40,819 nt of DNA from Pirellula staleyi DSM 6068. GTDB lineage: Bacteria; Planctomycetota; Planctomycetia; Pirellulales; Pirellulaceae. This document shows positions 1 through 40,819 of this stretch, one piece after another. Location: NCBI GenBank assembly GCA_945870455.1, contig CAMBSL010000023.1, positions 1 to 40,819 of the forward strand. The letters are read 5' to 3'. Position 1 is the first letter of the stretch. Each line of letters begins with the position of its first letter. The notes beneath the pieces were generated by a model. That model made no database searches. It was not told the origin of the DNA and saw only the letters and a list, made by a program, of their open reading frames with translations. A program made the translations under genes and the position numbers.

Positions 1-608
1 CGCAATGAATGCGCCTGGTCGCTCACGTCGTCGAGAATGCTGCGGCCATCCTCAAGGCGTCGCATTTGGTCCTGAACCTCGTCGGCTCGGCCTTCAAGGA
101 ACAAACGGGCAAAGACTTTCGACGGCGAGTTATCGGCGGGAATAAGCGCTCCGGTGCGGGTCCAGGACAGGCCGCCTGAGCCTTCGCCGGACAAGGCGAG
201 GCTGGGGAATCGGGTCTGAGTGCCGATGTGATCGGCAGCGAACTGGTCTAGCGAGATTGCGTTGCGAAAGCCGGGTCTGCCTGCTCCTGGTACGCCCGTG
301 AGAAAGCTGGCCGAGGCTTGGTGAGCAAAGCTCGATCCCATGCCGGAATGGGCCAATCCCGAAATGACCGTCATGTCATCGCGGTAATCTTCAAGGAGCT
401 CGAGATAGGGCGATAGCTTGTAGTTCTTGCCCGTTTCTTGCGGAAAGAAGTTGTCGGGATGCAAACCGAGCGGTGCGCATATGCAGACCATGCGTCGCGG
501 AGGTTGGTCGACCGATAATCGCTTCGGTGAGGCGGCAAAGGTTTCGAGCCAGGGGAGTGCGAGCGTGATTCCCGTAGCATTAAGGAATGTGCGGCGTTGG
601 ATTTTCAT
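1..608 (-). CDS. DUF1552-type secreted protein (partial, runs off the left edge)
   Basis: Reverse-strand reading from ATG at 608 gives MKIQRRTFLNATGITLALPWLETFA..., a Tat-like signal, then ...RMVCICAPLGLHPDNFFPQETGKNY...; lies directly downstream of a DUF1592/1588 protein, a common planctomycete pairing. Confidence 0.8.
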   Translation of the reverse strand, partial: MKIQRRTFLNATGITLALPWLETFAASPKRLSVDQPPRRMVCICAPLGLHPDNFFPQETGKNYKLSPYLELLEDYRDDMTVISGLAHSGMGSSFAHQASASFLTGVPGAGRPGFRNAISLDQFAADHIGTQTRFPSLALSGEGSGGLSWTRTGALIPADNSPSKVFARLFLEGRADEVQDQMRRLEDGRSILDDVSDQAHSL

Positions 609-614
609 GGTTTC

Positions 615-3119
615 CTACTTGGTTTGAAACATGGGGCTCTGCACGATCTCGTGAATCAACGAACGGAAGCCGTAGTTTATGTCGCGGACATTGTGAACGA
701 TGGTCTCGATCTGCACTTGATCTGCTTTGGTCGGGGCTGCGCCCGTGGAATAGGCAAGGAGCTTTTCCACCAGGGAGCGAGCTAGCTGATCTTTATCATC
801 GAGAATGAGCTTTTTGTACTCGTCAATGTTGGCAAAACGCCGGCCGTCGGGGAGTGCATCACTGGGGTCGACGGCTGGACCGGGACGGACTCGGCGACCT
901 TGGGAGTCTTTCTCTCCTCCGTTGGTGAGGGCACGGTAGTGATCGCGCCAGCCGCCGACGACATCGAAGCTCTCGAGCGCGAAACCGGGTGGATCGATTT
1001 TGCTATGGCAGGAGTTGCAACTGGCGACGTTGCGATGCTTTTCCAATTGATCGCGAATCGTGGTAGCGCCGCGAATATCGGGTTCGATGGCTTCAACATT
1101 TGCAGGCGGTTTCGGCGGCGGCGTTCCCAGGATGCGCTCTAGCACCCATGCGCCACGGAGGATGGGTGAGGTGGTGGTGCCGTTGGCGGTGACTTTGAGC
1201 ACGCTGCCCATCGTAAGCACTCCACCGCGATGACTTTCGGGTGGCAGTGTGATCTTGCGCATCTCCGTCCCTTCGATGCCTGGAATGCCGTAATGCTTGG
1301 CGAGGCGGGCGTTTACGAAGGTAAAGTCCGAGGCGACGAAGTTGGTGATAGAGAGGTCTTGCTTTACGACTTCATCAAAGAATAGCGATGTCTCTTTGAT
1401 CATTGCGGTCTTGAGGATGTCGTCATACTCGGGGTAAAGCGTACGGTCAGGCAAGGTGGCGTCGATGGCGCGAAGGCTGAGCCATTGACCAGTGAAGTTC
1501 TGGTTGAAGGCTTTGGCTTTCGGGTCGTTGAGTAGGCGCTCGACTTGCTGGCGCAGCACATCTGGATCGTGCAGCTTGTTCTCGGCGGCGAGTTGAAACA
1601 GCGACTCATCGGGCATCGAACTCCAGAGGAAGTAGGACAGCCGACTCGCTAGCGCGAAGTCGTCTAGCTTGGTCGGATGGGTCGTCTCTCGTAGGAAAAG
1701 GAAGTTCGGCGAGACAAGCACCGACTTGAGACCGACTCGCATGGCTTGCTCGAATGAGTAGCCTTGATCCAACCTCGATTTCACGCGAGCAAGAAATGGC
1801 TTGATGTCTTCATCCGTCACGGACCGCCGAAAAGCGCGGCGTGCGAACTCGCGAAGGATTCGATCGGCGTCGATCATTGGCTGGGATGAAACGACCTCCA
1901 GGCGATTTGGATCGCTGCCGGATGGGACCTTCGTTTGCTTCAGGTCGCCAAAGATTGCTTGGTGGCTCGGTGGTGGCCAGGACTCGAGCAGTGGCCCTTC
2001 GACATCCACCCATTGAATCACCAAGCCCGGTCCGGTGTACTTGTCGGCACCGACTTTCTCAACAGCTGGCGGCAGTGCGGGCAGGTTATCGGCGATGATG
2101 CGGATGCGGTTCTCCGGCTCAAGTTGTTCCGTAATCTCGATGACGGTCGGCTTGTCGGCGGGCACAGCGTAATAGTCGATCAGTCGCTCTTCGGTCACTT
2201 CTTTGAGTGTGCCTGCGGTAACGTGAAAGTTGACCGGCTTGCCCTCGCTTTGAAAGCCGTATCCCGATATACGAAAGCGATACTTGCCTCGGACATGGCT
2301 GCGGAAGTTCCACATCGTGACGCGAATGTTGGCCGACTCCCAGGAGGCGAATATTGCCACGCCATCGTCCACATGGCGATAGACGCTCCCCGTCGCTTTG
2401 ACCGAGCGTTCTTCTTTCATGTCGAAACGCTTATTGAGTTGCCATGGTTTCGGCTCATTCGCAATGGCCTCATCCAGCACTAGGTCCGCCGCATCCAGGT
2501 AACTGCGCACAAGGAAGGACGAGGTGTGCAGCAATTCAGCGTTGTTATCGAAGCCGCTGGTCGAGGTGTCGGGGGGCAACAGGTCTGACAAATCAACCTC
2601 CACGCCGAGTAGATCTCGCATCGTGTTTGCATACTCCGCGCGATTGAGCCGACGCATCACCACACGTCCCTCTTCCGAACGCCGCGCGACCTCCGCTGCA
2701 TCCGCACGCGCGGTTATCCATTCGACCGCCTCTTTCACTACCGGTTCCGGCGGACGTGGTTCCTCCATGGGCGGCATGTTGCCCGAGTTGAGCTGTTCCA
2801 GCAATGCCGACCACTTCTCACGATTCTTCCGATCGACGAAGTCCGGAGTTAGGTTTTCGATGTTGAACTCGCCGTTGGGATGTGTCCCCGAATGGCATTT
2901 CTGACAGTGCTGGGTTAAGAGCATCTGAGTGGAGGCCATCGATGATTTGTCTTCGGCGATGGATGACTGGGCTTGCACGGGGCAATTGCCTAGACCAGCG
3001 ATAGCGAGCCCCAAGTTCCACAGTCCAAGCCTGGTCATGCGACTCATGCGACAATGTCGGTTCTTCAATAGGAGCGGATGGGTCAAGTGCTGAGACATTT
3101 GCCTGTGGTCATGTTGCAA
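615..3119 (-). CDS. DUF1592/DUF1588/DUF1587/DUF1595/DUF1585-type protein with N-terminal planctomycete cytochrome-C-like motif
   Basis: 834 aa ORF; CQKCHSG near the N-terminus, NRAEYANTMRDLLGVEVD, FLRSRLSYFLWSSMPDE-like segment, RGAWVLERILGTPPPKPPANV, and CNSCHSKIDPPGFALESFD near the C-terminus. Confidence 0.9.
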   Translation of the reverse strand: MQHDHRQMSQHLTHPLLLKNRHCRMSRMTRLGLWNLGLAIAGLGNCPVQAQSSIAEDKSSMASTQMLLTQHCQKCHSGTHPNGEFNIENLTPDFVDRKNREKWSALLEQLNSGNMPPMEEPRPPEPVVKEAVEWITARADAAEVARRSEEGRVVMRRLNRAEYANTMRDLLGVEVDLSDLLPPDTSTSGFDNNAELLHTSSFLVRSYLDAADLVLDEAIANEPKPWQLNKRFDMKEERSVKATGSVYRHVDDGVAIFASWESANIRVTMWNFRSHVRGKYRFRISGYGFQSEGKPVNFHVTAGTLKEVTEERLIDYYAVPADKPTVIEITEQLEPENRIRIIADNLPALPPAVEKVGADKYTGPGLVIQWVDVEGPLLESWPPPSHQAIFGDLKQTKVPSGSDPNRLEVVSSQPMIDADRILREFARRAFRRSVTDEDIKPFLARVKSRLDQGYSFEQAMRVGLKSVLVSPNFLFLRETTHPTKLDDFALASRLSYFLWSSMPDESLFQLAAENKLHDPDVLRQQVERLLNDPKAKAFNQNFTGQWLSLRAIDATLPDRTLYPEYDDILKTAMIKETSLFFDEVVKQDLSITNFVASDFTFVNARLAKHYGIPGIEGTEMRKITLPPESHRGGVLTMGSVLKVTANGTTTSPILRGAWVLERILGTPPPKPPANVEAIEPDIRGATTIRDQLEKHRNVASCNSCHSKIDPPGFALESFDVVGGWRDHYRALTNGGEKDSQGRRVRPGPAVDPSDALPDGRRFANIDEYKKLILDDKDQLARSLVEKLLAYSTGAAPTKADQVQIETIVHNVRDINYGFRSLIHEIVQSPMFQTK

Positions 3120-3223
3120 AATCGAAAAAGGCTTAGTGGACTCATGTTAGGTGGTTTCACGTGCAATAGCAAGAAGTCATCATTGCACCCATTGCACCCA
3201 TTCCGCAACGTAAAACTCTCCGC

Positions 3224-4021
3224 TCAAAGCATGCGTTTGCCGGCATCAACCATGTACATTGTTTTGCAACCCGGGCATAGCAAGTACCATTCGTAGTAGT
3301 AGGATTGACCTGACTTGGGTGCCTTTGGCTTCGTCGACTTCCTGACGATGGGAGTACCGCATTTGCGACACGGTTCGCCAGCATCCTGGTGCGTGATGTC
3401 ACTTGCCGGCAGTTTTGTTTTTTGTGCAGTGGCGCTCTCCGATTCGGTCTGAATTTTTCTGGGCATTTCTGATTCAACTAGCGAAGCGGTCGGTTCGCCA
3501 ATTTCCTTGAGGTAGCCCGTGTCGTGCGGTGAGTCGTAGGCTTGCGCAGCGGCCACTGCCAGCACATCGCATCGTTCATTTTCGGGCACACCCGTATGCC
3601 CTCGAACCCACTTGAATCGGACTTCGTGCTTGGCGTAGATAGCGAGGAAACGAGCCCAGAGGTCTGCGTTCTTGGCTTTGTCCGTCTTGGTCCTATACCA
3701 GTTATTCTTGCTCCATTTCAAAACCGATCCCCGTTCGACCGAGTCAACCACATACTTCGAATCGCTGTAAAGGGTCACCCTGCATCGCTTGGTAAGAGAC
3801 TCTAGGCCAACGATGACCGCCAGCAATTCCATTCGATTGTTCGTCGTGCGACGAAAGCCACCGGAGAGCTCCTTGCGGTGTTTTCCTGATAAGAGTACGA
3901 CTCCATATCCGCCAGGACCTGGATTGGGTTCGGCTGCACCATCGGTGTAGATGATCACATGTCCAATGGCACTCTGAGGAGTTGGATGAGGCGTATCGTC
4001 TGCCATGTCCATGAGATCCAA
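3224..4021 (-). CDS. rnhA: Ribonuclease HI with C-terminal zinc-ribbon-like extension
   Basis: IIYTDGAAEPNPGPGGYGVVL, NNRMELLAVI, LYSDSKYVVD, KWVRGHTGVPENERCDVLA motifs; C-terminal CRKCG...CPGC. Start may be an internal ATG near 4006-4012. Confidence 0.9.
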   Translation of the reverse strand: MDLMDMADDTPHPTPQSAIGHVIIYTDGAAEPNPGPGGYGVVLLSGKHRKELSGGFRRTTNNRMELLAVIVGLESLTKRCRVTLYSDSKYVVDSVERGSVLKWSKNNWYRTKTDKAKNADLWARFLAIYAKHEVRFKWVRGHTGVPENERCDVLAVAAAQAYDSPHDTGYLKEIGEPTASLVESEMPRKIQTESESATAQKTKLPASDITHQDAGEPCRKCGTPIVRKSTKPKAPKSGQSYYYEWYLLCPGCKTMYMVDAGKRML

Positions 4022-4062
4022 AATTACTAGGAATGAATGAATACTGGGATACGGTTATCTGC

Positions 4063-4208
4063 TAAGCATATCGGTACGAGTCTTCGCGTGAAACAAACTG
4101 ATAGCCGACGGGCGATAGCCCCGGTTCTCGACGAATGTCGAGCAATTGTAAAACCGGGGCTATCGCCCAACGGCTAATTGGGTTGAAAAACATATACTGA
4201 TGCGCTTA
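4063..4208 (-). repeat. MITE-like palindromic element, copy 1 (inverted relative to copies 2-4)
   Basis: Ends TAAGCATATC / GATGCGCTTA; internal long hairpin ...GGGCGATAGCCCCGGTT...AACCGGGGCTATCGCCC...; flanked on both sides by TCTGC. Confidence 0.85.
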
Positions 4209-4264
4209 TCTGCGATGACAAGCCTACGTTATCGCCTAAGCTGTCCTATACGATCGGTGTAAAA

Positions 4265-5659
4265 TTAGGGTTTTGGCGCGTAGTAATCAATCATTCGCTC
4301 AATTCCCTGGTTGCACGCAACGCAGAATCCTCTTGAATCCGAACTGCCCATCGAGCACTTTTTCTCGGCGCGATACATGCCTTTTGCAACGTAGCCGCCA
4401 CCCTCGAATGCGCCCACAATCCGTTCGTTGGGGCTTGTCTTGCTCGACAATGTTGGCAATGTTGGCAGTGAAACATTTTGGGTCAGGAATGCCTTCCACT
4501 TAATTTTGTCCGGATTAAGTTCCCGCGTGATGTTTGGCTCGACGGGCTCAATACCCTCTGGATACATGTCGTTGTACGATACGTTGCCAATATACTCGTC
4601 CGCTAGATAGGATAGTCCATGCCCTAGTTCATGCACGAAAACGGAAGGACTCGACGGATGGCCCGTGCTGCTGACACAATAGTCCAGGCAGATACTTCCG
4701 CCGCCGTACCTCTTGGTATTTACCAAAACGACGATCGTATCGTACGGGACTCGTGCAGCCATCTGATGCATTCGATGGTTGTCCTCAAGCAGCAAATAGC
4801 GATCGATGTCGAGCGTGTTGAACGAGGAATTCAGAACCGTGTTTCGGAAAACACCTTGCCGAGGTTCATCGGTTCCGGATTCTTCCGAAGGCCGAAAAAC
4901 CCCAGAGACGTTGAATCGATCTTTGGCTGACTGATAGGGCTCAACGGAAAACAAGTAATCAGTCATGCGCTTCACATCCGACTGAAACTGATCTTGCTCA
5001 GCCGCCATATATCCCTCGGACAAAAAGACTAAATCGACGCGATCATGTGGATGCCCGGTCATTTGAATCTCAAAGATCTTATCGGTTTCTCCGGTCGATT
5101 CGCGTCGAACGCGAGTCCCCTTGGGATCGATCGTCTCGGTAAAAACCGTGACCCAGGAATTGTCACCGAGCCGATGATCGATGTTCAGCTTGACCGGCTG
5201 CTTGGGCACCGGAATGCGAATCGTCGTTTCGAACGTTTTCTTCGTCCCAAGCTGGGCTGGTTGGGTCGTCGCATACTCTGCAAAGAAAGTGTCGAAGCCT
5301 TTCGAATAGATCAATCGATCGGTCATCGGATCAAAGACTTTGACCGAGTATTTGCCGTATGCAAACGGAGTAATCAGATTCTTTGGACTCTCCGGCCAAA
5401 TCGGTTCTTCGGCTAGGCTGTGGATAGTGGTTGTCAACTCCCGAGCGTCACCGCACTGGTACAGCTCAAGCCTCAAGGCCTTATCGAAAAAGAACTCATC
5501 CAAGGAAACGCTCGCTGTGTCGACGGATGCACCAAGCGGTGTGGCTGTCGATGCGGCCGGCGGTTGCCCACAGGCCAATTCAGACGGTGCGAGGGCCAAG
5601 CAAAGGCAAGTCATAAACCCAAAAATGCCGTTTCGCACGTGTGCTCTCTCGAAATTCAT
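4265..5659 (-). CDS. M64-family (IgA peptidase-like) secreted metallopeptidase
   Basis: 464 aa with signal peptide; LVFLSEGYMAAEQ...F, VFVHELGHGLSYLADEY zinc-site motif (HExxH). Confidence 0.85.
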   Translation of the reverse strand: MNFERAHVRNGIFGFMTCLCLALAPSELACGQPPAASTATPLGASVDTASVSLDEFFFDKALRLELYQCGDARELTTTIHSLAEEPIWPESPKNLITPFAYGKYSVKVFDPMTDRLIYSKGFDTFFAEYATTQPAQLGTKKTFETTIRIPVPKQPVKLNIDHRLGDNSWVTVFTETIDPKGTRVRRESTGETDKIFEIQMTGHPHDRVDLVFLSEGYMAAEQDQFQSDVKRMTDYLFSVEPYQSAKDRFNVSGVFRPSEESGTDEPRQGVFRNTVLNSSFNTLDIDRYLLLEDNHRMHQMAARVPYDTIVVLVNTKRYGGGSICLDYCVSSTGHPSSPSVFVHELGHGLSYLADEYIGNVSYNDMYPEGIEPVEPNITRELNPDKIKWKAFLTQNVSLPTLPTLSSKTSPNERIVGAFEGGGYVAKGMYRAEKKCSMGSSDSRGFCVACNQGIERMIDYYAPKP

Positions 5660-5848
5660 TTTTTTCCAATTTGATTGAAAGTTGTGAAAATATGGCGTCT
5701 CGCGGCATAAAACGATTCAAAACCCTACCTTAACCAAAAACCCCACACCCCTCTAGTGGGGTGCGCTATTGCGTTTATTGCTAAGGAGTCAATGATGATC
5801 CCATAGCGTAACGCTTTGTACATCGTACCTTCGTGGAAAAATTGCATC

Positions 5849-8239
5849 GTGAGCGAATCGGACGTTAGTCCTGGATCTATTGGGAGCGCTTCCCTATCAC
5901 CTACCACAACCCAACAAAATGAATCAAAAAAAGCTTCGGTAGATCAAACGCCGGATGGGATGGCCGAATCGGCACAGCTATCTGAATCGGCACAGCAATC
6001 TGAATCGCACGGTCATTCGGACTCGCACGGTCATTCGGACTCGCACGGTTCGGGAATGTTCACCAAGATCCGCGAAGCCTCAGGAACGGTTTACGGAGAC
6101 ATTGGTACATCGGTTCTGTATACCGTGATGGAGTTGACTCGCGAGACGATCAAACTCAAAAACCATGGCCTTCCCACCGAAACATTGGACAAAATCCTCA
6201 GGGAGGGCGGACCGAATTTGGTCACTGCCAATGAAGCACTTGGCAGTTTGAGCTTGATCTTTTGGGCTTTAGTCTTCCTAACCGTCAAGTACGACCTGCT
6301 CATTATGCGCGCCGACAATCGTGGCGAGGGCGGCGACTTTGCACTTTGGGGGCTGCTGAAAGGTTACTCCGGAAAGATCTTCGGTCTGGGATTTCTCGGT
6401 TTCCTTGTCGTGTCCGCTGCGGGCTTGCTTGCCGCCGACGGTATCATCACGCCCGCCATCAGCATGTTGGGTGCTTACGAACCGCTCGGTGAACAATGGG
6501 CCATCATTGCGACTCTGGTCAGTCTGTTTATTTTGTTTAAGCCGCAGTGGCGAGGGACCAGCAAAATAGGCGGCATGTTTGGCTGGTTCATGTTGCTGGT
6601 TTGGTTCCCTTGGATCGCGATCAAGGGTTTGCCATGGGTTATCCGCAGTCCGGAAGTCTTCCTCGCTGTCAATCCAGCTTATGCGTATCGGTTCATTTTT
6701 AGTTTTCCAACGCTTGGAATGATGGCAATTTTTGGAGTGGTTGTCTTGGCCATCACGGGTGGAGAAGCCAAGTATGCTGACATCGGTCACTTCATGCGAC
6801 GAACAAGCAAGCGATGCAGTGAGGGTATGAGCGTCGACCCTAGTGATTCGGGGCGACGCCCTGTCATGATTGCTTGGTACTCGATCGTCATGCCCTGTTT
6901 GCTCGTCAATTACGCAGGCCAAGTCGGATATCTGATAGCAGAGGGCGTCCCAGAAAGAGCCAATACGTTCTTTGCGTTGACGCCAAAAATTCCGGGCCAA
7001 CCAACGCTGAACTACATGATCTACGCCGCCGACGTGTGCATCGCGGCTCTGGCAGCCTTCATCGCTTCGCAAGCTTTAATCACAGGCATGTTTTCGATCG
7101 TGAAACAGGCGATTGCACTTGGGTTTGCACCACGACAATTAGTCCGATACACCAGCCATGAAGCAGAAGGGCAAGTCTACATTCCATCGGTGAACTGGGC
7201 GCTGTTCGTCGGTTGCGTCATCGCGACGATCAGCTTCCGAACAGCAGGTAATTTGGCTTCCGCCTACGGCATCGCGGTCACCGGCACCATGGGTATTACG
7301 ACGCTGATATTTGGCTACGTCGCGTTTTATCGTTGGAACTGGCGATTATGGCAAGTCCTTGCCATCTGCGTGCCGATCATGTGCGTCGATATGATGTTCT
7401 TCGTTAGCAACCTGACAAAAATCGCAAGTGGAGGGTACTTCCCAATCTCGATCGCTTCGGTCCTCGTCTTGATCATGTTGACGTGGCAATGGGGGCGATC
7501 GCAAATGGCCAAGGCGTTTTATGACTTTGGATTTCGTGAAGGCAAGAAGATCGACTGGCTCGTCATGTTGCGAGATAAAGTGGACGAGATTCAATACGCC
7601 ATCGATGAGAATTTGCCCTTAGCCAGAACGCTGATCCAAGGCCGTCGTCGATTGGTCGAGAGCGATCGAGCAGCGGTCTTTTTATGTTCGCAGCCCATTC
7701 GAACATTGGACGACTACACACCCGTTACGCTACGCGTTTTTCTCAAAAAATATGGCGTATTGCCTTCGCACGTAACTCTCTTTCACATCAACCAAATCTC
7801 CACCGCCACCTACGATGACGAGAGACGGTACGAAGTCATCAAGCTTGGGAACGACATTTATGCGGTCAATGTGACCTATGGCTATATGGAACAAACCGAT
7901 ATCCGAGGCGCGCTCAAAGATCTGCAACGAAGTGGAAAAATGCAGATCGCAGCCGAGCGGTGGATTGTCGAGGTAGGTGAGGAAGAGATTATTAGCCAAC
8001 CCGACCTGCCATTTTTCCAAGCGGTTCGCATTGAGCTGCTTCGGTGGGTGCTTCGTCTCTCAGCACCCGCTCACAAGTACTATGGTTTGACCTACGACGC
8101 CGGCGTTTCCAAAGAACTGATCCCAGTCGTTTTTGGAAAGAACGGTGTCCGAATCCGATTGCCTGAACTTGAGATCGTGTCGGAGGATGCCAAGAAAAGC
8201 AACAAGAATCAAGACGGGGAGCCAGCGATCGCGTCTTAA
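5849..8239 (+). CDS. kup: KUP-family potassium uptake protein
   Basis: GTVYGDIGTSVLYT, multiple TM segments, ADGIITPAISMLGAYEPL, C-terminal cytosolic part; ORF opens at 5816 (TTG), GTG at 5849 is a plausible start; N-terminus is His/Ser-rich. Confidence 0.93.
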   Translation: MSESDVSPGSIGSASLSPTTTQQNESKKASVDQTPDGMAESAQLSESAQQSESHGHSDSHGHSDSHGSGMFTKIREASGTVYGDIGTSVLYTVMELTRETIKLKNHGLPTETLDKILREGGPNLVTANEALGSLSLIFWALVFLTVKYDLLIMRADNRGEGGDFALWGLLKGYSGKIFGLGFLGFLVVSAAGLLAADGIITPAISMLGAYEPLGEQWAIIATLVSLFILFKPQWRGTSKIGGMFGWFMLLVWFPWIAIKGLPWVIRSPEVFLAVNPAYAYRFIFSFPTLGMMAIFGVVVLAITGGEAKYADIGHFMRRTSKRCSEGMSVDPSDSGRRPVMIAWYSIVMPCLLVNYAGQVGYLIAEGVPERANTFFALTPKIPGQPTLNYMIYAADVCIAALAAFIASQALITGMFSIVKQAIALGFAPRQLVRYTSHEAEGQVYIPSVNWALFVGCVIATISFRTAGNLASAYGIAVTGTMGITTLIFGYVAFYRWNWRLWQVLAICVPIMCVDMMFFVSNLTKIASGGYFPISIASVLVLIMLTWQWGRSQMAKAFYDFGFREGKKIDWLVMLRDKVDEIQYAIDENLPLARTLIQGRRRLVESDRAAVFLCSQPIRTLDDYTPVTLRVFLKKYGVLPSHVTLFHINQISTATYDDERRYEVIKLGNDIYAVNVTYGYMEQTDIRGALKDLQRSGKMQIAAERWIVEVGEEEIISQPDLPFFQAVRIELLRWVLRLSAPAHKYYGLTYDAGVSKELIPVVFGKNGVRIRLPELEIVSEDAKKSNKNQDGEPAIAS

Positions 8240-8382
8240 ACACATCCGCAACTGTTTTTCAACCCAATTAGCCGTTGGGCGATAGCCCCGGTTTTCCAAT
8301 TGCTCGACATTCGTCGAGAACCGGGGCTATCGCCCTTCGGCTATCAGTTTGTTTCACTCGAAGACTCATACCGATGTGCTTA
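8237..8382 (+). repeat. MITE-like palindromic element, copy 2
   Basis: TAAACACATCCGCAACTG...ATACCGATGTGCTTA with internal hairpin GCCGTTGGGCGATAGCCCCGGTT/GAACCGGGGCTATCGCCCTTCGGC; overlaps the TAA stop of the KUP gene. Confidence 0.88.
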
Positions 8383-8391
8383 GTACACATC

Positions 8392-9180
8392 TTACTGGCC
8401 ACCTTCGGTTCGCTTGGACCACCAGGGGAGTTCAACACCACCGTCCATGGTCAGCGTACTGCCTACCATGTAACTCGCTTCTTTGCTGAGCGTAAAGCAG
8501 ATGCCGTGTGCCATTTCCTCGGATGTGCCGAGTCGTTTCAGGGGCAGGCTCTTAGCCCCCTCCTGCAATTGCTCGTCCGTGAAAAACTTTCGTTCACCTG
8601 GCGTATCGATCCAGCCGGGATGAAAAACGTTGACGCGAATTCCATGACTTACCAGTTCGATTGCGGCGGTTCGAGCCATGTGATCGATTGCAGCTTTGGC
8701 CATGTTGTAGGCCATTGCAGTTGGGAAAGCTATTTTTGAGTGCGGAGAACTGACGATTGTGATTGCTCCGCCTTTGCCTTGCTGAACCATCTGTCTTGAG
8801 GAAGCGATCAAGCCATGCAGGGCTCCCCACATGCAGACATCGATTGTGCGGCGAAAGCCCTTCATGTCTGCTTCCAGCATTAATTGCCGATCGCTGTACG
8901 CGGCATTGGAAACGAACAAATCGAGACTTCCGAAGGACTCCACTGTTTTTTCAACCATTGCGTCAACCGCCGCTTGATCTGAAACGTCGCACGCAACAAT
9001 GATCGCTTTACGCCCCAGTTTCTCGATCTCGTGCTGAACCTCTTCGGCAGCACTTCGGCTGGAACTATAATTGATCGTGACGTTTGCACCGCCGCGGGCC
9101 AACTCAATGGCAACAGCTCTACCGATTCCCTTGGACGATCCAGTGACGATGGCATTTTTGCCTTCAAACGAGTAGTGCAT
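8392..9180 (-). CDS. SDR-family oxidoreductase
   Basis: MHYSFEGKNAIVTGSSKGIGRAVAIELARGGANV (TGxxxGIG), NAAYSD, YNMAKAA (YxxxK); ORF is open upstream to 9258, but the ATG at 9180 fits the family. Confidence 0.9.
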   Translation of the reverse strand: MHYSFEGKNAIVTGSSKGIGRAVAIELARGGANVTINYSSSRSAAEEVQHEIEKLGRKAIIVACDVSDQAAVDAMVEKTVESFGSLDLFVSNAAYSDRQLMLEADMKGFRRTIDVCMWGALHGLIASSRQMVQQGKGGAITIVSSPHSKIAFPTAMAYNMAKAAIDHMARTAAIELVSHGIRVNVFHPGWIDTPGERKFFTDEQLQEGAKSLPLKRLGTSEEMAHGICFTLSKEASYMVGSTLTMDGGVELPWWSKRTEGGQ

Positions 9181-9307
9181 CTTTGCCTGCTTTCTTGTCG
9201 TGATAAATGGGGTACCATCCCTAGGAGTGGTACCGCCAAAGAGCGTAATGATACTCAAAAATTGAAAACAGAAGTGATTGATTTTTGCGTCAGAAAACGA
9301 TCGAGCT

Positions 9308-10831
9308 TTATTTTATCGCTCGGTCCAGCAAGTTGCGGGTGATGCGTTGAACGCGTTCATCTGGGCCATGTGGACGAGACCAATGCGACCAGGGAAGCAT
9401 GTGCCCAGGCGGACTTGATAGACCTTGGCACCAAAAAATGGTCGATGCGTTAAAAACAAAATTGCCCTTAGTCACGGGATAGATTGTAGCCGTCCATTGT
9501 TGCGGATTGACTCCACCCTGTAGTGCAGTGCCAGCGGCGACAATCTCCAGTCCGTCGATTTCTGGCGGGTCACCATGATACTCCCAACCGACGAGACCTG
9601 GGATGCTATCACCCGTCTTCATTCCGGTTCCTTCAAACATCCAATGCGATGGTTTTGTCACGGTCCAGTCGCCGCCACCATTCACAGGGTCAACGTTGCG
9701 TGAGCCCATGAGAAATCCTTCGTCCGGACCTCGGTGGGGAAACGGACCATTGTCGCGCTCGCGAGCGACCGCAAACTTGTAATCGCCGCCATAAGGCCCA
9801 CCGCGAAACAGGATTCTATTTTCGCGACCGTCATAGCTTTTGCGAAAGGGCGATACCCAACAGACCGAGTTTCCTGAAAAGAACAGGATATCGACCCCCG
9901 CGTCGCGCATTTGAACGACGCTTTCATATTGCCGTGCATCCCAGTATTCGTCATGACCCACGCTTAACATGGCCTTGCACTTCAGACCCCGATCAGGAAC
10001 CAGCATGTCACTATTCGAGCAATAGCTTACGTTGTAGCCTTGTTGTTCTAGCCAAAAGGCAAAGGGGAACTCGAAACACAGCCACTCCCCCGACCCAATC
10101 GACTGCGGATTCTCGTAAATCTGTGCATACTTGCTATACGGACGGTCGAAGCTGACATCCGCCCACGGCCCCTGATTTCCTTTGGGATGCAAATAGACGG
10201 ATGTGTCGACCGGCCAGCGATTGTACGCTTGCCAAGTATTATCGCTGACTTGAAACAAGATGTCGGCAGGACGATCATCGCGTACCACAAACACAACGTA
10301 GCTTTGCCAATAGTCGTAGGGTTTCTCGTCATCAACGGTCGTCAATCGCCCTAAATAAACACCGCTTAACCAATCCTTGGGAATGACGATCGAAGCGGAC
10401 GCTTCCCAGTGGCATTCCACCAGGCGGCGTTCCCCATCTGGTTCAGGTGTCTTCTGCGTGCGTCCTTCAAGCGGGCCAAGTGTCGTCATCAGTCGAGCAC
10501 CTCGTCCGCCATAATATCCAGTTCGAAAGATCTCGATCTTGAATGGTTTCTTTGGATTCGTCGAAACCATGATGTCGAGTTTCTCACCTGCAGAAACACT
10601 CTGACGCGAACAATAACCCTCGATCCAAGGGGAGCGAAAACCTAGATTCTTGTCTAATCGCACGCGTGTCAATTGCCAGTCATTGGATCCAGGTTTGTTG
10701 TTTTCCTCCTGAATCGCGTTTGAAACCGCTGCGTCCTGCGTTTGTTGTGCAACCAACGAGGCAGCAAGCAATTGAATCTGCACGACGACCGCGATCGTGC
10801 AACCAACGAGAATGTTTTGGCATTTACACAT
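9308..10831 (-). CDS. N,N-dimethylformamidase large-subunit-like (beta subunit C-terminal domain) secreted protein
   Basis: 507 aa; EGYCSRQSVSAGEKLDIMVSTNPKKPFKIEIFRTGYYGGRGARLM, SVGHDEYWDARQYESVVQMRDAGVDILFFSGNSVCW, FNASTIFWCQGLS. Confidence 0.8.
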   Translation of the reverse strand: MCKCQNILVGCTIAVVVQIQLLAASLVAQQTQDAAVSNAIQEENNKPGSNDWQLTRVRLDKNLGFRSPWIEGYCSRQSVSAGEKLDIMVSTNPKKPFKIEIFRTGYYGGRGARLMTTLGPLEGRTQKTPEPDGERRLVECHWEASASIVIPKDWLSGVYLGRLTTVDDEKPYDYWQSYVVFVVRDDRPADILFQVSDNTWQAYNRWPVDTSVYLHPKGNQGPWADVSFDRPYSKYAQIYENPQSIGSGEWLCFEFPFAFWLEQQGYNVSYCSNSDMLVPDRGLKCKAMLSVGHDEYWDARQYESVVQMRDAGVDILFFSGNSVCWVSPFRKSYDGRENRILFRGGPYGGDYKFAVARERDNGPFPHRGPDEGFLMGSRNVDPVNGGGDWTVTKPSHWMFEGTGMKTGDSIPGLVGWEYHGDPPEIDGLEIVAAGTALQGGVNPQQWTATIYPVTKGNFVFNASTIFWCQGLSSPPGHMLPWSHWSRPHGPDERVQRITRNLLDRAIK

Positions 10832-10886
10832 TTTGTCTCACCATTGGTACGTCTGTTAACGATCGATCATTACAACTCGCGGACAA

Positions 10887-11729
10887 TTACTTGGCCTTGA
10901 GATACGTTGCGTTGAGCTTGTCGCAGGACCAGAGTAGCCCCCTCGTGACAAGATCCAAATAGCGAGCGTCGGATACCGTTTCGTTGTTGTGGCCAAGTGT
11001 TGTTGCAAAGACCTTGGCTCGGTCGCGGTAATTGTTTGTCCAGACGATTGCAAAATCATTCGTGCTTTCAACACCTTGTCGATTTTTGACCGTTTGCTTT
11101 CCTCGTGCCAGTGCCGTGGCAGACTCAAGCAGTTTGCCAGCGCTGTTGTTGTATAGCTCTTCGTTGATCGTGGTCCAGCCTGTTAGGCCCTTAATAATGG
11201 GGTTCTCGTTCGCTTGATACTGGATTTCGATCGGAGCTTGAGGTCCATGTCCTGTCGACTGAAGTCCTGTCAATTCAAACCAAGGCGTTACGCTTTGTGG
11301 ATACCCTTCGCTTCGGAAGCTGTGCATACCGCAATGCAAAATGACTGCTGGAAGACCCATTCGATGCGGTTCGAGGATGCGGTTGATTATGCTCAGGTCC
11401 TTTACGTCGGCTGAGCACTCGTCGTGAATGACGACATCAAAACCATTTGCCCAGGTCGGCGACTCATAGATTGGGTTTAAGTGGCCTGTCGTCTTGTCCG
11501 GGTCGAAAGCAATAACAACTTCAACGTGAGCCCGTTCCGAAATCCCTTTCGACAAGATATCTTTCTGAACACCATAGTCGTGGCAACAGCCGCCGAGGAC
11601 CAAAAGGGCGCGAATAGGTTTTATCTTTGGCTCATCAGCCCAGGCCAAATTCCCGCAAGGAATATTCGAAAGCACAGCCAAGAAAAACGTCGCTACAAGC
11701 ATGGTACGGACTTGAAAAAGTGATTTCAT
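10887..11729 (-). CDS. ThuA-like (trehalose utilisation-like) domain secreted protein
   Basis: ALLVLGGCCHDYGVQKDILSKGI, DVVIHDECSADV, HCGMHSFR, VWTNNYRDRAKVFATTLGHNNETV; ATG at 11729 (MKSLFQVRTMLVATFFLAVL) is a good signal-peptide start. Confidence 0.85.
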   Translation of the reverse strand: MKSLFQVRTMLVATFFLAVLSNIPCGNLAWADEPKIKPIRALLVLGGCCHDYGVQKDILSKGISERAHVEVVIAFDPDKTTGHLNPIYESPTWANGFDVVIHDECSADVKDLSIINRILEPHRMGLPAVILHCGMHSFRSEGYPQSVTPWFELTGLQSTGHGPQAPIEIQYQANENPIIKGLTGWTTINEELYNNSAGKLLESATALARGKQTVKNRQGVESTNDFAIVWTNNYRDRAKVFATTLGHNNETVSDARYLDLVTRGLLWSCDKLNATYLKAK

Positions 11730-12156
11730 CAACGGAAATTCCTTGAGTGGTAACTTTGCGGGAGAGGTGTGCTGGGGGATATGTTGAACCGCCTGCAAGG
11801 CGTACAGCGTTGATTATCATAACAGCCAATCTTTGGCTGTGGGGCAAGTCAAAGGTGCAGGCAAGCTCCGCCGTGCCGTTCGCAGTCGAGCTTTTGCCAA
11901 GTTTATAGGTGGACGGCACATGGAATGTGCCTACTAGTTTCACTTTTGTCGGCTATGTCCTCTTGGCTGCAAGCCTTTTTTAGCAAACAGAGGAGCTGGA
12001 TAGGTTCTCGATCCGGGCCGCTGACCTCTGGACGATCTACACTCTCTAACGCATATTGTGAGACCGCTGTATTAATGTCGTCGGCCCTGCTATCCGATTT
12101 TTTTAAAATTCTAGCAATACCAACGGTCGTTTTCAGGATCGTATTAAGGGAACACC

Positions 12157-12528
12157 ATGTCTTCGCTGCCTCCATCCAAAGTAAAATCTGTTCTTCACAA
12201 GTCTGCTTTGGTCTTTTCCATTCTTGAATCGAAAATGCGAGACCTTGCGACGGTGAACCAAATCAAAGAAGCGATGGTGATCGCAGTCCGAGAGGCTTCG
12301 CCGCATCGAGTCATCATTGATTTGCAGCACGTTGAGTTTATTGGCAGCGTTGGGTTCTTAGCATTCTTGGCACTCCGCCGAGAGCCGGGTGTTGAGACCA
12401 TAACACTATGCGGTATCATGCCAAACGTTCGAGAAGTTTTTTTACTCTGCAAGTTGATTCCAGACGAAACGATGCAGAAAGCCCCATTTCAAGTTGCGGA
12501 CTCGGTCGAAACTGCAATGTCGATGTAA
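12157..12528 (+). CDS. STAS-domain protein (anti-sigma-factor-antagonist-like)
   Basis: 123 aa; HRVIIDLQHVEFIGSVGFLAFLALRR matches the STAS 'D..xvxfiDSxGl' region. Confidence 0.75.
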   Translation: MSSLPPSKVKSVLHKSALVFSILESKMRDLATVNQIKEAMVIAVREASPHRVIIDLQHVEFIGSVGFLAFLALRREPGVETITLCGIMPNVREVFLLCKLIPDETMQKAPFQVADSVETAMSM

Positions 12529-12545
12529 CCTGGAGGGTAGGCTAC

Positions 12546-12658
12546 TAAGCACATCCGCATTTGTTTTTCATTCCGATTAGCCGTTGGGCGATAGCCTCGG
12601 TTCCCAATTGCTCAACATTCGTCGAGAACCGGGGCTATCGCCCAATGGCTATCAGTTG
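12546..12658 (+). repeat. MITE-like palindromic element, copy 3 (right terminus missing or diverged)
   Basis: TAAGCACATCCGCATTTGTTTTTCATTCCGATTAGCCGTTGGGCGATAGCC...CGAGAACCGGGGCTATCGCCCAATGGCTATCAGTTG; right TIR not found before the adjacent gene stop at 12660. Confidence 0.8.
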
Positions 12659-12659
12659 T

Positions 12660-13568
12660 TCAATGGTTCCATTCCACGTTATTGAGTCTCGCAAGAGCGA
12701 GTATCAGGGCCTGCGTGCCTGAACTTCCGTAGTCCAGAGACTGAAGATATTCGTACATTTTCTTGGCGTGTTCCAAGCCGGGCAACTGCAAACCAAGTTT
12801 TTCCGCTTCTTCGATCGCGATACCGAGATCCTTGACGATGTGATCCACGAAAAAGCCAGGTGCAAAATCGCCTCGCAATATCCGCGGCGTCAAATTGCTC
12901 AGAGACCAACTGCCGGCTGCGCCCGTCGATACTGATTTTAGTACAAGCTCTGGATTGAGGCCGCTTTGTTTGGCGTACAGCATCGCTTCGCACAAGCCTA
13001 CCATGCTTGCTCCAATTAGAATTTGATTGACAACTTTCGTATGCTGCCCAGAGCCCGCAGGCCCATGACAGACAAACGTGGTACCAAGTAGCTTCCAAAT
13101 CGGCATCAAGGCTTCGTAAACCGCTTGATCGCCCCCTACCATAATAGAAAGTCTCGCTTCGCGCGCTCCGATATCTCCCCCCGATACTGGAGCATCCAAA
13201 GCAACCACGTTTTTCGAAGCCGCTGCTTCGGCAATACGAATGGCCAACCCGGGCCGGCTGGTCGTCATATCCACCATCACACCGCCAGATCTAAGTCCCG
13301 CCAGAACACCCTTTTCGCCCAACAGCACTTCCTCGACATCGGTCGGATACCCCACCATCGAAAAAACGACATCGCTTTGTTTCGCAACATCCTTTGGACT
13401 AGCACAGCCAACGGCACCCGAGTGAATCAAGTCGTTCATTTTCTCGGGTGAACGATTGTAAATTGCCAATCGAAAACCAGCTTTGAGTAGATGCGAGCAC
13501 ATGCTTCGCCCCATTACGCCAGTGCCAATCCATCCAAGTCGGGTCGTTTCAGGGTGTACCAATTCCAT
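12660..13568 (-). CDS. 3-hydroxyisobutyrate dehydrogenase / 2-hydroxy-3-oxopropionate reductase family
   Basis: LGWIGTGVMGRSMCSHLLKAGF (GxGxMG), DAPVSGGDIGAREARLSIMVGG, KVVNQILIGASM; abuts MITE-like copy 3. Confidence 0.88.
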   Translation of the reverse strand: MELVHPETTRLGWIGTGVMGRSMCSHLLKAGFRLAIYNRSPEKMNDLIHSGAVGCASPKDVAKQSDVVFSMVGYPTDVEEVLLGEKGVLAGLRSGGVMVDMTTSRPGLAIRIAEAAASKNVVALDAPVSGGDIGAREARLSIMVGGDQAVYEALMPIWKLLGTTFVCHGPAGSGQHTKVVNQILIGASMVGLCEAMLYAKQSGLNPELVLKSVSTGAAGSWSLSNLTPRILRGDFAPGFFVDHIVKDLGIAIEEAEKLGLQLPGLEHAKKMYEYLQSLDYGSSGTQALILALARLNNVEWNH

Positions 13569-13585
13569 TTTTTGTTTGCCTTACC

Positions 13586-14425
13586 TTAAGAACCAAGTTT
13601 TGCATATTCGTGATCAAGTACACCTGTGACGAGAGATGTCAGACGAGGCTCCGCATCATTGGCAATCGCGATGATCTTCTGTACGTCTGCTGGCTCAAGC
13701 GCATCGGGCAGACACATGTCCGTGATGACCGAAAAGCCCACGCAACGCATCCCAGCATGGACCGCCACAATCACTTCAGGTACCGTCGACATCCCAACCA
13801 CATCCGCTCCGATCATTCGCAAGAAACGATACTCGGAACGCGTCTCCAAATTCGGCCCGGAAACAGCAACGAACACTCCTTGATGAGCAACAATGTCGTG
13901 CTTGCGAGCCGCTTTGAGCGCCGCTTGAATCAACGAAAGATCGTACGGATGACACATGTCCGGAAAGCGAGGACCAAGCCGATCGTCGTTGATTCCGATC
14001 AGAGGATTGTCGCCCATTAAGTTGATATGGTCATCGATGAGCATAATATCTCCCGACTTGAAGAACGGGTTCAAGCCTCCGCACGCGTTCGATACGACCA
14101 GCAAATCTGCCCCCATGGCCTTCATCACGCGGACTGGCAGCGTAATCTGCTTGAGCTCATACCCCTCGTACATATGAAATCGCCCCTCCATCGCCATGAC
14201 GGGCAATCCGCAAAGCATCCCACACACAAGACGTCCGCGATGTGAGGTAGCTGTTGATTTTTGGAAGTGTGGAATATCACCGTATTCGATCGTCGCTTCG
14301 ACCTCAATGCGTTGCACCAAAGGACCGAGACCTGTCCCAAGTATGATCCCGGCGTGCGGCTTTTTCCCCCAAATCTTTCGGATTGCCGAACTGGCGTCTT
14401 GGATCTTGTCGTAAAGGTCTAGCAT
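13586..14425 (-). CDS. Purine nucleoside phosphorylase (inosine/guanosine type)
   Basis: GIILGTGLGPLVQRI, IPHFQKSTATSHRGRLV, MEGRFHMYEGY, VVSNACGGLNP, GADVVGMSTVPEVIVAVHAGM. Confidence 0.93.
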   Translation of the reverse strand: MLDLYDKIQDASSAIRKIWGKKPHAGIILGTGLGPLVQRIEVEATIEYGDIPHFQKSTATSHRGRLVCGMLCGLPVMAMEGRFHMYEGYELKQITLPVRVMKAMGADLLVVSNACGGLNPFFKSGDIMLIDDHINLMGDNPLIGINDDRLGPRFPDMCHPYDLSLIQAALKAARKHDIVAHQGVFVAVSGPNLETRSEYRFLRMIGADVVGMSTVPEVIVAVHAGMRCVGFSVITDMCLPDALEPADVQKIIAIANDAEPRLTSLVTGVLDHEYAKLGS

Positions 14426-14652
14426 GTGGGTACTAAAAAATTAGATGTGATGGGATGGGAAGTGGAATTGAGTCGGAGACTTATTTTACGCAATCGAAGC
14501 AAACCCACTACTCGTATCAAGAAGGATTTAATGGAAATGAGAAAAAGCTTGGCAACTCTTTCGAATACGGCACAATTGTGGTTAGATAGCGATGCGGCTG
14601 CCAACCCAACGCCCTAGATCACTCTCCCGTCACGATAGGCTCAGAATTTACC

Positions 14653-15978
14653 ATGTCGATTGTTGTCTTCGAAGACCCGCAATGCGAACTGCTTGCTCCG
14701 ATCACGCTGGCGAGACTGGCTGCCACAATGACGTGCGGCAGTTTTCGGCTGGTCGATTTGGTTGGGCATCTTTGTGATGAAGTGTATGGTATCTCTCGGC
14801 CGCATTTGCACACGTTGCAAAGGATCGATTTTCCGGAACTTCGGTTGCTCGATGAAATCCCCATCGATTCCAAACGTCAGGAAAGAGCCGTTAAGCTGTT
14901 GCTAAACGCTCGAATTGCGCCTACCAAACAAAACTTCTTACGAATACAGCAGCTGTATCGAGCCGCCTGCCAATCCGCACCGAACTCGCCCCCGATGGTC
15001 GTGCGGGACCGGGAACATGTGGCAGCAGTTGTCAATCCCCCGTGGACTGTCGAACAGCTCTTTGGATATGGCTACCTCGCTGCTGAAGATTGGATCGAAA
15101 AAGCGAAATCGTTCGAAGATCTGGATTGCGAACTCGTTACGATTGCGCTTCCACATGAATTGATTGCAACCAATATGGCTTGCATCCGTGAGAACTTGGA
15201 ATGGCGCATCGAACTTGGGGCCTGCCGATCGGAGAACGGTGCCGTCACGCCGACGGTGAGTGAACTACGTCAACTTTCGGACGGGCTGTTTCTCGCAGAG
15301 GGTGCGACGATTGGCGAGTATGTGATCACCGACACTCGCAAAGGCCCCGTCATTATCGATCGCGGAGCGCATGTCGGACCATACACACTCTTGCGCGGCC
15401 CCATCTACATCGGACCGAAAGCTCGAATCCTTGAACACTCCGCTATCAAAGACGCCGTGTCCCTCTCGCACACCACCAAAATCGGTGGGGAAGTCGAAGC
15501 ATCCGTGATTGAACCGTACTCCAACAAACAGCACCACGGCTTCCTCGGCCACAGCTATCTAGGTAGCTGGATCAACTTAGGTGCAGGCACATGCAACAGC
15601 GATTTAAAAAACACGTACGGAACGGTCAATATGGAGTACGGCTTTGGCAAAGCTTCGACAAATATGCAGTTTCTCGGCTGCGTCATGGGCGACTATTCCA
15701 AAACGGCCATCAATACAGGTATCTTTACTGGAAAAGTCATCGGTGCATGCAGCATGATGTACGGTTTCGTGACGAGCAACGTGCCGAGCTTCGTGAACTA
15801 CGCACGGCTATTTGGGCAGATGGCAAGTTTGCCGCCCGAGGTCATGGTCAGTACACAACAACGTATGTTTGCTCGACGAGACGTGCAACAGCGAGGGTGC
15901 GATGTTCAATTGATTTACGACATGCACCGCATCACGCAAATGGAACGCGATCAATTCGGCGAGGCCCTGGCATTGTGA
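14653..15978 (+). CDS. GlmU-like putative sugar nucleotidyltransferase with left-handed beta-helix
   Basis: 441 aa; N-terminal nucleotidyltransferase-like region, then hexapeptide-rich region IDRGAHVGPYTLLRGPIYIGPKARILEHSAIKDAV...SWINLGAGTCNSDLKNTYG. Confidence 0.85.
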   Translation: MSIVVFEDPQCELLAPITLARLAATMTCGSFRLVDLVGHLCDEVYGISRPHLHTLQRIDFPELRLLDEIPIDSKRQERAVKLLLNARIAPTKQNFLRIQQLYRAACQSAPNSPPMVVRDREHVAAVVNPPWTVEQLFGYGYLAAEDWIEKAKSFEDLDCELVTIALPHELIATNMACIRENLEWRIELGACRSENGAVTPTVSELRQLSDGLFLAEGATIGEYVITDTRKGPVIIDRGAHVGPYTLLRGPIYIGPKARILEHSAIKDAVSLSHTTKIGGEVEASVIEPYSNKQHHGFLGHSYLGSWINLGAGTCNSDLKNTYGTVNMEYGFGKASTNMQFLGCVMGDYSKTAINTGIFTGKVIGACSMMYGFVTSNVPSFVNYARLFGQMASLPPEVMVSTQQRMFARRDVQQRGCDVQLIYDMHRITQMERDQFGEALAL

Positions 15979-15989
15979 GACCGGCGGAA

Positions 15990-16208
15990 CTACTTATGTT
16001 GCCATCGGTCCGTCTGTTCGAAGAGCGACGAAGGTCCCGTTCCGTCAAGCCATTCACGATTTCGAACGGTATCCTTCACGATGGAATCGACCGTCTCCAA
16101 ATTCTGCGATTTGGGAGTAGACAACGGATCGTAGGTTGAGTCTTCGGCGATCGTAAAGCCAAAGCAAAAGCTGATATAGGTTGCAACAAAGACTAGTCGT
16201 ACCTTCAT
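15990..16208 (-). CDS. Small secreted hypothetical protein downstream of the sulfite-oxidase-like gene
   Basis: MKVRLVFVATYISFCFGFTIAEDSTYDPLSTPKSQNLETVDSIVKDTVRNREWLDGTGPSSLFEQTDRWQHK; signal-peptide-like start, same strand, about 20 bp from the upstream gene stop. Confidence 0.45.
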   Translation of the reverse strand: MKVRLVFVATYISFCFGFTIAEDSTYDPLSTPKSQNLETVDSIVKDTVRNREWLDGTGPSSLFEQTDRWQHK

Positions 16209-16225
16209 TTTCAAAGCCATGACAT

Positions 16226-17443
16226 TTACCCAACAACTGCTTTTAAGCTAATTTTCTCGATACCATTCCAGCCATAGCCTCCTTGGTTCCAAAACAGGCC
16301 TCCGTCCATTGGCTGTGTTCTACCGTGCGCATCGACTGCCCGAACCCAAAGTGCATGCTCCCCTTTTTCGAATTGCATTTGCATGGCCCATTCTCGAAAT
16401 GCAAAGGGACCAGCAGAGGGTGCCAATTGAGTCGTTATCCATGTCTGGCCCATATCGCGAGACAACTCGACCGCAGTCAGCGCAGCCGCACCATCATTCC
16501 AGGCCACACCATGAACACGAACCAACTGATTCGCAACGATCGATGAACCATCGACTGGTGCAAAGATGCGGCTATTAATCTTCATGTCAAAATTGGGTTC
16601 ACTATTGTCGAACGTGTACTCGACTTTTTCCCCAGGTGCAATGAGTTGTTTCGGTGTTCGATAGTCCGGCAATTGAAAAAAATTGTTGGTCTCGCGTTCT
16701 TCGAATCGCAATCGCGTAAGCCATTTCACTTGAACATTTCCGTAGTAGCCCGGGATTACGAATCGCAAGGGTCCACCGTGCAAGGCCGGTAACGCATCTC
16801 CGTTGAGTTTGGTTACCAACAAACCGCGAGCGAGTGCGACATCTAACGGGACACTCTTCTCGTAATCAATTTGATCCGACTTTTCTGGTTGATCCGCTCC
16901 TTCGGCGGTCAAATACTTTGCTTCGCTCCGAGAATTGAGCCCGATCGCTTTCACCAATTCGCTGATTCGGACACCAGCAAAACGCACGTTACCGATACCA
17001 CCTTTGTTCCAAGGTGTTCCCTTGATAGGAGAGAGCTTGCTGAACTGAGCACGGTTGTTTCCCGAGCATTGCAGTACCATCTCTATTTCGGTCAGTGGCA
17101 GTTTGCTCAATTCCGACATAGGAAAGCGGATGGGCTTGTCAACCAACCCGACGATTTCTAGTTCACCCTCCATGGGGCGAGGATTCATGTCCGATAACTG
17201 CTTGGCCCCGTGATGATTGCGAACAAAGAGAGCCGAGGATGGAGTCACTCGGCTCGCCGCGAGCAACGCATCAGGCGTCTCTAAAACGAGCGGATCGGCT
17301 GCCACTAACTTGAGCGATGCATCCTTGCCCGTTGGAATGCCGGACTGCGACAGTTCAAAGGCCTTCGCGAGGGAAGGTTCGAAAGCCAATTGCGCGGCAA
17401 TCATCCCGCTTGCGCTGGTTCCAATAAAATGACGTCGATCCAT
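16226..17443 (-). CDS. Sulfite oxidase-like molybdopterin-dependent oxidoreductase
   Basis: 405 aa, Tat-like MDRRHFIGTSASGMIAA; LFVRNHHGAKQL, VLQCSGNNRAQF, GIGNVRFAGVRISELVKAIGL, GGPLRFVIPGYYGNVQVKWLTRL. Confidence 0.88.
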   Translation of the reverse strand: MDRRHFIGTSASGMIAAQLAFEPSLAKAFELSQSGIPTGKDASLKLVAADPLVLETPDALLAASRVTPSSALFVRNHHGAKQLSDMNPRPMEGELEIVGLVDKPIRFPMSELSKLPLTEIEMVLQCSGNNRAQFSKLSPIKGTPWNKGGIGNVRFAGVRISELVKAIGLNSRSEAKYLTAEGADQPEKSDQIDYEKSVPLDVALARGLLVTKLNGDALPALHGGPLRFVIPGYYGNVQVKWLTRLRFEERETNNFFQLPDYRTPKQLIAPGEKVEYTFDNSEPNFDMKINSRIFAPVDGSSIVANQLVRVHGVAWNDGAAALTAVELSRDMGQTWITTQLAPSAGPFAFREWAMQMQFEKGEHALWVRAVDAHGRTQPMDGGLFWNQGGYGWNGIEKISLKAVVG

Positions 17444-17476
17444 TTTGAATCCTTGTGAACTGGAATTTTGGTGGTT

Positions 17477-17534
17477 GTAACCCGACGCGTAAGCGAGGAT
17501 CCGATCGCAATTCCTCGCTTACGCGTCGGGTTAC
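17477..17534. repeat. Perfect 23-bp inverted repeat (hairpin), 12-nt loop
   Basis: GTAACCCGACGCGTAAGCGAGGA - TCCGATCGCAAT - TCCTCGCTTACGCGTCGGGTTAC. Confidence 0.9.
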
Positions 17535-17611
17535 CATAAGGAGACGATGACCATTCTTACAACTAATCATATCTTCGTCGCTCATCGCCTCACTGACCAG
17601 TGCACAACCGC

Positions 17612-18778
17612 TTAAAACAACGTCGCTTCGGAACTTCGTATTGCTTCGCGGATCGAAATCACTTCGCTGGCCGCTTTGCTTGCCGTTTCGGAAAGCTTGG
17701 TGATGTGACCCATTTTGCGACCTTGTCTCGCACTTTCTTTGCCGTAGAGATGCAAGTAGGTACAAGATTTCTGGAGGGCTCTCTCAAATCGCGGCGATTC
17801 GCTGCCCCATACATCTCCCAATAGGTTCGCCATTGCGGCCGGTTGGATGAGCGACGTGTCGCCAAGCGGCAAATTGCAGATCGCTCGCACTTGTTGTTCG
17901 AACTGACTCGTTCGACAGGCCTCAATCGTCAAATGGCCAGAATTGTGGGGGCGTGGCGCAATCTCGTTGATCATCAGTTCGCCGTCTAACCCAACAAAAA
18001 ACTCCACGCACAAGATGCCTTCGAGTTGCAAGGATTCGGCGACCCCTACCGCAATCGACTCGGCCCGTGTTGCCACCGAGTGCAGTGCCGGTTCGGCGGG
18101 GCAAGTTGTGATGTCGAGCACATGATTCGAATGCGAATTGGTGAACATGGGATAAACGGCAGTTGCACCGTTGGCCGTTCGGGCCACGATGACGGAAACT
18201 TCCGCTTGGTACGAAATCCATTTTTCTGCGATCAGTGGTTCAGGACCGAGCAGTTCAATCGCATCGTTGGCTTCGATCTGATTTGTGACACGACGCTGCC
18301 CCTTGCCGTCGTAGCCCCAATTCGTGGTTTTCAGCACCAATGGCCAACCAAGCTCTTGGGCTGCCGGCGAGATATCTTGGATCGATCGGATCTCTCGGAA
18401 TGGAGTCACCGGATATCCAAAATCCTTGAGAGTCCGTTTTTCTTTGAGACGATGCTGCCCAATCGCAAGTACTCCGACACCAGGCCTAACCAAAGTGACT
18501 TCGGCGGCGCGCGCGACTGCTTCGATGGCGATGTTCTCAAACTCAAGCGTTATCACATCGACTTTTTCGGCAAAGATGCGAACGGCCTTCGGATCGAGGT
18601 AGTCTCCAAGAATCGTCTCCTGCGCAACTTGGCCGGCAGGGCTATTCTGCTCGTCCGTGAACACAACGACACGAAACCCCAGTCTTTGCGCTGCGTGAGC
18701 AAACATACGACCAAGTTGTCCGCCTCCAAAAACTCCAAGTGTTGAACCTGGAACAATGACACGATGTTGTTTGTCCAT
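17612..18778 (-). CDS. purK: N5-carboxyaminoimidazole ribonucleotide synthase (PurK)
   Basis: GSTLGVFGGGQLGRMFAHAAQRLGFRV, VITLEFENI, ATP-grasp LVLKTTNWGYDGKGQ, EFFVGLDGELMINEIAPRPHNSGHLTIEAC. ATG at 18778 (alternative TTG at 18787). Confidence 0.95.
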   Translation of the reverse strand: MDKQHRVIVPGSTLGVFGGGQLGRMFAHAAQRLGFRVVVFTDEQNSPAGQVAQETILGDYLDPKAVRIFAEKVDVITLEFENIAIEAVARAAEVTLVRPGVGVLAIGQHRLKEKRTLKDFGYPVTPFREIRSIQDISPAAQELGWPLVLKTTNWGYDGKGQRRVTNQIEANDAIELLGPEPLIAEKWISYQAEVSVIVARTANGATAVYPMFTNSHSNHVLDITTCPAEPALHSVATRAESIAVGVAESLQLEGILCVEFFVGLDGELMINEIAPRPHNSGHLTIEACRTSQFEQQVRAICNLPLGDTSLIQPAAMANLLGDVWGSESPRFERALQKSCTYLHLYGKESARQGRKMGHITKLSETASKAASEVISIREAIRSSEATLF

Positions 18779-18783
18779 GATGC

Positions 18784-19293
18784 TCAACTTAAAGTCGGAT
18801 TGTTTAAGACAGATTGAGTTTGATCGGCCATGAACGCATCGAGCTTCGTCCTCAATGCCTCATCATTGAGAGCTAATATTCGTACGGCCAGGAGCCCCGC
18901 GTTCTTTGCGCCCGCCGCACCGATGGCGAGCGTGGCCACAGGAACTCCGCCCGGCATCTGAACAATACTCAACAACGAGTCGAGCCCCTTGAGACTCTTG
19001 CTCTCGACAGGCACCCCTAGCACAGGCAAGGGTGTGCAGGCAGCAACCATCCCGGGTAAATGTGCGGCCCCGCCAGCACCTGCAATGATGACTTGAAGAC
19101 CACGCGACTGAGCGTTCGATGCGTATTCGATCATGAAATGAGGCGTCCGATGAGCGGAAACAACTTTTGCTTCGAAAGGGACGTCAAAATTTTTGAGAAT
19201 TTCGCAAGCCTCGTGCATGGTCGTCCAGTCGGATTGAGAACCCATGATGACTCCCACCTTTGCCTTGGTTACCCCAAGGAGTTCGCTATCCAT
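18784..19293 (-). CDS. purE: N5-carboxyaminoimidazole ribonucleotide mutase (PurE)
   Basis: [58 protein letters not shown]; immediately upstream of purK. Confidence 0.96.
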
Positions 19294-19397
19294 CGTCAAT
19301 TCCCCAACTGTTTTCTTCGGAACAAAGCACTTTTATCGCCATTCGGTTTCGGCGCAGGGCCGTATTCTAGCGTTAGCCCCAAATTATTCGAAGATGC

Positions 19398-20663
19398 CTA
19401 GACGTTCCAAAAGGAAGACTCTTTAGGTCCTGTGTAAACGACCTTCATGTCGGGAGTTTCGAATCGAGTTTGATCGCGATACAGCGATTCAACGCCGCCA
19501 ATCACCATGCCCGACGTCAGCAAAGTGCGTTCGATGGGGTACGGCAACTTGCCTTCCACGACCATGGTTTCGATATGCCTCGCCAGTGGATTGAAGAAAT
19601 CGGCGGTGGTCGAACTTTGGCTTGGCATCGGTAAATACATCTGACACGAGAAGATCTCGCCGTTGTCTTTTCGCAAACCGGCATAGTTGAAGTCCCGGAT
19701 CGACGTCATCAACATCGAGGTGCGAAAGCCATCGCGATGCTCAATGAAGTATCCGGTGATGTCGGGTAATGCACGCCGAGCCCACTCAAACGTAACGGGG
19801 CCGGTCGGATACCCCCCTTCGACCGGCAAATGATGGCTGCGGTTGAGTGCCGCAATCACAAGCCTCTGGGTAGCTTCTCGATCGGAAGCCGCCAACGTCT
19901 CCCATACTCGCGCCCCTTTCAAGGCATGCACGCTGCTAATTCCTGTTTCGCCACCCGCCCTCCGCTCGGACATGCATTGGGCTGTTTCCAAGCCGTGAAA
20001 ATCGTAGCTGTCCACGTTGCCGTAGCAAACACATACACTTTCTTGCAATGGCGTTCCGAACGGCATGTCTACGGATGGCAAACGCCAAGTCACCGGCAAC
20101 GAAGATCCCGCCAAAAACGGAAACCCGAGTCGTTTCGAGTCCGCCACCATTTCCACACATTCGTTCCACTGCGTCGAGAGATGCTTGTCATTGAATACGG
20201 GTACGCTCCGCCCCGAAGCCTCAAAGACTTTCACAATTTCCTTGAACCAATCGTATCGCGGATAGCGTTTTTGCCCTTTTTCATTATTCGGGTAGTCACC
20301 ATGTTCACCGATAATTACTACGCCATCAACTGCCAACTTCGAAGTGCCCAAGGTCAACGATTCCGCGACTGTCGGGTATGCTTGAAGCTTGTATTTTTCG
20401 ATTCGCGATTTGGCCAAATCCCCTTCTGGGAATTGATCGATGTACACCGATGCGATATCGAAACGAGGCATTTGCCAACGTCCGCCCCAGGTATAGCCCA
20501 TCGCATGCCGATCAAGAAAATGCTGAGCATGAGAATGCGTTCGCACTTCGGTGCCCAGAAACGCGATCCGCTTGCGTGGTTGTGACGCTCTCGCAAACGG
20601 CGCCTGCAAACACAGCAAACCCGCTGAAGTCGTTGCTACAAATGCCCTGCGACTTATGTTCAT
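19398..20663 (-). CDS. Uncharacterised secreted protein with Tat-like signal
   Basis: MNISRRAFVATTSAGLLCLQAPFARA (RR motif); body IAFLGTEVRTHSHAQHFLDRHAMGYTWGGRWQ... not assigned to a family here; a few bp from the creatininase-family stop (likely operon). Confidence 0.75.
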   Translation of the reverse strand: MNISRRAFVATTSAGLLCLQAPFARASQPRKRIAFLGTEVRTHSHAQHFLDRHAMGYTWGGRWQMPRFDIASVYIDQFPEGDLAKSRIEKYKLQAYPTVAESLTLGTSKLAVDGVVIIGEHGDYPNNEKGQKRYPRYDWFKEIVKVFEASGRSVPVFNDKHLSTQWNECVEMVADSKRLGFPFLAGSSLPVTWRLPSVDMPFGTPLQESVCVCYGNVDSYDFHGLETAQCMSERRAGGETGISSVHALKGARVWETLAASDREATQRLVIAALNRSHHLPVEGGYPTGPVTFEWARRALPDITGYFIEHRDGFRTSMLMTSIRDFNYAGLRKDNGEIFSCQMYLPMPSQSSTTADFFNPLARHIETMVVEGKLPYPIERTLLTSGMVIGGVESLYRDQTRFETPDMKVVYTGPKESSFWNV

Positions 20664-20671
20664 GTCTGTCA

Positions 20672-21424
20672 CTATCCGTTCCATGATTCCCCATCCCAAG
20701 CTAATACGCGTTCGAGCCAAGCCACAACGTCCTTGGAAAACCTCTCGAACAGAAACTCACCTTTCTCTATCGTAGCCAGATGCGGCCAACCAATGTGTCC
20801 GGGTGCGGATCGATCTTTAGTAATCCAGGCTCGATTGCCCGGTCGGAATGGATCGCCCGGTTCGACAATCGGCGCATTCAAGTAGTCGCCCACCAAATGG
20901 GGAGCGAGTTTCAAAATCATCGAAGTCTCCCATTCGCATGCGTGCCCCATCTCTTGTTGAAAAAGCGGCAAACTCGCTTGGTCCGTCCCCAGCCCCCAAT
21001 ACGTTCCCATCAACAATAGCAAATCATCGCGTTGCCGGTGCTTTTGTCTCACTTCAAAGATGGCCTGTTTTCCTGGAACGTCATTGCCGCCGTGTCCGTT
21101 GACGAAAACAATCCTTCGAAATCCATGCTGAATGAAGTTTTCAACCAGGCCACCGAGCAAGTCCAAGTACGTTCTCGGTGAAGCCGAGAGTGTCCCGCAA
21201 AAATCCAAGTGGTGATCGGAGTTGCCCAACCACATCAAAGGGGCGAACAAAACTTGGGACTCCATTTGCAAAGACACGCGTCGAACGACCTCGCCAAGCA
21301 AAAGACTATCCGTAAAGACAGGCAAGTGAAGTCCATGTTGCTCAAGTGCCGCGATAGGGACAACAACGGGCGTGTCGGGTGCAAGTTCTTGGATTTTCGG
21401 CCAAGGCAGATCGGAAAGGTTCAT
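20672..21424 (-). CDS. Creatininase-family amidohydrolase
   Basis: PVVVPIAALEQHGLHLPVFTDSLLLGEVV, FVNGHGGNDV, HACEWETSMIL. Confidence 0.9.
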   Translation of the reverse strand: MNLSDLPWPKIQELAPDTPVVVPIAALEQHGLHLPVFTDSLLLGEVVRRVSLQMESQVLFAPLMWLGNSDHHLDFCGTLSASPRTYLDLLGGLVENFIQHGFRRIVFVNGHGGNDVPGKQAIFEVRQKHRQRDDLLLLMGTYWGLGTDQASLPLFQQEMGHACEWETSMILKLAPHLVGDYLNAPIVEPGDPFRPGNRAWITKDRSAPGHIGWPHLATIEKGEFLFERFSKDVVAWLERVLAWDGESWNG

Positions 21425-21445
21425 GCAGGGTTACTCTATCACTTC

Positions 21446-21612
21446 TTAATTGACGGGCGATAAACCGAGGGGGCGATAAACAGGGATGCAGTAATTGGGC
21501 TTACTCAAAAAAGCGATCATAGCATCTCGCGTTTCAAAATACTTTGGACGTCCCTTATTGAAGAATCCATGTCCATCCCTTTCGTGTCCCAAAAGCCTGC
21601 AGTCGCAACCCA
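21446..21612 (-). pseudogene. C-terminal remnant of an alpha/beta-hydrolase (acetyl-esterase-like) gene
   Basis: Minus-strand reading ...CDCRLLGHERDGHGFFNKGRPKYFETRDAMIAFLSKPNY resembles the C-terminal 'GxGHGFFN.GR...YF..T...DxFL' of planctomycete esterases; sequence immediately upstream is palindromic repeat. Confidence 0.45.
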
Positions 21613-21624
21613 ACATCGTGGCTT

Positions 21625-21830
21625 GTAACACTTCTAGTCCCGAAGGGCCGAAACGATGTAGCCATTGGGCGCGAGCCCATGGATTCGGTAGCACGAACAA
21701 CGGGGGAGCCTCGAAAGGGCGAAAGGGGGAATCGAATGCCCAAGTTCCTTTCGTCCCTTCGGGACTTCGCGTTGTGTTCTCGATGTTCCATGGGCCTACG
21801 CCCATGGCTACAACCTTTCGCCGCTTCGTG
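21625..21830. repeat. Pair of diverged repeat units in opposite orientation
   Basis: TAGTCCCGAAGGGCCGAAACGATGTAGCCATTGGGCGCGAGCCCATGG and, inverted, CCATGGGCCTACGCCCATGGCTACA preceded by TTCGTCCCTTCGGGACTTCG. Confidence 0.6.
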
Positions 21831-21956
21831 GCTATGTCAGACCACATTGGCAACATCTTTTGGTTGCCAAAACGGTTCGCCTTCGAATAGAATCGAGTGC
21901 CTACGGTCAATTATTGTCCTTACCAAGCCCGGTGAAGCCGAAATAATTCCCGCAGG

Positions 21957-21993
21957 TGTACCCAGGGCGGCGCTGGGCTCTGCCCTGGGCTAG
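21957..21993. repeat. Palindromic GC-rich repeat (CCCAGGGCGG...CCCTGGGCT), copy A
   Basis: GTACCCAGGGCGGCGCTGGGCTCTGCCCTGGGCTAGG; related inverted copy at 22203-22236. Confidence 0.6.
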
Positions 21994-22037
21994 GTTAGCT
22001 TCTCCGTCTTCACTACTTCAGCAAGAATCAGATGTAA

Positions 22038-22150
22038 GCCCGTTGGGCTATCAAAGCCATTAGCCCTGCGGGCTGTCGAACGCGGGCCCTGCGGGCTATC
22101 ACAGTCACCTGGACCTGCGGGCTGTTAAACACTGGCCCCTTGGGCTAGGG
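22038..22150. repeat. Short irregular tandem array of GCCC(N3)GGGC palindromic cores (about 5 units of 22-26 bp)
   Basis: GCCCGTTGGGCTATC.. / GCCCTGCGGGCTGTC.. / GCCCTGCGGGCTATC.. / ACCTGCGGGCTGTT.. / GCCCCTTGGGCT. Confidence 0.7.
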
Positions 22151-22202
22151 GATAAATTTCGTTTGGCTTTTGCAATTCGCCCCGAATGGGGCAGCGACAG
22201 CT

Positions 22203-22236
22203 CAGCCCAGGGCAGAGCGAAGCGCCGCCCTGGGTT
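22203..22236. repeat. Palindromic GC-rich repeat, copy B (inverted relative to 21957-21993)
   Basis: CAGCCCAGGGCAGAGCGAAGCGCCGCCCTGGGTT. Confidence 0.6.
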
Positions 22237-22387
22237 GGATGTTCAAGATCCTCCCAAGCCCTGAAAGGGCGGGACGAGGGTTGTGCCGCCCCTTCAGGGC
22301 TTGATGAGATGACGACGCGATCCCAGGGCGTTGCCCTGGGCTATCGCATTGCGCCGCGTTGCGACTGGTGGAGTGCGCGTGATGACT

Positions 22388-22445
22388 GGGTTCCACCTGC
22401 GCGGGAATGACCTGGTGGTGGGTTCCCGCCTGCGCGGGAATGACG
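22388..22445. repeat. Two copies of a TTCC(A/C)CCTGCGCGGGAATGAC palindromic motif
   Basis: GGGTTCCACCTGCGCGGGAATGACCTGGTGGTGGGTTCCCGCCTGCGCGGGAATGACGG. Confidence 0.7.
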
Positions 22446-22593
22446 GAAGAACGGAAATCGGACTGAGAAACCCCGCGATTCATTTCAATCGCGCGCTGCG
22501 GTTGCTACAATGCCCAAACAAAAGCAATCTGCTGCCATTTACCCCGGCTGCAGTCTACGCAGCATTTTCGTTCCGACTTTGCGAGAGAACCCA

Positions 22594-23301
22594 GTGAACC
22601 AACCGATTGTTAACGCCATCAACGTGAGCCGCTACTTCAAACGAGGTTCGGAGCGTGTCGATGTTCTTGATGATCTCAGCCTGCAAGTTCCAGAAGGCCA
22701 ATTCTTGGCCTTAATGGGCCCAAGCGGTTCCGGCAAAACAACCTTACTGAACTTGATCGCCGGTCTCGATACACCCAGCTCAGGTGAGATATGGGTTGGT
22801 GAAAGCCTTGTTTCGAAAATGTCCGAGTCGCAACTGGCCCGCTGGCGAACGGAAAACGTCGGCTTCGTATTTCAGTTCTACCATTTGTTGCCAGTCTTGT
22901 CCGCCTACGAAAACGTTGAGCTGCCGTTGCTGCTATTGCCTCTGTCGTCCAAGAAGAGACGCGAGCAAGTCATGACCGCATTGGACTTGGTCGGTCTGCA
23001 CGATCGGAGTAAACACATCCCAAGTCAATTGTCGGGCGGTCAACAGCAACGCGTCGGTATAGCACGCGCTATTGTAACCGATCCGACTCTGATCGTGGCC
23101 GACGAACCAACCGGCGACTTGGACGCAAAATCGGCTCATGAGATTTTGGATTTGATGTGCACACTCCAACGTTCGCTCAACAAAACAATCCTCATGGTGA
23201 CACACGATCCACGGGCAGCCAAACGAGCCGATCGAATCCAATACCTAGACAAAGGGCAATTGGTCGATAAGCCCGAAGACGAACTATACGAGGCGGGCTG
23301 A
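22594..23301 (+). CDS. ABC transporter ATP-binding protein (LolD/MacB-like)
   Basis: Walker [10 protein letters not shown], signature LSGGQQQR, Walker [16 protein letters not shown] 22594 likely start (ORF open to 22510). Confidence 0.93.
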
Positions 23302-23474
23302 AATGAGGCGGGCTGAAACGAGGACGGAATGTTCTGCTCCATGCGATCACACTCGCTTCGTTCTCGACGCCTCAAAGCGTGCCACCCACTATGTAAGTTG
23401 ATTTCAAACTGCCGTCGCCCTAAGGCGTGCCAAACCTTGCCTTTTTCCGATTTTCCGTTCGCGAGATAACAGAC

Positions 23475-24719
23475 ATGCGTTTCCTAAACTTGATCTTTCG
23501 AAATCTACGGCGCAACGTTCTTCGCTCGTTGCTGACGTCGACGGGCGTGATGGTGCTGGTATTTGTGATCACTCTCATCTGGTCGATCCTGGGCTTTTTA
23601 GACCGAGCGACATCCGAAAAGTCCAGTAACTTCAAAGGCATTGTTACGGAGAAATGGAGCATCCCGAGCCAAATGCCGTTCGCCTATGCTCGGACGCTCG
23701 AAAATGGGGCGTCCCGGGAGGATGGCGATGTTCGCCCGGAAGATTCGATGACTTGGCAGTTCTTCATCGGCACGATTGACAAGAACGTCGTAGGCTTTAA
23801 TTCCTTTGTCTTCGCCTTTTGCATGGAGCCAAGAAAGCTGCTGACGATGATGGACGAGCTGGACTCGCTCCCGCCCGGCCCCAAAGCAGAGCTAGAAAAA
23901 GCCGTCGAAGCCATGGAAAAGAACAAGCAAGGGGTCATTGTTGGTCAAAAACGGTTGGATGCGTTAAACAAACGAGTAGGCGATAAGATGACGATTTTCG
24001 GTCAAAACTACCGCGATCTCGACCTTGAGGTAGAAATCGTTGGCACGTTCCCACTAGGCCGGTACGACAACAATAGCTGCATCAATCGCGAATACTTGAA
24101 CGCTTCTCTCGATGCGTTCAAGGCCAGGACCGGCAAACCGCATCGCCTCGCTGAAAAGACTCTTAATCTCGTTTGGGTTCGAGTCCCAGATCGGGAGGCG
24201 TTCGATCAACTCGGTTCCCAGATCACTTCGTCCCCATTTTTCGCGGCACCTGCAGTCAAGATCGAGACAGCGTCGTCTGGGGTTGCTAATTTTCTGGCGG
24301 GATACAAAGATCTTCTGACGATCTTTCGGTGGGTTCTTGCACCTAGTATTTTGATCACACTTGCAGTCGTGATCTCAAATGCAATCAGTATCAGTGTTCG
24401 CGAACGCCGCAAAGAGATGGCGGTTCTCAAGGTTCTGGGCTTTCGTCCAAATCAGATTCTAGGCTTGGTGATGGGAGAGGCGTTGCTCCTGGGTGGAATC
24501 GCGGGCGCGATTAGCTCGATCGCAACCTATTTCTTTGTAAACAAATTTTTGGGAGGCATTCCTTTCCCGATCGCATTCTTTTCGAGTTTCCCTGTCGAAG
24601 ACGGTGCGTTGTGGTGGGGCGCTGCGATCGGCCTCGTAACCGCCTTCGTAGGAAGTATCATTCCAGCATTGTCGACGCGTTCCATCAAAATCGTCGATGT
24701 CTTTTCCAAGGTCGCTTAG
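23475..24719 (+). CDS. ABC transporter permease (FtsX/MacB-like)
   Basis: MRFLNLIFRNLRRNVLRSLLTSTGVMVLVF; C-terminal FtsX-like RKEMAVLKVLGFRPNQILGLVMGEALLLGGIAG. Confidence 0.88.
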   Translation: MRFLNLIFRNLRRNVLRSLLTSTGVMVLVFVITLIWSILGFLDRATSEKSSNFKGIVTEKWSIPSQMPFAYARTLENGASREDGDVRPEDSMTWQFFIGTIDKNVVGFNSFVFAFCMEPRKLLTMMDELDSLPPGPKAELEKAVEAMEKNKQGVIVGQKRLDALNKRVGDKMTIFGQNYRDLDLEVEIVGTFPLGRYDNNSCINREYLNASLDAFKARTGKPHRLAEKTLNLVWVRVPDREAFDQLGSQITSSPFFAAPAVKIETASSGVANFLAGYKDLLTIFRWVLAPSILITLAVVISNAISISVRERRKEMAVLKVLGFRPNQILGLVMGEALLLGGIAGAISSIATYFFVNKFLGGIPFPIAFFSSFPVEDGALWWGAAIGLVTAFVGSIIPALSTRSIKIVDVFSKVA

Positions 24720-24722
24720 TCC

Positions 24723-26093
24723 ATGATTCAGTACTTTGATCTCGCCAACGCATGGATGCTTTTGCCGGCCTCACTGGTTGCGATTATTTTTACCTTGCTG
24801 TTGGTCTGGGCAGCTAAAATTCCGTTGATCTACAATCTTCGGAATCTGCAGCTTCGATATCGAACCACTCTGCTGACTGCCGTCGCGTTCACCATGGTGA
24901 TCGGTGTGCTGACGTTCATGATGGGCTTTATCAATGGACTCAGGGTGCTGACTCAATCGAGCGGCATCCCCGAAAATGTCATCGTCTTGTCGCAGGGCTC
25001 AACCGACGAAGGGATCAGCACGCTTGCGTACGAGGATATGAGCGACATCGCTCAGTTGCCACAAGTAAAGCGTCAAGGGGACGAGCCGCTCTGTTCCCGC
25101 GAAGCCTACATCGTCATCAATCAACCGATTGATGATCCGCAACCAGGCCGACCAAAACGAAGATTGCTACAAGTGCGCGGTCTAGACGATCCAATCATCT
25201 CCGCCAATGTGCACGGCTTTGTGTTGTTACCTGGTAGCAGTTGGTTTTCGGAAGCCGGAGTTCGGGCTAATATCGATGCGGATAAACCGCCGATGGTGGA
25301 AGTTGTCCTGGGGGAAGGGATCGCTCGTGAGCTCGGCGCAGATCGATCGCCTACTGCGATTGCGTCGGCAAAAGACAATGCACGCTTGTCGCCCGGGGAT
25401 GTCATCCAATTGGAATCGAGAACGCTGTTCGTCGCCGGCATTCTCAAGACAGAGGGAACGACGTTTGACTCGGAGGTGTGGGCAAAGCGGAGTGTCATCG
25501 GTCCCATCTTCGGCAAGAACAATTACACAACACTCGTCCTCAAGACCCAGAGCAAAGAATCAGCAGAAGAGCTTGAGTCTTTCTTGACAGGCAAAGATCC
25601 GGACAACAAGTACGAGAAAGCCCGAGTCAACGCGTTCACGGAGCCGAATTTCTTTAAATCACTTGGGCAAACGAATTTGCAATTGCTGATCGGTACCATC
25701 TTCGTCGCGATCATCATGGCCTTCGGTGGCGTGATGGGCGTGATGAACACGATGTTTGCCGCGATTAGCCAACGCATGAAAGATATCGGTGTTCTTCGGT
25801 TATTGGGTTATGGCGGCTGGCAAATTCTCATCTCGTTTTTGTTTGAGTCCATGCTGATTGCCTTGATCGGCGGTTTGCTTGGATGCGCGATCGGATTTCT
25901 TAGTAACGGATTTTCGATGACCAGCGTGGTGAGCAACGGACCTGGGGCAAAGGCGGTTGTCTTTCGAATTGTGGTGGACGCGGGTGTACTTGGAATCGGG
26001 CTTGCGCTAAGTTTGATGATGGGCTTTTTCGGCGGCTTGCTGCCTGCCCAATCCGCAATTCGCCTGAAGCCACTCGATTCACTGCGCGGATAG
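24723..26093 (+). CDS. ABC transporter permease (FtsX/MacB-like), second permease
   Basis: LRNLQLRYRTTLLTAVAFTMVIGVLTFMMGF; MKDIGVLRLLGYGGWQILISFLFESMLIALIGG; starts 4 bp after the preceding stop. Confidence 0.88.
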   Translation: MIQYFDLANAWMLLPASLVAIIFTLLLVWAAKIPLIYNLRNLQLRYRTTLLTAVAFTMVIGVLTFMMGFINGLRVLTQSSGIPENVIVLSQGSTDEGISTLAYEDMSDIAQLPQVKRQGDEPLCSREAYIVINQPIDDPQPGRPKRRLLQVRGLDDPIISANVHGFVLLPGSSWFSEAGVRANIDADKPPMVEVVLGEGIARELGADRSPTAIASAKDNARLSPGDVIQLESRTLFVAGILKTEGTTFDSEVWAKRSVIGPIFGKNNYTTLVLKTQSKESAEELESFLTGKDPDNKYEKARVNAFTEPNFFKSLGQTNLQLLIGTIFVAIIMAFGGVMGVMNTMFAAISQRMKDIGVLRLLGYGGWQILISFLFESMLIALIGGLLGCAIGFLSNGFSMTSVVSNGPGAKAVVFRIVVDAGVLGIGLALSLMMGFFGGLLPAQSAIRLKPLDSLRG

Positions 26094-26186
26094 CGCCCAA
26101 TGGCAATCCCTTTGGAGCGGAACAGCGCGAGCTGTCCGGTCGGTCGTCCCACAACACAAAGCCATGTTGTTACTATAATTGACTGA

Positions 26187-27098
26187 ATGTCTTGGTCCGA
26201 GCCCACACCTTCAAGGCCCCATATCGCTATGAGCATACTTTTCGTCCGTCACTTGACCATTGGTTTATTAGGCCTTGCATTGGTAAGTCCGACAGCAAAT
26301 GCACAAGAGCCGATCGCAACCGATCTACGTCAGGCACTTTGCTTTCATGCGTCTTTTGACCACGGGGCGGATGCCGACTTTGCACGCGGCGACCGGACGC
26401 TTTGGAATGCGCCCGCATTGACCAAGCGAGATGCAGCTTCGAAAGGGTTACCGACTAGCGAGGAAGTGACGCTGGAGCCCAAAGCCGGTCGGTCCGGTAG
26501 TGGATGTTTGCGTTTCAGTAAGAGCAAGGGGCCGATGGTTTTTTTCAAAGCCGAAAAGAACTTTCCGACGCTAACCGCAGATGGGTCAGGCACAGTATCG
26601 TTTTGGCTGAGCACAGATCCGGCAAAGGATCTTTTGGATGGATTCTGCGATCCCATACAAATCACTTCGAAACAATGGGATGACGCGGCCATGTTCGTGG
26701 AGTTTGAGAAGCGTCCCGCAGGGATTCCGTTCCGACTCGGTGTTTATGCTGACAAAAAAGTTTGGAACCCGACAGGACGAAAATTCGAAGATATCCCCGC
26801 TGCCGAAAAGCCACTGATTGGTATCGAGAAACCTCCCTTTGTTGGAGGCAAGTGGACCCATGTTGCGTTCTCTGTAACGCATTTCAACTCGGGTGAACCG
26901 AATGGACTCGCTACGTTGTATCTAGACGGAAAAAAAGCTGGCGAAGTATCTCCTCGAACGCAGACATTTACTTGGGATCCGAATCAAGCCGCGGTGATGC
27001 TCGGACTAAGTTATATTGGGCTTATGGATGATCTGGCCATCTTTGACCTTGCATTGACTGCTGAAGAGATTGCTAAGCTGTTTACGAGCGGGCTTTGA
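26187..27098 (+). CDS. LamG/concanavalin-like domain secreted protein
   Basis: CFHASFDHGADADFARGD, KWTHVAFSVTHFNSGEPNGLATLYLDGKKAG, YIGLMDDLAIFDLALTAEEIAKLF. Start may be ATG at 26229. Confidence 0.75.
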   Translation: MSWSEPTPSRPHIAMSILFVRHLTIGLLGLALVSPTANAQEPIATDLRQALCFHASFDHGADADFARGDRTLWNAPALTKRDAASKGLPTSEEVTLEPKAGRSGSGCLRFSKSKGPMVFFKAEKNFPTLTADGSGTVSFWLSTDPAKDLLDGFCDPIQITSKQWDDAAMFVEFEKRPAGIPFRLGVYADKKVWNPTGRKFEDIPAAEKPLIGIEKPPFVGGKWTHVAFSVTHFNSGEPNGLATLYLDGKKAGEVSPRTQTFTWDPNQAAVMLGLSYIGLMDDLAIFDLALTAEEIAKLFTSGL

Positions 27099-27189
27099 TG
27101 GTTTCAACCCGGTGGAGATCTCTCCCGAATAATCACGACGCCTGTAGCGGCCAATTGTTACCTCCGTCAGGACAAGCGGCTTGTTGATT

Positions 27190-27250
27190 TTTCGGTAACC
27201 CGAAGCGTTAGCGAGGGATTGCAGTCGGCTCCTCGCTTACGGGCACGGAA
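27190..27250. repeat. Diverged copy of the GTAACCCG(A)..CGTAAGCGAGG palindromic repeat
   Basis: TTCGGTAACCCGAAGCGTTAGCGAGGGATTGCAGTCGGCTCCTCGCTTACGGGCACGG. Confidence 0.65.
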
Positions 27251-27265
27251 CAACATTGTATACGG

Positions 27266-28522
27266 TTATTCGTTTCTCAACCCATCGCAGACTTTGTTGA
27301 AAAAGCTATTTACGTTGCCACAAGGTGTACCGTTTGTAACCAAAACGGCAAACACGGGGCCGCATTTAGTACTTACGCCGCACCAGTAGCTGGATTGGGT
27401 GGGATTATTCGACATGGTAGTCGCAATTTCCGTGAGCGACATTTGAACCATTGCCGTTTTACCGCCAACCATTGCCTGGTAGCTTAAGTCGCATTGCTGG
27501 GTAGATGGATTGAAGCTGATTTCCGAACCCGATGATGTAGGCTTGGCAACCCGTGAAGCTGATGAACTAAAATCTGCTAATTGAAGCTGAATATCGGACG
27601 GGGGATTTGGCAAATCGAACAGTAGCGATGGCACCGCATATGTTTTGCCATTGGCAGTGAAAAATTGGTACGCGACCGCCATATTGCCTAGTTGGGTTTT
27701 GCCAAAGCCAGGAATGTTAATGGTTTTGATCTCGTAAAAGATAATCTTTTGATTTTCGCCTGGAAGCTTATTGGTGAGCGTAAATGTTTCCATATTTGGC
27801 TGGCCGCCGCTCTCCGGGTTAATTGTTCGCTTAATTAAACTCGGATGCCCCACATAATTACCCTTAAAACCTTTATCTTTTCCCACCTGCCGATCTTGAT
27901 GGCCCGTGCCCTTGGTGTTGATGGCATGGTCGACCGGTGCTGCGCGGTTTTGTTTTGGTGGAAAAGGATCGCTGTCATTTTTACCATTTGGTTGGGCGGT
28001 ACGTGTGCCAAATGTTATTTTGATATGTGGTTTTTCTTTCTTTGGTTTTGGGCCGGAGCCGGAGCCGGGAAGACCTTGCTCGTTAATGGCATGGTCGGAA
28101 GTCAATGTGCCCGAAATAGTGGCTTCGGCAACTGTGACTTCCATAGTGGCATACACATTACCGTCAATCGCTTCGCTCCTCCCAAACTTAATGCCTTCGG
28201 TTTCCGTGAGGGCGCATGTTACCGCATCCAATCCGAGGTCCTTGCCCGCTATTGTTTTGCCTGTTTCGTTAACGGCGTTGATGGTACGCAAAATTTGTTG
28301 CTCGGGCAGTATTAGCTGATAGCTTCCGCGGGTCAATTTCATCTGAAAATTCCCCTCATCGTCGGTGACGGCTTTTTTTTCGGCGCTTGTGCCGGGGTTT
28401 TTCTTGACTACAATACTAATACCCTTTATTGGCTTAACAGCCAAGGCAAAAAGACTGGTCTGCAACAGCAGCAGGCTCAATATGGCGGTTGCTGTCTTAA
28501 GAGAAAAGCTACTTAGAGTCAT
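27266..28522 (-). CDS. Secreted hypothetical protein with N-terminal carboxypeptidase-regulatory-like segment
   Basis: 418 aa; signal peptide MTLSSFSLKTATAILSLLLLQTSLFA; ISIVVKKNPGTSAEKKAVTDDEGNFQMKLTRGSYQLILP; duplicated DHAIN motif. Confidence 0.65.
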   Translation of the reverse strand: MTLSSFSLKTATAILSLLLLQTSLFALAVKPIKGISIVVKKNPGTSAEKKAVTDDEGNFQMKLTRGSYQLILPEQQILRTINAVNETGKTIAGKDLGLDAVTCALTETEGIKFGRSEAIDGNVYATMEVTVAEATISGTLTSDHAINEQGLPGSGSGPKPKKEKPHIKITFGTRTAQPNGKNDSDPFPPKQNRAAPVDHAINTKGTGHQDRQVGKDKGFKGNYVGHPSLIKRTINPESGGQPNMETFTLTNKLPGENQKIIFYEIKTINIPGFGKTQLGNMAVAYQFFTANGKTYAVPSLLFDLPNPPSDIQLQLADFSSSASRVAKPTSSGSEISFNPSTQQCDLSYQAMVGGKTAMVQMSLTEIATTMSNNPTQSSYWCGVSTKCGPVFAVLVTNGTPCGNVNSFFNKVCDGLRNE

Positions 28523-28628
28523 AATGTTCTCCCGAACGGGAATCTTGTCCTCGAAACATTCTTAGACTTACAAGTTAAAGCGGAAGCGTCACTCGTCATT
28601 TTCCGTTTTTTATTTATTTTTTATGATG

Positions 28629-28717
28629 GAAGGCAAGGGATTGCAGTCGGGTCCTCGTTTACGGGCACGGGTTACCAACGTGTGGCACGAGGGATTGCAA
28701 TCGGATCCTCGCTTACC
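28629..28717. repeat. Two tandem partial copies of the AGCGAGG/CCTCGCT palindromic repeat
   Basis: GGCAAGGGATTGCAGTCGGGTCCTCGTTTACGGGCACGG and GGCACGAGGGATTGCAATCGGATCCTCGCTTACC. Confidence 0.6.
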
Positions 28718-28833
28718 GGGCTGTTGATTTAGTGAAGTCGTTATTGGGTAAGGGCGTTACGACGGATGTCCGAGTCCGTCAATGGGGAATTCGACGGACT
28801 AGGAAGTCCGTCTTACCGTTTAAGCAACAGCCC
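28718..28833. repeat. Palindromic element with GGGCTGTTG/CAACAGCCC ends and internal GACGGAC hairpins
   Basis: GGGCTGTTGATTTAG...GACGGATGTCCGAGTCCGTC...GACGGACTAGGAAGTCCGTC...TTTAAGCAACAGCCC. Confidence 0.65.
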
Positions 28834-28875
28834 CCAAGCCCGAACGGAAGGCCTCAAGTTCCATGGAGTCCAAAT

Positions 28876-29997
28876 CTACTCAATTCTGACTGCGTGCACG
28901 CCCCCATCCAACTCCTCGACGGTTGCTTTGATTTCGAGGAAGCGTTCGATGATTTGCAAGTGGGTCAATGAGTGCAACGATAGGGGCTGAGTCCTAAACA
29001 CGCCACCGCCACGCACCCCTTGATTCCTCGATTGCCATGCGCTGATTGCCAATGGCAACATCCACTGATCGGCTAAATGCCCCCCGACCGGCGCCTCGCT
29101 TTGGATGTACTGGCGAACCTCTTTCAACGCCTCTCTCGCGACCAATTCGGCTCTCAAGTGCACTCGGCCGAATCCTGTGATTACTTCCGTTAAGCATTTA
29201 CTTTCGAGCTCGATCCAAAGGTAGTTGCCAGGGCATTTTGCTCGCACCGATTCGCAACGAGCCTCAGACTCATCCCAATCCAAGCCTCGTCGAATGACAT
29301 CCACCTCCCGTTCGGCAATGTGAATTGGCAAACCAGCCACGCATGCGGTAATCGATCTGCGGGTAAACTCACCGCGTTCCAAAATATCAAAGGCTTTTAG
29401 ACACTTCACCGGTTGAATCTCAGCCCGAAGCTCTCCTCCACCTGCGGGATAAAAACCATATTGCTCAAGAATCAACTTGATCTTAGGTCCCAACCGATTC
29501 ACAAGTGGAATGAATGTCTTCTGCAAGAACTCAAAGGGGGGAGCAAAGTCATTGTGCGTCCCTCCCTCCACCACAATCATCGATGGCGAGTCCGCGATCA
29601 TCAATGCGGGCAACAACGTTTGGACCACGAGAGACGCACTTCCCGCAGTCCCAATACGAAAATGATATTCGCCAGCCACAATCGCTTGAGGCTCAAAAGA
29701 AATAGCTTTCGAACCAAGCTGGTCGCCGGTGACCTTCGCTCGACTGACTTCGGCCGCCGCTTGCACGCAGGTCAAGTGCTGACGCATCAATCCCGGCTTG
29801 TCACGACCGGCGCGGATGTTGACGATCTGCACTGGCTTGCCCGTCACCATGGAGAGGGCGAGGGAGGAGCGGACCATTTGCCCGCCCCCCTCGCCTTGAG
29901 AACCATCGATTTCAATCCAACGGGGTTCAGTCAAATTGGGTTCAGTCAAATTGGGTTCAGTCAAATTGGGTTCAGTCATCCGCTTCATCGCAGGCAT
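28876..29997 (-). CDS. rtcA: RNA 3'-terminal phosphate cyclase
   Basis: IEIDGSQGEGGGQMVRSSLALSMVTGKPVQI, RAGRDKPGLMRQHLTCVQAA, GTHNDFAPPFEFLQKTFIPLVNRLG, VGGHLADQWMLPLAI; start ambiguous between ATGs at 29997, 29988 and 29979. Confidence 0.92.
   Translation of the reverse strand: MPAMKRMTEPNLTEPNLTEPNLTEPRWIEIDGSQGEGGGQMVRSSLALSMVTGKPVQIVNIRAGRDKPGLMRQHLTCVQAAAEVSRAKVTGDQLGSKAISFEPQAIVAGEYHFRIGTAGSASLVVQTLLPALMIADSPSMIVVEGGTHNDFAPPFEFLQKTFIPLVNRLGPKIKLILEQYGFYPAGGGELRAEIQPVKCLKAFDILERGEFTRRSITACVAGLPIHIAEREVDVIRRGLDWDESEARCESVRAKCPGNYLWIELESKCLTEVITGFGRVHLRAELVAREALKEVRQYIQSEAPVGGHLADQWMLPLAISAWQSRNQGVRGGGVFRTQPLSLHSLTHLQIIERFLEIKATVEELDGGVHAVRIE
29924..29979. repeat. 15-bp tandem repeat in the rtcA 5' end (about 3.7 copies)
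   Basis: GGTTCAGTCAAATTG x3 plus GGTTCAGTCAT; encodes MTEPNLTEPNLTEPNLTEP. Confidence 0.92.
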
Positions 29998-30017
29998 AAC
30001 TCGTCAAAAGTGTCTCG

Positions 30018-30164
30018 TAAGCACATTCGCAACTGTTTTTCAACCCCATTAGCCGTTGGGCGATAGCCCCGATTTTCCAATGGCTCGACGTTCGTCGCGA
30101 ACCCGGGCTATCGTCCCTTCGGCGATCCGTTTGTTTCACTCGAAGACTCGTACCGATGTGCTTA
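30018..30164 (+). repeat. MITE-like palindromic element, copy 4
   Basis: TAAGCACATTCGCAACTGTTTTTCAACCCCATTAGCCGTTGGGCGATAGCCCCG...CGAAGACTCGTACCGATGTGCTTA. Confidence 0.88.
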
Positions 30165-30388
30165 TCTTTTCCGTTCCGACCACGGTGATCGGCTATGTCT
30201 TGCCAGTCGGCAGATTCGCTGTCGCTGCCCCAGTCGGGAGCATTGGAATTGTCATTTGGAACAAACTCTTACAAACCTGATGACGCAAAGCAGAGGACTA
30301 AGGTTCGCGGTACGCAATGCAAACCGTTTTGAGAGCAGGCGTCCGGTTTAGCCAATTGGTTTGTTTTCGCTCTCTATTCCTTGAGCCA

Positions 30389-32710
30389 TCATGCGCTTGG
30401 ATTGCGGTTGAATTTCTGGAATGGCAGACGAACACCTGCTACAAAGAACTGATCTGCCCGCAAAGGGTCTGGCGGCGTGTAGCCAGCTTGGCCAGCAACC
30501 GTTACCACATCGTCTTGGTCCACTCCGTCTCCACTCACCCCAAATCCGCCAACGAGAGTTTTACTCATCCCCTTGTAAATCGGGGTGCTTCCTGGAAAGA
30601 AAACGATGCCATTTTGATTGAAAAGATTGGCAGGGTCTCGGAAATTTCTTGACGCGTTGAACGAATCGAAAGAGAGAACCGTCGCCGTGCTCGAACCGTA
30701 AACCGATGCTGGTAACGGATTGGCGGGTGCCAGATTCTCAGCGGTTGCAGGATTGATTCCGGGCATGGTCAGAATGCTGAAATCGCCAGGACCCGCAAGG
30801 GCTCCGGTCGGATAGCGTGGACCCGCAAGAAAACGGAATGTTCGATTCGTGAAAGCGGTCTTGCGGGGCACATCTCCAATCGCATCGTTGTTTGCATCGA
30901 CTTGATCGGCTGCAACCAATCGGTCGCTTGCATAGTAAGAGGTGTTGCGGGCCTTGGCGACAGCGACATCGATGGAGAAGATCGTGGCGTCTGGCATTCG
31001 ATAGAGACCTAAAACTTCACCCGTTGAGTCGGTAACGGCGAAAACCATTTTCGTTTTCGCACCTGCCTTAAACGTTTTCAAATCGAGTCGAATGGCGGCG
31101 CGTGTCTTATTCGCTTCGCTGATCCCTTGCTGAATAATCGTGTTTACGTCGGAAGCAAAAACCGCATCAACGCTCGAACCGTGAGGATTGACAAGCCAAC
31201 CTTCAGGCACGCTCTGCCCTGGCAAAGCAAGCGCTCCACCCGGCGTTACTTTCTGATCGACGCCAGAATTGGTGCCGCGTCCACCGCCGTTTCTTCGACC
31301 TACCTGGAATACCTGTTGTTGGCCTGTGGCTGTATTCGCCCGAGTCGGGGTTGGTCCATAAATCTCGAGAGTGATGCCTACCAAGTCGATGCGCCCGTTG
31401 ATGCCTCCGAATTCACCTCGAGAAGGTGCCGTCCCTTCGAACTCCTTCACTGGCATCGGATTGGTTCCAGCCACGGTGCCACCTGCGGCAAAGAATGCAA
31501 TGAACTCGGCTTCAAGTGCTTTGGGTGCATTCAATCGCGACAGCTCAGATTGTGGACCTGCTTTGCCGCGGGCGGACGCATGAACAAAGCCCTGCTCATA
31601 AGTTGCGTAGCCGTCTTTTCCCGGAAAGAAAACGCCAATACCTCCAACGAGAACCGGTTTGCCATTGCTGAACTTATAGAGTGGTATCCCGCCAGGCATG
31701 GTCGCAATGCCTCTACTTTGTGCAAAGGGTAGTCTGCCCGATTGTGTGCCGTACGACTCTGGAAAGAGCTTCATGTAGTCTTTGGCAGCGGTTGGCACTT
31801 GGTCCAAATTGACATTGAATCGTGCACTCAACGCGATGTCATCGACAGTACCCTTGATACCGTCAGCCCCTGAGTTCGACTTCCCATCGCGACTTTGATG
31901 CTCGATTGCGAACAAGTCGACCAGGGGTGTCGATGTAATTTGAGGAGGGAAGTGCCCGCCCAGTCCAATCGGTGCGACAAAACCCGGTCCACGCTTGTTC
32001 GAATTCAAGTCTTGGATGTTTGGGTTCGATTCCACTTCGCGTTGGGTAATGGTCGATTGGCTAATGAATCGAACGGTGCGCGACGTTATGGGTGCTTCGC
32101 CATTCGAAAAGAACGCGGCCGTTCTGGCTTTCGCAACCGCCCCATCGATGGCGAACACAAGATCGCTTTCGCGTCCAGCGAATGTATTGACGACATCCTG
32201 TTCGGTTCTCACACCCAAGATCTGACCCGCCCGATCGACGATTGCGATAATCGCGTCGTTGCTAGTCGTTGCTCGCGATGCACGCTCAAGAAGCTTCTTT
32301 ACTTCCAAGTCTGATATTTGAAGAGATGCCGGTTCGGCTTCTGCAGGTTCCGCCATGTCGAGTGGATCGGGTGCAGTTGACACGTTGGGTTCTGGATTCA
32401 GGAGCGTTTCATCGGACTCGTTGAAAGCATTGATGACCGATAGAGCATCGAGGGCCGTTACGCTGCCATCCGCATCCACGTCCAGATAGACGCTTGACTC
32501 CCCATCGCTATAGGTGATGGTGTCGATTCGATAGGAAGAGCGATTCAGAACATTGATGACGATCAATGCATCCAATGGAGAAAGCTGCGAATCGCCATCG
32601 ACGTCCTGTGGGAAGATCGTGTTGTGAATGGGAGCGACCGCCATCAAGTCGCGAGCTTCCAACCGCTCTAAACCCAACTTTCGTTTGCTTTTTCGATTGC
32701 GATTGAACAT
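30389..32710 (-). CDS. Secreted dockerin-like protein with two HbpS/GlcG (DUF336)-like heme-binding domains
   Basis: 773 aa; LGLERLEARDLMAV N-terminal motif; dockerin-like DVDGDSQLSPLDALIVINVLN and DVDADGSVTALDALSVINAFN; two HbpS-like segments (IAIVDRAGQILGV...DLVFAIDGAVAKARTAAFFS and VFAVTDSTGEVLGLYRMPDATIFSIDVAVAKARNTSYYAS). Confidence 0.8.
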   Translation of the reverse strand: MFNRNRKSKRKLGLERLEARDLMAVAPIHNTIFPQDVDGDSQLSPLDALIVINVLNRSSYRIDTITYSDGESSVYLDVDADGSVTALDALSVINAFNESDETLLNPEPNVSTAPDPLDMAEPAEAEPASLQISDLEVKKLLERASRATTSNDAIIAIVDRAGQILGVRTEQDVVNTFAGRESDLVFAIDGAVAKARTAAFFSNGEAPITSRTVRFISQSTITQREVESNPNIQDLNSNKRGPGFVAPIGLGGHFPPQITSTPLVDLFAIEHQSRDGKSNSGADGIKGTVDDIALSARFNVNLDQVPTAAKDYMKLFPESYGTQSGRLPFAQSRGIATMPGGIPLYKFSNGKPVLVGGIGVFFPGKDGYATYEQGFVHASARGKAGPQSELSRLNAPKALEAEFIAFFAAGGTVAGTNPMPVKEFEGTAPSRGEFGGINGRIDLVGITLEIYGPTPTRANTATGQQQVFQVGRRNGGGRGTNSGVDQKVTPGGALALPGQSVPEGWLVNPHGSSVDAVFASDVNTIIQQGISEANKTRAAIRLDLKTFKAGAKTKMVFAVTDSTGEVLGLYRMPDATIFSIDVAVAKARNTSYYASDRLVAADQVDANNDAIGDVPRKTAFTNRTFRFLAGPRYPTGALAGPGDFSILTMPGINPATAENLAPANPLPASVYGSSTATVLSFDSFNASRNFRDPANLFNQNGIVFFPGSTPIYKGMSKTLVGGFGVSGDGVDQDDVVTVAGQAGYTPPDPLRADQFFVAGVRLPFQKFNRNPSA

Positions 32711-32961
32711 TCAATTTGATCCGATCTTGACCTTCCAACACTCAGGCGAGAGGCGGACAGAAACGTATCAGTCTTGGGTGGAACCGCCCAGAAGGCTGCA
32801 AGAAGCCATCCAAGAACTATACCTCCCGGTGCCGAATTCGCAACAATTTATGCTTGCATTGCCGGTTTGGCGTCAAAGTCCTCGCAATTCCTACGTTAGT
32901 TTGTTTTCCATTCCACTTCATGCGCCATGCGGACCGATAGGCCTTATGGAGTCAACACTAT

Positions 32962-34941
32962 GTGACTTCGTTCGATTTATTTTTGGGAATCTGTTGGCTT
33001 GTGTTCAAGAAACCGTACACAGCTATCTTTGGATGGATTTTGTGGGTAAGTCCCATTTGCGATTGGAAGATCGCGTTTGGGCAAGCGTCCGCAGTTAGTA
33101 CTCCTTCGAACTCGCCGAATGAGACCCATCGTTTTTCGTTTCGGGATGGAGGGCTTGGACAATCCAACCCGCCGACTGAACCGAAAAGCCTTGCGTCACC
33201 AGATAGTGAGAATAGTGTTCTTCCGCCATTCGAATCGTACCCGCCAGAAACAGCACCGTACTTTCGAACTCCCTTTCAAGCGCCACTTGGCTTCACGGGC
33301 CCAAGCTCAGTCGCGCCAACTGAGTCGCAGAGTACCGGCCACTTCGTTCCGATCGAAGATCGATGGCGAATCGGCTCACCTACCTGGGATCGATACGGCA
33401 AGGGCCATCCCGTTGGGGATGACTACCCGTTTGTGCAGGGTGCTTGGTACGATCCGTTCAACCAAAATGTGCTTAAGGGCGATTTTCCAATTGCCGGACA
33501 AGACACATTCCTTAAGTTCCAGTTCAGACAGCTAAACCTTTTCGAGTATCGCCAAACGCCCATTCCAACCACGCCGTTTGAAGCGACGCAAAATCCATCC
33601 GAAAATGAGTTTTTTGGCAACCCGAACCAGTTCTTTTTCACGCAGACCAACTCCGCCGCGTTCGACCTTTTCAAAGGAGATGCTGCATTTAAGCCTGTTG
33701 ATTGGCGGCTGAGGATGAACGTGATCTTTAATCAGAACTATCTCAAGGTTCAAGAGTTGGGGGTCGTCTCTCCGGACGTTCGCAAAGGCACGAATCGCCA
33801 CAAGACGGATTGGGCGATTGAGGAATGGTTCTACGAAACGAAGATTGCGGACATGAGTCCCAACTACGATTTCATTTCGGTGCGTGCTGGTTCGCAGCCG
33901 TTCACCAGTGACTTTCGCGGCTTTATCTTCTCCGATATCAACCGCGGAGTCCGACTCTTTGGAAATCGACTGAGCAACCAAGACCAATACAATGTCATCT
34001 TTTTCGACCAAACCGAAAAGGATACGAACAGCTTGCTCAATACATTCGATGACAGACACCAAAATACGCTGATCATGAACTACTATCGGCAGGACTTTGT
34101 GTTTCCCGGTTACAACACCGAACTCAGCTTCCATTACAATCGCGACAAGGCGAGTACGGAGTTTGACCGAAATGGTTTTCTGGTCCGGCCTGACCCGGTT
34201 GGAGTATTCTCACCTCACCAAGTGGATTCGTACTATCTCGGTTGGGCAGGCAATGGGCACATCAATCGCTACAACATCAGCCACGCATTGTATTACGTCA
34301 CGGGTACCGACGAGTTGAATCCGATCGCCGGCCAGCCTCAAACGATCAGTGCTTTTATGGGAGCTCTCGAGCTATCCTACGATCGCGATTGGGCTCGATT
34401 TCGATGTTCCTACTTCTATGCATCCGGAGATAGCGACCCCAATGACAGCCGTGCTACCGGCTTTGACGCCATCTTCGACAACCCGAATTTTGCAGGCGGT
34501 GAATTCAGCTATTGGAATAGACAGCAAATCAAATTGTTCGGCGTTAATTTAGTGAATCGACAAAGCCTTTTGCCTAACTTGCGGAGCAGTAAATTTCAGG
34601 GGCAAACGAATTTCGTTAATCCTGGTATTCAGCTCGTCAACACGGGCTTTGATGCGGATCTGACAACGAAGACCAAACTCATCACAAATGCCAACTATCT
34701 TTGGTTCAACCACACAGCCCCATTGGAGGCGTTGGTTTTCCAAAACAACATTCGCAGCCAAATCGGTCTGGACTTGAGTGTTGGGTTTGAATACCGTCCG
34801 TGCCTCAACAACAACGTAATCTTTGTCAGTGGCTTGTCAGGCCTCATCGTTGGCAACGGATTTCGCGACTTGTATCAACCGCTCAATGGGCATGTTAGCA
34901 ACCTTGCGGCGGGATTTTTCGAGGCCGCTTTCGAGTATTAA
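32962..34941 (+). CDS. Putative outer-membrane beta-barrel (porin-like) protein
   Basis: 659 aa; N-terminal signal-like region, alternating aromatic/hydrophobic strands (e.g. YNTELSFHYNRDKASTEFDRNG, LELSYDRDWARFRCSYFYASGD), terminal aromatic ...FFEAAFEY; two bases before the multiheme cytochrome gene. Confidence 0.65.
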   Translation: MTSFDLFLGICWLVFKKPYTAIFGWILWVSPICDWKIAFGQASAVSTPSNSPNETHRFSFRDGGLGQSNPPTEPKSLASPDSENSVLPPFESYPPETAPYFRTPFQAPLGFTGPSSVAPTESQSTGHFVPIEDRWRIGSPTWDRYGKGHPVGDDYPFVQGAWYDPFNQNVLKGDFPIAGQDTFLKFQFRQLNLFEYRQTPIPTTPFEATQNPSENEFFGNPNQFFFTQTNSAAFDLFKGDAAFKPVDWRLRMNVIFNQNYLKVQELGVVSPDVRKGTNRHKTDWAIEEWFYETKIADMSPNYDFISVRAGSQPFTSDFRGFIFSDINRGVRLFGNRLSNQDQYNVIFFDQTEKDTNSLLNTFDDRHQNTLIMNYYRQDFVFPGYNTELSFHYNRDKASTEFDRNGFLVRPDPVGVFSPHQVDSYYLGWAGNGHINRYNISHALYYVTGTDELNPIAGQPQTISAFMGALELSYDRDWARFRCSYFYASGDSDPNDSRATGFDAIFDNPNFAGGEFSYWNRQQIKLFGVNLVNRQSLLPNLRSSKFQGQTNFVNPGIQLVNTGFDADLTTKTKLITNANYLWFNHTAPLEALVFQNNIRSQIGLDLSVGFEYRPCLNNNVIFVSGLSGLIVGNGFRDLYQPLNGHVSNLAAGFFEAAFEY

Positions 34942-34943
34942 TA

Positions 34944-37900
34944 ATGATCCGACGTGCGAACGAGTCCTACGTTGGGTTGGCGTCCTTTGTCGTGGGCCTG
35001 CTCTTAGTCCATTCGCTCCTTGGTTCGTCGAATTGCATTGCGCAATCCGTTAGGCCGCTCACCCCACCGGGTGGCAAGTTTCACCAGCCAACCGTTCCTG
35101 CCAGCAGTGGAGAAGATCCCTGGGGACCAGCCAGACACCTTGGCATCGCGGGCAATGCTTCCTATCCGATCCCAAACGAACTCCTGCATACCGATTTGTA
35201 TCGGCAGTCAAAGCAAGAGGCGAATGCCAAAAGCGTTTCCTGTATTCAATGCCACACCGACGTGGGCAGCATGCATCCACCCAACACGGTCTCGATCGGT
35301 TGCACCGACTGCCATGGTGGAAATGCGAACGACTTCTCCAAGAAGGGCGCTCACATTCAACCACGCTATCCTGAGATGTGGAGCACTTCTGCGAATCCCG
35401 TTCGAAGTTATGCCCTGCTCAATCATGAGAGTCCCGAGTTCGTGCGATTCGCAAATCCCGGCGATCTTCGTGTCGCACACATCGCGTGTGGCCAATGCCA
35501 TGCCAACGAAGTGTTGCAACTCAGAAAAAGTATCATGACGCACGGTTGTATGCTTTGGGGCGCTGCCATCTATAACAACGGCGGCTCGCCAGAGAAATGG
35601 TCTCGCTATGGAGAAAGTTACTCCATGCACGGCAATCCGCAACGGCTCCAAACCGTTCCGGCACCTTCCCCGTACGAGATCGATCGAAAAGGGGTTCTCC
35701 CATTTCTTGATCCGTTGCCACGCTTTGAAGCGTCCCAGCCTGGCAATATTCTTCGAATCTTTGAACGGGGCGGTAGATTCCGTTCCGAAATCGGAATACC
35801 GGAACGCCTCGAAGAACCTGGCCGTCCTCGCGAGCGACTCAGCACGCGCGGGCTCGGGACCGAAAACAGAACCGACCCTGTGTTCATTGGTCTTCAGAAG
35901 ACCCGATTGCTTGATCCAACCCTGAACTTCCTAGGAACGAATGATCATCCAGGTGACTATCGCAGCAGCGGTTGCAGCGCGTGCCACGTTGTTTACGCAA
36001 ACGATCGTTCGCCCACCTCCTCGGGCCCGTTTGCCAAATATGGCCATCGTGGACGAGCTGCATCCGAGAAAGATGATTGGGTTAAGTACATCGACCCGAC
36101 CATTCCAAAGAACGAATCCGGACATCCGATTCAACACATGTTCACCAACAGCATGCCAACCAGTCAATGTATGGTTTGTCACATGCACCCAGGTACAAAT
36201 GTTCTCAACTCTTATCTAGGCTACATGTGGTGGGACAACGAGACGGATGGGCAGTCCATGTATCCAAAAGAACAGCACGATCCAACCGCCGAGCAATTGG
36301 TTCAAGCTTCGATGTCCAATCCAGAAGAAGCTGCTGCCAGAGGACTATGGGGTGATCCAGAGTTTCTCAACAATGTGAGCGACCTCAACCCAAAACTGAA
36401 CCACACTCAATTTGCAGATTTTCATGGACATGGATGGGTTTACCGAGCCGTTTTCAAAAAAGACCGAACGGGAAAGTTGCTTGACCATACGGGAAAAACA
36501 GTTGAAAGCCCAACGACAAAAGATCTGATGGCCGCAGTAGCGCCGTCGGAACAATTTGAGAAGATCCATGGGAAACAACGCGATGGTGTGCCTGTTCATA
36601 TGATGGATATCCACATGGAAAAGGGGATGCACTGCGTCGACTGCCACTTCTATCAAGACGGACATGGGGACACAAAACTCTATGGCGAAGTGCGTGCGGC
36701 TATCGAGATCCAATGCATCGATTGCCATGGTGATGCCAGAGCCTCGCTTGTTGACAAAGTCGAGCAACTACTCAAAGCGGGCCAGCCACCCAAACTACCT
36801 ACCAGCGGCCCCGCATCCGCAAAAGAACCAACCAATCTCCTGGCTCTGCGAACGGCCTTTGGACAGCCTCGCTTTGAGATCAAACGAGCACCGGGCAAAA
36901 AACCAAAGCTCATCCAACGCAGCAACGTGGAAAAGGACCTCATTTGGGAAGTGACTCAAACCGCAGACACCATCGATCCCCTCAGCGAGGAATACAACCC
37001 AAAGAGCCATATCGCAAAAACGGTTCGATTGGATGACGACGGCGCGATGCGTTGGGGAGACACATTGCCCAATGAAAAATGTGCCCATCAAAACAATAAC
37101 ATGAGTTGTATCGCTTGCCACAGCTCTTGGAATCCAAGTTGCTTTGGATGCCACCTGCCGCAAAAAGCAAATATCAAAGCCCCGAATCTGCACGGGCTGG
37201 GGGAGGTCTCTCGAAATCGAATTTCCTACAACTTTCAAACTCTGAGAGACGACGTATACATGTTGGCTCGCGATGGTAATGTCACGGGAAACCGCATCGG
37301 ACCCGCCCGCAGTTCATGCGCAATTCACGTCGGCAGTTACAACGGCAATCGCGAATCCGTCTATGTTCAGCAACAGACGATCAGCGGCGAGGGTCTGAGC
37401 GGCATCGCCTTCAGCACGAATGTCCCGCACACTGTCCGAGGTGGTCCTGACTGGAAAACAGCACCACCCGGTCATGCGTCACCCGGCACCTCGGAAACGA
37501 AATCCTGTACCGACTGTCACGTCTCCGTCAACAACGACAACAACGCCATCATGTCTCAATTGCTCATGCAAGGGACAGGGTATACCAATTTTGTGGGCCG
37601 CTATTGCTGGGTTGGGGCTGGAGAGCATGGCCTGGAAGGAGTCGTTGTAACGGAACAGAGCGAACCGCAAGCGGTACTCGGCAGCTCGCTGCATTCGATA
37701 GCCTACCCGGAGAACTACAAGGAACATCTCAAACATCATCGAGAACTAGAACATGCGCACGAACATCCAGGTCGAGATATTTTGGAGGTTTTGAGCCCAA
37801 AATATCGGAAACCTGAAGTGCTCTCGCTGCAACATCGGGGTGAATTCCTTTACGCAGCCTGCGGCGAAGGCGGCCTGCGAGTTTTCGACATTGCATTCAT

Positions 37901-39023
37901 CGATCACAAGGCATTCTCAGAAAGAATTACCACCGCGCCGGTTTCACCGCTGGGGCAGCGTCTCTATGTTCGAACCAAGTTCGCGACCGCTGTAGCAGCC
38001 CCAACGACCATCGCTCCCGACCCGACACGAACCCATCGACCGGAGAACTTCGAATCCCCCGTCCATCCGCTTTACGCGTACATTTACGTAACGGACAAGG
38101 TCGAGGGGTTGGTCATGGTCAGCGCAGCAACGCTGCTCGACGGAAACCCATCCAACAATTTCTTGGAGCGAGGCGTCACCTTCAACCCCAACAATATCCT
38201 GTGCGGCGCCAAAGCCATAACGATCGCTGGGCATTATGCCTACATTTGTTGCGATGCCGGACTCGTTGTGGTTGACCTCAGCAACCCAAAACAGCCCGTT
38301 GTTTGCTCCGTCGTCGGAAACGATGTACTTCATCATCCCAAAAGTGTCGCGGTGCAGTTCCGATACGCGTTTGTGTGCGATGAAGAAGGAGTCAAGGTTC
38401 TAGACGCAACGGAACTAGCCTCCCCGCAGCATGTCCATACTGTCCCGTTGCATGAAGCGAACAGCATCTACCTAGGGCGCACGTATGCCTATGTGGCGGG
38501 AGGCAAGGAGGGGCTAGTCATACTCGATATCACCAACCCAGAATTGGCTTTCATTGATCAGATCTACAATGCAGGTGGACAAATCGACGATGCGCATGAC
38601 GTGAAGCTCGGTATCACCAACGTTAGCCAGTTTGCGTACGTTGCAGACGGGAAAAACGGACTGAGAGTTCTTCAATTGACCAGTCCAGAGCTACCTGGGA
38701 ACGATGGATTTTCACCGCGACCGAACCCGTGCTTGATCGCAACTCGCAAGCTTCCAAAAAATGGTCATGCCTTGTGCGTGTCGCGGGGCGTAGATCGTGA
38801 CCGAGCGGTCGACGAATCGGGCAATCAAATCGCCGTATTCGGTCGCGTGGGTGCAAGGCCGCTCAACAAGGAAGAGTCAACGCGAATGCACCGCCGGAAA
38901 AATGGTAGCCTTTTTCAAGTGAGCGACGACCCATTCGACCCGCGAACGTACCAGTTCCCAGTCGAACTCAGGCCATCCCTCCGAACCGGGGAGCAAGCTC
39001 TTCCGCCCATCGTTCGCAGATAA
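34944..39023 (+). CDS. Multiheme c-type cytochrome (10 CxxCH motifs) with C-terminal LVIVD-type beta-propeller
   Basis: 1359 aa; CIQCH, CTDCH, CGQCH, CSACH, CMVCH, CVDCH, CIDCH, CIACH, CFGCH, CTDCH; then LRVFDIAFID, LVVVDLSNPKQPVV, VKVLDATELASPQHV, LVILDITNPELAF, LRVLQLTSPEL repeats. Confidence 0.88.
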   Translation: MIRRANESYVGLASFVVGLLLVHSLLGSSNCIAQSVRPLTPPGGKFHQPTVPASSGEDPWGPARHLGIAGNASYPIPNELLHTDLYRQSKQEANAKSVSCIQCHTDVGSMHPPNTVSIGCTDCHGGNANDFSKKGAHIQPRYPEMWSTSANPVRSYALLNHESPEFVRFANPGDLRVAHIACGQCHANEVLQLRKSIMTHGCMLWGAAIYNNGGSPEKWSRYGESYSMHGNPQRLQTVPAPSPYEIDRKGVLPFLDPLPRFEASQPGNILRIFERGGRFRSEIGIPERLEEPGRPRERLSTRGLGTENRTDPVFIGLQKTRLLDPTLNFLGTNDHPGDYRSSGCSACHVVYANDRSPTSSGPFAKYGHRGRAASEKDDWVKYIDPTIPKNESGHPIQHMFTNSMPTSQCMVCHMHPGTNVLNSYLGYMWWDNETDGQSMYPKEQHDPTAEQLVQASMSNPEEAAARGLWGDPEFLNNVSDLNPKLNHTQFADFHGHGWVYRAVFKKDRTGKLLDHTGKTVESPTTKDLMAAVAPSEQFEKIHGKQRDGVPVHMMDIHMEKGMHCVDCHFYQDGHGDTKLYGEVRAAIEIQCIDCHGDARASLVDKVEQLLKAGQPPKLPTSGPASAKEPTNLLALRTAFGQPRFEIKRAPGKKPKLIQRSNVEKDLIWEVTQTADTIDPLSEEYNPKSHIAKTVRLDDDGAMRWGDTLPNEKCAHQNNNMSCIACHSSWNPSCFGCHLPQKANIKAPNLHGLGEVSRNRISYNFQTLRDDVYMLARDGNVTGNRIGPARSSCAIHVGSYNGNRESVYVQQQTISGEGLSGIAFSTNVPHTVRGGPDWKTAPPGHASPGTSETKSCTDCHVSVNNDNNAIMSQLLMQGTGYTNFVGRYCWVGAGEHGLEGVVVTEQSEPQAVLGSSLHSIAYPENYKEHLKHHRELEHAHEHPGRDILEVLSPKYRKPEVLSLQHRGEFLYAACGEGGLRVFDIAFIDHKAFSERITTAPVSPLGQRLYVRTKFATAVAAPTTIAPDPTRTHRPENFESPVHPLYAYIYVTDKVEGLVMVSAATLLDGNPSNNFLERGVTFNPNNILCGAKAITIAGHYAYICCDAGLVVVDLSNPKQPVVCSVVGNDVLHHPKSVAVQFRYAFVCDEEGVKVLDATELASPQHVHTVPLHEANSIYLGRTYAYVAGGKEGLVILDITNPELAFIDQIYNAGGQIDDAHDVKLGITNVSQFAYVADGKNGLRVLQLTSPELPGNDGFSPRPNPCLIATRKLPKNGHALCVSRGVDRDRAVDESGNQIAVFGRVGARPLNKEESTRMHRRKNGSLFQVSDDPFDPRTYQFPVELRPSLRTGEQALPPIVRR

Positions 39024-39048
39024 CGCCCAGGAACTGTGCGGGTAAGAG

Positions 39049-40350
39049 TCAATTGATCCAAAAAGCGAAAAAGGGAAGATTGCCCTGGAAAGCGTCGGAC
39101 AATTCATTCCAAGCTTGGAAGTCGATTAATTTACCGGACTCGATGAATGGGGCCACGCCAGTCCCCTGAATCCACAACACCAAGTCAAAGGTTTGAGGAT
39201 TGGTAAAAACTTTGCGCAAATTGATGCCAAGCTTTGAGTTGAACTCGACATTATTACTCCGACCAAAAAAATTGAAACTGTTCCTGTTCTTAACACCTCG
39301 CCAGAATGGCAACAACTCTTTTCCCTGGAGTACCAATTCCACTTGATTCAAAACTCGCTCCCAATCGTCTCCCATCCGATTACCTGGTCGACCAGCGAGC
39401 ACGATGGAAGTCTGGTTTCTCCCTGGGAGCCATTCGCGATCATTATCGGTCTCTTCTCGAATCAGCCGCCACGTTTCCCGACTCAGTTGAATGACTTGCT
39501 CAAAATGCTCCAGCGATTTCTTCATCCGATCAGGCTCGATTACTTGAAAGTTGATCAAATGGATGAATGCGATAAAATCAAAGATCTGATTAGACGCCCA
39601 TTCAATTTCATCCAATTCGTCAGCAAAAAAACCATAGGGAGATTGAACGCGAGGAAAGAAAAGGTGCGCGGTTCTTTCGAATGCGCTTTGCCAGTCATGA
39701 GCCAATGCAAACTGAACCACACCAGAAAGGACGTTGATGTAGCCGCGCAACCAAAGGACATCTGCATCGTCAAACGCGAACTCAATCGAATTGACACCGA
39801 CATTGTTGTTGGCAACACCAGCCGGTACCGAAGACCAGCCCATAATCGCGCCCCAAACTGCTTCGTTCGGCGTCGATTTGCCGTTGCTATCCAAATCAAG
39901 GCTTATCTCATTGATGGCGATAGGAATCTTGATTCCGTTCGGCTTGAAATCCGACAGGGTTTTTTCTGCTTTTGACAATCGATCCAACAGATTTTGCAGT
40001 ACGGTTCGCGCTCTAGCATAAGATATTTCTTCTGGATTAGGATTGTTCGGAATCGGCATGCGCATGAGGATGTTTCGATTGGGCCGCGCAGGATCCAGAC
40101 CATAACGATAGTAGTCTTGCCCCAGTCCTTCGATGGCTCGCAAGAACTGGAGGACACCCAAAGAGACTCGGATGCTGTTGTCTTGAGGAGTCTTTTGGAG
40201 CAATCCGTCAAATTCTTTCTCGCCTGCAACAAGTTGACCCTCCCTCACGTACCCGCGGAATTTTTTATAGTTGGCGTTGTCGTCCCCGAAGGTCCTATCC
40301 GACGCAGAAAATAGCGCGAAAAGTACCAATGCAATGATTCGAAGGTGCAT
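39049..40350 (-). CDS. Secreted hypothetical protein, possibly TPR-like N-terminus
   Basis: 433 aa; signal peptide MHLRIIALVLFALFSASDRTFG; EFDGLLQKTPQDNSIRVSLGVLQFLRAIEGLGQ; convergent with the cytochrome gene. Confidence 0.7.
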   Translation of the reverse strand: MHLRIIALVLFALFSASDRTFGDDNANYKKFRGYVREGQLVAGEKEFDGLLQKTPQDNSIRVSLGVLQFLRAIEGLGQDYYRYGLDPARPNRNILMRMPIPNNPNPEEISYARARTVLQNLLDRLSKAEKTLSDFKPNGIKIPIAINEISLDLDSNGKSTPNEAVWGAIMGWSSVPAGVANNNVGVNSIEFAFDDADVLWLRGYINVLSGVVQFALAHDWQSAFERTAHLFFPRVQSPYGFFADELDEIEWASNQIFDFIAFIHLINFQVIEPDRMKKSLEHFEQVIQLSRETWRLIREETDNDREWLPGRNQTSIVLAGRPGNRMGDDWERVLNQVELVLQGKELLPFWRGVKNRNSFNFFGRSNNVEFNSKLGINLRKVFTNPQTFDLVLWIQGTGVAPFIESGKLIDFQAWNELSDAFQGNLPFFAFWIN

Positions 40351-40722
40351 GATTGTTTAACCCATGAGTGTCATACTTCAATTTGTGCTTGGAAGATCGC
40401 AATTAGGAATTGCATTTCGAGCAGTGCCTTGGTTCCGATTACTTCAAGCCGCCGGAACGACCAGCAGTTTCCTCGAATCGGCATTTCACGCAAAACCGAA
40501 AATCTCTTTCTCTACCCATTCCGTGATTGCGGTCAATTAAAAAAACTCCCTAGATTGCAGCTTACGCGGAAGCGCCTAAATTTTCGAAACAATTTAGAAA
40601 ATTTCCGTTAAAGTCGGTTAACCTTCCAACAAACGCCCAGTTATGGGGAGCTTACCTGTTATAATATGTTCCAAATTTCCCATTGCGTTTCATGAAATAA
40701 ATTTCGGGTATTAGGGCATACC

Positions 40723-40819
40723 ATGTTAGCGGTACCCGTTAAGGTTCAGTCGGTAGTTGAAATGACGGGCAAATTTTTTGCCCTCCATAATTTAGGAAAA
40801 GTGAATGCCCATTGCGATG
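40723..40819 (+). CDS. Possible 5' end of a CDS running off the right edge
   Basis: ATG at 40723 opens MLAVPVKVQSVVEMTGKFFALHNLGKVNAHCD without stop to the window edge; TATAAT at 40670-40675 upstream. Confidence 0.25.
   Translation, partial: MLAVPVKVQSVVEMTGKFFALHNLGKVNAHCD

Follow-up and report, generated by a model that had tools for sequence, protein, structure and literature searches.

Electron conduits in the outer membrane are known chiefly from Shewanella, Geobacter and iron oxidisers, and the Planctomycetota are mostly aerobic heterotrophs. In the stretch of Pirellula staleyi DSM 6068 DNA analysed here (40,819 bp, contig CAMBSL010000023.1, hereafter the window), a gene for an outer-membrane beta-barrel is followed by a gene for a multiheme cytochrome, and the original prediction read the two as a porin-cytochrome conduit of the Mtr/Pcc type. 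Does this locus encode an electron conduit and, if so, of which kind? The analysis covered the genes present, the folds, domains and heme motifs of their products, their co-inheritance and, in several lineages, their physical linkage. The system is larger than the predicted pair: to it belong a further, HbpS-like protein of predicted extracellular location and an operon of its own for NADH-, b-heme- and decaheme-type proteins. On balance, we favour the reading that the pair forms the outer-membrane terminus of an electron-transfer chain spanning the planctomycete envelope.

The barrel and the decaheme-propeller cytochrome

Both open reading frames of the original prediction (32962-34941 and 34944-39023, plus strand) were present, with two bases between the stop at 34941 and the gene of the 1359-aa protein. 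The barrel start at 32962 was rejected. Relatives with 81-91% identity have in-frame stop codons directly 5' of a conserved GTG at 33001, so the coding sequence most likely runs from 33001-34941 and encodes 646 aa. Its N-terminus, VFKKPYTAIFGWILW...FGQASA, reads as a Sec-type signal.

Structure prediction (AlphaFold2, 52-sequence alignment; pLDDT 65.8, pTM 0.65) agreed with the proposed barrel fold, giving 18 long antiparallel strands between residues 182 and 658 (numbered from 32962); the last residue of the protein is Tyr. The best Foldseek matches of the model were all AlgE entries (E 2.6e-14, TM-score ~0.6-0.68 depending on the target); other porins were also among the listed top 50, from which the MtrCAB barrel was absent. 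The barrel is thus AlgE-like by Foldseek, but its sequence identity to AlgE is ~12%, and its N-terminal 180 residues were not modelled, yet residues ~105-180 are conserved. Alginate_exp (PF13372) was matched by 3 of the 52 family members, weakly and below the Pfam cut-off (best E 0.0031). The window barrel itself had no match in Pfam (PF13372 included), NCBIfam, PHROGs or PDB in sequence searches, and its profile gave no match in PDB up to E 1, although the MtrCAB entry 6r2q was in the library. No alginate genes occurred in the neighbourhood clusters of the pair.

AlgE is an 18-stranded porin, and MtrB has 26 strands. By the standard formula the backbone diameter of an 18-stranded barrel is ~33-34 Å, compared to ~47-48 Å for a 26-stranded one. 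An MtrA-like wire would therefore fit tightly inside the narrower barrel.

The second gene (34944-39023, plus strand) encodes a secreted decaheme c-type cytochrome with a C-terminal LVIVD beta-propeller. The ten CxxCH motifs predicted for it were located at residues 100, 120, 182, 344, 409, 564, 591, 722, 733 and 855. Shuffles of the sequence contained 0.04 on average and 2 at most, and 108 of 111 related loci retain all ten. The propeller was likewise recovered, both by Pfam (LVIVD repeats at the C-terminus, E 2.6e-20) and in a model of residues 74-1273, in which the propeller was confident and the heme region poor. The listed Foldseek matches contained many propellers, covering the propeller part only, and the cytochrome profile had no match in PDB. 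ExtM was the only named relative, far below the cut-off: its model matched two co-linear segments weakly (56.7 bits in the window cytochrome against an NCBIfam cut-off of 800, and 40.1 bits in the genome search). The ExtM family had no match in 14 control genomes.

The non-heme residues of the cytochrome are unusually strongly conserved. Compared with a relative of the same order, the identity of the cytochrome is 63%, while that of the upstream decaheme and tetraheme partners (see below) in the same genome is 30%. This difference suggests a specific chemistry or enzyme, or a fixed interface, and less a replaceable generic wire.

These features bear on the main alternative, in which the barrel would serve as a substrate porin, and the cytochrome would reduce or oxidise a soluble compound in the periplasm (or at the surface); the inner operon described below would supply or take up the electrons, and the outer membrane would be unwired. 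ExtI of Geobacter has been discussed as such a porin, for selenite (PMC5877670). The AlgE-like 18-stranded fold resembles solute-passing channels, and both the conservation of non-heme residues and the weak co-linear similarity to ExtM, which belongs to a selenite/tellurite operon, point the same way. Ten hemes and a propeller are large for a simple reductase, however, and the cytochrome sequence contains no CxxCK catalytic heme motif. We consider this alternative somewhat unlikely; it keeps substantial weight because the barrel is narrow and the cytochrome is conserved beyond its upstream partners.

Co-inheritance of the pair with a divergent gene for a predicted extracellular protein

Within a set of 60 relatives, barrel and cytochrome occurred together in 20 of the 20 cytochrome-bearing genomes versus 0 of the 40 others (p 2e-16 by a Fisher test, which ignores phylogeny); weak propeller-only matches were left out of the cytochrome count. 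At phylum scale, 44 of 393 genomes had a strong cytochrome match, and the barrel (E<1e-90) was found in 43 of these 44 versus 0 of 349, the cut-offs for strong matches having been chosen after a clear gap in the scores was seen. Most genomes are MAGs, in which absences can be gaps. The two genes are usually adjacent; where they are unlinked, as for example in five genomes, the barrel gene lies elsewhere in the genome. The joint conservation that the original prediction called for is therefore present, and the two genes are inherited jointly. Chance juxtaposition of the two genes was rejected by the co-occurrence tests.

More than 400 loci of the genome collection were matched. Among the 80 matches listed, nearly all were titled as planctomycetes; the others were MAGs with only 'bacterium' or, in one case, Bacteroidales in the title. 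The relatives among the matches listed were Pirellulaceae, Isosphaeraceae, Gemmatales and related planctomycetes, with Pirellula MAGs as the nearest.

Upstream of the barrel, on the minus strand, a divergent gene (30389-32710) encodes a 773-aa, predicted extracellular protein with two HbpS-like domains (PF03928, E 3.1e-15) and a type I dockerin (Dockerin_1, E 2.1e-11). It was found in 20 of 20 pair-bearing relatives versus 1 of 40 pair-lacking ones (p 5e-15), and the match in the latter was a fragment of 195 aa from a small contig. In 33 loci the gene stands immediately next to the barrel gene in divergent orientation, and one relative has an additional copy beside the inner operon. The HbpS-like/dockerin protein is likely a third component of the system. 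Co-inheritance of a protein of extracellular type points outward, and thereby against a porin that merely feeds a reductase. From the gene layout, the intergenic region (32711-33000) is presumed to be a shared regulatory region. A sigma-70-like scan of it gave fewer sites than in shuffles, and no promoter is claimed.

An inner operon on a second contig

Clustering of the neighbouring genes across 81 loci revealed recurrent partners of the pair: the divergent HbpS-like gene and an operon of electron-transfer genes. In the window genome the operon lies on a different contig (C69, locus L190), with all genes on the minus strand, in the order b-type membrane cytochrome (8771-7623), membrane-anchored decaheme with nine CxxCH and one CxxxCH (7601-6129), tetraheme cytochrome (6315-4735), NuoE-NuoF fusion (4738-2870) and HoxU/NuoG-like Fe-S protein with cNMP-binding domains (2873-330). 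Nearly all same-genus relatives examined have the same order. The original prediction had noted the lack of a separate MtrA-like cytochrome; this holds for the window, where no such decaheme is present in the same operon, but not for the genome, in which the anchored decaheme tracks the pair. The decaheme profile weakly matched a chain of PDB 6r2q, the MtrCAB structure.

Domains identified in the operon were Complex1_51K (1.1e-42), NADH_4Fe-4S (2.9e-20), thioredoxin-like 2Fe-2S (1.7e-20), cNMP_binding (1.6e-22), a HoxU-like domain (5e-25) and many Fer4. The FMN/NADH-binding 51K, 2Fe-2S and 4Fe-4S domains, all above the Pfam cut-offs, are those of an NADH-oxidising NuoEF/HoxF module. Among the predicted membrane helices of the b-type protein, five His are invariant.

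The anchored decaheme was present in 18 of 20 pair-bearing versus 0 of 40 other relatives, and in 32 of 44 versus 1 of 349 genomes of the phylum. Within the genus of the window alone, it was found in 14 of 16 genomes with the pair and 0 of 11 without, a split that lessens the concern about phylogeny. Comparable distributions were obtained for the Fe-S/cNMP protein (19/20 versus 0/40 at E<1e-100), the b-type protein (18/20 versus 0/40 at E<1e-30) and the NuoEF fusion (16/20 versus 0/40 at >500 bits). The inner module is not invariant, since 12 of the 44 pair-bearing phylum genomes have no decaheme at the threshold used and the NuoEF fusion is missing in some relatives. One relative (80% complete) misses the whole inner operon, and another only the decaheme and b-type genes. 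In pair-lacking relatives there is a paralogous cassette of Fe-S/cNMP, b-type and decaheme genes (L222) that includes neither a barrel nor a propeller cytochrome, so that a relative of the inner module exists with a more general distribution.

Physical linkage of the two halves was also observed. Of the 32 pair-bearing phylum genomes that have the decaheme, 12 carry it no more than ~15 kb away from the cytochrome (rough binomial chance 6e-18, relatedness ignored), and both halves are found at one place in seven loci (L138, L124, L131, L200, L201, L224 and L225). In L138 the b-type gene, the decaheme gene and two pentaheme genes are directly upstream of the cytochrome. In the window genome the two halves are unlinked, which counts against a single chain.

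This unlinked arrangement would also suit a different explanation, namely that the pair is co-inherited for another reason, such as polymer export or cell-surface attachment, and that the electron-transfer operon is merely ecologically correlated with it. AlgE exports alginate, and LVIVD repeats have been described in cell-surface proteins (PMC2447325). Against this stand the ten conserved heme motifs, the linkage of both halves in several lineages and the near-perfect co-occurrence, also within one genus; we give this explanation very little credence.

Proposed electron route and comparison with known systems

In the electron-transfer chain that we favour, NADH would be oxidised in the cytoplasm by the NuoE-NuoF fusion together with the HoxU/NuoG-like Fe-S protein with its cyclic-nucleotide-binding domains. 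Electrons would pass to the integral membrane b-type cytochrome, from there to the membrane-anchored periplasmic decaheme and the tetra- or pentaheme cytochromes, and then to the decaheme-propeller cytochrome, which would sit at or within the 18-stranded barrel. This cytochrome may exchange electrons, in either direction, with an outside partner, and the HbpS-like dockerin protein may be an extracellular accessory. The physical assembly and localisation of this chain, the flow and direction of electrons in it and its gating by cAMP or cGMP are what we infer from the genes; electron transfer outside the cell, with its direction and its partner, is likewise a putative function.

The direction could be the reverse, with an extracellular donor, e.g. 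Fe(II) or Mn(II), feeding the pair and NAD+ being reduced by the NuoEF module. All inferred components are reversible in principle, and porin-cytochrome uptake systems exist, PioAB being an example (PMC6831781). An energy source for the uphill reduction of NAD+ was not identified in this analysis, and inward flow seems to us improbable.

The cNMP domain of the Fe-S protein raises the question of regulation. Its GEM.C...R.ATVV stretch, the pattern of a phosphate-binding cassette, is invariant in 9 of 9 aligned members. Of 95 loci, 19 have a class III cyclase gene close to system genes, where 0.7 was expected; this enrichment is indicative only, given the relatedness of the loci and an expectation that assigns two cyclases to every genome. 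In two loci with both halves together (L124 and L131), the cyclase gene lies between decaheme and cytochrome. The window genome has two such cyclase genes, neither of which adjoins system genes. The most elaborate version of the chain, a cyclic-nucleotide-gated, NADH-driven conduit spanning both membranes, in which cAMP or cGMP bound to the Fe-S subunit would switch NADH electrons through b- and c-hemes to the AlgE-like barrel and propeller cytochrome, with the HbpS-like protein as extracellular partner, is tentative and, taken as a whole, unlikely.

With MtrCAB/PioAB and the Geobacter OmbB-OmaB-OmcB system, the locus shares an outer-membrane barrel gene adjoining a multiheme c-type cytochrome gene, conserved together, and also a separate decaheme in the genome. 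It differs from these systems in having an 18-stranded AlgE-like barrel where they have an MtrB-like one, and in having one large propeller cytochrome, with the decaheme in a separate NADH-linked operon. No sequence similarity to MtrB/PioB or MtrC was found in the pair. The system belongs neither to the Mtr nor to the Geobacter Pcc family. The idea of a conduit has gained strength from the co-inherited operon, whereas its assignment to the Mtr/Pcc type by homology did not hold.

The Geobacter extHIJKLMNOPQS cluster includes the ExtI porin, the 12-heme ExtM, the 10-heme ExtN and the cytochrome b ExtP (PMC5877670). Its parts list is comparable: a porin-like barrel, a large multiheme cytochrome, a decaheme, a pentaheme and a b-type cytochrome. 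The present cytochrome has 10 instead of 12 hemes and an added propeller, NuoEF and cNMP-binding Fe-S proteins are present here, and the ExtM score of the cytochrome lies far below the cut-off of that family. No Rieske protein, rhodanese or selenoprotein was present among the recurrent neighbours of the pair, and the barrel had no match in NCBIfam. With HoxEFU/NuoEFG the system shares the NuoE-NuoF fusion and the HoxU/NuoG-like Fe-S protein; here, domains are fused, cNMP-binding and ferredoxin domains are added, and the coupling is to b- and c-type multiheme cytochromes, not to hydrogenase or complex I.

No description of this system in Planctomycetota was found in the open-access literature searched. 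Planctomycete genomes with porin-cytochrome matches and an NrfD-type cluster have been reported (PMC10732223), but the gene set of that cluster differs. The pair and the HbpS-like protein are kept across many Planctomycetota, nearly always with the inner genes, and so look like an undescribed electron route across the cell envelope. If this is true, the phylum would gain an unsuspected means of extracellular electron exchange that is linked to NADH and perhaps also to signalling by cyclic nucleotides. The system can be tested, since cultured carriers exist: among the matches listed were Rubripirellula obstinata, Roseiconus nitratireducens, Neorhodopirellula pilleata, Rhodopirellula maiorica, Singulisphaera sp. 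GP187 and Tautonia sociabilis.

Genes flanking the pair

On the minus strand of the window (30389-32710) lies a gene whose product carries two HbpS-like domains and a dockerin. This gene co-occurs nearly perfectly with the barrel and propeller cytochrome pair (20 of the 20 pair-bearing relatives versus 1 of the 40 others), and it and the barrel gene were in divergent orientation at 33 loci; its product was treated as a putative third component of the pair system. Downstream of the pair, a minus-strand gene (39049-40350) encodes a secreted protein of 433 aa. Searches of Pfam and NCBIfam gave no match to this protein, its gene was absent from the recurrent neighbour clusters, and it is probably unrelated to the system.

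Paralogous and distant forms

In a same-genus genome without the pair, a cassette paralogous to the inner operon was observed (locus L222, 7217-12176), encoding an Fe-S/cNMP protein, a b-type membrane protein and a ten-heme cytochrome; barrel and propeller cytochrome are both absent from it. Cassettes of this kind account for weak matches in many relatives without the pair.

In the phylum sample, G117 alone matched the anchored decaheme cytochrome strongly while giving no strong match to either the propeller cytochrome or the barrel. Distant relatives of the barrel (E about 1e-28 to 1e-30) were present in genomes G256, G302 and G326, where the cytochrome gave weak, partial matches only; these barrels possibly represent an older or divergent version of the system.

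Cyclase genes

A class III adenylate/guanylate cyclase gene was located near the system in 19 of 95 loci, accompanying the Fe-S subunit that bears cyclic-nucleotide-binding domains; at two loci (L124 and L131) it sits between the decaheme and cytochrome genes.

Follow-up and report, generated by a model that had tools for sequence, protein, structure and literature searches.

A conserved planctomycetal fusion of an ExtM-related multiheme cytochrome and a probably inserted LVIVD beta-propeller, linked to electron-transfer genes

The window analyzed here, a 40,819-nucleotide stretch of DNA from Pirellula staleyi DSM 6068 (GCA_945870455.1 CAMBSL010000023.1:1-40819), encodes a protein in which a decaheme cytochrome is joined to an LVIVD beta-propeller. 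Judged by sequence comparison, this fusion is real, conserved, and tied to a coherent electron-transfer gene set. The features of the locus are as follows.

30389..32710, minus strand: gene for a dockerin and HbpS-like protein, divergent neighbor, predicted extracellular
32962..34941, plus strand: outer-membrane beta-barrel gene, 659 aa, ~17-18 strands and AlgE-like in the model
34944..39023, plus strand: decaheme cytochrome/LVIVD beta-propeller fusion gene, 1359 aa, intact open reading frame
34944..35045, plus strand: putative signal peptide, ~aa 1-34, AxA-Q type cleavage, judged by eye without a predictor
35241..35255, plus strand: heme motif 1, CIQCH, aa 100, kept in 72/73 homologs
35301..35315, plus strand: heme motif 2, CTDCH, aa 120
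35487..35501, plus strand: heme motif 3, CGQCH, aa 182, CX4CH in some relatives
35973..35987, plus strand: heme motif 4, CSACH, aa 344, aligned with heme 5 of dodecaheme relatives
36168..36182, plus strand: heme motif 5, CMVCH, aa 409
36633..36647, plus strand: heme motif 6, CVDCH, aa 564
36714..36728, plus strand: heme motif 7, CIDCH, aa 591
37107..37121, plus strand: heme motif 8, CIACH, aa 722
37140..37154, plus strand: heme motif 9, CFGCH, aa 733
37506..37520, plus strand: heme motif 10, CTDCH, aa 855, aligned with heme 11 of dodecaheme relatives
37809..38726, plus strand: six LVIVD blades, aa 956-1261, from Pfam, AlphaFold2, Foldseek, and a unit profile
38793..38894, plus strand: conserved tail DRAVDESGNQ...ARPLNKEE, aa 1284-1317, common to propeller-less ExtM-like cytochromes

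The fusion protein contains 10 CXXCH motifs (aa 100-859, nt 35241-37520), matching the heme region that the first-pass annotation had placed at about 35241-37521; 1000 composition-preserving shuffles of the protein produced a mean of 0.024 such motifs and never more than 2. Each of the ten sites is kept in at least 72/73 aligned homologs, with heme 3 being CX4CH in some lineages. The large insert that had been noted between motifs 3 and 4 does exist (157 aa), but it is not unusual, since motifs 6, 8, and 10 are preceded by spacers of 150, 126, and 117 aa and, in the joint alignment, relatives carry an additional heme within the 3-4 interval. By this alignment, the long spacer is a family feature and contains a heme that the clade of the fusion has lost. 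Inspection of the signal peptide revealed no lipobox in the fusion protein of this genome, so surface anchoring is not indicated; relatives showed isolated lipobox candidates only, and lipoprotein anchoring was rejected. Promoter and terminator scans returned signals no more frequent than those in shuffled sequence.

The Pfam LVIVD model (PF08309) scored 71.9 bits on the whole fusion protein, above its gathering cut-off of 20.2, and 82.5 bits on the C-terminal piece alone. An AlphaFold2 model spanning aa 99-1298, built from 63 homologs, had a mean pLDDT of 64.7, with the heme region in part of low confidence and most of the LVIVD region mostly above 90. When this model was searched with Foldseek, it matched WD40-type propellers in the PDB (best E value, 3.6e-7), including CIAO1 at a TM-score of 0.63 on target length. 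The blade boundaries (aa 956-1261) come from a profile built on the same six units, which is circular as a test of the repeats but useful for their limits. In the AlphaFold2 model, the LVIVD region forms a confident WD40-like beta-propeller with six clear blades; a divergent seventh blade, to which strands near aa ~887-903 and beyond aa 1262 may contribute, is probably present and possibly closes the ring. The propeller that had been read from LVIVD-like repeats is thus borne out, and no LVIVD protein other than the fusion was found in this genome.

Alignments identify the heme core as a diverged relative of ExtM (NF040943), the dodecaheme cytochrome of the extHIJKLMNOPQS cluster, the ExtI/ExtM cluster known in Geobacter (PMC5877670; PMC6148476). 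Strict membership in the ExtM equivalog was rejected on score, since the fusion reached 56.7 bits where the cut-off lies at 800, and colinearity of the two heme cores is traced via intermediate sequences. Profile searches recovered two such bridging groups, namely, dodecaheme proteins of ~800 aa without a propeller and decaheme proteins with LVIVD repeats, mostly ~1000-1050 aa, and representatives of both scored 195-236 bits against the ExtM model; a more distant 11-heme relative scored 67 bits. In the joint alignment, the hemes of the long form (the fusion) occupy the same columns as hemes 1, 2, 3, and 5-11 of the dodecaheme set, such that 10/11 core heme columns are common to both and hemes 4 and 12 are missing from the long form. 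Non-motif histidines 137, 394, 398, 557, 715, and 829 are common to all three groups and are the top candidates for distal ligands. In a tree, the long, short, and dodecaheme forms made three clean groups on long connecting branches.

The short decaheme-LVIVD proteins, found in other Planctomycetota (e.g., loci L137, L144, and L145), have the core, propeller, and tail of the fusion but lack its large inserts, and no AlgE-like barrel adjoins the loci inspected. They also differ in their heme complement, with heme 4 being kept, heme 10 usually lost, and heme 12 usually absent, and in some of them EF-hand-like repeats or a lipobox are present.

The tail bears on how the propeller was acquired. 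Between hemes 11 and 12, the dodecaheme relatives have a stretch whose end reads 'LDQLVTRSGKQ...DRPLNEKER'. A profile built on that stretch found its best long-form match after the propeller, at aa 1284-1317 of the fusion (14.9 bits; domain E value of ~1e-4 in a set of ~90 proteins) and at the same place in other long forms listed, yet heme 12 is absent behind it. Single hhalign comparisons of the tail gave E values of 2.7e-7 for the long form and 4.8e-6 for the short form. Since an ExtM-type tail follows the propeller and hemes 4 and 12 are missing, the propeller looks inserted rather than appended. The covalent fusion described in the first-pass annotation therefore stands, whereas simple C-terminal placement, or appending, of the propeller had to be given up. 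The simplest reading of the alignments is insertion between heme 11 and the tail with loss of heme 12; given that the match covers only ~34 residues, this reading is well supported but short of proven.

The fusion is widespread. Scanning a single genome from each species recovered at least 174 loci, apparently nearly all in Planctomycetota as judged from the best 80 of the 174. These 80 aligned along almost their entire length at 58-95% identity, and all but two of them carried record titles naming Planctomycetota taxa (the others were titled 'bacterium' and 'Bacteroidales'). The full-length long form was present in 44/394 sampled Planctomycetota genomes, most of which were metagenome assembled, and five named isolates carry the fusion: Rubripirellula obstinata, Roseiconus nitratireducens, Neorhodopirellula pilleata, Aporhodopirellula aestuarii, and Rhodopirellula maiorica. 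On this phylogenetic profile, the fusion is spread over many Planctomycetota families and is not a one-off. Mean pairwise identity was 68% in the heme core and 65% in the propeller, which implies a similar constraint on the propeller; this equal conservation argues for a working surface, be it for docking, binding, or catalysis, the roles that the first-pass annotation had suggested.

The outer-membrane barrel gene is co-directional with the fusion gene, and its stop codon lies 2 nt ahead of the fusion ATG. The barrel protein ends in an aromatic residue and matched no Pfam family. In searches with its structural model (pLDDT of 67), the 15 best matches among solved structures were all AlgE (E value, 3e-15). 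A barrel homolog was the nearest upstream gene in 47/67 loci with enough flank, usually less than ~100 nt away, and the family occurred in 43/44 fusion genomes compared to 4/350 others, sharing a contig with the fusion in 35/43 genomes. The divergent HbpS-dockerin neighbor was also often conserved (41 loci), and we infer that it belongs with the system. In contrast, the downstream gene (39049-40350, minus strand) was not counted as part of the system because it is not conserved beside the fusion in relatives.

The neighborhoods of the fusion in relatives contain further electron-transfer genes. These encode two c554-type cytochromes, a decaheme cytochrome that is membrane anchored at its N terminus, a cytochrome b-like (diheme) membrane protein with four invariant histidines, a cyclic-nucleotide-binding (CNB)/4Fe-4S protein, and NuoEF. 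At one locus (L080), the fusion is followed directly by the whole module of NuoEF/FeS, c554-type, decaheme, and cytochrome b genes. The diheme cytochrome b was found in 33/44 fusion genomes compared to 1/350 others when weak partial matches were excluded, with 11/44 fusion genomes having no clear match. Fisher P values for the genome co-occurrence of the barrel and of cytochrome b are descriptive only, since genome sharing is partly phylogenetic and they overstate independence. In the genome studied here, the set is split, with the module lying on contigs other than that of the fusion: one contig (C69) carries NuoEF, the CNB/4Fe-4S protein, a c554-type cytochrome, a decaheme relative with 9 CXXCH motifs, and cytochrome b in one run, and another (C39) carries two further c554-type cytochromes.

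These surroundings differ from those of ExtM. The Geobacter cluster also includes a porin-like gene, but the barrel at the fusion locus is AlgE-like and not ExtI, and the fusion is accompanied by NuoEF and diheme cytochrome b, whereas ExtM is accompanied by Rieske/cytochrome b. No rhodanese or selenoprotein gene adjoins the fusion, and none of the ExtH, ExtI, ExtKL, ExtO, ExtP, or ExtS genes was found at its locus, where the neighbors are the AlgE-like barrel and HbpS-dockerin genes.

Given the adjacency of the barrel and the wider gene set, the fusion is a strong candidate for the outer end of a respiratory chain. More specifically, we give an even chance to the proposal that it is the outer-envelope terminal carrier of a chain from NAD(P)H to multiheme cytochromes, with the propeller as a docking or substrate platform. 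The sequence, propeller fold, conservation, and gene linkage are directly supported, and we infer the electron route as follows. Electrons from NAD(P)H would enter the NADH dehydrogenase-like NuoEF/FeS module, cross the inner membrane via the four-histidine diheme cytochrome b, and cross the periplasm via the membrane-anchored decaheme and c554-type cytochromes before reaching the fusion near the outer membrane. There, the propeller, standing in place of the ancestral heme-12 end, would hold a partner or substrate at the exit heme, which might be the barrel, a redox protein, or an acceptor outside the cell. As far as the sequences go, outward flow from NAD(P)H appears more likely than inward flow. 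We tentatively extend this proposal, at less than an even chance, to a Planctomycetota-wide, unrecognized chain from NAD(P)H to the outer envelope, present also in bacteria cultured as heterotrophs, in which NuoEF/FeS, diheme cytochrome b, decaheme and c554-type cytochromes, the ExtM-propeller fusion, and the AlgE-like barrel would act together and the inserted propeller would supplant the ExtM-type terminal heme as the docking site for a substrate or partner.

The main rival to an outer-envelope carrier is a catalytic multiheme oxidoreductase, in which a small oxyanion or a nitrogen or sulfur compound would be converted at one heme acting as the active site, the propeller would shape a substrate channel as it does in hydrazine synthase, and the barrel would admit the soluble substrate or pass the product. 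AlgE-type barrels are solute channels, the homolog alignment contains many invariant non-motif histidines and long non-heme segments that are 80-90% conserved, annotation places ExtM relatives in operons for selenite/tellurite reduction (PMC5877670), and the segment with hemes 6-7 weakly and locally resembles NrfA nitrite reductases (E values, 0.07-0.1). We nevertheless consider this explanation less likely than the carrier. The heme motifs across the fusion family are all CX2CH or CX4CH, with the CXXCK-type active-site motif being absent, and the resemblance to NrfA extends over only ~60-70 aa, with no full-length homology that would place the fusion in the NrfA family. Hydrazine synthase of anammox Planctomycetota likewise unites a beta-propeller with c-type hemes in its alpha subunit (PMC12758564), but that subunit has two hemes and a different domain order, and a PDB sequence search at E ≤ 1 detected no homology of the fusion to hydrazine synthase chains or to any full enzyme.

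A strict porin-cytochrome conduit, in which, as in MtrAB, the cytochrome part would thread the barrel and deliver electrons at the surface, is improbable. The tandem barrel and multiheme genes, an arrangement shared with the MtrCAB and OmcB complexes, and their near-perfect co-occurrence would fit such a conduit, and analogous porin/multiheme clusters have been proposed for Verrucomicrobia (PMC5615132). However, the barrel here is of the AlgE type (~17-18 strands) and not of the wide MtrB type, MtrB was not among the 50 best fold matches of its model, and a large protein burdened with a ~35-kDa propeller would have to be accommodated. An ~18-strand barrel would be too narrow to surround a decaheme wire in the way that MtrB surrounds MtrA, and threading of this AlgE-size barrel is disfavored for that reason; the barrel may instead be a solute channel or docking site. 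MtrCAB also employs MtrA plus MtrC, in contrast to the single propeller-cytochrome found here. With respect to sequence families, MtrA/MtrC/OmcA membership was rejected, as the MtrA/DmsE model (TIGR03508) scored 13.5 bits, far below its cut-off of 192.2, and TIGR03507 did not match the fusion protein, which agrees with the initial impression that it was unlike MtrC/OmcA cytochromes. A merely passive propeller, serving for adhesion or as a spacer on a general periplasmic electron buffer, as the first description of LVIVD repeats in cell-surface proteins (PMC2447325) might suggest, is also improbable, given that the propeller is conserved like the heme core, holds fully invariant stretches, and was not noticed to be missing from any long form, contig ends excepted.

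No open-access paper that we found treats LVIVD repeats together with a multiheme cytochrome; since the search covered neither preprints nor the bulk of the subscription literature, the absence of a published description is uncertain. The island DFE_0448-0465 of Desulfovibrio ferrophilus, proposed to function in extracellular electron transfer, has propeller proteins among its multiheme cytochromes (PMC8322314), but these are separate polypeptides. If the outer-envelope chain proposed here is correct, a large and abundant phylum would possess its own system for electron transfer at the outer membrane or beyond the cell, one with no relation to the Mtr and Omc paradigms, and culturable carriers, R. 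obstinata among them, would be at hand. The apparent domain insertion is also a natural experiment in how a multiheme wire acquires a docking surface, with relatives that have or lack the propeller and that carry differing heme subsets all available for comparison.

The gene divergently transcribed from the pair formed by the AlgE-like outer-membrane barrel gene and the decaheme-LVIVD fusion gene is listed below with two redox genes of the window.

30389-32710, minus strand: HbpS-like (heme-degrading family) and dockerin protein
16226-17443, minus strand: oxidoreductase that binds molybdopterin and has a Mo-co dimerisation domain (sulfite-oxidase type)
615-3119, minus strand: cytochrome specific to planctomycetes, containing PSD2-PSD5 and PSCyt3 domains and distant from the fusion

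The HbpS-like/dockerin gene adjoins the barrel-fusion pair in many Planctomycetota, and its product would fit a candidate heme or metal binder outside the cell. The oxidoreductase shares the window with the fusion without sign of a connection to it.

Elsewhere in the same genome, contig C69 carries a single run of genes that is an NADH-dehydrogenase/multiheme module, a description of which was not found in the open literature searched:

L174:330-8771: NuoEF fusion, CNB/4Fe-4S protein, c554-type, 9-heme-motif and cytochrome-b genes

Four loci encoding the long fusion at ~61 to 65% identity (L061, L067, L085, and L097) lie on contigs titled "Candidatus Kuenenia stuttgartiensis"; this is probably a nearest-name label, not the mark of a true anammox genome. 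Among other propeller-bearing relatives, L168 and L170 have 11 CXXCH motifs, with heme 12 alone absent (numbered as in dodecaheme ExtM-like relatives), and possibly represent an intermediate state. The short-form decaheme-LVIVD proteins L135, L143, L145, and L172 bear extra EF-hand-like repeats at their C termini. At L178, and apparently at L179, the short-form fusion gene is preceded by one whose product has a Tat signal and resembles DUF1501.
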